The notes beneath the pieces are model-generated. The model did not search any database, was not told the origin of the DNA, and saw only the letters and a program-made list of their open reading frames with translations. Source: a virus. Taken from it: DNA of 49,930 nt. The stretch covers positions 1 through 49,930 of the IMG/VR virus record IMGVR_UViG_3300042507_002017. One strand, written 5' to 3'. Positions 1 to 49,930 of the stretch are shown here, piece by piece (positions within the stretch are counted from its first letter, which is position 1; every line of letters begins with the position of its first letter). The translations under genes and the position numbers were made by a program.

Positions 1-3000
1 TGTCCTTGTGGAATCTTCAACAACATCTTGTTTTGGGTTCCTACATATCCCAAATCAGTTTCTGCGAAGTCAATCGGAGGAGCTGATCTAAAGAACTGAG
101 GATTGCCAACATACGCTGCCTGAGGATTGCTTGTATCTATCGTAAGGAGGTTGTTGTACAGAAGTGTCTTGTTCTCAAAACGAGCAAGCACTGCCTTGTT
201 CTGAATTCCATCTAGAGATACAAGATTTCCATAGTTCTGAGGGAAATCATAATAAGATATAGCTCTGTAAATCAACCAGCTATTTACTCTATTATCAGAG
301 TCAATGTTCTGAGAATCAGAATAGATAGCTCTGAAAGGATAATAGGTGAAGCAAGGTCTATCCCAGTCAATAGGTAGATTTGTAAATGTATTCTCTCTGT
401 TCTGCTTAGAATATGTGACATTATAATAGTAGGTGTTATCCTGAACAATAGGAACATAACTTTGCTGCACCCAATCATCAGGAATACCCGTACTCACGTG
501 AGGCCAGAAGTCACCCTCTCTGCTGTTGAAAGCTTGACGTAAGTCTACGTTATAAGAACTCTCACAATAGAAATTAGGAATACCATACGCAAACAGATAG
601 AAGTATCCATCGTAGAATGTTCTTCCAGGATTGCTATCCTTGGGTTGTCCAGGAGCCACAAACTGACTATTAGGACAGTCAAAGTTGTGAGCCTTGTAGG
701 AAATAATGTTTGATAACACACCTACACTTGTAATGGTGTAGTCTCTAAGAATAGAACGTGCTGAGTGCCAGTATTTTGGATAGGCTATATTACCTATCTC
801 ATCATAGAATATATCACTATCATCAGGAGCATTCACACGGTTGTCAATAAAGAATGGAAGCTTGGTCTTGAATGCAAACCTGCTAATGAATGTATCACCG
901 CCAAACACTGTTTGTATGTCGGGAGTGGTGTCATCCACAAGCACTTGGAAACCAGTGTCCACCGTGCTGTAAGAATAGATTTGTCCGTATTGATTGACAA
1001 ATACATTCTTAAGAGATGCGTAATAAGAAACAACAGACATGTCTTCTTCCTTAGCAGGAGCTTGACACTTGCTTCTTTCTGATATAGTGAATCTTGATAT
1101 GTCTGTAACTATTGGGCTTCCTGCAGACAGCATGTTAGGGCTTTGGTCTGGGAAAGGAAGAGCTGGTCTATCTAGGTCAGTTCTTAAATAGACAGATGAT
1201 TCTCTTTGGAAGTTGTTGATGTTGTATATATCACCAACGTTCTGTACACCAGGAATCAAATATCTAGCGATGTCAAGGTTACGTTGTTTAATCCCTTGAT
1301 CATCAGGAACTCCTACACCATAGTTATAATCTCCTATAGAGTTGAAAGAGTAGGCATAGTTCTTCCTCGTGATACCATTTACATAGATGGTTAAATACGC
1401 CTGATATGCTGTAAACATAGCAGTCGCATTGAATGGTGTAGTTTGATCACCTAGTTCTTCAGCACTTTCAAGAGCATCACGTTGAGCTTCTTCTGTTAAG
1501 AGTTTGTACTTAGCGTTATCTCTCACCTCAACAAAGTGACCCTTACCTCTACCAAACATTACACTCTCAAGCTTTAGAACACCACCTAAGAAAGGCTGTC
1601 CGAAAGATGTTTCAGGAGAGTTAAATATCTGTCTGTATTTCTCTGTAAATCCAGGTTGAGGAGTTTCAGCTTTACAATTTGCACCTGTAACAAGTGTAGG
1701 ACCAGTGAAACAGATTTCACCAGGGCCTTCAATTTGTACAGGACCACCTGTGCCAGGAACTACGTATAATGTATACACTGGAGAAGTGGGCCAGCCATTT
1801 ACCCATAGTGTAGTGACACCTGTATAGATGTCATTGTATTCAATTCTACCACCTCTGGCAAATGCAAAAGGACTTGGATTACAAACCTGGGCTGTCCATA
1901 TCTCATATGTAGAAAGCCCCACCCTTCCTGTTGCAGGACCAAGGATTGTAGGCTTACCTATTGAACAAAGTGGATATTGACCAATTGCAAAGTATTTCTT
2001 CTTTGTTGCTTTGTTTGTATTACAATCAGTGTATTCCACCTCAGCAAAAGAAGGTCCACCAGCAGGGTCTAGACCAAGTGTATCTATGAATACAGTATAC
2101 CCATCACAGATTTGTGAGTAGGCATTGTTAGTTGTATTGAGGAACGGATCTGAGTTAAGATCGTTGTATGGATAGTTAGGATAGTAGTAGGTTTCTTCTT
2201 CTCTCTCATACGTGTTTACGTTCCTAAGGATGCCCTTAGCAACAATAGACTTGTTTGTACCACGATCAGCACGGATGATTTTGAATGCTACAATATCATC
2301 TTTCTGCTCTGGTGTAAGGGTGGATGTCTGAATAAGTGAGCTTACTAGTTGTACATCTAATTGTACACCAATAGGGAACACAGCATCATTACCCTGAACC
2401 ATACCTGAAGGTCCTGTAAATATCTTAGATTCGTAAGCAGGACTTACATTGATGTCAGGGAACTTGTGGTGCCTAATAGGCTGACCAGCTAAATCACCCC
2501 ACACATCTTTGTTACATGGATAGGTGTCTGTTGATTCCCAATAACCAAACTCACCATACTGATAAGGACCTCTGTAGTCAGAAGCTGGAGAATATCCAGG
2601 ACTTGTTCCAAGAACAGATCCTGTGTTGTAGATTTTCCAATATGGGCTATATCCCACTCCTCCAGATGTGTAATCAGGAACGCCTATAAAGTCTGGGTTG
2701 GTATCTGGTACATCAGGTTGCAGATTCTCTGCAGGACCTTTGATTCTACCAGGAATATGAAATCCATCTGTCTGCTTACCATTCTTAAGCAAGAATACTA
2801 TCTCAAAAGCATACACCTCATCTCTCAAATAACCTCTGAGATTGGTGGCATTCAACTCATCTGAATAGTTTTGGTCAGCAGGAATTCTCCAGCTTTCCCA
2901 TAACAGAGGAATTTGATTAGCAATGCTTTGGTAGTTAATACGATCAATAGATGTAAGGTTGTCCCATATTAAGACATCTTGTGCAACAGTGAGATCCTGT

Positions 3001-3962
3001 GCAATGTCATAGTAAGGGAACTTCTCAAATACATCATTGATGGTCAGTCTGATTTGTGTTACGTTCTGACCAGTGTATGTGATTTCCTTCTGAACAGCAT
3101 CAATGTAATATGTACCAACTAGCTCAACAGAAGTGATGTCGTTGATTGTCTTAATCACTGCCAAGTTGAAATACTGGTACAGTCCTGTGTCCTCAAGATT
3201 ACTTATATTGAGGATGATGGATTTCCCAACAGGATAGTTGAAGTTCACTGATGTAATGAACTTGTCAGCAATAGGTGTTGGGTTAGTAACAGAATAATAG
3301 GAAGTGTAAGGATTACCCTGAGCATCAGAATACTGCGCAGCAAACTGATATGTACCAGCAATCAGGTTACCTGTGCTAGTAACATCAGTTACCTCCAGTT
3401 GAGGGATGTTAAAGTTGGGTTGAAGCTTAAGTTGATTACAGTCTAGGTCATCTGTATATTCTGGATCACAGAACGGAGTTCCAGATTTTAGAACTTTTGG
3501 AATATTGTCAATGTCCAAATATCTTCTAGGATTGAATCCATCTGTCCAATAAATCTCTGTGGTGCAATTAGTTATCTTATGCGCCACCTTATGTATGGGA
3601 TAGCCAGTATTGAAGTTGAGGCAAGGAGCATTTACAATAACACGGTATATACAATCGTTGTTCTCCATATATCCAATCTGACTAGCTCCTGTATCAGGGT
3701 TAGTGATAAAGAATATATGTTTGCTCTTCTCTTGGATGAAGTGGTTACCTATAAGCACAAAACCAGAAGGGAACGTAACACAAAGTTCGTTCCCTGGCTC
3801 ATTCTGATAGTTTACAGAATTAGCATCATAGTTTTCAACAGCAGCATTTAATGCATACGTTAATTTCCCCTTCGCAATTTGGTTAGGGGTTTGGTCCATG
3901 TTAAGACCAGTAGTAGCATTGTTATACTCCTGTCTAATATTGCCTTGTTCCTGTTCAGCCAT
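1..3962 (-). CDS. Giant tail stabilization/muzzle-like structural protein, 3' end outside window
   Basis: An open frame of 1320 codons runs from the ATG at 3962 to the left edge with no stop, so the C-terminus is missing. The N-terminus contains TTGLNMDQTPNQIAKGKLTY and then NAAVENYD and NEPGNELC, a pattern I associate with the very long muzzle/stabilization proteins that close the tail of crAss-like phages. The visible part is beta-rich in character, with many Tyr, Asn, Gly and Pro residues and no membrane segment. It is last in the visible tail block, 5 bases after the tubular protein gene. The frame is certain; the muzzle assignment is inferred from position, size and N-terminal pattern. 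Confidence 0.85.
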   Translation of the reverse strand, partial: MAEQEQGNIRQEYNNATTGLNMDQTPNQIAKGKLTYALNAAVENYDANSVNYQNEPGNELCVTFPSGFVLIGNHFIQEKSKHIFFITNPDTGASQIGYMENNDCIYRVIVNAPCLNFNTGYPIHKVAHKITNCTTEIYWTDGFNPRRYLDIDNIPKVLKSGTPFCDPEYTDDLDCNQLKLQPNFNIPQLEVTDVTSTGNLIAGTYQFAAQYSDAQGNPYTSYYSVTNPTPIADKFITSVNFNYPVGKSIILNISNLEDTGLYQYFNLAVIKTINDITSVELVGTYYIDAVQKEITYTGQNVTQIRLTINDVFEKFPYYDIAQDLTVAQDVLIWDNLTSIDRINYQSIANQIPLLWESWRIPADQNYSDELNATNLRGYLRDEVYAFEIVFLLKNGKQTDGFHIPGRIKGPAENLQPDVPDTNPDFIGVPDYTSGGVGYSPYWKIYNTGSVLGTSPGYSPASDYRGPYQYGEFGYWESTDTYPCNKDVWGDLAGQPIRHHKFPDINVSPAYESKIFTGPSGMVQGNDAVFPIGVQLDVQLVSSLIQTSTLTPEQKDDIVAFKIIRADRGTNKSIVAKGILRNVNTYEREEETYYYPNYPYNDLNSDPFLNTTNNAYSQICDGYTVFIDTLGLDPAGGPSFAEVEYTDCNTNKATKKKYFAIGQYPLCSIGKPTILGPATGRVGLSTYEIWTAQVCNPSPFAFARGGRIEYNDIYTGVTTLWVNGWPTSPVYTLYVVPGTGGPVQIEGPGEICFTGPTLVTGANCKAETPQPGFTEKYRQIFNSPETSFGQPFLGGVLKLESVMFGRGKGHFVEVRDNAKYKLLTEEAQRDALESAEELGDQTTPFNATAMFTAYQAYLTIYVNGITRKNYAYSFNSIGDYNYGVGVPDDQGIKQRNLDIARYLIPGVQNVGDIYNINNFQRESSVYLRTDLDRPALPFPDQSPNMLSAGSPIVTDISRFTISERSKCQAPAKEEDMSVVSYYASLKNVFVNQYGQIYSYSTVDTGFQVLVDDTTPDIQTVFGGDTFISRFAFKTKLPFFIDNRVNAPDDSDIFYDEIGNIAYPKYWHSARSILRDYTITSVGVLSNIISYKAHNFDCPNSQFVAPGQPKDSNPGRTFYDGYFYLFAYGIPNFYCESSYNVDLRQAFNSREGDFWPHVSTGIPDDWVQQSYVPIVQDNTYYYNVTYSKQNRENTFTNLPIDWDRPCFTYYPFRAIYSDSQNIDSDNRVNSWLIYRAISYYDFPQNYGNLVSLDGIQNKAVLARFENKTLLYNNLLTIDTSNPQAAYVGNPQFFRSAPPIDFAETDLGYVGTQNKMLLKIPQG

Positions 3963-3967
3963 TAGTA

Positions 3968-4939
3968 TTAATTATTGCGTCTCCAACCGTATCTACTGGT
4001 ACGATTAGGAAGTTCATACATGTTAAATCTGTTCAAGTCATTCTTAATCCTACGTTGCTTAGTCCAAGGATCTTGCTTCTTAACCTCAATGTCAGCCATG
4101 ATAAATGCCTCATCAGCCATCTGTTTGTAGTTCACCATCTTCCTCTCTAACTGATTGTATGTCTCATCATTCACTTGATTGGTAAGCGTTTCTATCACCT
4201 TATACTTAATGAAAGCTTCAATAAACTCTCTAATACGATAGTTGTCAGGAATCAACTGATTTCCACCAGGGTCATATGCTGTAGAATAGAAAAGCAAATG
4301 CACTACACCATTACGGAAGTTAGTGACAAACTTATTGTCTCTGATATCAAATGAGTCATACCAAGAGGAACCAGGAGTGAACTCATTAATAGGAGGTGCT
4401 TGTGCATAGAACTCCCAGTTATTAGTATAGTCTACGCCACAGTTACCTTGTGCAGATATATTACCAGGTTTTAGTAAGTATTCTCTACGATAGCTAACTG
4501 CTGCTTCATTATTAGTCTTGTACACTGTTTGAACGAGTTCAGGCATACAAGAACCATCACATCCTACATTACCGCAACAAGGGCTGGGGATAGTACAATC
4601 TGTGGTGATAGGGCTCACCTGAATTGTTGTAGATGTAGCAGCTTGTGAGTAGAAAGAGTTAGCCTGTTGATAAGGAAAACCATTTACAGCTGTGCACATC
4701 CAAGCCTCTCTTACAGCAAAGAAGTTGTCTGGGAGTCTAGCTTGATAGTCGTTAATGTATAGGATTTCCTGAGAAATCACATAAGTGGTTCTGCCCAACT
4801 TTCTGAGACATTTGTCTAGATAGGTGGGGAACATCAAATCATCAACTGCCCCTGTATCAAAATAGCTTTTGAATTCCTCCTTAACTGTAGCGTATACAGG
4901 TTCAGGGCTGATGAAATTATATTTGTAATAGTATGACAT
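3968..4939 (-). CDS. Tail tubular / connector protein, crAss-like
   Basis: This 323-residue protein resembles the tail tubular (P22 gp4-like) ring proteins of crAss-like phages. The N-terminal helical part includes LDKCLRKLGRTTYVISQEIL followed by LPDNFFAVREAW, the pattern that suggested the family. A Cys-rich insert (CTIPSPCCGNVGCDGSC, about residues 115-132) may bind metal or form a loop. The C-terminus is helical and basic (KQRRIKNDLNRF). It probably helps build the connector between portal and tail. It lies between the IHF-like gene and the muzzle gene with gaps of 5 bases, consistent with one transcript. Confidence 0.85.
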   Translation of the reverse strand: MSYYYKYNFISPEPVYATVKEEFKSYFDTGAVDDLMFPTYLDKCLRKLGRTTYVISQEILYINDYQARLPDNFFAVREAWMCTAVNGFPYQQANSFYSQAATSTTIQVSPITTDCTIPSPCCGNVGCDGSCMPELVQTVYKTNNEAAVSYRREYLLKPGNISAQGNCGVDYTNNWEFYAQAPPINEFTPGSSWYDSFDIRDNKFVTNFRNGVVHLLFYSTAYDPGGNQLIPDNYRIREFIEAFIKYKVIETLTNQVNDETYNQLERKMVNYKQMADEAFIMADIEVKKQDPWTKQRRIKNDLNRFNMYELPNRTSRYGWRRNN

Positions 4940-4944
4940 CTATT

Positions 4945-5421
4945 TTACTTTTTCCATTCGTGATAGAGATGTTGATATTTATCGTCAGCTCTTAGATAGT
5001 GAGAAAGAAGTCTAGACGTGTTTCTGGAAGGCTTAAAGTACCACAACGGTGATTGTCTAAATCTAGCTGTTGATTTGAACCACACCCATCCAAAGAAGAA
5101 GCCCTCTGTGTGAAAGTTAAAGTTGTAAATACGTTTACCTTTCTCCTTTGTCTTTTTCCAATCAATAGGAAGGTTGACAAACTCTTTTCCATGAATGTCT
5201 TTTACCTTCTTACGCTTTTTCTTGTTTATGGCAAACTCACCAAAACCAAAAGGCAGCTTTGCTTTCTCTCCTGTCTCAAGAATGTATTCTTTAAATGCAT
5301 CGTTAAAAGAATAAACGATGTTTCTCCATTGATCAAAGGTGAGCTTTATGGACGGATGTTTCTTACAGAAACTGTTGTAGTTTTCTTTGCTGGCGCTTCT
5401 CCAGTCTATCTTTACTCTCAT
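4945..5421 (-). CDS. IHF/HU-like structural-module protein
   Basis: This 158-residue, strongly basic protein contains FNDAFKEYILETGEKAKLPFGFGEFAINKKKRK, split here as FNDAFKEYILETGEK and KLPFGFGEFAINKKKRK. The helix followed by a GFGxF turn and a basic strand is how HU/IHF-family proteins look. The C-terminal half is rich in Trp, Phe and Tyr (FFFGWVWFKS) and is not part of the family core. crAss-like phages encode IHF-related proteins beside their tail genes, which fits the location. Either DNA binding or a structural role in the connector is possible. Confidence 0.75.
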   Translation of the reverse strand: MRVKIDWRSASKENYNSFCKKHPSIKLTFDQWRNIVYSFNDAFKEYILETGEKAKLPFGFGEFAINKKKRKKVKDIHGKEFVNLPIDWKKTKEKGKRIYNFNFHTEGFFFGWVWFKSTARFRQSPLWYFKPSRNTSRLLSHYLRADDKYQHLYHEWKK

Positions 5422-5424
5422 ATC

Positions 5425-6153
5425 TTATCTCAAGTTTGGAGCGTTAGGTGCTTGACCATCAACTCCATCACTTGTGATGTCTGTCTTCAATTTGAAATAC
5501 GTAGAGAGAAGCTTCTGAGAAGTGAGCTCCAACACCTGCTTTTCTAGATAGCCAGGAACTGGAGATTCTTTATCTAAAGGATTTACACACAGTTGTTCTG
5601 GTGTATAGCTAGGAGTTCCGCATCCACACTCTGGATACATTATCTCATTTGGAACATCTTCCTCAAAAAGAGCAACAAGTCTGATTGCTTTTAAGAGTGG
5701 GTTGTTCACATACAGATATCCGTTAGAAATCCAATAGTATTCCTCCTTCTTAATTATAGGAAGCTTGAGCAAGTTCACGTATCGGTTGATGGTTATTTCC
5801 TTAAGTTTCTTTCCCTGACCACTCATGGCGTTAATTGAATAAACACCCTGAATGACATATTGATAATTACCCTCTGTAATCCTAGGCAGCTTGAATCTTG
5901 TTCTAGCAACTGTGCAAGGATCAGCATAATCACAACATTCAGAAATAGGAACTTCCACCGTCTCCAAGCAGGGGATGGTGGTAAAAACTGTATCGGTTGC
6001 CCATAACTTCCTCAGATTAGTCTCACGCTTTATCAGGAGGAAGGCATTGTTCCTAATTTCAGACATGATAGCCCTATCCGTGATCAAGTTGTCCGTGGAG
6101 AGCAACTTGTGCATAGAGCGCGCATCTGAAACTAGCTTCCTAAAAGTTGACAT
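5425..6153 (-). CDS. Ring/connector structural protein
   Basis: This 242-residue protein sits between the phosphoesterase and IHF-like genes. Its N-terminus is helical (SEIRNNAFLLIKRETNLRKL) and is followed by a beta-rich part with a CxxxD-type patch (ISECCDYADPC) and GCGTP near residue 187. Gene order in crAss-like phages places ring or head-tail connector proteins here, and the sequence pattern is compatible. It has no enzyme motifs. Its start overlaps the last base of the phosphoesterase stop codon, so translation of the two is probably coupled. The ring role is inferred from context. Confidence 0.8.
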   Translation of the reverse strand: MSTFRKLVSDARSMHKLLSTDNLITDRAIMSEIRNNAFLLIKRETNLRKLWATDTVFTTIPCLETVEVPISECCDYADPCTVARTRFKLPRITEGNYQYVIQGVYSINAMSGQGKKLKEITINRYVNLLKLPIIKKEEYYWISNGYLYVNNPLLKAIRLVALFEEDVPNEIMYPECGCGTPSYTPEQLCVNPLDKESPVPGYLEKQVLELTSQKLLSTYFKLKTDITSDGVDGQAPNAPNLR

Positions 6154-7403
6154 TATAAATACTGTTTGAATATGTTTGTTATTCCATCTTGGAGATCTAT
6201 CAAGAATCCTGTCACCTCACCTTTGGTGATAGTGTATCCATTCTTATCATCCCAAGAACTCTTGGCTGTAGAGAATGCAGGTAGTTGATAGAACTTAATA
6301 CCATTGAAATCAAGACTCATTTCATGGTGTTTGTCACCTGTGAATATGTAGAAGTTGTCATGCTCTGACCATTCAGTTTTAAACTCCATAGGGAACAAGC
6401 CAGCAAGCTTTGCAGGTTTTAAAGCATCTCCGTGGTTAAACATTAATGCTGATGTACCATAGCTCACATACTTTCTATACCTTGGAGAGATGTCAAAGAA
6501 TACACGCTCCTCGTTTCTGAAATAGGTTTGTAACCAACTGGCTAAATGCCATCCTACATATTCATCATGATTACCAGCTACAAAGATTACATCCACATCT
6601 CCTCCTTTCTGAAGGAGCAGGTTTATCACGCTCACTTCATGATCACATATTGCCTGAAAAGAATCGTGATATGAAAGGATGTTTTGTTGGGGAGTGCCCT
6701 TTGTAGTTGCGTTGGTGAACTCACTGTTGAACTCATCAGAACCAATGATGTATTTGATATCTGTGAGATTGTTAGATAGAGAGGCTTGATTTAGGATTAT
6801 TTCCACCCTCTGGATGAAATCACCAAAGCGCTGGTCTATATCATTCTCTCCTCCTATGTCTAACTTATTTAAATGGGAATCCTGTTTGTTAATGATTAGG
6901 CAAGCATCTTTCTTACCTTTCTCATACTTAGGAGCCATTATGTCTGGAGATATTGGTTGGTAGTTCTCTAGAAAGGATATGAAGCTATCTTGAAACACTT
7001 GCTCATCCTTCTTCTTACCTAACCATGCTTTTACTTGCCAATGAGGAGTTTCACCATTTCCCCAATAGTTCTGTACGTATTTAGTTATCTCCCACTTCTC
7101 TGTATCAATATTGCACTTCTCAATTAACTCATCTAAGCTTTTGATTTCATCTTTAGAGTTGAATACCACCTCACCTGTTCCTTTTTGTATATCCTCTAAA
7201 AACCTTACCACATGGTCTTCTAGCTCTCCAATGTAGTTTGAAATCTCAGCATCATTCTGTATTTCTTCTGACCCTCGCAACCCCTTCAATAACTCATCCA
7301 CCTCGTTCTCTGTGATGTTTAGTTTGTCTGCATAGAACTTTTTGCTCTTTTTCCAGTGGAGCATTTGCTCCAGTTGTTGCAGAAGGGATTGATTTTCAGG
7401 CAT
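6153..7403 (-). CDS. Calcineurin-like metallophosphoesterase
   Basis: This 416-residue protein carries the metal-binding motifs of the calcineurin-like phosphoesterase superfamily in order: INKQDSHLNKL (about 173-183), IIGSDEFNSE (about 224-233), AGNHDEYVGWH (about 275-285), FNHGD (about 330) and FTGDKHHEM (about 357). All expected Asp, Asn and His ligands are present. The first 130 residues are a separate helical part with a helix-turn-helix-like segment (NITENEVDELLKGLRGSEE). The substrate could be a nucleic acid or a nucleotide. It has its own Bacteroidota-type promoter and follows a terminator, so it can be expressed separately from the fibre genes. Confidence 0.88.
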   Translation of the reverse strand: MPENQSLLQQLEQMLHWKKSKKFYADKLNITENEVDELLKGLRGSEEIQNDAEISNYIGELEDHVVRFLEDIQKGTGEVVFNSKDEIKSLDELIEKCNIDTEKWEITKYVQNYWGNGETPHWQVKAWLGKKKDEQVFQDSFISFLENYQPISPDIMAPKYEKGKKDACLIINKQDSHLNKLDIGGENDIDQRFGDFIQRVEIILNQASLSNNLTDIKYIIGSDEFNSEFTNATTKGTPQQNILSYHDSFQAICDHEVSVINLLLQKGGDVDVIFVAGNHDEYVGWHLASWLQTYFRNEERVFFDISPRYRKYVSYGTSALMFNHGDALKPAKLAGLFPMEFKTEWSEHDNFYIFTGDKHHEMSLDFNGIKFYQLPAFSTAKSSWDDKNGYTITKGEVTGFLIDLQDGITNIFKQYL

Positions 7404-7431
7404 TTACAACTTTTTTAAATTAAAATTGCCC

Positions 7432-7464
7432 TAAAGGTACGAAGGTTTTTTGGTATTTTCCAAA
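7432..7464 (-). promoter_or_regulatory. Bacteroidota-type promoter for the phosphoesterase gene
   Basis: Read on the minus strand there is a -33 box TTTG (7461-7464), 21 bases, then a -7 box TACCTTTA (7432-7439). This matches the TTTG / TAnnTTTG primary-sigma consensus of the Bacteroidota apart from the last base. Initiation would fall about 20 bases before the start codon at 7403, in an A/T-rich leader. Confidence 0.65.
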
Positions 7465-7512
7465 TTATTTTAACCTTTCTGGTTATCCATTCTAACCAAC
7501 TTAGTTATAAAT

Positions 7513-7545
7513 AAAAAAACTCCCCAGGGTAGAAACCCCAGGGAG
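7513..7545 (-). terminator. Intrinsic terminator after the fibre genes
   Basis: On the minus strand the stem CTCCC/GGGAG (7541-7545 with 7520-7524) encloses a CA/CA internal loop and a second stem GGGT/ACCC capped by a 4-base loop. A run of seven T (7513-7519) follows at once. It lies between the stop at 7584 and the phosphoesterase promoter, so it separates two transcription units. Confidence 0.8.
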
Positions 7546-7583
7546 AAGCGCTGAAAACCAACAAACAGAGCTTTTTTATTATT

Positions 7584-8111
7584 TTACCCTACGGTTGTTG
7601 TGGTGGTTGTTGTAGGACATGCTCCAAGATTAGCTGATGACACACCTGGTATAGGAGGCACCACTAATGTTCCTGTACAAGCACATACGTAGATGATACT
7701 AGGACCTGCTACAGAAGTGTTTACAAGAATTCCTCCACACTGATAGTAAGATATATTAACAGGTGAAACAGTTGAATTAGTCACAGAGTAGAACGCACAA
7801 GAAGGACAAGCTATTGTTGTAGTTGTTGTGGTTGTCGAACTTGTGGAAGTTGATGTTGTTGTTGTTGTTGGACAGCAATTACCCAAAGCCACCTGAAGAT
7901 TGTAGATCTGCTGTTTGAGGCTACAGATCTGAGTGTCAATCTTTTGGAAAGCCACGGTTGCTGTGTCATATGCTGCAATTAATGTACAAGATAAATTAGG
8001 TCCGCTGTATGCAACATTGTTAGTTGGCGTAAGGGGCGTACTACAAGGATCACATCCGCAGGTGACAACTGGAATCGTTGTACAGCATGGATTTTGTGGA
8101 AGGTATATCAT
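7584..8111 (-). CDS. Cys-rich protein with poly-Thr linkers, probable fibre or head decoration
   Basis: This 175-residue protein has a Cys-rich N-terminus (NPCCTT, TCGCDPC), a short coiled-coil-like helix (TATVAFQKIDTQICSLKQQI), a Thr/Ser run at about residues 81-97, a small beta domain (CPSCAFYSVTNSTV... YYQCGG... VCACTG) and a second Thr run at the C-terminus (CPTTTTTTTVG). It probably hangs from the virion surface, with the Thr runs acting as flexible or glycosylated spacers. It follows the collar-fibre gene by 21 bases. I do not recognise the beta domain. A Thr tail of the same kind ends the protein at 10267-11439. Confidence 0.8.
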   Translation of the reverse strand: MIYLPQNPCCTTIPVVTCGCDPCSTPLTPTNNVAYSGPNLSCTLIAAYDTATVAFQKIDTQICSLKQQIYNLQVALGNCCPTTTTTSTSTSSTTTTTTTIACPSCAFYSVTNSTVSPVNISYYQCGGILVNTSVAGPSIIYVCACTGTLVVPPIPGVSSANLGACPTTTTTTTVG

Positions 8112-8132
8112 TTTATATAAAGAGTTTAACTA

Positions 8133-9236
8133 TTAAGGAATATACATGATGTAGTAACATCCCAGACCAGGCTGGTAGTTAGCATGAGCTAATCCGCCTC
8201 CTGTAGAACCAACACTGACTGCCACAGAAACTCCTGTGAATGCTGTGTTTGTACTAGTGGACGAACTCTTTATGCCATTCATATCCATAAGGTCGCCTGA
8301 TGTACCAGGCTCATTCTGATCAGCTTCTCCATGGGCATATGCAATTGTATGCAAGTGTCCAGGATCAGTTACAGTGGCTGTAGCCAAGTGAGAGTGAGCA
8401 GGAATCTCTGTAGCTGAAAGAGTTACACTATTAGAACCAGCAGTTCCCAATAGAGCATAGCTAGGATTACCAGCTACCCCAGGATCCACTGCAGGATTGA
8501 AAGCTCCTCCACCCATGCCTGTTGTAGCACCAACTGGTACACGTCCTCTTTTATCAGGAGTGCCATTGTTACCATTACAGAGGTAGATTTTCTCCCAATC
8601 AGTTCCAACAATACCAGCACCTGTACCATCAAACTTACCTGTAAGAGATCCGTAGAACTCTACAACACCGTAAGGAACCATACGGTTATAATACTTGGTA
8701 CTAGTTCCAACGCTAGATAAATATGCAGCAATCAGAGCATTTAAATCAGCAAGTTTAACGTAGTTTGTATCTACGTCAAGAGCAAGAGCATCAAGCTCAA
8801 CCTCTAAGCCACAAAGCTTTGTAATAACAGCTTGCAGAATTGCATGTGTTCCAGAGGAACCAGTTACACCTGTAAGACATCCCACAGTGTAAGATCCTTC
8901 TAGAGCAGCAAGGTCATCCTCAATAGCAGTAACACGTGTGTCGAGTTCACATACCGCTTTAATGATTGCAGTGATTACATTAGGAAGACTTAGGTCTTCA
9001 CATGATACAAGATTCTTACTTACAATCTCGCAAATAATTTGAGGGTTGATGGGTAGCACTATGCCAGTTCCATCGAGAGTGGATGTGAGAAATGTAATCA
9101 ATGCTTGCTCAACATACGAAAGAGAGTCTCCTGTCTTAATTCCCAAAATAGGAACATCTACACCCGTATATCTTACACATTGATCAGATGTTGTTTCTAC
9201 ACAACCGTTATAGCAATTTGAACAAATGTTGGACAT
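8133..9236 (-). CDS. Tail-collar (MdpB-type) fibre protein
   Basis: This 367-residue protein ends in a phage tail-collar domain like that of microcystin-dependent protein and T4 short tail fibres. About residues 180-367 contain VPYGVVEFYGS, WEKIYLCNGNNGTPDKRGRV, SVTLSATEIPAHSHLATATV, HLHTIAYAH and NYQPGLGCYYIMYIP, which are the family's signature steps. The His-rich AHSH/HLH sites could bind metal as in T4 gp12. The N-terminal half is a trimer-like stalk with alternating hydrophobic residues and several Cys. It is probably a receptor-binding or head-fibre component. It is the best host-recognition candidate in the window. Confidence 0.88.
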   Translation of the reverse strand: MSNICSNCYNGCVETTSDQCVRYTGVDVPILGIKTGDSLSYVEQALITFLTSTLDGTGIVLPINPQIICEIVSKNLVSCEDLSLPNVITAIIKAVCELDTRVTAIEDDLAALEGSYTVGCLTGVTGSSGTHAILQAVITKLCGLEVELDALALDVDTNYVKLADLNALIAAYLSSVGTSTKYYNRMVPYGVVEFYGSLTGKFDGTGAGIVGTDWEKIYLCNGNNGTPDKRGRVPVGATTGMGGGAFNPAVDPGVAGNPSYALLGTAGSNSVTLSATEIPAHSHLATATVTDPGHLHTIAYAHGEADQNEPGTSGDLMDMNGIKSSSTSTNTAFTGVSVAVSVGSTGGGLAHANYQPGLGCYYIMYIP

Positions 9237-9503
9237 TTATTTATATTTTAAAAGTTTTACTCTACTCGCAATCATGTTCACCGTGAATGGAGCAGCATAA
9301 TCGGGGTTACAATACTTATAAGCAAGTATTCTTCTGTAGTTTATAAGAGCCAGCATTACCCCTCCAGGTACAGGCTGGTTCAACATAAACACAACATTGT
9401 TGTATAAGTTGTTTGCAAGAGAAGCTAGTTTACAATCTATATCAGCAATCAGTGCTGGAATACTAGCGCATTCTGGACAACTTGTAAGCCTGGGTGATAA
9501 CAT
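9237..9503 (-). CDS. Small structural-module protein of unknown function
   Basis: This 88-residue protein starts MLSPRLTSCPECASIPAL and continues with a hydrophobic helix-rich part (ADIDCKLASLANNLYNNVVFMLNQ). It sits directly before the collar fibre gene. The CxxC at the N-terminus recalls the Cys patches of its neighbours and might pair with them. I do not recognise a family. Its start lies inside the end of the 9463-9615 frame, in another phase. Confidence 0.7.
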   Translation of the reverse strand: MLSPRLTSCPECASIPALIADIDCKLASLANNLYNNVVFMLNQPVPGGVMLALINYRRILAYKYCNPDYAAPFTVNMIASRVKLLKYK

Positions 9504-9615
9504 TTCCTATAAGTTTTCTTCCTTGTTTTATAGCACCATTACATGCTGCACAAAGACCGTTAATCAATTGACATCCACATCCAACCTTAGCTCCACAGTT
9601 TTTACACATAGCCAT
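9463..9615 (-). CDS. 50-residue Cys-rich zinc-ribbon-like protein
   Basis: The frame encodes MAMCKNCGAKVGCGCQLING and then LCAACNGAIKQG and a basic C-terminus ending SRMR. The CxxC...CxC...CxxC spacing suggests zinc binding. It fills the gap between the genes at 9617 and 9503 and overlaps the latter by 41 bases in a different frame. Similar tiny CKNCG...CGCQ proteins are, as I recall, frequent in structural modules of Bacteroidota phages. A second ATG lies two codons in. Confidence 0.65.
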   Translation of the reverse strand: MAMCKNCGAKVGCGCQLINGLCAACNGAIKQGRKLIGNVITQAYKLSRMR

Positions 9616-9616
9616 A

Positions 9617-10180
9617 TTAGTAGAAATTTATTACGTAGTTGGTTCCAGAGCAACCACAATTGTTTTTTATAAAGTTATTCAGCATCATATCTGCTTGAGT
9701 ATAAAGCCTTGTTGCTTCAATATCAGCACAATTGTTTGCAGCAGCAATGGCTCCCTGCATAAAGAAGTTGATAGAGTTGAGATCCACAAATGCTTGTGTT
9801 TTGATAGCTCTATCACATTCCATCATATCAAGCTTCATAAACGCTCCATCAAACTTCTCCTGTAACTGCTCCACACGCATGATTGACTTCTCTACGAAGT
9901 TTATGTATGCAGGAGCTACAGAATATTTTAAACGATAAACCCCATCAGGCAGAGGTTGATCTACGCCTACGGGGCTTATTCCTAAGTTTGATGTAGTAAA
10001 TATGTTGAAGTCGTTAACGCTGAATGGTTTATAGAATGTTCCAAATCCAGGAACCGTAATTTCAATTGTAGCACCAGAAACAACAGGTGGATTAGTTGGA
10101 TAAACGGAAGCATCAGCAACCCCAAGAGTTGTTACATTGTATGTTGGGATTACCAATATGTCTAGTTTTAAATCTGCCAT
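9617..10180 (-). CDS. Structural-module protein of unknown function
   Basis: This 187-residue protein has a beta-rich N-terminal half (about 1-95: LDILVIPTYNVTTLGVADAS, then PDGVYRLKYSVAPAYI) that looks immunoglobulin-like. A helical C-terminal half follows (VEKSIMRVEQLQEKFDGAFMKL to MMLNNFIKNNCGCSGTNYV). It is probably a virion accessory or decoration protein. It is separated from the upstream gene by a strong hairpin at 10190-10236. Confidence 0.78.
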   Translation of the reverse strand: MADLKLDILVIPTYNVTTLGVADASVYPTNPPVVSGATIEITVPGFGTFYKPFSVNDFNIFTTSNLGISPVGVDQPLPDGVYRLKYSVAPAYINFVEKSIMRVEQLQEKFDGAFMKLDMMECDRAIKTQAFVDLNSINFFMQGAIAAANNCADIEATRLYTQADMMLNNFIKNNCGCSGTNYVINFY

Positions 10181-10189
10181 GTTGCTTTA

Positions 10190-10236
10190 AATAAATAAGC
10201 CAGAGGATTGAGTAGTATCCTCTCACCTCTGGCTTA
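10190..10236 (-). terminator. Stem-loop terminator between structural genes
   Basis: There are perfect 11-base arms TAAGCCAGAGG (10196-10206) and CCTCTGGCTTA (10226-10236). On the minus strand the stem is followed by TTTATTTAAA. A competing inner pairing GAGGAT (10203-10208) with ATCCTC (10217-10222) uses part of the same arm, so two folds are mutually exclusive. It may reduce expression of genes after the one at 10267-11439. Confidence 0.65.
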
Positions 10237-10266
10237 GGTTATATAATCTATGTTACTTGCCTACTA

Positions 10267-11439
10267 TTACGGAATCAAGGTTGATGTGGTAGTAGTAGAA
10301 GGCCATACAGTGGTTGTAGTAGAAGTGGTAGTTACACACACACCATTCTGAGAAACAACTGCACCAAGACCTGCCACAAGAACTGCTTCTACAGCGGTTT
10401 CCATAGCGCTATCCTTTTCAAGAGCAATGATTACAGTGCTATCTTCCATGATATAATCGCCCCACTGATATTCAGACTTGTTGTACTCATTAAACTTGAT
10501 GTAGTAGGTGGTATATGTAGTACCATCACTCACCCAGCTCTCAAAGTTCTCATTGTAACCATTCATCCTGTAGAGATGCTTCAAATAACCAGCTTGGTAG
10601 CTGTAGAAGTTTTTCTCCAATTGTGCAATCTCAGCAGATGTACCAGAAGCGTAAGAAGAACGCTGTACAATTACTGGATCAGCAACAGTGTTACAAGGAT
10701 CAGCTACAATGAAGTCAGCTGTGGTTGCAGGTCCGCTGAACACGAATGTACGGAACCACATTCTGTCATACTCGAAAGGAAATGCTGCTACATCACAAGG
10801 CTGACCATATTTGGTAAGAGGCTTACCAGTGATACGCAAGAAAGCGTTTTGGTCGTTACCAATTCTCTGGAACTGATAGAAGTCAGAGAAAGTGATGTTG
10901 TCAGGGTTGTTACCAGGAGCTTGAAGATTGAAGTGATAAATCACATCATCGATCAAAGCAGGTACATCAACGCTAGCACAAGGATCACCACCGCAATCAC
11001 AACAAGGTGCGTTTACAGTTACTGAACGAGTGAAACCATTGAAATACAGGGTGTCAAGGTAGCTAGAGTGAGCACGAAGTGTTACAGTGATGATATCACC
11101 ACACTGTGCGTTCCAGTTAACAACATCTGTAATTTGAGTGAGAGGAGTAGGACAACCGTCCACTTTGTACCACTCAGTTACATTGCTGCTACAACCAGAT
11201 CCTGAAGGACAGCCTTTAATTTTATCTGAACGCTTAGAGCCTTGCAGATAAGTGTTTGTACGGCCCTGCGCAATATAAAAATAGGGAGCAGCTGCGATGT
11301 TTGCAGCTGTAGCCAGAGTGTAGTCATTTCTGAAAATGCCCACTTGGCCAGCGCTCAAGTTTTGCGTAGATCCAGAACTAGGGAGCGCAGTTTGCCCTAC
11401 TGGTACTACGAAGAGCGTAGTTAATGAAAAATCAGCCAT
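10267..11439 (-). CDS. Virion protein with C-terminal Thr-rich tail
   Basis: This 390-residue protein starts MADFSLTTLFVVPVGQTALP, a beta-rich N-terminus similar in style to the neighbour at 9617-10180. It has a CPSGSGC patch near residue 75, CCDCGGDPC near 147, and ends CVTTTSTTTTVWPSTTTTST. The size, abundance of beta-prone segments and position after the capsid genes suggest a major virion component, for example a head or tail surface protein. Its leader is A-rich with no ribosome binding site. I cannot assign a family. Confidence 0.82.
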   Translation of the reverse strand: MADFSLTTLFVVPVGQTALPSSGSTQNLSAGQVGIFRNDYTLATAANIAAAPYFYIAQGRTNTYLQGSKRSDKIKGCPSGSGCSSNVTEWYKVDGCPTPLTQITDVVNWNAQCGDIITVTLRAHSSYLDTLYFNGFTRSVTVNAPCCDCGGDPCASVDVPALIDDVIYHFNLQAPGNNPDNITFSDFYQFQRIGNDQNAFLRITGKPLTKYGQPCDVAAFPFEYDRMWFRTFVFSGPATTADFIVADPCNTVADPVIVQRSSYASGTSAEIAQLEKNFYSYQAGYLKHLYRMNGYNENFESWVSDGTTYTTYYIKFNEYNKSEYQWGDYIMEDSTVIIALEKDSAMETAVEAVLVAGLGAVVSQNGVCVTTTSTTTTVWPSTTTTSTLIP

Positions 11440-11467
11440 TTTGCTTTTATTTTAGGTGATTAAAAAT

Positions 11468-12199
11468 TTATTCGTTTGTCTGTATCCTGAACTGTGCACT
11501 TTGAACAGCAGCAGCGTTCTCTGTGTACATTGCTAGGTTTTGTACTGTTAAGTCTAACAACTCATCCTCTAGATAGAGTTCAAGTTCGCAGTCTTGGTCA
11601 AATGATGGTTCACCGTCTAACATGATATATCCTTCTTTGTTAATGTATACTGGATATCTCATATAAGACATATATATCTTGCTCGGAGTGAATGTACCAT
11701 CTGTGAAGATGGATATTTCATCTGTCGAGAGGAAGTTGAAAGTCTCTTGGTATTCAAAAGACGGCCTATAATGTGTATTGTTCAGAATGAACTGAAGGTC
11801 ACCATGTTTAGCTAAGTCTCTGTTAATCCAGATCTTTCTATCCTTACACACCCCTTTGTCAGCTAGTACATAACTATCAATGTAGAACATGTACTTAGGA
11901 ACAAGTAGGTGCAGATTAGCAAACCATTGATTTAGTTCTTCGTTCTTAAGAGTGAGATCAAGAGGTTGATGGTTATATGTTATGACCAAGCTTTGGAGGT
12001 CCTCATAACGCTTCTTAAAAGCATCGAGTCCCATTCCACTTACCACACTAAAACCATCAACCTTTTGTTTTATCAGCTTAATCTGGGCCTCATTGAGAGC
12101 CAGAATTTTATCTTCCAAGTTAATTTGCTGGTGTATATTAGTTGATAGTTTATTTAGTTTTTGGTCTATCTTATATAATAAACTATCTACTGGTATCAT
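11468..12199 (-). CDS. Structural-module protein of unknown function
   Basis: This 243-residue protein has a coiled-coil-like N-terminus (about 1-50: YKIDQKLNKLSTNIHQQINL, then KILALNEAQIKLIKQKVDGF) followed by a mixed alpha/beta part with IFTDGTFTPSKIYMSYMRYP. Its start overlaps the stop of the preceding gene by 4 bases, so the two are probably co-translated. It may be a head-completion or connector component. No enzyme motif is visible. Confidence 0.82.
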   Translation of the reverse strand: MIPVDSLLYKIDQKLNKLSTNIHQQINLEDKILALNEAQIKLIKQKVDGFSVVSGMGLDAFKKRYEDLQSLVITYNHQPLDLTLKNEELNQWFANLHLLVPKYMFYIDSYVLADKGVCKDRKIWINRDLAKHGDLQFILNNTHYRPSFEYQETFNFLSTDEISIFTDGTFTPSKIYMSYMRYPVYINKEGYIMLDGEPSFDQDCELELYLEDELLDLTVQNLAMYTENAAAVQSAQFRIQTNE

Positions 12200-13164
12200 A
12201 CTGCAGCCAATTTCTTAGTTTTTAGCTTAGCTTCGAGAGTCAAGAGCAAGTCTTGATTATCATCGTCAACAAGCAATTTAATTAAATCATCTTCGTCCTT
12301 AGCTATTTCAAACTCACCTTCGTAGATTTTACCGTTAGGTTTAGATCTATAAATTGAGTGAAGAAGAGATTGTTTCACTAAGTCTTTGATATGGAGTAAG
12401 TTATCCTTCATGTCTGCGAAGCGAGTGAACACTTCAACAGGATTTAACCCTTGATACTTACCGTTTTTAAACTCGGTTTGTTTAAGAACATTGTCTACAA
12501 GATTGTAAACTGCTTCCTCTTTAGTATCATCAGTTACAGGTAATCCCAACAAACGTGCCACTTTTCTTTTTCTTTCAGGAGTCATGCTGTCAAACTTAAC
12601 AATAGCTTTGTTAATCATTTGCTTCTTCTTGAAGAGAACAGCATTCTCAATTTCATCATCAGCTACGTAGAACTGAGTTTCAGCAGGATATTCACCACGC
12701 TCCCAAGCTTGATAAGAGCTTGCAATTGTAGGATGAACACGAAGCCATGAAAACGCTAATTCCTGAAAAGGAATATTAAGATCAAAGAAGTTATCACTAT
12801 CTAGAAGTTTTACAGGCTGAACATGCAGCGTATCACTTGTTGATGTAGACAATCCATAGTTCCAGAAACTAGAACGAGGACCTAAGTCAACATCTCCCAA
12901 CGCAGCTTGTAACTTGTCTCTAAGATTTGTAACACGCTCAGTCTCAAGTTCTCTTTCAAGAGGATCTTGGATTCTGCGGATGTAACTAGCATTAGGATCA
13001 AGTCCTGTTCTATACTGTCCATCCAATTCCTTGTAAGGATACTTAAATACCCCTGTACCAGGAATACGTGTTAGGCCTTTAAGTGAAAGACCGCCTTGCA
13101 TTGTTTGAAGTTGTGAGTTGTTATACTCCTTCTTAATAGTTGAGATTTTACCTAACTTACCCAT
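12196..13164 (-). CDS. Head-module structural protein
   Basis: This 322-residue, charged protein follows the capsid gene after a 174-base structured spacer. It contains SFWNYGLSTSTSDTLHVQPV and PFQELAFSWLRVHPTIASSY. Then comes a long helical part (KFDSMTPERKRKVARLLGLP, VKQSLLHSIYRSKPNGKIYE) and the acidic stretch AKDEDDLIKLLVDDDNQDLL. In crAss-like gene order a capsid-associated protein of this size follows the major capsid gene. The start follows a leader that is nearly repeated before the scaffold gene at 16211. Confidence 0.82.
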   Translation of the reverse strand: MGKLGKISTIKKEYNNSQLQTMQGGLSLKGLTRIPGTGVFKYPYKELDGQYRTGLDPNASYIRRIQDPLERELETERVTNLRDKLQAALGDVDLGPRSSFWNYGLSTSTSDTLHVQPVKLLDSDNFFDLNIPFQELAFSWLRVHPTIASSYQAWERGEYPAETQFYVADDEIENAVLFKKKQMINKAIVKFDSMTPERKRKVARLLGLPVTDDTKEEAVYNLVDNVLKQTEFKNGKYQGLNPVEVFTRFADMKDNLLHIKDLVKQSLLHSIYRSKPNGKIYEGEFEIAKDEDDLIKLLVDDDNQDLLLTLEAKLKTKKLAAV

Positions 13165-13193
13165 ATGTAGTTTGTTTTATTTGGTTTATTTCG

Positions 13194-13345
13194 CAGAGTG
13201 ATTCCCACCGAAGGGATAGCGATTGGGAGACACCCCAGTCCAACCACTCTGTAAGTGAGAAGAGCTCCCCCACGGGGATGTGGGGGGCAATCTCTTCTCG
13301 GTATAAGGGTCTAAGGATAGAATCCTTAGAATGGTTCCTTAGAAT
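13194..13345 (-). ncRNA. Structured 3' untranslated region after the capsid gene
   Basis: In the 174 bases between the capsid gene and the next gene, RNA order is as follows. First comes stem CTAAGGAT/ATCCTTAG (13311-13318 with 13322-13329), with a 10-base direct repeat TCCTTAGAAT (13323-13332 and 13336-13345) at the stop codon. Next is a long stem GAGAAGAG/CTCTTCTC (13257-13264 with 13292-13299) with an inner CCCCCAC/GTGGGGG stem. Last is a 7-base stem CAGAGTG/CACTCTG (13194-13200 with 13245-13251) closing two hairpins in a three-way junction. No T-run follows, so this is not a simple terminator. Confidence 0.6.
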
Positions 13346-14892
13346 TGTGGGATTTCTTCAATCAAAACTGTACGAGACAAGTCTTCAATGAATACATCAC
13401 AACGGTCTTTCATCCAGATTTCGTATCCTGGGAATTTGTTCGCAGAGCTCATACCCTGAGACTTAGCAAAGCCTAAGTGGTGGCGAGTTCCATCGATATA
13501 ACCCCAAGTCATAGAAGGTGCACCCTTCATACGTACTTCACGGATGTTGTTAACCAATGAACCATCAGACATAGGAGATACGTCGAACACCATGAATACA
13601 GGTGTGCTCTTCTTGTTCTGACCAAATTCAAGGTTAGATTGTGGAAGATCCAACTCTTTCAAGTGAATCAACTCAACACGACCAGTCTCACGAGTAACCA
13701 TTGCATCGAATGCAAAGTTATAAGTGATGTGCTGACCTTCTCCCTGCATGTAACGGTTTCCAGAATCAGCCATGAAAGTCAAGCCACTGTTTAAAGCGTC
13801 TGTCTTCAAAGCTTGTTGGAATACGTCAAATCCAGCTTCGTTAGTGTACATTTTAACACGACGGTCCTTAACATCCACACGACGATAGAACAAGTCACCA
13901 AACACAGAACGAATCAAGTTTGCAGTGAATTCTCCACGGTTGTATTGAACAAGGTTACCGTTATTACGCATTCTGTGATAAACACCAGCAGATGTACGCT
14001 TAAGTTCTTGCTTGCTACCGTTAGTCTTAACAGTACCAGGACGAGACCAAATCATACGCTTAACTTTCAACTCAAGCATAGACTTACGCATCCAGAACTC
14101 AATAAATGGCTCCCATTTAACATCGTTACGAGTTAAAGGAAGTTGGTTACGACGCTGAGGTGCATATACAAGGATGTCCAAAGGACGACCTGCAGAGTCA
14201 CGCATCATTTTGTCATCAGCCCACTCAGTGATTTTGTGCTCGAAACCATATGCAGAACCCAAAGATTCAAACATTGTGATTTGCTCACCCAAACGAGGAA
14301 GACCCAAAAGATCTTGATCGAATTCACCAATTGCAGCATCAACCAACTCAAGTTCGATACCTACCTGTAAGAAGGTTGGGCTTACGAAGTCTACAGTTGG
14401 ATTGTCTGTAACAAGTGTGAAGCTGTAAAGGAAGCCCATGTTCCAAGGAACTGGATCCTTAATAACGTAAAAACGAGGACCATATTGACGAGTACCAACA
14501 GAAATGATTGCGTTCTTAGAGAACTCATTTGTGTCAATTACCAATTGGAACTCTTGACCATCGATACCAGGCTTGCTCAGCTCAGCTGTAGCAGCAGGGA
14601 TGTCGATAATCTTAGGGAATTTGTAGGGAACAGCTACTTGCCATTTCCAAGCATCGCTATTATTATCAATGTAATAAGGCGTGCTTTTGTTGATCATGTC
14701 AAGGAAGTCATTGCTGTACAGAGAGCTCTGTGTATAGAGGCTGATGATCTTCTTGTCGTAATCAGCAGGCTCAGTTGAGTGAAAGCTCTCCAGGTGGTTA
14801 GCGTCAGTTAGCTTACCCACAGCACGCTTGTCCATAGATGCGACACGAGCATACGTGAAGCCAGTTAGACCTGGGATTGTTTGAATTGCCAT
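13339..14892 (-). CDS. Major capsid protein
   Basis: This 517-residue protein is assigned as the major capsid protein by its place after portal and scaffold, its length (crAss-like capsid proteins are about 500 residues) and its codon use, which is more regular than that of its neighbours, as expected for a highly expressed gene. It starts MAIQTIPGLTGFTYARVASM. The central part contains DVKWEPFIEFWMRKSMLELK, compatible with the long spine helix of the HK97 fold, and the C-terminal part DGSLVNNIREVRMKGAPSMT. It lies 26 bases after the scaffold gene and is followed by a strongly structured RNA. Confidence 0.88.
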   Translation of the reverse strand: MAIQTIPGLTGFTYARVASMDKRAVGKLTDANHLESFHSTEPADYDKKIISLYTQSSLYSNDFLDMINKSTPYYIDNNSDAWKWQVAVPYKFPKIIDIPAATAELSKPGIDGQEFQLVIDTNEFSKNAIISVGTRQYGPRFYVIKDPVPWNMGFLYSFTLVTDNPTVDFVSPTFLQVGIELELVDAAIGEFDQDLLGLPRLGEQITMFESLGSAYGFEHKITEWADDKMMRDSAGRPLDILVYAPQRRNQLPLTRNDVKWEPFIEFWMRKSMLELKVKRMIWSRPGTVKTNGSKQELKRTSAGVYHRMRNNGNLVQYNRGEFTANLIRSVFGDLFYRRVDVKDRRVKMYTNEAGFDVFQQALKTDALNSGLTFMADSGNRYMQGEGQHITYNFAFDAMVTRETGRVELIHLKELDLPQSNLEFGQNKKSTPVFMVFDVSPMSDGSLVNNIREVRMKGAPSMTWGYIDGTRHHLGFAKSQGMSSANKFPGYEIWMKDRCDVFIEDLSRTVLIEEIPQF

Positions 14893-14918
14893 TTTGTTAT
14901 CCTTTTATTTATTAAAAT

Positions 14919-16211
14919 TTAAATGAACCATGAATTTTGTTTGGCTGGTTGACTGTTACCACCTGTCTTAGTCTTAGTCACCTGTCTAGCTACTTCCCCA
15001 AACAGTTCGTTTGATTTCTTTGAAACGCCTGTTCTTTGGATGGTAGATAGTGTAGGATCTTTTTCTAGGATTTTAAGCAGGAGGGCAACTTTCACCTTTG
15101 TTGCATGGTTCTCAGGTCTCTTCAATTCCAAGATGGTTTTGTCGAAATCAGTGAGTGTCTCACCGCTTGCTGTCTTGTATTTATCTACCAGCAGGAAGTC
15201 TTGTAGTTCGTTTGCCAACTTGGGGTTGATGGGGATTCCATCAAATTCCTTAGATTTCAGTTTGTCTTGAAGGACTCCCTGAACATTCTGGATGTATTGG
15301 TTTTTTACTGCTTGTTTTTGTTGGAGCTCTTGTTCAGCCTTTTGCTCCATTTGAGAAAGTTTCTGGGCTTCCTTCTTAACAAGCACTTTGTGGTGCTTTG
15401 TAGCTACGCTCTCTAAATCACCATAGTTTTTGAGTCTTTCCACCTCAGTATCAATGTCTTCGGTTTCAAAACCCTGGTCAGTTAATGCTTGTCTTATCAC
15501 TCTCACTTGATTGTTTTCTTGTGAAAGATCCATTTCAGAGAAACTAACCACGTTATTATATGTACCAAAATATTCTTTTGGACTAACGCCTTTTACAAAT
15601 ACAGCCTCGAACGCTTGTTGATAATCCTCGCCAAATTGACTAATGAAGTTTTGTACCATCTCAACAGCTCCCTTTTTCTTTTCACTTTGGAAGCGTTCTA
15701 GAAACTCTTCAGGAGTGGATATGCTTACATCATCTTCATCTTCATCCTTTGAAAAAACACCAAGTTTGAAAAGGTCACGAGATAAAGCTGTGAATTGACT
15801 CACTTGCTCTTCTCCTTCTCCCTCTCCTTCTTCGTTATTGTTTTCTTCTTCAGCAGCAGGTTTAGCTTCAGTTGTTGGAGCTTTCTTCTTAACTGGTTGA
15901 GGATCAACCTCTTCTGATTCTTCTTCTCCTTCTTCAGTGTTATCACCAAGGAAGCTTGAAATCAAATCTTGACCAGTGAATTCTTCACCATCTGCTTTAG
16001 GAACAACTTCTTTTCCTTTAGGAACATCGGGTTTTGGATCTGGAGTAGGGGGTTCAGCAGTTTTTACGATCTTCTGAATATCATCAGGATTGCCTGTTGA
16101 TGTCTCAGGAGACATAAGATCATTAAGAAGTTCTGTACTTCCAGGTCCCATCTCCATAGTATTTTCAATACTAAAGTTACCGAATGACGGGGTATCTAGG
16201 TTCTCAGCCAT
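14919..16211 (-). CDS. Probable capsid scaffold protein
   Basis: This 430-residue protein is directly before the capsid gene. Its first 140 residues are disordered and very acidic (TGNPDDIQKI, DNTEEGEEESEEVDPQPVKK, NNNEEGEGEGEEQVSQ). The rest is helical coiled coil (LSQMEQKAEQELQQKQAVKN) with a basic C-terminus (ARQVTKTKTGGNSQPAKQNS). This acidic-then-helical layout with a basic capsid-binding tail is typical of phage scaffolds. No protease motif is seen. It has its own promoter at 16244-16274, so scaffold and capsid can be made at higher level than terminase and portal. Confidence 0.8.
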   Translation of the reverse strand: MAENLDTPSFGNFSIENTMEMGPGSTELLNDLMSPETSTGNPDDIQKIVKTAEPPTPDPKPDVPKGKEVVPKADGEEFTGQDLISSFLGDNTEEGEEESEEVDPQPVKKKAPTTEAKPAAEEENNNEEGEGEGEEQVSQFTALSRDLFKLGVFSKDEDEDDVSISTPEEFLERFQSEKKKGAVEMVQNFISQFGEDYQQAFEAVFVKGVSPKEYFGTYNNVVSFSEMDLSQENNQVRVIRQALTDQGFETEDIDTEVERLKNYGDLESVATKHHKVLVKKEAQKLSQMEQKAEQELQQKQAVKNQYIQNVQGVLQDKLKSKEFDGIPINPKLANELQDFLLVDKYKTASGETLTDFDKTILELKRPENHATKVKVALLLKILEKDPTLSTIQRTGVSKKSNELFGEVARQVTKTKTGGNSQPAKQNSWFI

Positions 16212-16243
16212 ATGTAGTTTGTTTAAATTGGTTTATACGTGTG

Positions 16244-16274
16244 TAAAAATAGTCAGAGATTGTTGAATAGCAAA
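16244..16274 (-). promoter_or_regulatory. Internal promoter for scaffold and capsid genes
   Basis: On the minus strand TTTG (16271-16274) is followed by 19 bases and TATTTTTA (16244-16251), matching the Bacteroidota promoter form with A as last base. It lies in the 121-base gap before the scaffold start at 16211. The same gap holds a near-direct repeat of ATGCATC (around 16280-16297). Confidence 0.6.
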
Positions 16275-16332
16275 GAGTTATGCATCTATATGCATCATTT
16301 TCGTATATAATATAGCATTAATCTAAATCACT

Positions 16333-16863
16333 CTAATCAAGTTTGTTTATCACCGTGTCGTTTATTATCCTGTACGAACGGATTGGAGCTATGTCAGTGA
16401 GTGTAACCTGTTGGATTTCAACACCCCATTTCCTTGCCTCCACCCTAGCTTTCTTTGTGAGGGTGTTATCAATCTCAATGTCTATACACTCCTCTAAGGT
16501 TTTGTCCATAATGATGTTCTTAATAATAGACTGTGTCATATCTGATATAGCATCCTCAGCATCATACACTTCTAACACAAATGTCTGAATGTCAGCTATT
16601 TTGTATTTGATCAACCCCTTCACAACAATGTTCTGTTTGTCTTTAGTGTAAAGACTCTGTGGGGGTAGGCTCAGGGTTGTAACTACAACATGCTGTTCCA
16701 TAGGATCATCCACAAATGGGATGCGCCAGTGGAAACCAGGTTTAACTACCTTGTGGAACTTACCAAAGCGTAGAACAACTGCTTCCTCAAAATCTCTAAC
16801 GATAAAGAAGGGGAGCAGTTGTTCAAACCAGCTAGTTAGTAGGTCAATGAGCCTATCAAACAT
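16333..16863 (-). CDS. SPFH/band-7 domain protein
   Basis: This 176-residue protein is a short stomatin/prohibitin-like (SPFH) protein. The N-terminus has a membrane-associating hydrophobic segment (LIDLLTSWFEQLLPFFIV, about 5-22). The SPFH core follows: FEEAVVLRFGKFHKVVKPGF, then HWRIPFVD, TTLSLPPQSLYTKDKQNIVV, AISDMTQSIIKNII and VEARKWGVEIQQVTLTDI. The C-terminal coiled coil of larger family members is absent. Host homologues form rings on the inner membrane and hold proteases such as FtsH. Finding it between portal and scaffold genes is unusual. Roles in membrane-linked head assembly or protease control are inference only. Confidence 0.85.
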   Translation of the reverse strand: MFDRLIDLLTSWFEQLLPFFIVRDFEEAVVLRFGKFHKVVKPGFHWRIPFVDDPMEQHVVVTTLSLPPQSLYTKDKQNIVVKGLIKYKIADIQTFVLEVYDAEDAISDMTQSIIKNIIMDKTLEECIDIEIDNTLTKKARVEARKWGVEIQQVTLTDIAPIRSYRIINDTVINKLD

Positions 16864-19448
16864 TATTTAGATTTTGTAGCTCGATTCTTGGCGTTTAATC
16901 TTGCTATTTCCAAGTCGTTCTTTTGATTTTCTCTAGCCACCTTCAGCTTCTCTCTTTCAATCTCAAGCTTCTGAAGGTTCTGGACATTCTTCCCCTGAAT
17001 GTCTGCCATTTTCATTTCATAATCTTTTGCTGTACGAGATTGTTCAGCAGCAATTTTATTAATCTCTAGAACATCAGGAGCACCACTCTTGTCTACATCG
17101 CTGAGAGGTCCCATATTCTTGGCCTCAGCAGCAATAAGAGCAATCTCCTTCTTATTAATTCTATCCAGTTCGTTCTGATAGTTATCATTGGCAATCTCTT
17201 GCTCTTTCTGAAGCTGAGCCTGTTGAAGTTGAGCAGCTGCAATCTCTCTTTGCTGATCAATCTGCTGTTGTTGAGTTTGCATTTGTTGATCTTGCACTTG
17301 CATTTGTCTGTCTCTCAACTCTTTAAACACCTTCTTCATAGCCCTCATGGACTTGGTGCTGTAGAGCTCAATTACATCGTACAAGCTTCCACCATTCTGA
17401 ATTACAGCTTGAGACAAACCTCTAAGCTCGTCGAACATTTGCTTATCTTCAGGACGATTTGTTAAGAACACCTTCAGGTCACGGAACTTAAGATCAGAAC
17501 CGTTCACCTGTACAAACGCAGCTTCTCCCTCATTTGTAATGTAGGAGAGGGTGGATTGTGGCTTCTTGCTTTCTACGTACAGGGCAGCATCAATGATAGA
17601 TTGATAGAGCTGACCCATAATATATTCGTGTGCTACAAACAGAGGCTCTGTTTGAGAATAAGATTGTTGAATAGCTGTGTTTGTACCTGTAGCAGACTCA
17701 CTAGCTGATACAGATCCCATACGTTGCTTACTCATACCCACAAGCTCCCAGCATTCATTCTTGAGCTGTTGTGCTAACGTGTAACGAGATTGTATCTCCT
17801 GCGTACGTGTGAGGTCAATGTCTCTAAACTGGTTGAAGCTAGAAGGACTCTTCAGGTTCTCAGGGCTATCGTCAATAAACATCACCCCACGATTGCGAGC
17901 TTCCATTTCCCAGATGTCAAGAGCATCTTGAGCATCACCATCCTTAGGGATAGGAATGTGTCTGATGGATGTCAAATACACTTTACCCACTTCCTTCTCA
18001 AGGAGCTTGTAAAGCTGGTTCATACATACATTGTACAACACCTGGAAAGGCTTCATTAAGTCCACCAGAGACTTAGCCTCTGTGTTCTTCACCTCAAATG
18101 TTGTACCAATGATGGGACAATAGTTAAGAAGTTTAAATGGTTTTATATGATAGATGTCAGGTCCAATCTTAGTTCCTTGATACCATTGATTAATCCATCC
18201 CCATTCTATAGATTCCTGTGTAGGAATTGTACCACTCTTATAATTCTCATCCACCAGAACAGACTGTTCGTTGCCCAGCTCATCTAAGTAGATCACCTTG
18301 CCAATCTTCTTCTTACTGATCCAATAAGATCTCACCACCACATATTTGTATCCAAATGAAGACACATTAGATGTAAGTCCTAAGAAGTCTTTTAGTCCGT
18401 CGTTGTTCTCCTTCATCTCTGATTCAATAATCATACGTGTCTGGAGAACAAGAGGGTCAAATGTATCATATTGCACTGAGTCAATACCAGGAATCGCATT
18501 AGGATTACCTAGATTAGACTCACGCACATTGATTAATCCATAGTCTTGAAGAGAACTACGTAAGTGATCAATCTCCTCTTTGGTGAGGTCAGGAATGCTT
18601 TCAATGATTTCTGAAAGTTCCATAACCTGTACTGTACCAGCCGCATAAGCACCTTGAGCTCTACCTGTAGGATCAGAGATCCATTTTCTATCAGGAGTTG
18701 TAAGAAACCAAGTGTTCTTGGGGTTAGCCACCTCAACATTAAATCCAAGTTTTGAGTTGTCTTCATATATGTGATAGAATTCTCTTCCAGAAATTAGCAA
18801 ATCGCGAAACGCATCTTCACTTTTTTCCTTTAGGTTAAACTCAGCCTTCTGACAGGTGAGTACGTGATTAGCCCATTTCTCAGCTACAGATGTATAGCTA
18901 TCTAGCACATCTTTCACTTGATCCATGGTAAGTTGCTGCAACTCTTCCTCGTCAATCTCTTCACCCTGCATTGCAGCTTGTTGAACAATCTTTTGTTTAG
19001 CTTGGCCAATTACATATTCTTGAAGAATGTCTGTCTTGAATTGTAGCTCTTCAGCCTTACTGTCATCATCAAATGCCTTCACCCTGAATGTGTCAGGGCG
19101 TTTTGTGATTTCACCCACCAGCTCGTTTACAGGGGTGGTCATGATGGAATACATCTTTACATATGCAGGAAGCTGTAAATCAGCTGTCATCATATCTGTA
19201 AAGCTCTTCACTGTAGGCTCTTGATAGAAGTCTTCCATTCTCAAGATGCCTTTTATTAGGTCGTAGTTTTTGACAAAGGTGTCACGGTTCTTCACATACT
19301 CAGCGTAAGCCTTGTTTGCAAAGTAGTCCATGGTGTTCTTTATCCAACTCTCGTCTTGCTTTTCCTTGTCCGTCTTAAACTGGTCAGGGAATATATTTAG
19401 ATAGGCATATCTAATTGTAGCATCTTTCGTATATCTAATGATAGCCAT
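16863..19448 (-). CDS. Portal protein
   Basis: This 861-residue protein follows TerL, with its start overlapping the TerL stop, and is assigned as portal by position, length and composition; crAss-like portals are unusually long. It has the wing and stem region LLNYCPIIGTTFEVKNTEAK, LMKPFQVLYNVCMNQLYKLL and SASESATGTNTAIQQSYSQTE, a typical portal segment near residues 560-600. A Gln-rich coiled coil runs from about residue 705 to the end (RDRQMQVQDQQMQTQQQQID). The C-terminal barrel-like helix could extend into the head. Confidence 0.88.
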   Translation of the reverse strand: MAIIRYTKDATIRYAYLNIFPDQFKTDKEKQDESWIKNTMDYFANKAYAEYVKNRDTFVKNYDLIKGILRMEDFYQEPTVKSFTDMMTADLQLPAYVKMYSIMTTPVNELVGEITKRPDTFRVKAFDDDSKAEELQFKTDILQEYVIGQAKQKIVQQAAMQGEEIDEEELQQLTMDQVKDVLDSYTSVAEKWANHVLTCQKAEFNLKEKSEDAFRDLLISGREFYHIYEDNSKLGFNVEVANPKNTWFLTTPDRKWISDPTGRAQGAYAAGTVQVMELSEIIESIPDLTKEEIDHLRSSLQDYGLINVRESNLGNPNAIPGIDSVQYDTFDPLVLQTRMIIESEMKENNDGLKDFLGLTSNVSSFGYKYVVVRSYWISKKKIGKVIYLDELGNEQSVLVDENYKSGTIPTQESIEWGWINQWYQGTKIGPDIYHIKPFKLLNYCPIIGTTFEVKNTEAKSLVDLMKPFQVLYNVCMNQLYKLLEKEVGKVYLTSIRHIPIPKDGDAQDALDIWEMEARNRGVMFIDDSPENLKSPSSFNQFRDIDLTRTQEIQSRYTLAQQLKNECWELVGMSKQRMGSVSASESATGTNTAIQQSYSQTEPLFVAHEYIMGQLYQSIIDAALYVESKKPQSTLSYITNEGEAAFVQVNGSDLKFRDLKVFLTNRPEDKQMFDELRGLSQAVIQNGGSLYDVIELYSTKSMRAMKKVFKELRDRQMQVQDQQMQTQQQQIDQQREIAAAQLQQAQLQKEQEIANDNYQNELDRINKKEIALIAAEAKNMGPLSDVDKSGAPDVLEINKIAAEQSRTAKDYEMKMADIQGKNVQNLQKLEIEREKLKVARENQKNDLEIARLNAKNRATKSK

Positions 19449-21475
19449 TATATAAAAAGTTTACTTTTTTTCACTTTATTAAATAACCCACGAGATTCTG
19501 TAAACAGAACGTTCTTCTTATTGGGTTTGAATATCGCACTCACTCTAGGATCAGATGACCCCCCTACCTTACCAAGTACAGGATCCATCTTAAGAGCCTG
19601 AGCTATAGCAAGTTCTGCAGCAATAATACGGTCAAAGTTACCCTGATCGTTATACTGAATTATCTCTTCTAGCAGTACAGGATCAAATATCTTTGACACT
19701 CCGTGCACCTCTTTGGTGATGTTACCATCTTCATCCTTCTCGGTGTATACCACTTCCTCCATATACTTCTTGAGACAGTTATGCAGGTAGTCTCTGATTT
19801 TGTCAGAGCTTCTGTGCACACCATACTCGCGTTTCACTGTTGTACCAGGCACCACCTCTTTCAACCAATCAGGTTGTTTCTCAAGGTAGTGTGCATCTCC
19901 TTTTGCTTTCATGTATTCTATGAAGGAGATGTCATCATTCTCACAGAGCGTACGTGCGTTGTAATATTTGATGAGAAGTCTAGCCTGTTCTTCCCAGGTG
20001 TCTTTCTTATCAGGTCGAGCACAATACGAAGCTACGAACATATCTTGATATTTCTCACCTGTTATGTCGTGCATTCTCTTATAAACGTACACAGATCCTA
20101 ATGATGTAGAATAGGCAGCTTGTCCTTGTCTGTAAGGATCGACCCCAGCTACATACAATCCATATGGAGGACTTTCAATAGGAAACTCATATATGACAAC
20201 AGGAGCATCCTTTAGATCGCTATTTTTTAGAGGGAAGTTGGTTATAGGCTGTTTGTCTGTAAACTCATGGCTGATTTTCTCTCCGTCATGAAACAAAATT
20301 ACAGGAGTGCCTGTACGCCCCTGGTTAAGCAGTCTACTCTTTTGACGTTTAGCTGCCTCTATATCAAATATGTTAGTGTCCTCATTCAGGAAGATGTCAT
20401 CCACTTCAAGTGGGTAGTACATCTTTTCTTTTAGATAGGCCACCCTATCTCCTGCTTTCTTCAGGCGTTCAAGGTTGGCTGTGGTTATTTCAAGAGCTTT
20501 GTCTTCATTGCTTACAAGCATCTTGACATTATGAAGATCGCTTCCTTCAGGTTGTTGAAGAAATTCACCCAGCGTGCTCTCTTCCTTAGCTTCCATTCTA
20601 TACTTATACGAAATAAATAAGCCATGAACACGTTTCTCATCTTTCTCATTGTTATAAGCAAGGAAGTTAAAGTTGTCTGCGTCAAACATTAAGGACTTAG
20701 CGTCCATAAATTTCTTCATATCACCACCTGTTCCTGTCAGGAGAGGAGAACATCCCCATCCATACGGAGTGGTGAAACCAGGCACAGCTGCCTGAAAGCC
20801 TCTGAGGAAGTTGCCCTTACCAATCTCGTCAATAATTAGTTTACGAGGTTTGGTACCTGCAATAGCCTCTTCGTTATTACCTTCATCCAAGTTACGGATG
20901 AGGATTTGAGAGAACGGTATACGTTCTCCTCCACGAGTCTTGATACCTAGGGTGACTTGGTTTTTCCAATTGTCCTCAACTCTCTGCCATCTCCATGCTT
21001 CAGGTAGGAAATTGAGGCCCTTGTCCAGCTTGTCTGTGATCAGCTTTATGTCGGGAGCGTTTAACCCAGCGATCACATTCTGGGAGTTTTCATCAAATGT
21101 TGCGCCCCACCCTATGTAAGAAGCCTCTAAAACAGACTTGGCAAAACGTCGTATTCCTAGTATCACCAAGCCCTTTTTTTCTTGTTGTGCCCTGTCAATC
21201 TCATTTGTCACAATCCATTCGTTATCACGTAACAGGGGGTTGGCATATTTCTGGTAGATGCGTCCTCTTTCATCAACAACATCCACCTCTGTGTGCCACA
21301 CATTTAAATGCCAATAGAGGAATGGGTTAATATATGTCCCATTCATCATGCATCCATTCAGACATAACTCTTTATGAAAGTCAAAGAATGACCTATACTC
21401 AGCTGACTCACGGTCAGGGAGTCTTCCCTGATTAATGAACCAGTCTTTGTAGTCTATACTTATAAGTTCATTCAT
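19448..21475 (-). CDS. terL: Terminase large subunit
   Basis: This 675-residue DNA-packaging motor has an ATPase domain in the N-terminal half. The P-loop region reads VILGIRRFAKSVLEASYIGW (about residues 104-123), where the usual second Gly of GxxxxGK is Ala, a deviation known in some terminases. Walker B is KLIIDEIGKGNF and the coupling motif is LLTGTGGD. The RNase H-like nuclease domain starts at YVAGVDPYRQGQA, with further acidic residues downstream. The N-terminus INPFLYWHLNVWHTEVD is typical of the crAss-like group as I know it. Its start overlaps the stop of the gene at 21472-21807. Confidence 0.92.
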   Translation of the reverse strand: MNELISIDYKDWFINQGRLPDRESAEYRSFFDFHKELCLNGCMMNGTYINPFLYWHLNVWHTEVDVVDERGRIYQKYANPLLRDNEWIVTNEIDRAQQEKKGLVILGIRRFAKSVLEASYIGWGATFDENSQNVIAGLNAPDIKLITDKLDKGLNFLPEAWRWQRVEDNWKNQVTLGIKTRGGERIPFSQILIRNLDEGNNEEAIAGTKPRKLIIDEIGKGNFLRGFQAAVPGFTTPYGWGCSPLLTGTGGDMKKFMDAKSLMFDADNFNFLAYNNEKDEKRVHGLFISYKYRMEAKEESTLGEFLQQPEGSDLHNVKMLVSNEDKALEITTANLERLKKAGDRVAYLKEKMYYPLEVDDIFLNEDTNIFDIEAAKRQKSRLLNQGRTGTPVILFHDGEKISHEFTDKQPITNFPLKNSDLKDAPVVIYEFPIESPPYGLYVAGVDPYRQGQAAYSTSLGSVYVYKRMHDITGEKYQDMFVASYCARPDKKDTWEEQARLLIKYYNARTLCENDDISFIEYMKAKGDAHYLEKQPDWLKEVVPGTTVKREYGVHRSSDKIRDYLHNCLKKYMEEVVYTEKDEDGNITKEVHGVSKIFDPVLLEEIIQYNDQGNFDRIIAAELAIAQALKMDPVLGKVGGSSDPRVSAIFKPNKKNVLFTESRGLFNKVKKSKLFI

Positions 21476-21807
21476 CGTCTGCTTTTAAGAAAGTCTTCAG
21501 CCATGGTAGATAGTTCTCCACTGCCTCTGATTTCCACTTTAGCTTCTTCCTTCTCACGTAGTTTCTCCACCACCTCTAGAAGGGCCAAGTAATTTTTCAT
21601 GGTTTCCTGTATGAATTTACCCTGGGCTTCAATGCTCGCTATGACCATGGGGAGCATTCCTCCTTTGGCTGTAGGCTTCCATTCAATCCTGTCTTTTAGT
21701 TCATGCAGGGGATTTGCATCCACATAAGCTTTCCACGATGTGAGCTGTTGTTCAGCCCATTCAAGCTCTGTATTAATATATGTAGTTTTCTTAATAATCT
21801 TCGCCAT
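21472..21807 (-). CDS. Small protein before TerL, candidate small terminase subunit
   Basis: This 111-residue, mostly helical protein (ELEWAEQQLTSWKAYVDANP, IASIEAQGKFIQETMKNYLA, LEVVEKLREKEEAKVE) overlaps the TerL start by 4 bases. Its position and coiled-coil character would fit a small terminase subunit, but no DNA-binding helix-turn-helix is obvious, so this is a suggestion from context only. Confidence 0.78.
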   Translation of the reverse strand: MAKIIKKTTYINTELEWAEQQLTSWKAYVDANPLHELKDRIEWKPTAKGGMLPMVIASIEAQGKFIQETMKNYLALLEVVEKLREKEEAKVEIRGSGELSTMAEDFLKSRR

Positions 21808-22081
21808 CTTCTTCTTTTAGAATGTTCTCCAGATTCATCCCCTCCTTTATAATCTGATCAATTTCGCTCTCATCTGTGTGAGGAACGTCCATGTCAAGCT
21901 CTGATTTATACTTCTCAAGAGCAAAAAGTATCTCTCTATCACTGAGTCCCCACACATCTCCATATTCATCTAGCGCAGTGGCTATGTGTCTACCCATATT
22001 GTAATTAGGGTAGGACGTATGTAATTGCTGGAAAAGTGCAAGCACTCTGTAATAATCGTTGGGTCTTCCCATATCTGTCAT
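21791..22081 (-). CDS. Hypothetical protein of the packaging operon
   Basis: This 96-residue acidic protein contains YYRVLALFQQLHTSYPNYNM and ATALDEYGDVWGLSDREILF, and ends in LKEEDGEDY. It overlaps the next gene by 17 bases and starts one base after the stop of the previous one. I do not recognise it; the helical, charged composition suggests a small adaptor. Confidence 0.78.
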   Translation of the reverse strand: MTDMGRPNDYYRVLALFQQLHTSYPNYNMGRHIATALDEYGDVWGLSDREILFALEKYKSELDMDVPHTDESEIDQIIKEGMNLENILKEEDGEDY

Positions 22082-22261
22082 TTAGAGCAGAATTCCTGAG
22101 CTCGCTGCTGTAAACTTGGTGAGGCTGGGCTGAATTACAGAACTGAGAAGTTTCTCAATCTCGTCATTAGCCAGTTTTTTCACCTCTGGGCTTACGTCAG
22201 GTGTAGCAATCAAGGCTGCTAATTTTTCAATAACTATCCACGCTTCTACTACTGGATTCAT
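22082..22261 (-). CDS. 59-residue hypothetical protein
   Basis: The frame encodes MNPVVEAWIVIEKLAALIAT then PDVSPEVKKLANDEIEKLL and ends SSGILL. Its ATG overlaps the TGA of the preceding gene (ATGA at 22258-22261), and its stop touches the next start, which supports it as a real operon member. It looks like two or three amphipathic helices. Function unknown. Confidence 0.72.
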   Translation of the reverse strand: MNPVVEAWIVIEKLAALIATPDVSPEVKKLANDEIEKLLSSVIQPSLTKFTAASSGILL

Positions 22262-22515
22262 ATTAATTGGTTTAAGTCTTCGTCTGATAAATCTTTGTTG
22301 TCGTCAGGATGTTCTAGCTCCACATCTATTTCAAACTCATCCTCAGGATGTGCATTCATGTATTCCTCACGAATGGCCACAGCTATATTGTCCTGCACTT
22401 CGTCAGGGACACCCACTATGTCAACATAGTCTGCTCCCTTTTCCCACGCATCGTGAAGAATGTCTAAAAACACCTTCAACGGAATCTTTTTAAATACGAC
22501 CTCGTTATTTTCCAT
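22258..22515 (-). CDS. Acidic hypothetical protein
   Basis: This 85-residue protein has a mixed N-terminal half (FKKIPLKVFLDILHDAWEKG ADYVDIVGVPD) and a very acidic C-terminal half (HPDDNKDLSDEDLNQ). Its stop overlaps the start of the 59-residue gene and its start overlaps the zinc-ribbon gene. Function unknown; the acidic tail could mimic nucleic acid, but this is speculation. Confidence 0.76.
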   Translation of the reverse strand: MENNEVVFKKIPLKVFLDILHDAWEKGADYVDIVGVPDEVQDNIAVAIREEYMNAHPEDEFEIDVELEHPDDNKDLSDEDLNQLI

Positions 22516-22795
22516 CTTTTTTTATTTGCTCTTCTTGTTCTTGCGTAACCTCTGCCATCCATTTCTCTAACGGACAGGCACATGAAAGACATTTGGTTTT
22601 AGCAGACAGAGTGCATCCACAATGGGTGCAATGAGCGTCAAGACGGATGGTTTTGTAATTCTTTCTGTTAGCTGAATGATATTCACACTGCTTACAGATG
22701 CTTATTCTTTTATTGCTCGTCTCTAATATCGCTGTCTTCAACTTGTCTGGGGGGATTAGGTTGTTCCTCCACCCCTCGTAAATCTGTGAAAGCAT
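22505..22795 (-). CDS. Zinc-ribbon protein
   Basis: This 96-residue protein has Cys pairs spaced as in zinc ribbons: ISICKQCEYHS (about 32-42), AHCTHCGCTLSAKT (about 54-67) and KCLSCACPLEKW (about 68-79), enough for two metal sites. The N-terminal helix has a Pro-containing turn and the C-terminus is charged. Zinc-ribbon proteins of this layout are common in Bacteroidota phages. It overlaps the end of the IHF-like gene by 86 bases in another frame, which is long, but no later ATG keeps the domain whole. Confidence 0.76.
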   Translation of the reverse strand: MLSQIYEGWRNNLIPPDKLKTAILETSNKRISICKQCEYHSANRKNYKTIRLDAHCTHCGCTLSAKTKCLSCACPLEKWMAEVTQEQEEQIKKDGK

Positions 22796-23168
22796 ACATT
22801 CTTGGTTTTAAATCTCTTATACCATCCAAGGCTATCTGAAGCTTAAGCTCGTACGACTTCCTTTTCTGTTCTGTCAGGCTAACGTCCTCCAGCTTCTTTG
22901 TGAACAGGGCCACCTGGCTTTCATGTTTCTCCATCTGCCTTACAGCCTTCCCTTCATTAAAGAAGAACTTCCCAAACCCACTGATCTCCAAGCTCTTATG
23001 TTTTGTCAGCGCTTGGTTGGCCTCTTGAAACTGATGATTAATGACAGCCTCAATGGTCTTCTCACTAATGAGCATCTTGGGAGCCAGCTTCCTAATAATC
23101 CAGTCTTTGACAGACAGGCTTACGGGCTTATTGTCCGTGAACAAGTCTGATTTCAAGGGTGACGTCAT
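22710..23168 (-). CDS. IHF/HU-like DNA-binding protein
   Basis: This 152-residue protein contains IIRKLAPKMLISEKTIEAVI, a helix pair, then ISGFGKFFFNEGKAVRQM (about residues 62-79), the beta turn typical of HU/IHF proteins. A long charged helix follows (KKLEDVSLTEQKRKSYELKL) instead of the usual DNA arm. crAss-like phages carry IHF-related genes. I chose the ATG at 23168 over the in-frame TTG six bases upstream. It overlaps the preceding gene by 41 bases. It may bend packaging or promoter DNA. Confidence 0.8.
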   Translation of the reverse strand: MTSPLKSDLFTDNKPVSLSVKDWIIRKLAPKMLISEKTIEAVINHQFQEANQALTKHKSLEISGFGKFFFNEGKAVRQMEKHESQVALFTKKLEDVSLTEQKRKSYELKLQIALDGIRDLKPRMYAFTDLRGVEEQPNPPRQVEDSDIRDEQ

Positions 23169-23475
23169 TTTCAAAGTTTAATACTATCCTGGGATTCACC
23201 TTCACCTTTGTCCCATCCTTCACCAAAACCCCCATCTTCTTCAGCCTGGAAATGATGTTATTTATGGACGGATTGGTGGTGCCATAGGTGTCACAGAAAT
23301 CCTTCCTTATATTAGCATAGGAGATGTTTCCCCTAATAGCCGTAAAAGCAAGAAGCTGTATCTCCCTTTGTGTCAACCTAAGATCATTCACTGCAGAAAG
23401 AATAGTGTAATACCTTTCAGCTATCTTATAGCTGTCAGCTTCTTCTTTCTTCAGTTTTTGTAATATCACCGTCAT
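23128..23475 (-). CDS. Winged-helix DNA-binding protein
   Basis: This 115-residue protein is first in the virion operon. It has a helix-turn-helix of the LTQREIQLLAFTAIRGNISY then TNPSINNIISRLKKMGVLVK type, followed by a small wing (GTKVKVNPRIVLNF). It is most like winged-helix regulators such as MarR or phage late regulators. The start codon lies just after a near-perfect promoter, so the leader is only a few bases long. It could regulate its own operon or act with terminase at the packaging site. Confidence 0.85.
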   Translation of the reverse strand: MTVILQKLKKEEADSYKIAERYYTILSAVNDLRLTQREIQLLAFTAIRGNISYANIRKDFCDTYGTTNPSINNIISRLKKMGVLVKDGTKVKVNPRIVLNFENDVTLEIRLVHGQ

Positions 23476-23485
23476 ATAGTTAATA

Positions 23486-23517
23486 CAAAGATAGGGGGTT
23501 ATTCTAACATATTCAAA
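23486..23517 (-). promoter_or_regulatory. Main leftward promoter of the virion operon
   Basis: On the minus strand TTTG (23514-23517), 20 bases, TATCTTTG (23486-23493): a perfect match to the Bacteroidota consensus. The predicted start site is about 5-7 bases past the -7 box, leaving a leader of only about 5 bases before the ATG at 23475. Confidence 0.85.
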
Positions 23518-23718
23518 TACAATCTTTTATCCTATTGCTATATTATGTTATTTTTTCCACTAGATACACCATCCCCATTCTTAATTCCGTAGCTCAACTG
23601 TAGCCATTCATTGACTTACTGTCTGTAGGAAGTATCTTCTCCTAACCCACCCTCCACCCCAAAGTTACAACCCTTCCCCATATACTACCAAATTTATTTT
23701 TTGCACCCCCCCCATACA

Positions 23719-23734
23719 TGTTTCACGTGGAACA
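23719..23734. promoter_or_regulatory. parS-type ParB-binding site
   Basis: The 16-mer TGTTTCACGTGGAACA reads TGTTCCACGTGAAACA on the other strand, an exact match to the ParB consensus TGTTNCACGTGAAACA found on most bacterial chromosomes. No parA or parB gene is visible in the window. A chance match to the fixed positions in 50 kb is of order one in ten thousand. It sits in the divergence region, where a partition or loading site would be expected. Confidence 0.72.
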
Positions 23735-23820
23735 CATCCCCCCTGAAAACCCCCCGTGTCTATAAAATGTTCCCTGTTCATGAGAGGGGAGGGTACTCCA
23801 TTCCAAACCCCCCAGCACAA

Positions 23821-23858
23821 TCTGAGAGGTTGGGGATACCCCCGTCAAAACTCTCAGA
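23821..23858 (+). other. Stem-loop in the divergence region
   Basis: Perfect arms TCTGAGAG (23821-23828) and CTCTCAGA (23851-23858) enclose an inner GGGG-ATA-CCCC stem. The preceding bases (CCATTCC, AAACC, CACAAT) resemble the sequence before the structured RNA at 24212, which begins with TTGAGAGAT. The two may be related elements. It lacks a following T-run. Confidence 0.55.
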
Positions 23859-23985
23859 AGACTTGCTTTTTCAATCCGCATAGTAATTAATTTCCTTGAA
23901 ATAGGGTGAGTGGCTGAATGATGCCATAATGATTACAGAGGTCATTGGAGCAAGTCTTCATTTTATTAACTTAAAAACTTTTACA

Positions 23986-24162
23986 ATGGAAGGTCACAAG
24001 TACAGGAAGGTATTGTTCAACACAAATGATAGACAATATCCATTCCTATTCAAAAGAGAAGACAACATCTACATACTAATAGACAGTAATGGTAAGCTGT
24101 CAGGTGATGGGTTTGATAGCGTAGAACACGTTCTCAAATACTTCCCAAAGGCAGAACTCTAA
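23986..24162 (+). CDS. Small hypothetical protein, first early gene
   Basis: The frame encodes MEGHKYRKVLFNTNDRQYPF and then LFKREDNIYILIDSNGKLSG to YFPKAEL, 58 residues in a probable beta-rich fold. I chose the ATG at 23986 because it follows an A/T-rich leader typical of this genome; an in-frame ATG at 23929 would add 19 residues of different character. Function unknown. Confidence 0.65.
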   Translation: MEGHKYRKVLFNTNDRQYPFLFKREDNIYILIDSNGKLSGDGFDSVEHVLKYFPKAEL

Positions 24163-24183
24163 GGGTGTAATTCCCTTGATTCC

Positions 24184-24209
24184 CATTCCGTCCCAAATCC
24201 TTTTGTACA
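24184..24209 (+). repeat. Copy 1 of a 26-base upstream repeat
   Basis: CATTCCGTCCCAAATCC followed by TTTTGTACA. It matches the copy at 24764-24789 at 24 of 26 positions. It lies just before the structured RNA that leads the gene at 24363, so it may be a promoter or operator. Confidence 0.7.
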
Positions 24210-24211
24210 AT

Positions 24212-24315
24212 TTGAGAGATAGTGGTTGATTAGCCTCGTGAGCTGCAAAACAGCGATAGAGAGGAAGCAGGCGTGCCTGTAGAAAGATACGAAGAAACCA
24301 GCCACAATCTCTCAA
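24212..24315 (+). ncRNA. Structured RNA, possible 5' leader element
   Basis: A closing helix pairs TTGAGAGAT-A-GTGG (24212-24225) with CCAC-A-ATCTCTCAA (24302-24315): 13 pairs around one A-A mismatch. Inside are a helix CCTC/GAGG (24234-24237 with 24261-24264) leading to the hairpin GCTG-CAAAA-CAGC (24242-24254), with GA opposite GA next to it. A further hairpin is CAGG-CGTG-CCTG (around 24268-24279). No frame fills this stretch. It ends 47 bases before the ATG at 24363, so it could be a leader or a free small RNA. No known riboswitch family is recognised. Confidence 0.6.
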
Positions 24316-24362
24316 TTTAAATAACTAAAACCTTGTGGTGTACAGGCAACCATATCATTGTT

Positions 24363-24722
24363 ATGGAATTCTTCTACGATTTCAACAGTAATCAGGTTGT
24401 TAATCCTTTGGACAGGATAACACATTTCTTTGTCAATCCTTACATGATAGGCTCATGGAAGATGTTAGGCTTGGATAAGAAGGTAAGTGATTGTGAGGTT
24501 GTTATTCAAGAGTCAACAGGACTGCCAATTATTATTCTTCCAATTAGCCTTCTCAACCTTGAGAAAGTGCATGTTAAGATGGAGAATAATGGTAACATGT
24601 TGATTACCAATAGGTTAAGCAAGGTGACACAGAAAATCTATGCTAAACCAACAGAACAGAAGCACATCGTGAGGATTGATACAGTGTTGAACAGTAGTCA
24701 TTGGGAAAGTCTTATAGCATAA
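24363..24722 (+). CDS. Hypothetical early protein
   Basis: A protein of 119 residues starting MEFFYDFNSNQVVNPLDRIT. It has alternating beta-type segments (CEVVIQESTGLPIIILPISL, KVHVKMENNGNMLITNRLSK) and no motif I recognise. I placed the start at 24363 rather than the upstream in-frame ATG at 24333, which would lie closer to the structured RNA. A bidirectional terminator follows immediately. Confidence 0.72.
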   Translation: MEFFYDFNSNQVVNPLDRITHFFVNPYMIGSWKMLGLDKKVSDCEVVIQESTGLPIIILPISLLNLEKVHVKMENNGNMLITNRLSKVTQKIYAKPTEQKHIVRIDTVLNSSHWESLIA

Positions 24723-24756
24723 AAAAAGGGGGGGGAGAACACTCTCCCTTTTTTTT
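24721..24756. terminator. Bidirectional intrinsic terminator
   Basis: A7 and G8 (24721-24735) are followed by the stem GGGAGA-acac-TCTCCC (24733-24748) and T8 (24749-24756). The A and T tracts make it work in either direction. Confidence 0.8.
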
Positions 24757-24763
24757 ACCAAAT

Positions 24764-24789
24764 CATTCCGTCCCAAATCCTCTTATACA
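24764..24789 (+). repeat. Copy 2 of the 26-base upstream repeat
   Basis: CATTCCGTCCCAAATCC followed by TCTTATACA. It lies 39 bases before the ATG at 24829 and right after a terminator, the place where a promoter is needed, although no Bacteroidota -7 box is present. Confidence 0.7.
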
Positions 24790-24828
24790 TATTAGTCATT
24801 TATTTCTAAACCATAAAAATCAAAAAAG

Positions 24829-25233
24829 ATGAACAAAAATTATGTCATCAACAACGGGTCATTCACAGCAAACGGTAATTTCTCAGGCTACACAGCTCTT
24901 GGCGAGCGTGTGCACATCTTTGGTCGTCAAATGTCAGCTCTTGGTTGGGCTAAGCAAGACGATGTTAAGTTTCCATTCTATGCCATTGGTACAATGAAAG
25001 AGATTGGTCAACTTGATGCAAGCGGTAAACCATTGGTTGACGCTAATGGTGTTGCTGTTACATCAGGTCGTCTTACAGCACTCAGCGCTTTCAAATCTCG
25101 TGAAGAGATTAAACAAGCACACGCTGATAGTGCATTGTTAGACATCGAGATTGCACAAGAGATTCGCAACCAAGCAAGCACAGCAGGCTTGACTGAGTCA
25201 GCAATCAATGCTCTTGCTAATGCTTCGTTCTAA
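24829..25233 (+). CDS. Hypothetical early protein, likely highly expressed
   Basis: A protein of 134 residues. The N-terminal half is beta-rich (NYVINNGSFTANGNFSGYTA LGERVHIFGRQM) and the C-terminal half is Ala-rich helix (SREEIKQAHADSALLDIEIA, TAGLTESAINALANASF). It stands alone between two strong terminators with the 26-base repeat upstream, and its codon use is unlike that of the early neighbours. That suggests a separately controlled, abundant product. I have the impression of relatives in other Bacteroidota phages but cannot name a function. Confidence 0.8.
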   Translation: MNKNYVINNGSFTANGNFSGYTALGERVHIFGRQMSALGWAKQDDVKFPFYAIGTMKEIGQLDASGKPLVDANGVAVTSGRLTALSAFKSREEIKQAHADSALLDIEIAQEIRNQASTAGLTESAINALANASF

Positions 25234-25239
25234 TCAATT

Positions 25240-25275
25240 AGGAAAGTCCTCTCACAAGGGGGACTTTCCTTCCTT
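25240..25275 (+). terminator. Intrinsic terminator
   Basis: Ten-base arms AGGAAAGTCC (25240-25249) and GGACTTTCCT (25261-25270) with an 11-base loop, followed by TCCTTATTAT. It lies 7 bases after the preceding stop codon. Confidence 0.75.
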
Positions 25276-25461
25276 ATTATATATAAGGGTGGGGAATATA
25301 CCATTCCTGTGGGTGGGTGTAGGATAAATTCACTACATAACTCATTGATTTTGTGTAAGTTAGAGAGATGGTGTGTGACCATAGGGAGGTTATAAGGGTA
25401 AAAACAGTGATAGGGTAAATCAGTACATTAGAGAATATATATAGCATTAAATACACATTAT

Positions 25462-25827
25462 ATGAATGCACAAATAGAATTTAACAACTTCATTGTTACA
25501 AAGCCTCATGTTATATGTGCATGGATACAAGACATAGGTTCTTGGACAGATGATGGAGAAGATAAACAGAAGATATGTCTTCCATTAGGATATACAGATG
25601 AACAATATGCTGAGTTTATGGCTAAGCTAGACTTTACATATGATAGTGGGTATGGATGTCAGAATATAGATGGTGTTATATGGTTTGAAGATGGTACATG
25701 GGCTGATAGGGGAGAATATGATGGCTCAGAGTGGTGGCAGTACAACAGATGTCCATCTGTGCCGCCTGAATTATATCCTGATGAACCAATATATGACTCA
25801 GCTGGTTATACAGAGGAAGATAGATAA
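25462..25827 (+). CDS. Conserved phage hypothetical protein
   Basis: A protein of 121 residues with the segment SGYGCQNIDGVIWFEDGTWA followed by DRGEYDGSEWWQY (about residues 68-100) and an acidic, Pro-rich C-terminus. The DGTW...EYDGSEWW pattern is one I have seen in many phage proteins of unknown role. It starts after a 191-base gap that holds only short G-rich direct repeats (AGGGTAAA twice near 25396-25420). Confidence 0.78.
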   Translation: MNAQIEFNNFIVTKPHVICAWIQDIGSWTDDGEDKQKICLPLGYTDEQYAEFMAKLDFTYDSGYGCQNIDGVIWFEDGTWADRGEYDGSEWWQYNRCPSVPPELYPDEPIYDSAGYTEEDR

Positions 25828-25906
25828 GATATTATGGCAAGCAATCATACGGGGATGTGTGTCTACACTGTTCCCTCTTTTTTATTCATTCATTAAATCA
25901 TGTTAC

Positions 25907-26032
25907 ATGAGAAAGTTGTTACTATTAGCAGTTATTGCTATATTTATGTCGTCTTGCAGGACAACAGGTTATGGCTGCAAGGGTAGAATGTCCTGGGAAC
26001 AGGTTGTTCGTAAAGCAAATCGTCCTTATTAA
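25907..26032 (+). CDS. Small predicted lipoprotein
   Basis: The 41 residues read MRKLLLLAVIAIFMSSCRTT and then GYGCKGRMSWEQVVRKANRPY. The basic start, hydrophobic core and lipobox-like MSSC at residues 14-17 are a lipoprotein signal, so the mature product would be a 25-residue lipid-anchored peptide. Possible roles are superinfection exclusion or envelope modification early in infection; neither is shown by the sequence. I chose this start because the longer upstream frame overlaps the gene at 25462. Confidence 0.68.
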   Translation: MRKLLLLAVIAIFMSSCRTTGYGCKGRMSWEQVVRKANRPY

Positions 26033-26054
26033 TCAAAACAATAAATCCTTCAAA

Positions 26055-26201
26055 ATGAAAAGATTAACATTCACGCCCACAGAGTTCAAGCTGTTTCAAA
26101 AGCTTGCCAATCACATGCAGATAATATTTATGTACACAGTTTCTCACGGTAGTGTTATCGTTGAGGCTAGTGCATATGAACTCGAAGGGTTGGGTTACTA
26201 G
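26055..26201 (+). CDS. 48-residue hypothetical protein
   Basis: The frame reads MKRLTFTPTEFKLFQKLANH and MQIIFMYTVSHGSVIVEASA, ending YELEGLGY. It follows an A-rich leader 22 bases after the lipoprotein gene and precedes a terminator, which supports it as a gene. Function unknown. Confidence 0.62.
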   Translation: MKRLTFTPTEFKLFQKLANHMQIIFMYTVSHGSVIVEASAYELEGLGY

Positions 26202-26211
26202 TTGTAGCTCT

Positions 26212-26244
26212 GGAGCAGTCTTGAAATACAGGCTGCTCCTTTTT
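26212..26244 (+). terminator. Intrinsic terminator
   Basis: Arms GGAGCAG (26212-26218) and CTGCTCC (26233-26239), extended by further pairs inside the loop, then five T (26240-26244). Confidence 0.72.
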
Positions 26245-26256
26245 AAAACATTGATT

Positions 26257-27015
26257 ATGAAGACATTAGTGCTAGGTGACACACACGGAACATCATTTTG
26301 GAAGCTCATTACACACATAGAGCAGCCTGATAGAGTGATATTTATAGGAGATTATTTTGATTCGTTTGACATTAAGCTGGAAGAGCAGCTAAACAACTTC
26401 CTGGACATCATTCAGTATAAGAAGGATGCAGGTATAGAGGTGATATGTCTAATAGGCAACCACGATCACCATTATTTCCCTGAAATAGGTGATACAGGTA
26501 CATCAGGCTACCAATACATGGGTAGCTTTCAGATAGGTCCTGTTCTAGATGCTAACAGAGAACATCTACAAATAGCATATGCTTTTGATGACTTCCTATT
26601 TACACATGCTGGTGTGAGTGTTAAGTTTATGGATAGTGTATTTGGTCACGATGGCTGGGCTGTGGGTACAATAGTGGACCAGCTCAATGAGCTGTTCAAG
26701 CATAAGCCTAATACATTCACCTTTGGTATGGCTGTCAGCATGAAGAAGATGAGCTACATAGACCCTACAGGAGACAATGAGGAGCAATCACCTATTTGGA
26801 TAAGGATAAGGTCATTGATGAGAGCTAATAAGGATACAGAGCTCAAAAAGACATATAAACAGGTCATAGGACACACACAGGTGACCAAGATTGACCTTAA
26901 TGGGTATGAGAAGGCATTTGGTAATAAGTATTTCATGATAGATGCACTGAACACCAGTGGTGAATACATCACTATTGAGGATGGTGTCATTCATGTTAAG
27001 TCCATAAAATCGTAA
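26257..27015 (+). CDS. Calcineurin-like phosphoesterase, PP2A/Ap4A-hydrolase type
   Basis: This 252-residue protein carries the motifs of the bacteriophage PPP phosphatase group: LGDTHG (6-11), FIGDYFDSFD (about 30-39), IGNHDHHYF (about 67-75), LFTHAGVS (about 119-126) and VIGHTQVT (about 205-212). It therefore has all metal ligands. Family members are serine/threonine phosphatases like lambda PP or diadenosine tetraphosphatases. The start at ATG 26257 lets the first motif begin five residues in. It is the second phosphoesterase of the window and differs from the one in the virion block. Confidence 0.88.
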   Translation: MKTLVLGDTHGTSFWKLITHIEQPDRVIFIGDYFDSFDIKLEEQLNNFLDIIQYKKDAGIEVICLIGNHDHHYFPEIGDTGTSGYQYMGSFQIGPVLDANREHLQIAYAFDDFLFTHAGVSVKFMDSVFGHDGWAVGTIVDQLNELFKHKPNTFTFGMAVSMKKMSYIDPTGDNEEQSPIWIRIRSLMRANKDTELKKTYKQVIGHTQVTKIDLNGYEKAFGNKYFMIDALNTSGEYITIEDGVIHVKSIKS

Positions 27016-27022
27016 CATGTAC

Positions 27023-27046
27023 ACACTTTTATGTACGTAAAAGTGT
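27023..27046 (+). terminator. Hairpin after the phosphatase gene
   Basis: Nine-base arms ACACTTTTA (27023-27031) and TAAAAGTGT (27038-27046) with a 6-base loop. The following bases are not T-rich, so termination may be weak or protein-assisted. Confidence 0.5.
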
Positions 27047-27093
27047 ATTCACATCACACTTTAACTCACTTATTTGTGATTATTTTACATATT

Positions 27094-27186
27094 ATGACAC
27101 TTATGGTTGACATATTAGGAAGTAAAACACGTCCAAACTCGGAAGCAGTGCATGAAGTTTTTGGTAAAATTCATGCAGATTATTAA
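27094..27186 (+). CDS. Possible 30-residue peptide
   Basis: The frame reads MTLMVDILGSKTRPNSEAVH and EVFGKIHADY. It lies in the otherwise empty 197-base stretch after the phosphatase, is in the operon direction and follows an AT-rich leader. Coding is uncertain because it is so short. Confidence 0.35.
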   Translation: MTLMVDILGSKTRPNSEAVHEVFGKIHADY

Positions 27187-27212
27187 CACAATAAATTGTA
27201 AATCAATTAGTT

Positions 27213-27383
27213 ATGATAGTTAAGACATGTCCAAGGTGCAAGATAACAAAGGAGAAAATGATGTTTCACAAGTCAAAGACAAGAGTTGATCGTATGGCAG
27301 TGTATTGTATAGCCTGTGAGAAGCAGTGGAAGAAGAAGAAGGCTGAGGATAAGAAGTATGCTGACTTATATGGAATCGTTTAA
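27213..27383 (+). CDS. 56-residue zinc-ribbon protein
   Basis: The frame starts MIVKTCPRCKITKEKMMFHK and continues with YCIACEKQWKKKKAEDKKYA. The two CxxC pairs 27 residues apart look like a zinc site, with basic residues that could touch nucleic acid. The pattern resembles the N-terminal ribbon of some HNH proteins without the nuclease part. It is 11 bases before the next gene. Confidence 0.65.
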   Translation: MIVKTCPRCKITKEKMMFHKSKTRVDRMAVYCIACEKQWKKKKAEDKKYADLYGIV

Positions 27384-27394
27384 ACAAATAAACT

Positions 27395-27646
27395 ATGGCA
27401 CAACAAACATTAGAACAAATCACAGAACTAGCCAAAAGTATGTGGGAAGGGTGTCATCACTGTGATGAGACTGATGAACAGATGTGGATTAATGGGTATG
27501 TACATGGTTATTTAACATCTACACAAATAGAGAAGGAACAACGTATAAAAGATTATAATGCTGGCTATACAGATGCTCAATGCAATCATATAAATGATGC
27601 AGAGAACTACGTTAATGAACAAGAATATTTAAATAACAAATTGTAA
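27395..27646 (+). CDS. Hypothetical protein
   Basis: A protein of 83 residues: MAQQTLEQITELAKSMWEGC, HHCDETDEQMWINGYVHGYL and an Asn-rich acidic C-terminus. It contains CHHC near residue 20 and is probably helical. It follows an A-rich leader. Function unknown. Confidence 0.72.
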   Translation: MAQQTLEQITELAKSMWEGCHHCDETDEQMWINGYVHGYLTSTQIEKEQRIKDYNAGYTDAQCNHINDAENYVNEQEYLNNKL

Positions 27647-27657
27647 ATCAATTATTT

Positions 27658-27876
27658 ATGGTGGGAACAATCTTTAGAAAACACATTGAAAGGTATGAAG
27701 CTGGTACAGCTGGTGGTAGTTTATATCAGACCTGGAAGGTGGTGGCTGATTTAGGACAAGGCATATACAGTTGTGTTCGTGTAGATAATACACAAGACCC
27801 AATGGGTGCAGCTAGTCCTTTGAAACGCACATTCAAGGAGGCGGACATTAAGAAACACCTTCAAAACAAGAAATAA
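27658..27876 (+). CDS. Hypothetical protein
   Basis: A protein of 72 residues with GGSLYQTWKVVADLGQGIYS and a basic C-terminal helix (ADIKKHLQNKK). Its stop overlaps the start of the next gene by one base, so the two are coupled. Function unknown. Confidence 0.7.
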   Translation: MVGTIFRKHIERYEAGTAGGSLYQTWKVVADLGQGIYSCVRVDNTQDPMGAASPLKRTFKEADIKKHLQNKK

Positions 27877-28469
27877 TGCATCATACAGTGGAACTTGTGC
27901 TTAAGAGCTATATGCCTAAGCAACTTGAAATTGGTATGTGGTTTATCACCAAGATAAATCCAGGTACATTAAAAGAATACACAGAGATATGGGCGCTTAA
28001 TACACATCCTCGTGAGACATTAGAAGAGTTTATTGTTATGCATGGTGCACCTGTTGAGCCCTATTTAATCTATGATGAGCAGGTGTTAGCAGAACCACAT
28101 GAAATAGGTTGGTGGGATGAGGGAGACCATGTTGATGAGCTCAGAGACATAGAACTTACTGACATCAACTTCATTCTTAGTGAATGGGATGGGTTTGTAG
28201 ATGTGGAGATAGACGAATGGGACTTTGCTCATGAGGAAGAAATCAATCCTGTTATGTATGCAAATAAGGTGACCATGACTCTAGTGGGAATGTATGATGA
28301 TTATGAGGATGATGATGATGATGATGATGAGGGTCCTTGGTTATGTCACCATTGTAATGGATCAGGATATGGTGCTACACCAGATGTGGCATGTCCTGTA
28401 TGTAAAGGAGAAGGAGAAATATACCATAATGAAGATGATGATGATACAGATATGGACGATGATTCTTAA
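27876..28469 (+). CDS. Acidic protein with DnaJ-like zinc site and poly-Asp tract
   Basis: This 197-residue protein has a beta-rich N-terminal part, an Asp run at about residues 140-150 coded by a GAT microsatellite (28304-28330), then WLCHHCNGSGYGAT and CPVCKGEGEIYH. This is half of a DnaJ central-domain zinc site (CxxCxGxG twice). The tail is again poly-Asp. It may be a chaperone-like adaptor or a DNA-mimicking protein. The microsatellite could vary in length during replication. Confidence 0.75.
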   Translation: MHHTVELVLKSYMPKQLEIGMWFITKINPGTLKEYTEIWALNTHPRETLEEFIVMHGAPVEPYLIYDEQVLAEPHEIGWWDEGDHVDELRDIELTDINFILSEWDGFVDVEIDEWDFAHEEEINPVMYANKVTMTLVGMYDDYEDDDDDDDEGPWLCHHCNGSGYGATPDVACPVCKGEGEIYHNEDDDDTDMDDDS

Positions 28470-28485
28470 TATTAAAAACAAGCAT

Positions 28486-28683
28486 ATGACCTTAGAGCAC
28501 ATTACATTAGAGAGGCTTCAAGAAATTGAGGCTGAAAGAGCACAGACACAATTAGATCCCAAATTCCACAAATGGATGAAAGACCTACATGTTGGTAGAC
28601 TATCTATTGATAGGAGTGGGATAATGAGAGCAAATCAAATGATGGAAGATTATTCAAAGTTAAAAAATCAATTATGGGAGTAG
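28486..28683 (+). CDS. Hypothetical helical protein
   Basis: A protein of 65 residues: MTLEHITLERLQEIEAERAQ then PKFHKWMKDLHVGRLSIDRS to KLKNQLWE. The start at ATG 28486 follows an ACAAGCATATG leader like that of other genes here; the longer upstream frame is only the shadow of the GAT repeat. It overlaps the next gene by 10 bases. Function unknown. Confidence 0.7.
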   Translation: MTLEHITLERLQEIEAERAQTQLDPKFHKWMKDLHVGRLSIDRSGIMRANQMMEDYSKLKNQLWE

Positions 28684-29246
28684 ACATTGCTGGGATAAAT
28701 CCTCAAATAGTTGGGGATCGCCCAAAAGAACCAAATTGGAGCACAGCCACAGATTATGAAAAGAGCCAGTATTTTAACTCTATGGACCTATTCCATAGTG
28801 TAAATCCTGGTGTGTATTTCAGGAGTAATTGGTGGGGCTGGAGACCAATACATGCAATAGCTGATATGGCTATACATGCTACAGAGCTTCCTTTTGACAC
28901 AAGCGGTTGGGGTATGAATAGTGGTAGTGGCTTGAAGACACAGGAAGACTGTGACATGCTAGCTGATGCTATTGAGGCATTTATGATCTTGAACAATGCT
29001 AACATGCATGATGAAGATGATAGATTCTATTTATGTTTAGGGTCGTGGAGTACAGCCACTGGTAGTTTTATTGGTCCTAATAGGACAGAAAAGCTAAACC
29101 AAGACTATCCAATAGGCACAGTTCTTTATAATGGGGTGGTGGCTGATGATGGTACATTAGCATTTTCAGCACACAGCGCTCCTTTATATCATGTAACAAA
29201 CTTCGTAACATTCCTCCGTAAATGTGGAGGGTTTGAAATCTGGTAA
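28674..29246 (+). CDS. Conserved phage hypothetical protein
   Basis: A protein of 190 residues with NPGVYFRSNWWGWRPIHAIA (about residues 43-62) and GWGMNSGSGLKTQEDCDMLA, ending RKCGGFEIW. The RSNWWxWRP pattern recurs in unknown phage proteins as I recall. It looks like a globular cytoplasmic protein, with no membrane part. Function unknown. Confidence 0.8.
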   Translation: MGVDIAGINPQIVGDRPKEPNWSTATDYEKSQYFNSMDLFHSVNPGVYFRSNWWGWRPIHAIADMAIHATELPFDTSGWGMNSGSGLKTQEDCDMLADAIEAFMILNNANMHDEDDRFYLCLGSWSTATGSFIGPNRTEKLNQDYPIGTVLYNGVVADDGTLAFSAHSAPLYHVTNFVTFLRKCGGFEIW

Positions 29247-29276
29247 CCAATTAAATCACAAATAAAAGCAAAGCAC

Positions 29277-29639
29277 ATGTCAAGAAGAAGCATTTTTAAG
29301 ACAGCAGAACTTACAGAAATCAAAAGGGAGATGCGCAATGGGACCAAGATCAAAGAACTTGCAAAACGTTTGGCTCCAAAGTACAATCTAACTGAAAAGC
29401 AAATGTTGAACAAGTTGTATTATGTATCAGCGCATACATATATGATTAAAAGAAAAGCCAAACCAACAGTAGAAAAGAATACCGTTGCTACTGTTAGCCC
29501 TGATGTTGCTATTATTGACGCAACAGATGTTGAAACTGTTCCTACAGTTGTTGAAACAGCAAAGGTTGTCAACGCTACTCCTGCAATTGTAGGTAGGAAA
29601 GTGGAAATGTACGATGACCATATTCGCATATATTTCTAA
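29277..29639 (+). CDS. Helix-turn-helix protein
   Basis: A protein of 120 residues. The N-terminal half, SRRSIFKTAELTEIKREMRN followed by GTKIKELAKRLAPKYNLTEK, looks like a helix-turn-helix of the homeodomain-like type found in small phage regulators. A Val/Thr/Ala-rich linker follows, then a short beta C-terminus (VEMYDDHIRIYF). Its leader (ATTAAATCACAAA, then AAAGCACATG) is almost the same as that of the Sak4-like gene at 36907. A gene regulator is plausible but not shown. Confidence 0.75.
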   Translation: MSRRSIFKTAELTEIKREMRNGTKIKELAKRLAPKYNLTEKQMLNKLYYVSAHTYMIKRKAKPTVEKNTVATVSPDVAIIDATDVETVPTVVETAKVVNATPAIVGRKVEMYDDHIRIYF

Positions 29640-29661
29640 TCACACATAAAAGTATACAATT

Positions 29662-29871
29662 ATGGCAGCAACCCTCGTTTACCGCTCCTCATGGAGCCCA
29701 ATAAGACCATTGGTTTATTCTGATGATTGTGACAATCCAAATGTTAATAAGCTCATAGAAGCTATATTCACGCGTAAGAAAACTAATAGGTTGATCTTAG
29801 AGAATAACAAGATGTATTATTGTCCTTCGGATGACTATAAAAAAGTTGTTCGCTTACGTAAAATAAAGTAA
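29662..29871 (+). CDS. Hypothetical protein
   Basis: A protein of 69 residues: MAATLVYRSSWSPIRPLVYS then DDCDNPNVNKLIEAIFTRKK and a basic end (KKVVRLRKIK). Its stop codon lies within the promoter of the replication operon. Function unknown. Confidence 0.7.
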   Translation: MAATLVYRSSWSPIRPLVYSDDCDNPNVNKLIEAIFTRKKTNRLILENNKMYYCPSDDYKKVVRLRKIK

Positions 29872-29876
29872 ATTTG
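29845..29876 (+). promoter_or_regulatory. Promoter of the replication operon
   Basis: GTTG (29845-29848), 20 bases, TAAATTTG (29869-29876). The -7 box is a perfect Bacteroidota match and the -33 box has one mismatch. The start site would fall inside the hairpin of the next entry, so initiation and termination signals overlap here. Confidence 0.68.
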
Positions 29877-29906
29877 AGCCCACCTCATATTGGGGTGGGC
29901 CTCTTT
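29876..29906 (+). terminator. Terminator overlapping the replication promoter
   Basis: GAG-CCCACC (29876-29884) pairs with GGTGGG-C-CTC (29894-29903) around a 9-base loop, with one bulged C and a short T-run (29904-29906). It ends the early unit just where the next one begins. Confidence 0.6.
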
Positions 29907-29918
29907 AAAATTAATCAA

Positions 29919-30167
29919 ATGCCAGAAAAAAAAGATGTAAAAGAAACAGCACGCCTCACTATTGTATGTAATAGTGATGAAGAGTGCGGAGTGAAAATAA
30001 AAGGTGATACAAAAACATTAATAGCAGCACTTGCTTGTCTCATGGCCACTGATGACGAAGATAATCAGTTTCGTCAGATGATGGCAATAGCTATTCAGGT
30101 GGTTATCACTGAAAACGAGATGAAAGAGAAAAAGGCTGCAAAGAAGAAAGCTGCTAAAAAGAAATAA
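29919..30167 (+). CDS. Small protein with Lys-rich nucleic-acid-binding tail
   Basis: A protein of 82 residues: MPEKKDVKETARLTIVCNSD, a hydrophobic middle (TLIAALACLMATDDEDNQFR) and the tail KEKKAAKKKAAKKK. The tail resembles histone H1 or HU-type basic tails and would bind DNA or RNA. I used the ATG at 29919; the longer TTG-initiated frame reads through the terminator hairpin. It sits 3 bases before the polymerase gene. Confidence 0.72.
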   Translation: MPEKKDVKETARLTIVCNSDEECGVKIKGDTKTLIAALACLMATDDEDNQFRQMMAIAIQVVITENEMKEKKAAKKKAAKKK

Positions 30168-30170
30168 TTG

Positions 30171-32129
30171 ATGGAGAAGGTAATTATCTATGACATAGAA
30201 ACGCTTAAAGAATATTTCTTGGTGGTGTGTCTTATTCCTGGTGAACCATATAGAGCGTTCAAGGTGAACAAAGACCAGAACATGCTAGATGCATTCATTA
30301 ACTTCACAGAGAAGCACAGAGACCATCATTGGGTGGGCTACAACAACTTGCGCTTTGACTCTCAGGTGATAGAATGGGTGATACGTAGTCACCATGACTG
30401 GCATGAGCTTTCTAGTCTAGAAATTACAGCTAGAATCCATCAGAAGGCCACAGATGTTATTGATGATGCTAATCATGATGTGTTCCCTGAATACAGAGAA
30501 TATGACCTATCTCTCAAACAGATTGATTTGTTTAGAATCCACCACTTTGACAACAAGAATAGACGTGTTAGTTTAAAGAGGTTGGAGTTTGAAATGGATC
30601 TTGAGAATATTGAAGAGATGCCTATTCCTCATGATAAGATAGGGTTCACAGATGATGATATCAATAAGACAACAGAATATTGTCTGAATGATGTTTGGGC
30701 CACGTATCAGTTCTATCTAGTTACCATTGGTGACACTAATCATCCACTATACAAGGGTAATAACCAAATTGAGCTGAGACAAGATATTGAAGCTGAGTTT
30801 GGTATACCATGTCTGAACTATTCTGATAGTAAGATAGGGGATGAGATGATTAAGAAATACTACTGCCAGGAGAAGGGAATAGAATACAAAGAACTTCCCA
30901 AAAAAGGGTATTTCAGAAAGACTATTGCTGTAAAGAACTGTATAGCACCATATGTAGAGTTTCAAACCAAAGAGCTACAAGACTTCCTCAAGAAGATTAA
31001 GAGGTTGAGCCTAGGCTTGCAGGATGACTTTAAAGAGGAGCTACACTTCTACAACAATGTATATTCCTTTATGAAGGGTGGGTTGCACACAGAGAATAGC
31101 CCAAAGATATTTGAGGCTGATGATGAGTATGAGATTATTGATTGGGACGTTAGTTCCTATTATCCAGCCATCATCATCAATAATGGACGCTATCCACAAC
31201 ACTTGGGACCAGCATTCTTACGAGGTTATCAAGCCATGTTTGAAAAGAGATTGGAACTCAAGCCTTTAGCTAAGAAGGATAAGAAGATTAAGGGTATTGT
31301 AGGAGCACTGAAGCTTGCTGTAAACTCTGTTTATGGTAAGAGCTCTGACATGCAAAACTGGATCTATGATAGACAGCTCACTATGTTCACCACTATTACA
31401 GGTGAATTGAGTCTTATGATGCTTATTGAGGCGTATGAAACAGCTGGTATACACGTTATATCTGCTAATACAGATGGTGTTACTATCAGAATAAAGAAAC
31501 ACCTCATACCCAAGATGCATGAATTGAACACATGGTGGGCAGAGCTCACTAAATATGAGCTAGAACGCACTGACTATCAAAAGATTGTATTTTCCACAGT
31601 AAATGATTATCTTGCGATAAAAACAGATGGAGAAGTTAAGAAGAAAGGCGATTTTCTCACGGATTTCGAGCTTCATAAGAACAAATCAGGAAGAGTTATA
31701 CCTTTGGCTCTTGAACAATATTTTCTTCATAATATACCTGTTGACACTACTGTTAGGACTCATAATAATATCTTTGACTTCTGCCTGAGACAAAAGGCTA
31801 GCAAGGATTTTCATTATGAAGGCATAGATAGGTCCACAGGTGAGAAGACTATATACAATAAGCTGATTCGTTATTACATCTCAAATACAGGAGAAAAGCT
31901 TTTAAAGGTTAAGAATGAAGATTCACAGAGTGGTGCTGCAGCTGTTTCCCAAGTGGAAGCTGGTGAGTGGCTGGCCACGGTGTGCAATAACCTGAGCAAA
32001 GACCATCCTCTGGATAACATCAATTATGATTATTACATCGAGCGTGCTGAGAAAATAATCTACAAGATTAGTTCTGAAGGCAGGAAACGCAAGGTGGTAG
32101 TAAATCCTAACCAATTAAGTTTATTTTAG
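30171..32129 (+). CDS. Family B DNA polymerase with 3'-5' exonuclease
   Basis: This 652-residue replicative polymerase has exonuclease motifs near the start: YDIETLKEY (D7, E9), GYNNLRFDSQV (about 56-66) and YCLNDVWATY (about 169-178). Polymerase motif A is DWDVSSYYPAII (about 324-335), motif B KLAVNSVYGKSSD (about 382-394) and motif C ANTDGVTIRI (about 430-439). In motif C the usual DTD is NTD, as in many phage members. It is close in size to phi29-type enzymes and smaller than T4's. It ends NQLSLF, a bacterial sliding-clamp-binding peptide. The ATG at 30171 is used rather than the TTG before it. Confidence 0.92.
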   Translation: MEKVIIYDIETLKEYFLVVCLIPGEPYRAFKVNKDQNMLDAFINFTEKHRDHHWVGYNNLRFDSQVIEWVIRSHHDWHELSSLEITARIHQKATDVIDDANHDVFPEYREYDLSLKQIDLFRIHHFDNKNRRVSLKRLEFEMDLENIEEMPIPHDKIGFTDDDINKTTEYCLNDVWATYQFYLVTIGDTNHPLYKGNNQIELRQDIEAEFGIPCLNYSDSKIGDEMIKKYYCQEKGIEYKELPKKGYFRKTIAVKNCIAPYVEFQTKELQDFLKKIKRLSLGLQDDFKEELHFYNNVYSFMKGGLHTENSPKIFEADDEYEIIDWDVSSYYPAIIINNGRYPQHLGPAFLRGYQAMFEKRLELKPLAKKDKKIKGIVGALKLAVNSVYGKSSDMQNWIYDRQLTMFTTITGELSLMMLIEAYETAGIHVISANTDGVTIRIKKHLIPKMHELNTWWAELTKYELERTDYQKIVFSTVNDYLAIKTDGEVKKKGDFLTDFELHKNKSGRVIPLALEQYFLHNIPVDTTVRTHNNIFDFCLRQKASKDFHYEGIDRSTGEKTIYNKLIRYYISNTGEKLLKVKNEDSQSGAAAVSQVEAGEWLATVCNNLSKDHPLDNINYDYYIERAEKIIYKISSEGRKRKVVVNPNQLSLF

Positions 32130-32130
32130 C

Positions 32131-32562
32131 ATGAACATCAAGAAAGGAGACAAGTTCAAGGACTACATTGGTACTCCTTGCTTTATTAGTTATATCAAAG
32201 GGGACATTGTTAAGCTGTCTTTCATTGAAGAGCGTCCACACGTTGAGGTGTGGGATAAAACTGAATTCCTAGAGCAGATAAAGCTCAACAGATTCTTCCC
32301 ACAGCCCAAGGTGGTCATCAATAGAACCAATGTACAAACGCATTTAATTGAGTATCAACTCAATATGATTGGTAAAACTATTGAAGAAGCTCAGAAGCTA
32401 GAAGATTGGTTTCATCAATGGACCATGACTAGTAAGCAGCACGAACTATTTAAGTCTTATGCAATTCCTCTCCTGAGGAAGATATTTAAATTCAACAAAG
32501 GCAAGGCTGAGGAAACATTCCAGTGGTTTGATCTGGGATATGGCCTTCGCATAAAAGACTAA
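32131..32562 (+). CDS. Hypothetical protein after the polymerase gene
   Basis: A protein of 143 residues with an N-terminal beta segment (KKGDKFKDYIGTPCFISYIK) like a small KOW/SH3 barrel and a helical rest (EAQKLEDWFHQWTMTSKQHE). It starts one base after the polymerase stop. It may be an accessory of replication, from context only. Confidence 0.78.
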   Translation: MNIKKGDKFKDYIGTPCFISYIKGDIVKLSFIEERPHVEVWDKTEFLEQIKLNRFFPQPKVVINRTNVQTHLIEYQLNMIGKTIEEAQKLEDWFHQWTMTSKQHELFKSYAIPLLRKIFKFNKGKAEETFQWFDLGYGLRIKD

Positions 32563-32565
32563 TCC

Positions 32566-32730
32566 ATGTTATTTATTATCATCAGTATTGCGCTAACATC
32601 TAGCGCCTGGCTATGCTATGAGATGCATAGAGCACCTCTCGTTAAAGAGAAAGAAGAAGATATCAACGATCCAACAACTACATGTTGGTATGATGATGAT
32701 GATGAACATTATCCAGACACAAAAATTTAA
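32566..32730 (+). CDS. 54-residue predicted membrane protein
   Basis: The frame reads MLFIIISIALTSSAWLCYEM, one N-terminal transmembrane segment, then a charged cytoplasmic or periplasmic tail with CWYDDDDEHY. It fits exactly between two operon genes. Function unknown. Confidence 0.62.
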   Translation: MLFIIISIALTSSAWLCYEMHRAPLVKEKEEDINDPTTTCWYDDDDEHYPDTKI

Positions 32731-32736
32731 AAGTTT

Positions 32737-33291
32737 ATGGGAGCACAATCATTCACAGTAAACAGTAAAGGTACATCTGCAAAAGAAGCATATAATAGAG
32801 CAGTAGAAGACGCTAATGATGAGTATGGACACCAACAAGGATATAGTGGTGCCATCAATGCTACACCAGGATTCTCAGACGCTACTAGCAAATACAAGGC
32901 TAGTAAACTTCCTCTGTATAACTTTATTGAACAGAGGTTGGAGAAAATGACCAAGTTTGAAGGCGCTGAGTGCATTTGCTTAGATGAACCTAAGGAGAAC
33001 ACCAATAAGGTTAAAACACAGGTGCAGCATATTGTAACACCTGGCACAAAGAAATGGGCGTTAAAGTATGTAGTGTATAATCATCATGATAATCCACTTG
33101 GTTCATTTGACACCAAAGGAGAAGCTGTTGAGCATGCAAGAAAACGCACAGAGAAGACAAGACAAACCACCACCATCAACATGGAAAGAGTTATGGAGGA
33201 TGGAAATGCACGCGTTGCTAAAATTACATACAAACACTCATCAAATGAAAAAGAAGGAAAATACGTATTTTATGGATGGGCAAGTTGCTAA
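32737..33291 (+). CDS. Hypothetical protein
   Basis: A protein of 184 residues starting MGAQSFTVNSKGTSAKEAYN, with NRAVEDANDEYGHQQGYSGA (a segment common in phage proteins of unknown role, as I recall) and a beta/helix C-terminal half (KWALKYVVYNHHDNPLGSFD). It is cytoplasmic and has no enzyme motif. Function unknown. Confidence 0.78.
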   Translation: MGAQSFTVNSKGTSAKEAYNRAVEDANDEYGHQQGYSGAINATPGFSDATSKYKASKLPLYNFIEQRLEKMTKFEGAECICLDEPKENTNKVKTQVQHIVTPGTKKWALKYVVYNHHDNPLGSFDTKGEAVEHARKRTEKTRQTTTINMERVMEDGNARVAKITYKHSSNEKEGKYVFYGWASC

Positions 33292-33484
33292 TTTTTCTGA
33301 AGATTTTGAGCGGGAATACCTGAAAGAATCCGTATATTTGCAGGCTGACCTAATTAGAACACAGGAAGACATCATGCAGGAAATTATAGAGGAAGAGAAT
33401 AGACTTCCTGCACGGATTACAGTGATTTATCAGACAAAACAACCCCACCCTAATGAACTTAAAGATAACGCCCTACCATTTTGA
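33245..33484 (+). CDS. Hypothetical helical protein
   Basis: From the ATG at 33245 this is 79 residues: MKKKENTYFMDGQVANFSED, YLKESVYLQADLIRTQEDIM and a C-terminus ending DNALPF. An in-frame ATG at 33272 is an alternative. It overlaps both neighbours (47 and 32 bases). The longer upstream frame runs in another phase inside the previous gene and looks accidental. Function unknown. Confidence 0.6.
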   Translation: MKKKENTYFMDGQVANFSEDFEREYLKESVYLQADLIRTQEDIMQEIIEEENRLPARITVIYQTKQPHPNELKDNALPF

Positions 33485-34082
33485 AGAGCTCATTAAGAAG
33501 AGCTATTCCTTGGACGTTATTTATCTTCTAAAGTTGATAGAGCAGCAGATGGATGTTCAGCCTCTCTGCGAAGGAAGCATGAAGATCGCTGCGCTCTATC
33601 AAACTTTAATCAGAAAAGGACTCATATCCACCGCTGATGAGAAAATAACAACAGAAGGAACAGAGCTCCTAAGATTTATTGAGACAAAAGAAGCAACAAA
33701 GATTATAAAACGTAAGCCTGACACTACACAGTTTGAAGAGTGGTGGAAGGTATATCCAGGCACAGACACATTTGCCCATAAAGGCAAGAAGTTTATAGGT
33801 AATAGAGGTTTGAGACAGAACAAGGATGAATGTAGGCTCAGGTTTGACAAGATTCTTCTAGAGGGAGAATATACAGCAGCTCAACTAATAGAAGCGCTGG
33901 AGTTTGATGTCCTTCAGAAGAAGGAGAATTCTGTCAAGACTGGTACAAACAGGCTATCCTATATGCAGAATAGTTTCACCTATCTAAACCAACGTAGCTA
34001 TGAACCATTTATTGAACTAATTAAAGAAGGTGGTAAGGTGATTGAAGAAGCACCAAAACCAGCAGGAGGCACAGACATATGA
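33453..34082 (+). CDS. Replication-loader-like protein
   Basis: This 209-residue protein has a winged-helix-like N-terminal half (CEGSMKIAALYQTLIRKGLI, TTEGTELLRFIE). Its C-terminal half opens FEEWWKVYPGTDTFAHKGKK and continues ECRLRFDKILLEGEYTAAQL and LSYMQNSFTYLNQRSYEP. The W-x-YP start followed by such helices recurs in phage replication initiators and DnaB-helicase loaders. The gene is just before the DnaB-like helicase, which supports a loader role. That assignment is inference. Confidence 0.78.
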   Translation: MNLKITPYHFEELIKKSYSLDVIYLLKLIEQQMDVQPLCEGSMKIAALYQTLIRKGLISTADEKITTEGTELLRFIETKEATKIIKRKPDTTQFEEWWKVYPGTDTFAHKGKKFIGNRGLRQNKDECRLRFDKILLEGEYTAAQLIEALEFDVLQKKENSVKTGTNRLSYMQNSFTYLNQRSYEPFIELIKEGGKVIEEAPKPAGGTDI

Positions 34083-34312
34083 CACCAAAAGTAAAAGCAG
34101 CGTATTTAGTAGTTAAATACATGTCAAAGGTAGTTAGTAAGAGAGTGGCTATAGAATGTGCATTAGTAGCTGTAGATGAGATAATATTAAGTAGAAAAGA
34201 TGATAGTCAATTTGATGATACATTATGGGCAGGTGGAAGTGATATGTACACAATGCACCCAATGTATTTAAACTATTGGCAAGAAGTAAAACAAGAAATA
34301 GAAACACTATGA
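34079..34312 (+). CDS. Small hypothetical protein
   Basis: A protein of 77 residues: MTPKVKAAYLVVKYMSKVVS, ECALVAVDEIILSRKDDSQF and HPMYLNYWQEVKQEIETL. It overlaps both neighbours by 4 bases (ATGA type), a sign of translational coupling with the helicase. Function unknown. Confidence 0.75.
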   Translation: MTPKVKAAYLVVKYMSKVVSKRVAIECALVAVDEIILSRKDDSQFDDTLWAGGSDMYTMHPMYLNYWQEVKQEIETL

Positions 34313-35370
34313 GCTTTGAACTATTAAAACACGAGGTTGAGCTAGGCTTGACAGGGAGGAATAATGGGATACCTATGGGTTTTGATAGACTTAATAGGTA
34401 CATTGGCATCCGTAAGAGCATGTACTTTCTTGTGGGTGGCTTAACAGGTTCTGGTAAGACATCCTTCATAGATGATGCATTTGTTCTGAACCCTTTTGAC
34501 TGGTATATCATGCAAAAGGACCCAGGAATTAAGTTACGCATCATATATCGTTCAATGGAGCGCTCTCGTACATACAAGCTAGCTAAATGGGTTTCTAGGA
34601 AGATCTTTCTAGATCATGGTATAATTGTTCCTGTGAGCAAACTGCTAGGCTGGAATGAGAAGATGACCAAGGATGAGCATGATCTTTTCTTGATGTATGA
34701 GGACTACATGAATCAGATGAATGATGTCATCACTATTATCGATGGTCCAGAGAATGCTGTGGGTGTAGCCAAAGAATTAAAGGCGCACGCTTTGCAAAAT
34801 GGGCGCATTGAACAAGTGGATGACTTTAACAAGCGCTATTTCCCTAACAATGAGAACGAGATAACCATTGTTATTATTGACCACATTGGTCTATTAAAGA
34901 CTACAAAGGACCAGACCACCAAGAAGCAGGCTATTGATAAAATGTCAGATGAGCTTAGATATGCTCGTGACTTTTATGGGTATACGCCTGTTGTTGTGAG
35001 TCAGTTCAACCGTGACATCAGCAATCCTATTAGGATAAAGAACGGTGATGTTGAGCCTCAGCTAGAAGACTTTGCTGAGAGTTCACAGACACAGAACGAT
35101 GCTGATGTTGTATTAGCTCTATTTGATCCTATGCGTTACAAGGTTGCAGACCCTAGTGGGTATGACCTGAATAAGCTAAAGGATGAGTTTGGAGCCAAGT
35201 ATTTCAGAAACCTTAGGCTAATTAAGAATAGCTATGGAGAAGATGATGTGCGTATTGGTTTAGGCTTTATGGGCCAGATTGGTATGTTCAAAGAACTGAA
35301 GAAGCGTAAAGACATGACAGATGCTGATTATGAATCAGTTATAAACAAAACCTACTTTTTAAACCCCTAA
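34309..35370 (+). CDS. DnaB-like replicative helicase
   Basis: This 353-residue RecA-fold ATPase has FLVGGLTGSGKTSFIDDAFV (Walker A, about residues 43-62), ITIVIIDHIGLLKTTKDQTT (Walker B, about 184-203) and YTPVVVSQFNRDISNP (about 224-239, with the Gln-containing sensor of DnaB/Twinkle helicases). The N-terminal DnaB domain is nearly absent, as in other short phage helicases. It would unwind DNA at the fork with the primase at 38917. The ATG at 34309 overlapping the previous stop is used; an in-frame ATG at 34276 lies inside the previous gene. Confidence 0.9.
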   Translation: MSFELLKHEVELGLTGRNNGIPMGFDRLNRYIGIRKSMYFLVGGLTGSGKTSFIDDAFVLNPFDWYIMQKDPGIKLRIIYRSMERSRTYKLAKWVSRKIFLDHGIIVPVSKLLGWNEKMTKDEHDLFLMYEDYMNQMNDVITIIDGPENAVGVAKELKAHALQNGRIEQVDDFNKRYFPNNENEITIVIIDHIGLLKTTKDQTTKKQAIDKMSDELRYARDFYGYTPVVVSQFNRDISNPIRIKNGDVEPQLEDFAESSQTQNDADVVLALFDPMRYKVADPSGYDLNKLKDEFGAKYFRNLRLIKNSYGEDDVRIGLGFMGQIGMFKELKKRKDMTDADYESVINKTYFLNP

Positions 35371-35372
35371 TT

Positions 35373-35591
35373 ATGAATGTAAAACTATTTTCAACTGTTC
35401 CCAGTAGAAAAGAACCCTTTTGGCAGATTATATTATTCCCCACAATATCAATCTTGAGGAGTCCTGATGTTGTTGACCAATACACAGTGGTTAACGTAGA
35501 ATGGCTTTTCTGGAGCGTAGCAATCCTATCTCATGACAAAAAACGAGTATCTAACGATAAGGAAGAACAATCCTACTATACTAATATATGA
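35373..35591 (+). CDS. Hypothetical protein
   Basis: A protein of 72 residues: MNVKLFSTVPSRKEPFWQII, LFPTISILRSPDVVDQYTVV and a basic C-terminus. The segment VVNVEWLFWSVAILSHDKK suggests a surface-buried or membrane-near strand. Its end overlaps the next gene by 59 bases. Function unknown. Confidence 0.6.
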   Translation: MNVKLFSTVPSRKEPFWQIILFPTISILRSPDVVDQYTVVNVEWLFWSVAILSHDKKRVSNDKEEQSYYTNI

Positions 35592-35778
35592 AAGGTATAA
35601 GGAGAGGCATGATCCTGCTAAACACGGCAGGCTCATGTCTGCTCATGAGCTTCTTACATTTCTACCTATGTGGCGCAATCCTCGTGATATACTAGATGGT
35701 ATAATAGAGGAATTGGACGCAAAGTATGAAGTGGTTGAGCTATTAGATAGGCATGGACATATTATAAAACTACTATGA
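35533..35778 (+). CDS. Hypothetical protein
   Basis: A protein of 81 residues: MTKNEYLTIRKNNPTILIYE, KHGRLMSAHELLTFLPMWRN and EELDAKYEVVELLDRHGHII. It overlaps the SF2 helicase start by 4 bases. Function unknown; the operon position suggests a replication accessory. Confidence 0.72.
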   Translation: MTKNEYLTIRKNNPTILIYERYKERHDPAKHGRLMSAHELLTFLPMWRNPRDILDGIIEELDAKYEVVELLDRHGHIIKLL

Positions 35779-36851
35779 CATTAAGAGATAAACGACAGCA
35801 GGAATTTGCTGATGCTTGGATAAATGCTGGTAAGTTTGGTATCCTCAACCTGTGTCCCAGGTTTGGTAAGATATACACCACCATCAACATCTTAGAAAAG
35901 CTGAAGCCTAAAAGCATACTTATTGCCTATCCAGACAATAAAATCAAGGACTCATGGCAGACAGACTTTGAGACACGTGGATATGATGACAGTAATGTCA
36001 CATACACTACACATCTGTCTTTGCACAAGCAAGAAAATAATAGGTTTGATTTGATAGTGATAGATGAGATACATCTACTATCTGATAATCAATTGTTTGC
36101 AACTAAGGACCTCCTCAAATACAATGATGTTGTGTTAGGGCTAACAGGCACCTTGTCTAACTGGACAGAGAAAACACTCTGTGAGCATTTAGACTTGTGT
36201 GTTGTAGCCACATACACAATTGAACAGGCTATTAAGGAAGGTGTTATTGTGGACTACGAAATTACGGTGGTGAAGGTTCCTCTAGATAACAAGCGTGTAA
36301 ATGACTACAAGGGTAAGAAGAGAACAGAGAAAGCTCAGTTTGAAGCTTATGGTTGGGTGATTAACAGTCTTGAGAGGGAAGGTAAGTCCACTATGTTCTT
36401 GAGACTCGCAAGGATGCGCATTATTCAGAATAGTATTGCAAAGCTAGACAAGACTAGAGAACTACTTAAGAGACATAAAGAGGAACGCGTACTAGTGTTC
36501 TGTGGTGTCACTAAGATAGCTGACCAACTAGGCATTCCTTCCTATCACAGTAAAAAGACAGAGAAGGATATATTTGACAACTTTGCATCAGGAGAGGGTA
36601 ATCATTTGGCTGTAGTGAAGATAGGTAACACAGGTGTTACGTACAAGCCACTCAACCGTGTAATTATTAACTACTTTGATAGCAATGGTGAAAACCTAGC
36701 ACAGAAGATTAATAGATGTATGGCTATGGAATATGATAATCCAGACAAGAAAGCCCAGATATACATCGTGTGTTCTACAGAGGATGTAGAAGCAAATTGG
36801 CTAAAAAAAGCTCTAGAATTCTTTGACAAAAGCAAGATAAAATTTGCTTAA
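35775..36851 (+). CDS. SF2 helicase-like protein with altered motif I
   Basis: This 358-residue protein has the order of SF2 helicase motifs: QQEFADAWINAGKFGILNLC with PRFGKIYTTINILEKL (motif I), LIVIDEIHLL (motif II, DEIH), VVLGLTGTLSNW (motif III), VLVFCGVTKIADQL (motif IV/V region) and NLAQKINRCMAMEY (motif VI). In motif I the expected GKT/S is GKI, so the ATP-phosphate contact residue is missing. crAss-like phages carry such a helicase. It may be active in a modified way or act as a binding protein. Confidence 0.85.
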   Translation: MTLRDKRQQEFADAWINAGKFGILNLCPRFGKIYTTINILEKLKPKSILIAYPDNKIKDSWQTDFETRGYDDSNVTYTTHLSLHKQENNRFDLIVIDEIHLLSDNQLFATKDLLKYNDVVLGLTGTLSNWTEKTLCEHLDLCVVATYTIEQAIKEGVIVDYEITVVKVPLDNKRVNDYKGKKRTEKAQFEAYGWVINSLEREGKSTMFLRLARMRIIQNSIAKLDKTRELLKRHKEERVLVFCGVTKIADQLGIPSYHSKKTEKDIFDNFASGEGNHLAVVKIGNTGVTYKPLNRVIINYFDSNGENLAQKINRCMAMEYDNPDKKAQIYIVCSTEDVEANWLKKALEFFDKSKIKFA

Positions 36852-36874
36852 TTGACACAGATTTACTATCTTTA
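36843..36874 (+). promoter_or_regulatory. Promoter of the recombination/SSB genes
   Basis: TTTG (36843-36846), 20 bases, TATCTTTA (36867-36874), one mismatch to the Bacteroidota consensus. It overlaps the end of the helicase gene and lies 33 bases before the ATG at 36907. Confidence 0.72.
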
Positions 36875-36906
36875 CAGACATTAAATCACAAACTAAATTA
36901 AAGCAC

Positions 36907-37578
36907 ATGTCAAGTAAACTCATTGGAATTGTGGGTCCTACAGGTACAGGTAAATCAACCTCTATCAAGCATTTGGACCCAAAAGAAACGTACATTATTA
37001 ATGTAGCAAAAAAAGAACTTCCGTTCAAAGGTGCAGACAAACTGTACAACACAGAGAAAAACAACTACATAGAAGTTGATGATGCACCAAAAATCACAAG
37101 AGGACTGCGTAAAATCTCAGAAGAGTATCCTCACATCAAGAACATCATCATTGAGGACAGTAACTACATCATGGGTTTCAACCTTATGGAGAAAGCTGCA
37201 GAGACAGGATTCTCAAAGTTTACACTCATGGCTAGAGACATGGTGGATCTATTCAGAACTGCACGCAAGTTGCGTGATGACCTAAAGATATTCTACTTCA
37301 CTCACCCAGAAACTATTGAAGATGGTGGAGAAATTATAGGATATAAGATTAAGACCGCTGGTAAGATGATTGATAGTCAGATTGGACTAGAAGGTTTGCT
37401 CACTATTTGTTTGTATACACATGTAGAGGAAACCAAAGAGGGTACATCCAACTATTATTTCGTAACCAACAAGTTTAGAAAGTATCCTGCCAAGAGCCCA
37501 GACGGTATGTTTAGCGAGATTAAGGTGCCAAACAACCTAAAGGTTGTAGCAGACACAATAGACGAGTATTATAAATAA
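36907..37578 (+). CDS. Sak4-like RecA-fold ATPase
   Basis: This 223-residue protein starts SSKLIGIVGPTGTGKSTSIK (Walker A at about 9-17) and has YPHIKNIIIEDSNYIMGFNL (Walker B, about 72-91) and KIFYFTHPETIEDGG (sensor strand, about 128-142). This is the layout of Sak4-type single-strand annealing ATPases and the AAA_24 family. With the SSB-like protein next to it and an exonuclease at 46916, it forms a likely recombination module. The leader ATTAAATCACAAA...AAAGCACATG is shared with the gene at 29277. Confidence 0.87.
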   Translation: MSSKLIGIVGPTGTGKSTSIKHLDPKETYIINVAKKELPFKGADKLYNTEKNNYIEVDDAPKITRGLRKISEEYPHIKNIIIEDSNYIMGFNLMEKAAETGFSKFTLMARDMVDLFRTARKLRDDLKIFYFTHPETIEDGGEIIGYKIKTAGKMIDSQIGLEGLLTICLYTHVEETKEGTSNYYFVTNKFRKYPAKSPDGMFSEIKVPNNLKVVADTIDEYYK

Positions 37579-37612
37579 AGCACATATTAATTAACAATCA
37601 AAATTCAAAGCA

Positions 37613-38476
37613 ATGATTCAAGGCGATCAAAGAGAACAGAAACAGGTACAAGAGTTTGCAAAAAAGGTAGGACTGTTTGAGGCTGAAGTAGTAGCCATCA
37701 ACCCTACAGCAGAAGAGTACAAGGAAGCATTAGACATAGAGCTTCCTGCAGAAAGTAAGGCCACAGAATATCTTGGCAAGAGCAGAGATGGTAATACGTA
37801 TTTACGTGTTGACGTTTGGCTTAAAGATGTAAAGAGTGGTGATAAGTTTAAAACTACGTTCTTCCTAGAGGATAAAGAGCGTGAGAATAAGGATGGCAGC
37901 AAGAAGCAATATATCAACAACATTGGTAGATGTGCTTGGGCTGATGATCCAAACAACTTGGCTGATTGGTTTGCTAAGCGTGACTATCGTGTAGCATATG
38001 TAGGAGAAGAAGAACTTTATGAATTCTTGCGCACCTGGTTAGGTAAGCTTGACTTCATGAAAGAAGACTCTGTTCTGCAGGCTGATTGGAAGAAGTTGAT
38101 GAAAGGTAATGTTAGTGAGCTGAAGGGTCAGGTGGATGGTGCTTATTGCACAAACATCGGTGCTCTTGCCACTGTTATTATGAAAGAGAAAGATGGTGAA
38201 AGCAAAGAGTATCAGGGTGTGTATAACAAGGCATTCTTGCCAGCTTATGCTCTGAAGAACTTCCGCCTCATCAACTATAATGATGTAACAGTACAGAGTG
38301 CACTTCGTGGTAAGAAGTTGAAAGACCTAAAACCACACGAGCGCTTTGTAATTAACGTGACAGGCGAGTATGGCTGTCGTGATTTCTATATCCTCCGTGA
38401 TCTGAAAGAGTATAACGCAGAAGATAACTTAGTTGCTTCTGATGCAGTGCTCTCTGATGACGGTGATGATTTTTAA
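37613..38476 (+). CDS. Single-stranded DNA-binding protein (probable)
   Basis: This 287-residue protein has an OB-like part (EYLGKSRDGNTYLRVDVWLK and FKTTFFLEDKERENKDGSKK), a helical insert and an acidic C-terminus ending AVLSDDGDDF, which resembles the tail SSB proteins use to recruit partners. Crassvirales encode SSB proteins of about this size next to helicase and primase genes. Coding is certain; the SSB role is inferred from tail, size and context. A strong terminator follows. Confidence 0.82.
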   Translation: MIQGDQREQKQVQEFAKKVGLFEAEVVAINPTAEEYKEALDIELPAESKATEYLGKSRDGNTYLRVDVWLKDVKSGDKFKTTFFLEDKERENKDGSKKQYINNIGRCAWADDPNNLADWFAKRDYRVAYVGEEELYEFLRTWLGKLDFMKEDSVLQADWKKLMKGNVSELKGQVDGAYCTNIGALATVIMKEKDGESKEYQGVYNKAFLPAYALKNFRLINYNDVTVQSALRGKKLKDLKPHERFVINVTGEYGCRDFYILRDLKEYNAEDNLVASDAVLSDDGDDF

Positions 38477-38495
38477 ATTTCCCTCCTCCAACCAT

Positions 38496-38534
38496 AGCCC
38501 TCGTTAGAGCAATCTAATGGGGGCTTAATTTTTT
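38496..38534 (+). terminator. Intrinsic terminator with GCAA loop
   Basis: A 13-pair stem AGCCCTCGTTAGA / TCTAATGGGGGCT (38496-38508 with 38513-38525), including G-T pairs, is capped by GCAA (38509-38512) and followed by TAATTTTTT. Confidence 0.85.
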
Positions 38535-38539
38535 ACTCT

Positions 38540-38920
38540 ATGATAACAATCCCAGTAAGTGTAGGTGAGTTGATAGACAAATACACCATCCTACAAATAA
38601 AAAGACACAAAGTGAGCCCTGATAAACTCTCAAAGGTTCAACATGAGATAGAAGCTCTCACAGCTCAAGTGGGTCCATTCATCATCATTGATAGTATAAG
38701 TAGCCTATATGAGGATTTGATAGGTGTAAACACTCAACTATGGGATGTGGAGGATGAACTTAGGAAGCTGGAGAAAGATAAATCATTTGGTGACAGGTTT
38801 ATTGAACTAGCCAGAGCTGTCTATTTTCTAAATGACAAGCGCTTTGAGGCTAAGAATAAGATAAACATTCTCACCAATTCAGATATTCAAGAAGTAAAAC
38901 AGTATATTGACTACAAATGA
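38540..38920 (+). CDS. DUF6165-like helical protein
   Basis: A protein of 126 residues: MITIPVSVGELIDKYTILQI KRHKVSPDKLSKVQHEIEAL then LYEDLIGVNTQLWDVEDELR. The VSVGELIDKxTIL...KL..V..E pattern is that of the DUF6165 family, whose role is unknown to me. It is a long helical hairpin. Its stop overlaps the primase start by 4 bases. Confidence 0.78.
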   Translation: MITIPVSVGELIDKYTILQIKRHKVSPDKLSKVQHEIEALTAQVGPFIIIDSISSLYEDLIGVNTQLWDVEDELRKLEKDKSFGDRFIELARAVYFLNDKRFEAKNKINILTNSDIQEVKQYIDYK

Positions 38921-39921
38921 TTCAAGGAGATATCAAGGTGAGGCTCACACCTCAAGCTATTCTTCAGAAGATATCAGAGTATGACGTATTTAGATTCTAC
39001 ATGCCAGATAAGTCTTGGAAGATTAACCAAGCTACGCTTTCACCATTCAGACAGGAGAGCAACCCATCCTTTGTAATAGGCAATAAGAGGGGCTTTCTAT
39101 CATTCATAGACTTTGGGGACACCTCTAAACGTGGAGATTGCTTTACGTTTGTAAAGATGTTGTTCAACCTGAGCACTATTGATGATGTCCTGAGGATGAT
39201 AGACAAGGATTTTGGACTAGGATTCCTACCAGGCAACTCTACAGACAGATATAAGGCTATTCAAAAGGAATATAAGCAACCAGAAGATCTAGGTAAGCGC
39301 TATTCTTTGATTCAGGTGGTTACACGTAGGTTCACACAAGAGGAGCTAGAATATTGGAACCAATACTATCAAAGCATAGACGATCTTAGAGCTAACAATG
39401 TTTATTCCATCAAGAAGCTCTATCTAAATAGGAAGCTGTTTCCCTTAAAGGAAACTGACCTCAGGTTTGGATATCTCTATGATGGTCATTGGAAGATATA
39501 TCGTCCTTTTGGAGACAAGAAAAGCAAATGGGTGCCTAATAACGTTCCTATCACCGCTATGGATGGTAGGGATGACATCACTAATTGTTCTGTAGCTTTC
39601 ATAAACAAGAGCAAGAAAGATTATATGGTGATGAAGAAGGTTTTTCCATGCTGCTGTGCTGTTCAGAATGAAGGTGTAGCATGCTTCTCTGATGGGAATG
39701 TAGAATATCTAAAAGCTAACTCTGATAGACAAATCCTGAGCTTTGATGCAGATGAGGTGGGTGTTAAGAACAGTCAAATGATAACCAAGCTGTTTGATTT
39801 TGAGTATGCTAACGTCCCACGTAAGTATTTGTCAGAAGGCATTAAGGATTGGGCTGATTTAGCAAAAGAGCATGGCATACAAGCAATTGAAGACTATTTA
39901 AAACAGAAGCAACTGTTATGA
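38917..39921 (+). CDS. DnaG-type primase
   Basis: This 334-residue protein has a CHC2-like N-terminal fold (TLSPFRQESNPSFVIGNKRG, then FIDFGDTSKRGDCFTFVKML, about 42-90) in which the zinc-binding Cys and His are replaced, so no zinc site remains. The Toprim part follows: KKDYMVMKKVFPCCCAVQNE and DRQILSFDADEVGVKNSQMI (about 274-293, acidic triad FDADE), then GIKDWADL. It makes RNA primers for the fork helicase. crAss-like phages have this primase type. It overlaps the previous stop and is followed by a 4-base overlap with the next small gene. Confidence 0.87.
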   Translation: MIQGDIKVRLTPQAILQKISEYDVFRFYMPDKSWKINQATLSPFRQESNPSFVIGNKRGFLSFIDFGDTSKRGDCFTFVKMLFNLSTIDDVLRMIDKDFGLGFLPGNSTDRYKAIQKEYKQPEDLGKRYSLIQVVTRRFTQEELEYWNQYYQSIDDLRANNVYSIKKLYLNRKLFPLKETDLRFGYLYDGHWKIYRPFGDKKSKWVPNNVPITAMDGRDDITNCSVAFINKSKKDYMVMKKVFPCCCAVQNEGVACFSDGNVEYLKANSDRQILSFDADEVGVKNSQMITKLFDFEYANVPRKYLSEGIKDWADLAKEHGIQAIEDYLKQKQLL

Positions 39922-40091
39922 CACAACGTCCAAACAATTTTGAAGATCTTATAGAAGCCATTCAAGAGAATACAGAATGGTTACAAACTACAGAAGAAGA
40001 TGAGGTGGAGTGTATATCCATCGAGAATCTTGAAGGTATTTTAAAATATTATTTTAACAAGACAATTAAACTAACAACAAATGGAAACTAA
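39918..40091 (+). CDS. 57-residue acidic protein
   Basis: The frame reads MTQRPNNFEDLIEAIQENTE and WLQTTEEDEVECISIENLEG, ending TNGN. It overlaps the primase stop (ATGA) and the start of the next gene by 11 bases. Such exact packing supports coding. Function unknown. Confidence 0.7.
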   Translation: MTQRPNNFEDLIEAIQENTEWLQTTEEDEVECISIENLEGILKYYFNKTIKLTTNGN

Positions 40092-40860
40092 AAAGTCCTA
40101 CGTTACAGCAAAAGACATCCTGTTGACAGCAGAAATTCCACAGGAAACAAAGACATACAAGCCTATTAGCCATCAGCAGCTGATTGATCTCACCCTGGAG
40201 AGCATACACCAGGCTGGTTTTACACTAGATAAAGAGACATACAGCGCTGCTAGAGGTGGAGAGGTGGCAAATGGTAGATATACCATTACAAATGTTGCAG
40301 ATAGCGAGATGCAACTGCAGATTGGCTGGCAGAACAGCTATGACAAAACCAGAAGCTTGAAGTTTGCTATTGGTACACACATCTTCATTTGTTCAAATGG
40401 TGTGGTGTCAGGAGACTATGGTGCATTCAGAAAGAAGCATCAAGGAGAAATCCAAACATTCACTCCTAACGCCATCACAGAATACATCAAACAAGCAGGA
40501 GATGCGTTCGCCAGAATACAGGCTGACCGTGAGGTTATGAAGACTAGAGAGGTTACTAAGCGCACTGCAGCTGAGCTTATTGGTAGAATGATTATTGAAG
40601 AAAACATTATTGAGAGCACACAACTTAACATCATCAGAGGTCAGATGGAAAATCCATCCTTTGATTATGGTGCACCAGGCAGCTTGTGGGAGCTTTATCA
40701 GCACACTACATTTGCTATGAAGGAAGTGCATCCTTCTTTCTGGATGAGAAATCATATCAACGCGCATACATTCTTTGTAGATGCTGCAGGGATTATGGTA
40801 GCTCCCACTCAGATTGAGATGCCTGCAATTATGCAACTTGAACAATTAGAACTATTTTAA
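40081..40860 (+). CDS. DUF932-like protein with clamp-binding C-terminus
   Basis: This 259-residue protein resembles DUF932-type phage and plasmid proteins: LQIGWQNSYDKTRSLKFAIG, HIFICSNGVVSGDYGAFRKK and TKRTAAELIGRMIIEENIIE. Its last residues are LEQLELF, matching the QLxLF sliding-clamp-binding peptide, as does the end of the polymerase. The family has no firm function but occurs near replication and recombination genes. Clamp tethering on replicating DNA is inference from the tail. Confidence 0.83.
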   Translation: METKKSYVTAKDILLTAEIPQETKTYKPISHQQLIDLTLESIHQAGFTLDKETYSAARGGEVANGRYTITNVADSEMQLQIGWQNSYDKTRSLKFAIGTHIFICSNGVVSGDYGAFRKKHQGEIQTFTPNAITEYIKQAGDAFARIQADREVMKTREVTKRTAAELIGRMIIEENIIESTQLNIIRGQMENPSFDYGAPGSLWELYQHTTFAMKEVHPSFWMRNHINAHTFFVDAAGIMVAPTQIEMPAIMQLEQLELF

Positions 40861-40861
40861 T

Positions 40862-41581
40862 ATGAAATGGGAGAAATTCGCTGACCAGTTCCACGAGAGC
40901 TGGCATTACAAGATGAAACCGTTTATTGAGAGCAATGAATGTGATGCCATCTATGAGTTTCTCAAAAAGGAAGCAAAGAGGGGTAAGAAGATTGCCCCTC
41001 TTTCTTCTAATGTTTTCAGAGCATTTAAAGAAACATCACTAGATGATTTAAAAGTGGTTATGATAGGCATGTGTCCCTACCACACTATGAAGAATGGTGT
41101 GGCTGTAGCAGATGGTCTGCTTATGGGATGCTCTATCACAAACGCTCTGCAGCCTTCATTAGAGCAGTTTTACGGTGCGCTGGAGAGAGAACTACACAGT
41201 GGTCTCAATCTCAAATACATCAAAACGCCTGATGTTAGCTATCTAGCTAAGCAGGGAGTGCTAATGCTTAACGCTGCACTCACCACAGAAATCAACAAAG
41301 CAGGCTCACATATTGCCCTTTGGGAACCGTTCACCAGATATCTATTTGAGCATGTGCTCGATACAGCTGGTGTTCCCTTTATATTCCTAGGCAAAGATGC
41401 TGCTAAGTATGAACGTTATGTTCCACCATTCACATGGTCCTTCACCCTATCACATCCAGCTTCAGCAAGCTACAAGAATACAGATTGGGATACAGAGGGA
41501 GTGTTTGGTAAGGTGAACACCATCCTCAAGGAGAACAACAATTATCAAATCATGTGGCTATACGAAGAGCCACCATTCTAA
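40862..41581 (+). CDS. ung: Uracil-DNA glycosylase homologue with altered catalytic loop
   Basis: This 239-residue protein follows the UNG family layout: LKVVMIGMCPYHTMKNGVAV (about 56-75, the water-activating loop GQDPYH of UNG), ADGLLMGCSITNALQPSLEQ, AKQGVLMLNAALTTEINKAG (about 128-147, with the uracil-binding Asn) and TLSHPASASYKNTDW (about 196-210, with the catalytic His). The loop Asp is replaced by Cys (TGT codon), so the key water-activating residue is missing. It may be catalytically weak, specialised or a binding protein. It starts 1 base after the DUF932-like gene. Confidence 0.87.
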   Translation: MKWEKFADQFHESWHYKMKPFIESNECDAIYEFLKKEAKRGKKIAPLSSNVFRAFKETSLDDLKVVMIGMCPYHTMKNGVAVADGLLMGCSITNALQPSLEQFYGALERELHSGLNLKYIKTPDVSYLAKQGVLMLNAALTTEINKAGSHIALWEPFTRYLFEHVLDTAGVPFIFLGKDAAKYERYVPPFTWSFTLSHPASASYKNTDWDTEGVFGKVNTILKENNNYQIMWLYEEPPF

Positions 41582-41591
41582 AACAACATTT

Positions 41592-41906
41592 ATGGAAATC
41601 GATGTAACACAGTTACAGATGGGGGATGAGTTCCTCTACTCTGTACAGGGAACTATTGCCAGAGCTAAGGTGATTAGACCCGTAGAAGCTAAGAAGGTGC
41701 AACCTCCGTATAGGTTAAATAACAAAGTGTATTACAAATCAGTGAAGTGTAAGGTGGCTATGATAGAAGTATCTTACTCTAATAACTGGAATGGAACCAC
41801 ACGCACATGGACAAGAAAAGAATATTGTGCGTCAGACAATTACACTGTTGAGAAGTTTTTAAACCTTAATCACAGAAACATTTGGTTACTTAAAAAAGAA
41901 GACTAA
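41592..41906 (+). CDS. Hypothetical beta-rich protein
   Basis: A protein of 104 residues: MEIDVTQLQMGDEFLYSVQG TIARAKVIRPVEAKK, then NNKVYYKSVKCKVAMIEVSY and GTTRTWTRKEY. It looks like a small SH3- or KOW-type barrel. Its stop overlaps the next start by one base. Function unknown. Confidence 0.75.
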   Translation: MEIDVTQLQMGDEFLYSVQGTIARAKVIRPVEAKKVQPPYRLNNKVYYKSVKCKVAMIEVSYSNNWNGTTRTWTRKEYCASDNYTVEKFLNLNHRNIWLLKKED

Positions 41907-42295
41907 TGAAACCTTTAAAAGTTGGAGAGAACCTCACTTTAGAAGTGGGAGACTTTATTGTTATTGCCTGTGGTGGCAGTTTAGATTATGGCTGGTATTG
42001 TGGACAGGGTAGATATGCTAACACTCTACACTATTACAGCATATGGGCTCCTGGAGCTGCTCTAGAAGACTATGAGCAATACGAAGCAGGAAAAGAAATA
42101 TCATGGAGAGCTGAAAAGTTCAAAAAGTATGGATTCACATCTAAATGCTTCTATAAGAACTTTATAAACACATACTACGAAAGCAGAATACTAAAACCAG
42201 GTAATCCAGACGAGCTGTTTACACATCCAGATCAACTAGCAAAATACAACAAATCAAAAGAAGCACTAATCAAAATTAAATTCCTGAACAAATGA
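41906..42295 (+). CDS. Hypothetical protein
   Basis: A protein of 129 residues, beta-rich: LKVGENLTLEVGDFIVIACG GSLDYGWYCGQGRYANTLHY and YSIWAPGAALEDYEQYEAGK. Its layout resembles the gene before it, so the two may be related small barrels. It overlaps the RIIA-like gene start by 4 bases. Function unknown. Confidence 0.75.
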   Translation: MKPLKVGENLTLEVGDFIVIACGGSLDYGWYCGQGRYANTLHYYSIWAPGAALEDYEQYEAGKEISWRAEKFKKYGFTSKCFYKNFINTYYESRILKPGNPDELFTHPDQLAKYNKSKEALIKIKFLNK

Positions 42296-44616
42296 TCCTA
42301 GAAAAGCAAAAAGAAGCAATGATTCACCAAGAGGGTGAGTCGCAAGAGTCTATTGGGATGTCCCTTGACTTAGAATCAGCACAAGTGTTGATGCAGATGT
42401 TGAGTAAGAATCTGTATTCAGACGCTATTGGTTCTACTATCCGTGAGTGTGCATCTAATGCATTAGACTCACACCGCAGAGCTGGGATTGATAAACCCAT
42501 TATTGTTGCTCTGGGAAGGAATAAAGAAAGCAACTATGAGTTCTCTGTTGAGGACTTTGGTATTGGTTTGGATGCTGATGACGTAAAGAATATCATCAGT
42601 AAGTATGGTAAGAGCACAAAGCGTAACAGCGCTACAGAACTAGGCATGATGGGGCTAGGATTCAAAGCCCCGCTAGCGTATTCATCAAGCTTCTATTTCA
42701 TGTGTCGTAAGGACGGAATAGAACGCAAATATATGATGTACGAGGGTGAGGATGTCAACACGATTGACCTCCTATATGAAACACCCACAAATCAGCCTAA
42801 TGGTGTCAAGGTGATTGTTCCTGTCAAGTATTATGATAGGTATAGCTTTGAGAACAAAATCAAAGAGCAGCTGGCTTATTTTGAGAGCGTGTATTTTGAT
42901 GTAGATGGTATCAGTAATAACTTTGTAATTACACGCCATGACTATTTTCAGTTCTCTGAACTAGCTAGCAACAACTACATGCACCTGTGTTTGGACAATG
43001 TTTATTATCCTCTTGACTTTGAGAAGCTAGGAATCGATACACTTCGTCTTCCTGTAGCTCTTAGATTTAGTTTGACAGATGGTATATTCCCTACACCAAA
43101 CAGGGAATCCATCAGATATACACAAGAGGCTAAGACAGCAATACTGAACAAGTTAAAAGAAGCAGCTAACTATTTCATTGAGAAATACAATGAGACAGTG
43201 AAGGAAACCACAGACCTGAAGAGGGTGATTGACTATTTTGGTACAGACAATCGCTATCTGAAGGTAGGTAAGTCTAACTGGGATGTGCATCCTCTGTCTA
43301 AGTTTGCTACAGTGAAGATAGCTGCTCCTAAGCTCAAGGGAATCAATCTTCTTGAAATGGAACGTTTGGTAAAGCTACAGGATTACATTCTTGGAGAATA
43401 TGAGGGTAAGTTCTATGTGAACAGTAAGACCATGAGAGATACCAAGCGCTATTATCAGGTGACATCTATCAAAAATCTGAAACACACCGTGTATGTATAT
43501 TATGGAGATAGGATCCCTGGTGTAAAGAAAGACTATATCAAGAGTATACAACCTGATGCGTACACAGATGCTTTGATTGTTAGGAAGGTGAAGGATTTTC
43601 CTTTCCGTCCAAAGCTTGGTCGTAGTGATTATGACAATTATTACACCATCTTACAGCTTAGTAAACATCCTAAGAGCGAGTGGAGACAAAGAATTGAGGA
43701 GTTTAAATCTATTGTCAATAGTTACGTAGAAAACTTTGTGAACATTGATGAGATGGAAGTTCCTCAGGAGTTTATTGATAGCAGGAAGAAGCAGCGTATT
43801 AGCACTGGTCAAATCAAGGGTACAGGTGTTGCCACAGGTCCTCGTAGGATTAAGCTAAAAGGTGAAATGATATGTAAGCAAGCTACAGAACTAGAGCGCT
43901 GGGTAGATGGAAAAGACTGTAAGTGGGTCAGTCAGACCTATGATATGGCCAAGTTCCACCAGAACAAGTTCATCCTCGTATATGGTAAGCAGGAAGATGC
44001 TGAAAAGATGGATAAGTGGTTCAAGGCAACACGTGGAATGAATGTGGAGCTAGCTGTCCTCAGCGAACGTGAACTCAAGCTCGTGGAAAAAGTAGAATTA
44101 CATAACCTAATGCCATTTAGTAAATTTATGGAAGGAAAGAATAAACCATTTGAACGTATAGCAACAGCATCTCTGATTGACAAGTTCTATGATGAGAACA
44201 GAAGCATATTTAATAACTCATCAGCTTTGCAATCTATCTCTACGGATTTTCAGAATAAGATTGATGCAATGGGTGAATACAGACGGAAGTATTTCAAGAA
44301 TATGGATGATGAAGTGAGAAACGCCATCATTGATCAAGCCACAGAGACCAGTACATTTGATCAAACAATCTATTCTGATTGTAAAGCTGTGATGAACATC
44401 TGTGAGAAGTTCCAATTCATAAACACTCTATTGGAAAAGATGTCTTCTTATGATTGTGCATCGAGGAGAATTATGATTCAAGTTCTTGTAGATTTACTAA
44501 AATATCACAAGCATAGGATAGATTGGAAGAACTACAGAATCAGGTTCAATGAAGACCTCCCTTTGGAGGAAACGCTAACAGCGGAAACTGTTGAAGAATT
44601 AATACAACAAGATTAA
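42292..44616 (+). CDS. rIIA: RIIA-like GHKL-ATPase protein
   Basis: This 774-residue protein has the N-terminal GHKL ATPase motifs of RIIA: IRECASNALDSHRRAGID (N box, about 44-61), FSVEDFGIGLDADDV (G1, about 84-98) and ELGMMGLGFKAPLAYSSSFY (G2, about 115-134). A long alpha/beta C-terminal region follows. T4 RIIA is of similar length and acts with RIIB at the membrane to stop exclusion by resident prophages. Here the pair is adjacent, with a terminator-like hairpin between the two genes. Confidence 0.88.
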   Translation: MILEKQKEAMIHQEGESQESIGMSLDLESAQVLMQMLSKNLYSDAIGSTIRECASNALDSHRRAGIDKPIIVALGRNKESNYEFSVEDFGIGLDADDVKNIISKYGKSTKRNSATELGMMGLGFKAPLAYSSSFYFMCRKDGIERKYMMYEGEDVNTIDLLYETPTNQPNGVKVIVPVKYYDRYSFENKIKEQLAYFESVYFDVDGISNNFVITRHDYFQFSELASNNYMHLCLDNVYYPLDFEKLGIDTLRLPVALRFSLTDGIFPTPNRESIRYTQEAKTAILNKLKEAANYFIEKYNETVKETTDLKRVIDYFGTDNRYLKVGKSNWDVHPLSKFATVKIAAPKLKGINLLEMERLVKLQDYILGEYEGKFYVNSKTMRDTKRYYQVTSIKNLKHTVYVYYGDRIPGVKKDYIKSIQPDAYTDALIVRKVKDFPFRPKLGRSDYDNYYTILQLSKHPKSEWRQRIEEFKSIVNSYVENFVNIDEMEVPQEFIDSRKKQRISTGQIKGTGVATGPRRIKLKGEMICKQATELERWVDGKDCKWVSQTYDMAKFHQNKFILVYGKQEDAEKMDKWFKATRGMNVELAVLSERELKLVEKVELHNLMPFSKFMEGKNKPFERIATASLIDKFYDENRSIFNNSSALQSISTDFQNKIDAMGEYRRKYFKNMDDEVRNAIIDQATETSTFDQTIYSDCKAVMNICEKFQFINTLLEKMSSYDCASRRIMIQVLVDLLKYHKHRIDWKNYRIRFNEDLPLEETLTAETVEELIQQD

Positions 44617-44621
44617 ACAAA

Positions 44622-44646
44622 AAGGGGGACTAATCATCCCCCTTAT
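44622..44646 (+). terminator. Hairpin between the RIIA- and RIIB-like genes
   Basis: Arms AAGGGGGA (44622-44629) and TCCCCCTT (44637-44644) with a 7-base loop and only AT after it. It probably attenuates transcription into the RIIB-like gene. Confidence 0.62.
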
Positions 44647-44669
44647 AACACATTAAAAACAAAGCACAT

Positions 44670-46220
44670 ATGAGTATTTTTAGCCTGAACTGGTTCAAAT
44701 CCAGAAAAGAACAAGAGATCGAAGATCTTAAGCATGAGATTAAGCTCAAAGAATTGCAAAAGCAGTTGGAAAAGATGGATAATCCTCCAGCTCCTGCTGT
44801 AAATTACAGCACAAGTACCTCGTGGTTTCCACAAACAAGCACACCACTTGGTATAGGTGGGTTTGGAGTTTCTAACTATGCAGCTGGTGTTATAGCTGAA
44901 CCAGAGAAACCTTATAAAAGCATAAAGCTGGTGAATGACATGCTCACTATCGTTCTGAATGATGGTTCTATCATCAGCAAACCTGGTGCTACTAACGATG
45001 ACTTTCAATACGCTCGTAAAGCAACCACAGAAGAACAACTTCTGAATCTTGTTGCTTGTCAGGAGGTAGTGGCTGAGAAGAAGAGAAATGAGGCAGAGGT
45101 GGCTAGAGCTAGAGCTATCAGACAAGGCATTGATAAACTTGCACAGCTTGAAGACTTCCGTATGGAAGGAGATTCTGTGTATATTGTAGGCATCAACCGT
45201 TCTCTTCCACAACTATTGGTTGAGGAGTTCCTCGTGATAGCCAACAAATGTTGGTTCAATCAGGAAATCCTTGATGAAAATGAGGAGTTTCAATCTCTCA
45301 AGCGCTTCTTTATGTGGTGTTGCTTGAATCCAAGAGCTGAAGTGGCAGATAAGCTTTACAACTTCCTCAAGAAGAATAGCTTTAAAATCACCAAGCAGGG
45401 ATTCTTTGCTGCACTCAGGAACGTAGTTACACTCCACGGAGGTACAGAGTTTGTCCAGTTTGTATCTAATGCATACAATAAGGTGAAAGCTGTATGGAAG
45501 AAAGCTCCTGATAAGTATGAGGTGTATCTAAAAGATGGCGTATATTCTTTCTTACACATTGATGAAACCTACACCACAGAACTAGTGGAAGGTGAAGAGT
45601 GGTATGATGAGGACATTGAAGACTATGTTTGTGAGGAAGATGAAGAAGTCACTGTTAAGAGATCTGACCTAGGTGAACACCTTGGTAATCTGACAGCTCT
45701 TTATCTAGACCTTCCTAATAGAGCAGAGAATCGTTTCACAGATGCACATACACAAACTTTTGACATTCGTGTAGGTAGAGCTGTAAACATGGACCCTAAA
45801 TCATGTCGTTGGAATACTGACGATTGTGGTGCTGAGGGTCTGCATTTCACCTCTGATGAGATTCATTATGTAGGATGTGGTGACCAGTCTGTGTTAGTCC
45901 TCATTAACCCAATGAAGGTGGTGGGTATTGGCGAATCAAAGGGCAGATGCTGGGAATATCTCCCAATCATGACTGTTCCTCGTGAGGAAGCTACTACCAT
46001 CCTTCATGATTTGGACTTTGACACATTACAGCTGGATGACAGCTATGCTATTCGTGAGCTTGAAGATCTAACAGAGAAAGCAAAAGATGGTTTCGTAGCA
46101 GAGAGCAAGAAGCATGAATTCAACATGCCTCACATCTCTACAAGAGAAATAGAGAACATTGTAGCTTCTTTAGATGAGATGAAAAACGAGATAAGCAAGC
46201 GCATCGTCCCTCTTGATTAA
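44670..46220 (+). CDS. rIIB: RIIB-like protein
   Basis: This 516-residue protein has the RIIB pattern: NDMLTIVLNDGSIISKPGAT (about 91-110), GDSVYIVGINRSLPQLLVEE (about 168-187), FKSLKRF-type helix FMWCCLNPRAEVADKLYNFL (about 213-232), FKITKQGFFAALRNVV and CGAEGLHFTSDEIHYVGCGD (about 388-407) followed by VLINPMKVVGIGESKGRCWE. It is longer than T4 RIIB (312 residues) through a coiled-coil N-terminus (KEQEIEDLKHEIKLKELQKQ) and a helical C-terminus. It is expected to act with the RIIA-like protein. The leader AAAGCACATATG is shared with other genes here. Confidence 0.87.
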   Translation: MSIFSLNWFKSRKEQEIEDLKHEIKLKELQKQLEKMDNPPAPAVNYSTSTSWFPQTSTPLGIGGFGVSNYAAGVIAEPEKPYKSIKLVNDMLTIVLNDGSIISKPGATNDDFQYARKATTEEQLLNLVACQEVVAEKKRNEAEVARARAIRQGIDKLAQLEDFRMEGDSVYIVGINRSLPQLLVEEFLVIANKCWFNQEILDENEEFQSLKRFFMWCCLNPRAEVADKLYNFLKKNSFKITKQGFFAALRNVVTLHGGTEFVQFVSNAYNKVKAVWKKAPDKYEVYLKDGVYSFLHIDETYTTELVEGEEWYDEDIEDYVCEEDEEVTVKRSDLGEHLGNLTALYLDLPNRAENRFTDAHTQTFDIRVGRAVNMDPKSCRWNTDDCGAEGLHFTSDEIHYVGCGDQSVLVLINPMKVVGIGESKGRCWEYLPIMTVPREEATTILHDLDFDTLQLDDSYAIRELEDLTEKAKDGFVAESKKHEFNMPHISTREIENIVASLDEMKNEISKRIVPLD

Positions 46221-46224
46221 TATA

Positions 46225-46266
46225 TTTGGAGAGTGTCACATTTTTTTATAGATTTGTGACACTCTC
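46225..46266 (+). promoter_or_regulatory. Promoter embedded in a 12-base inverted repeat
   Basis: TTTG (46225-46228), 20 bases and TAGATTTG (46249-46256) form a perfect Bacteroidota promoter for the HNH gene. Perfect arms GAGAGTGTCACA (46229-46240) and TGTGACACTCTC (46255-46266) flank the -7 box: one arm fills the spacer after the -33 box, the other covers the start-site region. The repeat could be an operator, or a hairpin ending the RIIB transcript. Confidence 0.68.
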
Positions 46267-46279
46267 TTATTATAACTAT

Positions 46280-46684
46280 ATGACAATCAAGAAGAAACGT
46301 GGGTCTAGCAAACCAAAGGTTGCTAGGCCTAGAAATGCTGGCACTATGACAGAAAGCGCCTTTTGGTCCTTTATTCGTAGTGGTCTCAGGCAAAAAAGCA
46401 GGTTTTGGAAACCTATAACAGAATGCAAAATGGAAGCCCGTAGGCCTTATAAAGGTCCTAATAAGAGGCAGAAATATGAATATTTGTGCAACAGCTGTAA
46501 TAAATGGTTTCAGGAAAAGAAAATTAACGTGGATCATATTTGCCCAGCAGGAAGCCTTAATTGTGCACAAGACCTCCCAGGATTCGTGGAGCGTTTGTTC
46601 TGTGAGAAGGAACATCTGCAGGTGCTATGTGAGACATGTCATAATGTTAAAACACAAAATGAAAAGAATGGAAAAGCAAAATGA
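46280..46684 (+). CDS. HNH endonuclease
   Basis: This 134-residue protein has a basic N-terminus (IKKKRGSSKPKVARPRNAGT), a zinc pair (YLCNSCNKWF, about 73-82), the central INVDHICPAG (about 87-96) and CEKEHLQVLCETCHNVKTQN (about 112-131), the HNH pattern with CxxC zinc ligands. It is of the free-standing type often seen as a homing nuclease. It has its own promoter within an inverted repeat. I used the ATG at 46280; an in-frame TTG at 46226 lies inside the promoter. Confidence 0.85.
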   Translation: MTIKKKRGSSKPKVARPRNAGTMTESAFWSFIRSGLRQKSRFWKPITECKMEARRPYKGPNKRQKYEYLCNSCNKWFQEKKINVDHICPAGSLNCAQDLPGFVERLFCEKEHLQVLCETCHNVKTQNEKNGKAK

Positions 46685-46919
46685 AGAGGTTAATCAGATA
46701 GTGATTAACAAAGAGCACTCTTTTGTAGAGGTGTGGCATGAGGGCTATATTGAGTCTAACGGAGAGCGCCATTACTTCTGGCTTATTGATCCTCAGGGTG
46801 TAGACCCAAGAGGTAATGAATACGCTCAAGAGGTGAGATGGTTCTTTGCTCGTGTCCCTAGAGAGGTGAGAGCTATGTACAATTCAATTATTGAAGCCTT
46901 TAAACAAACCAAGAAATGA
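46659..46919 (+). CDS. Hypothetical protein
   Basis: From the ATG at 46659 this is 86 residues: MKRMEKQNEEVNQIVINKEH, SFVEVWHEGYIESNGERHYF and WFFARVPREVRAMYNSIIEA. A second in-frame ATG is at 46668. The segment WLIDPQGVDPRGNEYAQEV is one I associate with conserved phage proteins of unknown role. It overlaps the nuclease genes on both sides. Function unknown. Confidence 0.72.
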   Translation: MKRMEKQNEEVNQIVINKEHSFVEVWHEGYIESNGERHYFWLIDPQGVDPRGNEYAQEVRWFFARVPREVRAMYNSIIEAFKQTKK

Positions 46920-47971
46920 TAACAGGAACAGCAAAAACAGAAGCTGTCTATAGAGCTAGCATGCTCGACAGCTCATCCAGCTTGAAAGAATTCAGCATGG
47001 ATAGAAAGAAATACTATCGTAAGTATATTTTGGGTGAGGATGTAGAGGATAAAGACACCCAGGCAGCCACAACAGGTAGAGTGGTAGAAACATTGTTATT
47101 GGAGCCAGAACTTTTTGATGAAAGATTCTATATGTCATCTTGTGTAGAAGCTCCATCAGCGCTTATGTTAGCTTTTGTAAACGCCTTATATAAGTTTACT
47201 AAGGAAGCTACAGATGATCATGGTAATGTTACCAGAAACTTTGAAGACATATCAAAGGATGCATATGTAGAATCTGGGTTCAAGATTAAATACGAGGCTG
47301 TAATAGGTAAGTTCGTAGGATCTGACGCAGAGATTTACTACAATGAGATGCGTACAGTGAAGTCTAGAGGTCTTACAGTGGTGACAGCAGAAGATGTAAC
47401 TAACGCTGAGAAGATCGTAGAAGAGCTACGTAACAATCCTGTTACAAAGGATGTAGTGAATCTAGTGAGCAGCAGTAGGTATAGTGTTCACAATCAGCTC
47501 CAAGTGGAAGGCTATGAAATAGATGACATGAAGTTTAAGAGCATGATGGATAAGGTGGTAGTGGATCATGAAGCTAAAACCATCCAGGTGTATGACCTTA
47601 AGTGTACGTGGAGCGTAGAGAACTTCCTTGAGGAGTATTATCTCTATCGCAGAGCGTATATTCAGGCCTATCTCTACTTCTGGGCAGCTACATATTTTAG
47701 AGAAGATGACCAAGAACTGGCAGGATATCAAATATTACCTCCTAAGTTCATTGTGTGTGACTCTACCAACTATTACAATCCGTTGATATACACACTAGAT
47801 TACAATGATTTAGACTCAGCATATGCTGGATTTACTCACAAGAATAGAGAATATAAGGGTGTACGTACAATCATTGCAGACCTTCAATGGGCTCTTGAGA
47901 ACAATGTATGGAACATTAGCAGAGAAAACAGTTTGAGTAACGGATTAGTAAACATTATGGGATGGAAATAA
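46916..47971 (+). CDS. PD-(D/E)XK exonuclease, RecE/YqaJ-like
   Basis: This 351-residue protein has the core of Cas4/RecB-type phage exonucleases. ATTGRVVETLLLEPELFDER (about 47-66) is the first helix, KFKSMMDKVVVDHEAKTIQV (about 204-223) brings the Asp, YDLKCTWSVENF (about 224-235) the DxK, and EYYLYRRAYIQAYLYFWAAT (about 240-259) the Q-x-x-x-Y helix. All expected catalytic positions are present. It would resect DNA ends and, with the Sak4-like ATPase and SSB, complete a recombination set. It overlaps the previous gene by 4 bases. Confidence 0.85.
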   Translation: MITGTAKTEAVYRASMLDSSSSLKEFSMDRKKYYRKYILGEDVEDKDTQAATTGRVVETLLLEPELFDERFYMSSCVEAPSALMLAFVNALYKFTKEATDDHGNVTRNFEDISKDAYVESGFKIKYEAVIGKFVGSDAEIYYNEMRTVKSRGLTVVTAEDVTNAEKIVEELRNNPVTKDVVNLVSSSRYSVHNQLQVEGYEIDDMKFKSMMDKVVVDHEAKTIQVYDLKCTWSVENFLEEYYLYRRAYIQAYLYFWAATYFREDDQELAGYQILPPKFIVCDSTNYYNPLIYTLDYNDLDSAYAGFTHKNREYKGVRTIIADLQWALENNVWNISRENSLSNGLVNIMGWK

Positions 47972-48519
47972 AAAAGACAATAACCAGCATCTTTATGGTG
48001 CCAACGTTGAAGATTCCCAAAGATCCGTTAAAGGATAATGGATTCATCAATGGTTATGTCAAGGATGGAAGCAGAGAGGTGCAGTATGAAAACTGCATCT
48101 ATCTGCTCTTCCAACCTGCAGACCTAGATAAATTCAGGGAGTTTCTAGACAGTGAGTATGAAAGAACCAAGAGTTTGATTGATGACTATGATTATGAGAA
48201 AGGATATGTCGTAGTGGTTTATCAATTAGATAGTAAATTTGCCAAGGATTTCGATCTTGTTAAAAGAGGTAAATATTCCAAGACCTCTAATGGCTTTCAA
48301 GCACTCTTTCCAAAGGTGATAAAGATTAAGAAGAATGGTCTGCACAAGGATGAAATAAGCCTGCAGTATCGCATCTTTAACAGGACAGAAGATCTTATCA
48401 AGTTCTGGGAGGAGAAGCTAGGTGTAGAGTTTGAGGATGACCAGGAAGTTTGGCATGGGTTTGAAGAAGAAAATGAGATTCTAAACATTGAAAAACTTAA
48501 AGAGTATGTACAATCATGA
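47962..48519 (+). CDS. Hypothetical protein
   Basis: A protein of 185 residues: TSIFMVPTLKIPKDPLKDNG, ENCIYLLFQPADLDKFREFL and KGYVVVVYQLDSKFAKDFDL, with an acidic helical C-terminus (FEEENEILNIEKLKEYVQS). The alternating strands suggest a globular alpha/beta protein. It overlaps the exonuclease end by 10 bases, so they may be made together. Function unknown. Confidence 0.8.
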   Translation: MEIKKTITSIFMVPTLKIPKDPLKDNGFINGYVKDGSREVQYENCIYLLFQPADLDKFREFLDSEYERTKSLIDDYDYEKGYVVVVYQLDSKFAKDFDLVKRGKYSKTSNGFQALFPKVIKIKKNGLHKDEISLQYRIFNRTEDLIKFWEEKLGVEFEDDQEVWHGFEEENEILNIEKLKEYVQS

Positions 48520-48709
48520 GTTGATAAACAAGATGATAGACCGTTTTGATATGGACAAGGTGACAGACTTTGCCGAGATGGTAAGCTTTATGCATGATGT
48601 TCTATATCAGGAAGCCCTGACAAACGGTAGAGATGAATCAACAGAACACAACTTCGAGCGTGACTGGTGGAAACTAAAACATGAAGAACTTAAATCTGTA
48701 ACAGCATGA
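48506..48709 (+). CDS. Small hypothetical protein
   Basis: From the ATG at 48506 this is 67 residues: MYNHELINKMIDRFDMDKVT DFAEMVSFMHDVLYQEALTN and ERDWWKLKHEELKSVTA. An in-frame TTG at 48488 could add six residues. It is helical and overlaps both neighbours. Function unknown. Confidence 0.72.
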   Translation: MYNHELINKMIDRFDMDKVTDFAEMVSFMHDVLYQEALTNGRDESTEHNFERDWWKLKHEELKSVTA

Positions 48710-49092
48710 CAACAAACGAATTATTAGATTTGTATCCAATTGCCACAGAAGTGGTGAGGGATTGGTTTATGGAGAAGATGGCTGAATCATTCAAGAATCA
48801 GGAGCTTCCTAAGGATTTCAAGGAGTTTATGCGTGAGCAAGGAATTCCTAACGATAAGCTGGTGAAGCTTATTGATGTTAATCCTAGAGTGTTACTTGAT
48901 GTGTTTGATGCTAACGGTGTGATAATCAATGTGGTACACTCAAACGGTGTATTTTCATGGGATGTGAACACTGTTAAGTCTCTTGACTCCTATTCCTCTA
49001 GAAGAGAAGCTGAATCAGCTGCTGTTCAACGTGCCTTTCAAATATTGGATGATAAGTTAAACGTAACACTTGTAGAAGATAATGATGCTTGA
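48706..49092 (+). CDS. Hypothetical protein
   Basis: A protein of 128 residues: MTTNELLDLYPIATEVVRDW, FKEFMREQGIPNDKLVKLID and a beta-rich middle (VIINVVHSNGVFSWDVNTVK) ending in a helix SRREAESAAVQRAFQIL. It overlaps both neighbours. Function unknown. Confidence 0.76.
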   Translation: MTTNELLDLYPIATEVVRDWFMEKMAESFKNQELPKDFKEFMREQGIPNDKLVKLIDVNPRVLLDVFDANGVIINVVHSNGVFSWDVNTVKSLDSYSSRREAESAAVQRAFQILDDKLNVTLVEDNDA

Positions 49093-49318
49093 ATTTTCTA
49101 AACCCATCCCAGTGGTGGTTGAAGGAAACAAGGATGGATATGCCTTGTATGTCACAAACAGTGGAATGTTTGAGAACGATGTGTGGTGCGTAGCACTGTG
49201 CAAAGGAGGACATATTAGGCATTACACATCAGATCAGATACAAGTGTATGTAAATGCAACCTTTGATATTAAAAAAGTTAAAGATGATGAAAGACAAGAT
49301 AGTAAAACAAGTAGTTGA
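49082..49318 (+). CDS. Small hypothetical protein
   Basis: A protein of 78 residues: MLEFSKPIPVVVEGNKDGYA LYVTNSGMFENDVWCVALCK and GGHIRHYTSDQIQVYVNATF. The pattern is a small beta protein frequent in phage nucleotide-metabolism regions, as I recall. It overlaps the next gene by 35 bases. Function unknown. Confidence 0.75.
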   Translation: MMLEFSKPIPVVVEGNKDGYALYVTNSGMFENDVWCVALCKGGHIRHYTSDQIQVYVNATFDIKKVKDDERQDSKTSS

Positions 49319-49538
49319 CAAATACACCAGTAGAAGCGAGGTGGGTATTGCTAAATACGGAACCACTCTGGAGAACAACAATGTAGACAATTACATGAAT
49401 CATCTTCAGCAAGAGTTGATGGATGCCACCCTGTACATAGAGAAAATCATGTATATGAATAGGGAAATAACCAGATTGGTTAAGGACACTCCAAACAACC
49501 AAGAACTAGGTGCATTAATAAGGAAATTAGTTAGTTAG
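49284..49538 (+). CDS. Conserved phage protein of the MazG/DUF5664-like type
   Basis: From the ATG at 49284 this is 84 residues: DKYTSRSEVGIAKYGTTLEN and NVDNYMNHLQQELMDATLYI (about 11-48). The GxxKYGTTL...NHLQQELMDA pattern recalls small phage proteins related to MazG-type nucleotide pyrophosphohydrolases, in which paired acidic residues bind metal. The neighbouring ribonucleotide reductase would fit a nucleotide-pool role. The family is a tentative call. An in-frame ATG at 49254 is less likely because it overlaps more of the preceding gene. Confidence 0.72.
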   Translation: MMKDKIVKQVVDKYTSRSEVGIAKYGTTLENNNVDNYMNHLQQELMDATLYIEKIMYMNREITRLVKDTPNNQELGALIRKLVS

Positions 49539-49552
49539 AATTTTCCGTTTCT

Positions 49553-49584
49553 CTTGGAATTTAGGGGGCCTTGAAGTAAATTTG
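49553..49584 (+). promoter_or_regulatory. Promoter of the ribonucleotide reductase gene
   Basis: CTTG (49553-49556), 20 bases, TAAATTTG (49577-49584), followed by CG. The -7 box is perfect. It lies 40 bases before the ATG at 49624 in the only gap of this operon part. Confidence 0.75.
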
Positions 49585-49623
49585 CGACCCTTTATTTTTC
49601 ACCCTTTAAAAAGACAAAATTTT

Positions 49624-49930
49624 ATGGATTTAGGATTGGATGCGTTGAGTAAATTGACGGTATTTAGTAAGTATGCGAAGTATGTTCCAGAGTTAAAAAG
49701 AAGAGAAACCTGGGACGAGATTGTTGACAGGTATGTACAAATGATGGTTAAGAAGTATCCAAAACTAGAAGACCAAATTGTGGAGACATCACAGTTTATC
49801 AGACAGAAGAAGGTGTTGCCTTCTATGAGAGCTCTTCAATTTGCTGGGCCAGCAGCTGAGGTGAACAATTCAAGGATTTACAACTGTTGCTATCTACCAA
49901 TTGATAGCATTCACAGCTTCAGTGAGACTA
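49624..49930 (+). CDS. Class II-like ribonucleotide reductase, 3' end outside window
   Basis: The first 102 codons are visible. They contain VFSKYAKYVPELKRRETWDE (about 14-33), DRYVQMMVKKYPKLEDQIVE and VLPSMRALQFAGPAAEVNNS followed by RIYNCCYLPI (about 68-97). The LPSMRALQFAG...NCCY pattern with its early Cys is that of monomeric, adenosylcobalamin-dependent class II reductases, which convert ribonucleotides to deoxyribonucleotides. The active-site core is beyond the edge, so the class is probable rather than proven. A strong promoter precedes it. Confidence 0.85.
   Translation, partial: MDLGLDALSKLTVFSKYAKYVPELKRRETWDEIVDRYVQMMVKKYPKLEDQIVETSQFIRQKKVLPSMRALQFAGPAAEVNNSRIYNCCYLPIDSIHSFSET

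Follow-up and report, generated by a model that had tools for sequence, protein, structure and literature searches.

A structured RNA behind a putative early promoter in a freshwater Crassvirales phage

A structured non-coding RNA, termed RNA A, is present at positions 24212-24315 (+ strand) of the window, by which we mean the whole analysed stretch of the virus record IMGVR_UViG_3300042507_002017 (49.9 kb viral fragment). It had been proposed in a preliminary description made from the letters alone and was found to be real, with a fold z-score of -5.72 and stops in all three + frames of the window copy. We tentatively explain it as an accessory, swappable early RNA that would act via its conserved core and mainly in trans, a reading to which we give slightly less than an even chance. 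RNA A and the modular early arrangement around it appear to be new, structured phage RNAs as such being already known; the open-licence papers searched contained nothing on structured early RNAs of crAss-like phages and described the early region of Crassvirales by protein genes only. Crassvirales rank with the most abundant of known phages, and little is understood of how they take over the host early in infection.

Results

Virus and setting of the locus

The window is from a Crassvirales phage, a freshwater crAssphage relative. Its terminase (19448-21475) shares 33% identity with those of the Cellulophaga phages phi17:2 and phi4:1 and 39% with that of Leptolyngbya phage Lbo-JY46, the identity to gut crAss-like phages being lower. 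Relatives of the terminase were encoded by more than 500 viral contigs, the best 80 of which were taken for comparison. From a divergent non-coding stretch at 23476-23985, late genes run leftward and early/replication genes rightward, and RNA A is placed just within the rightward (early) side. The early genes of crAss-like phages are transcribed by a polymerase that enters the cell together with the genome, which is established for phi14:2 (cited in PMC8375218, PMC7886860 and PMC10136315).

Early promoter motif

A 26-base element, CATTCCGTCCCAAATCC..., had been described as repeated before RNA A, and its two copies at 24184-24209 and 24764-24789 are 24/26 identical. It belongs to the motif TCCATyCCAAAACCyyTnnnACA, which was found before early genes of relatives. 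A weight matrix trained on relatives only, with the window left out, recovered exactly three sites from the window, each of them on the + strand, and the next-best site scored 14.0:

23797-23819, + strand: early promoter motif P1 (site 23797, weight matrix score 25.3)
24184-24209, + strand: early promoter motif P2, repeat copy 1 (site 24187, score 26.5)
24764-24789, + strand: early promoter motif P3, repeat copy 2 (site 24767, score 26.3)

In 58 deduplicated relatives, every matrix match of at least 17 was on the strand of the early genes, in most cases close to the first of these. The locus belongs to the early region, and the repeat upstream of it behaves as an early promoter motif in the weight matrix. 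An early promoter is our best reading of this repeat, and we infer that the motif is the promoter of the genome-injected phage polymerase. Only 2 bases separate the end of P2 (24209) from the start of RNA A (24212). Folds clearly stabler than random follow 4 of 24 strong promoter sites (P1 and P2 of the window and P1 of the related loci L023 and L057); since most early promoters have no structured RNA behind them, structure is not general to these promoters. A second recurrent motif, ATATAGCATTAA, occurs in the loci of 37 of the 58 relatives, for example near 7466 in the related phage L083, and near 23540 in the divergent region of the window. It stands before many genes in both directions and is possibly a second promoter class.

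Fold of RNA A

The features of RNA A are as follows:

24212-24315, + strand: RNA A, structured RNA (fold, z-score, homologue at L083 7848-7927)
24222-24266, + strand: conserved core, 5' part (GTGGYTGATTAGCCTCGTGAGCTGCAAAACAGCGATAGAGAGGAA), 44/45 identical in L083
24267-24287, + strand: insert carrying the CAGG/CCTG hairpin, optional (a single base in L083)
24288-24305, + strand: conserved core, 3' part (TACGAAGAAACCAGCCAC), 18/18 identical in L083

The fold energy was -38.0 kcal/mol, and the z-score given above refers to 200 dinucleotide shuffles, none of which was as good. Of 2,492 equally long segments taken from the two strands, RNA A had the second-best shuffle z; by a plain regression of energy on GC it was less extreme (z -2.7, approximately 45th of 7,666). 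Fold prediction of a longer transcript gave the same structure. The closing helix pairs 24212-24220 with 24307-24315 and 24222-24228 with 24299-24305; the single A-A mismatch of the preliminary description is found at 24221/24306, and the helix has 15-16 pairs instead of the 13 that had been counted. The internal arm with its CAAAA loop (24246-24250) is likewise present at 24234-24264: CCUC/GAGG (24234-24237/24261-24264) is followed by an internal loop with GUGA opposite GAUAGA and by GCUG/CAGC at the tip (24242-24245/24251-24254). The short hairpin GCAGG-CGUG-CCUGU (24267-24280) completes the three-way layout in the window.

The antisense strand folds nearly as well (z -6.55), as expected of any helix. 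Three observations speak for the + strand: the direction of the promoter, the U-G pairs, which on the opposite strand would be A-C, and the covariance-model score (127.9 bits versus 22.9 bits for the opposite strand). Other stretches of the window with fold scores near that of RNA A are 46203-46332, 48010-48155, 40899-41067, 13248-13355 and 16772-16875. The junction was in the end not interpreted as a kink-turn (GAA-GA-AACC), since the register in which GUGGYUG/CAGCCAC pairs leaves no adjacent GA pairs.

Homologue and conservation

A homologue of RNA A was identified at 7848-7927 of L083, a related phage (the same record as L032, IMGVR_UViG_3300014720_000308). The core, 63 bases in two blocks, is 62/63 identical between the two copies; the terminase genes of the window phage and L083 agree at only 55% of their fourfold-degenerate (silent) sites. 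The sole core difference turns a U-G into a C-G pair in the closing helix. Identity between the window and L083 ends at the edges of RNA A and of a short A-rich leader. The alignment leaves a two-stem internal-loop structure as the conserved core. Its identity between the copies might also reflect a recent transfer, in which case strong selection need not be assumed.

The outer helix of L083 differs in sequence and still forms about 12 pairs, with the A-A mismatch becoming U-G. Between the two closing helices, two pairs are changed on both sides, one is changed on one side and two are broken. The compensatory changes sought by the preliminary description were seen in part in the one homologue, as two doubly changed pairs and the U-G to C-G change beside the two broken pairs, which is weak support. 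Covariation was matched by 129 of 500 shuffles, a test that with two copies is underpowered and no proof of the fold. The helix changes are compatible with the predicted structure, and core conservation is the main evidence. The CAGG hairpin is replaced by a single base in L083, so the third arm is optional, and the three-way junction, although correct for the window, is not a conserved property.

A covariance model of RNA A (R1) was used for homologue scans. Over 50 whole related records it found RNA A only in L032, and neither approximately 30 further related loci nor 11 loci fetched via a neighbouring early gene yielded another copy. Relaxed core-motif scans of viral contigs and genome contigs gave no further copy; the relaxed-pattern candidates L085, L098, L099-L101 and L102-L115 failed the covariance model, and L097 in a thermophilic archaeal contig (20 bits, E 0.019) was judged a chance match. 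BLASTN against phage and plasmid collections gave no homologue of RNA A. L003/L005 and L019, which with terminase distances of 0.01-0.02 are the nearest relatives, do not have RNA A, and its carrier L032 lies at a terminase distance of 0.16. This patchy presence among relatives suggests that RNA A is an accessory module, exchanged between phages or often lost.

No Rfam 15 family matched anywhere in the window at the gathering threshold, and at a permissive threshold RNA A gave only chance-level antisense matches, in keeping with the earlier statement that it is no known riboswitch. ARAGORN found no tRNA or tmRNA gene. Mimicry of the E. coli rrnB rRNA gave no signal, and within the window the complement of the conserved UACGAAGAAAC segment, sought as an antisense target, occurs only in RNA A itself. 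A hammerhead ribozyme (CUGANGA...GAAA) was rejected, as L083 has CUGAUUAG in place of CUGANGA, GAAA does not directly follow stem II, and Rfam gave no match.

The P2 transcription unit

The claim of a gene 47 bases downstream of RNA A was borne out by an ATG at 24363. The P2 unit and the gene next to it comprise:

24363-24722, + strand: orphan gene, 119 aa, no relatives in viral contigs, Pfam, PHROGs or 43 related records
24728-24757, + strand: terminator-like hairpin and T run at the end of the P2 unit
24829-25233, + strand: early gene behind P3, with relatives in 11 loci and a counterpart directly after P1 in L019

The predicted structure of the gene 24363 protein had a mean pLDDT of 56.6 and was left aside. 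No terminator was found between RNA A and this gene, which indicates that both are on one primary transcript, and terminator-like hairpins after gene 24363 and after the next gene make P2 - RNA A - gene 24363 - terminator the probable composition of the unit. Such a unit would suit a cis-acting leader, riboswitch-like or protein-binding, by which RNA A controls translation or decay of gene 24363: P2 is 2 bases upstream, a terminator lies after the gene and none before its ATG, and in both RNA A copies a small gene follows at about 25-50 bases with the same A-rich start leader. RNA A also resembles Rfam riboswitch aptamers and structured 5' leaders in having a closing helix, a conserved unpaired core and a position upstream of a gene, but differs from them in its lack of an Rfam match, the permissive threshold included. 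The linkage to one gene family that a leader would have is not seen. The L083 copy follows P1 at a distance of approximately 1.1 kb, with another closed RNA upstream of it, and precedes a 67-aa ORF that is unrelated to gene 24363, so the two copies stand before unrelated orphans. Ligand-free folding predicted no structure in which RNA A pairs alternatively with the start region of gene 24363, its fold being unchanged in the longer transcript, and no expression platform tied to RNA A (terminator or masked start) was found. The preliminary description had left open a leader of gene 24363 or a free RNA; the shared transcription unit supports the former, while the unrelated gene behind the L083 copy makes a switch specific to gene 24363 less likely. 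Taken together, we regard a cis-acting leader as unlikely, though with appreciable weight.

RNA B behind P1

The stretch behind P1 contains a further structured RNA:

23823-23856, + strand: leader hairpin after P1 (fold; similar GGGG/CCCC hairpins after P1 in relatives)
23857-23959, + strand: RNA B, with a 13-pair closing helix GAAGACTTGCTTT/GGAGCAAGTCTTC and a homologue in L023
23986-24162, + strand: small ORF, 58 aa, no family above noise

RNA B contains the conserved hairpin GTGGCTGAATGATGCCAT. In comparison with L023, six pairs were changed on both sides with 96.5% of cells paired, and the covariation was equalled by 10 of 500 shuffles; a scan of viral contigs found no third copy. In L023, RNA B is preceded by P1 and followed by the next promoter with no ORF between, and therefore looks like a free RNA gene. 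It is mainly this arrangement that makes an independent RNA preferable to a gene-specific leader for this class. In the window, an ORF from ATG 23929 (23929-24162) overlaps RNA B; the more likely start of the 58-aa ORF is ATG 23986, which has an A-rich start leader before it.

Other structured RNAs in relatives

A further RNA, termed scaffold RNA (GCACCA ... TTCCCAAG ... AGTGCAGAGGGA), was observed in the early region, on the strand opposite the terminase, of 19 of 58 relatives (L016, L021, L022, L023, L025, L027, L028, L029, L032, L034, L039, L054, L056, L062, L064, L069, L070, L076 and L077). Its layout is TTTTAATGCACCA, a hairpin with loop TTCCCAAG, a part running from CAGTTGTAATA through a hypervariable stretch of 5-80+ nt to TATTACAACTG, and finally AGTGCAGAGGGA. 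Covariation was strong in the hairpin and the long helix, and the loop TTCCC can pair with the 3' GGGA in a probable pseudoknot. The scaffold RNA has no Rfam match and is missing from the window. It resembles RNA A in its early location, long closing helix and lack of an Rfam match, and one copy adjoins RNA A in L032; it differs in sequence and layout, in the probable loop pseudoknot and in its occurrence in 19 of 58 relatives.

Unrelated closed RNAs were also observed. In L083, TGTAGGC...GCCTACA (7766-7847; weak fold, z -2.6) lies directly upstream of RNA A, and in L057 (reverse strand, first 350 bases) AATGAGTTGTAATAA...TTATTACAACTCATT (z -4.8) occupies the same early slot. Near 7728-7760 and 8150-8182 of L083, near-identical terminator-like hairpins AGAGCCTGTAACAGGGCTCTTTT stand immediately before closed RNAs; this hairpin is common to 16 relatives. 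The arrangement in L083 looks as if gene, terminator and RNA were exchangeable cassettes.

Discussion

Two known systems invite comparison with RNA A. The put RNA of phage HK022 is likewise structured, part of an early phage transcript behind an early promoter (putL) and not linked to any single gene; it consists of approximately 70 nt in two stem-loops and acts on the host RNA polymerase (PMC9378689). Its suppression of termination goes through binding to the zinc-binding domain of that polymerase. RNA A, by contrast, has 104 nt rather than two stem-loops of about 70 nt, its ends are joined by 15-16 pairs around one or two arms, its transcription probably depends on a phage polymerase of the crAss type, and any put-like activity would be hypothetical. 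With Y RNA it shares a long helix pairing both ends and a variable interior, and in crAss001 a TROVE protein is expressed early (PMC8375218). A TROVE/Y RNA partnership was discarded for RNA A, since no TROVE/Ro60 protein was found in 36 records (the fragmentary window record and 35 related ones, several near 110 kb) and Rfam gave no match.

The comparison with put bears on the idea that RNA A is a gene-independent cis element, either a put-like antitermination RNA acting on the polymerase or a 5' structure protecting the early mRNA. The window copy lies right behind an early promoter (24209/24212), much as putL lies just downstream of PL (PMC9378689), its linkage is independent of the gene, its 5' helix is long, and early units end in terminators. 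However, P1 and the L083 copy are about 1.1 kb apart, most early promoters of these phages, including P3 in the window, have no structured RNA behind them, and unrelated RNAs fill this slot across phages, where a shared role in polymerase control or decay predicts otherwise; we consider the idea improbable. That RNA A has no RNA function at all, and is a fold arisen by chance, an element acting as DNA or a piece of coding sequence, is very improbable, as the single homologue and the one frame open across RNA A in L083 are outweighed by the fold z-score, the stops in all three + frames of the window copy, the core conservation far above silent sites and the wobble pairs that favour the + strand.

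We thus return to the preferred explanation, an accessory early RNA acting mainly in trans. RNA A would stand at the 5' end of an early transcript in this freshwater Crassvirales phage, either within a short P2 transcript that also carries the small orphan gene or cut from it, and would belong to the variable early region as an accessory module. The internal loops of the conserved core and its unpaired UACGAAGAAAC segment may be the active parts, and the long outer helix presumably does no more than hold and protect this core. RNA A would most likely bind a host or phage protein in trans, as decoy or regulator.

The question is wider than one locus, because RNA B shows compensatory changes and the scaffold RNA occurs in relatives. 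As a doubtful but possible generalisation, RNA A, RNA B, the RNAs of L032 and L057 and the scaffold RNAs might form a swappable early RNA set of freshwater crAss-like phages. Its members would stand behind virus-specific promoters, carry conserved or hypervariable cores held by a long outer helix, and, during takeover, target functions of the host or of competitors in trans. If this is true, conserved and exchangeable structured RNAs immediately behind early promoters would constitute an unrecognised class of early effectors or regulators with defined ends and promoter, and the early RNA set would correspond, on the RNA side, to the variable early protein genes that phages carry.
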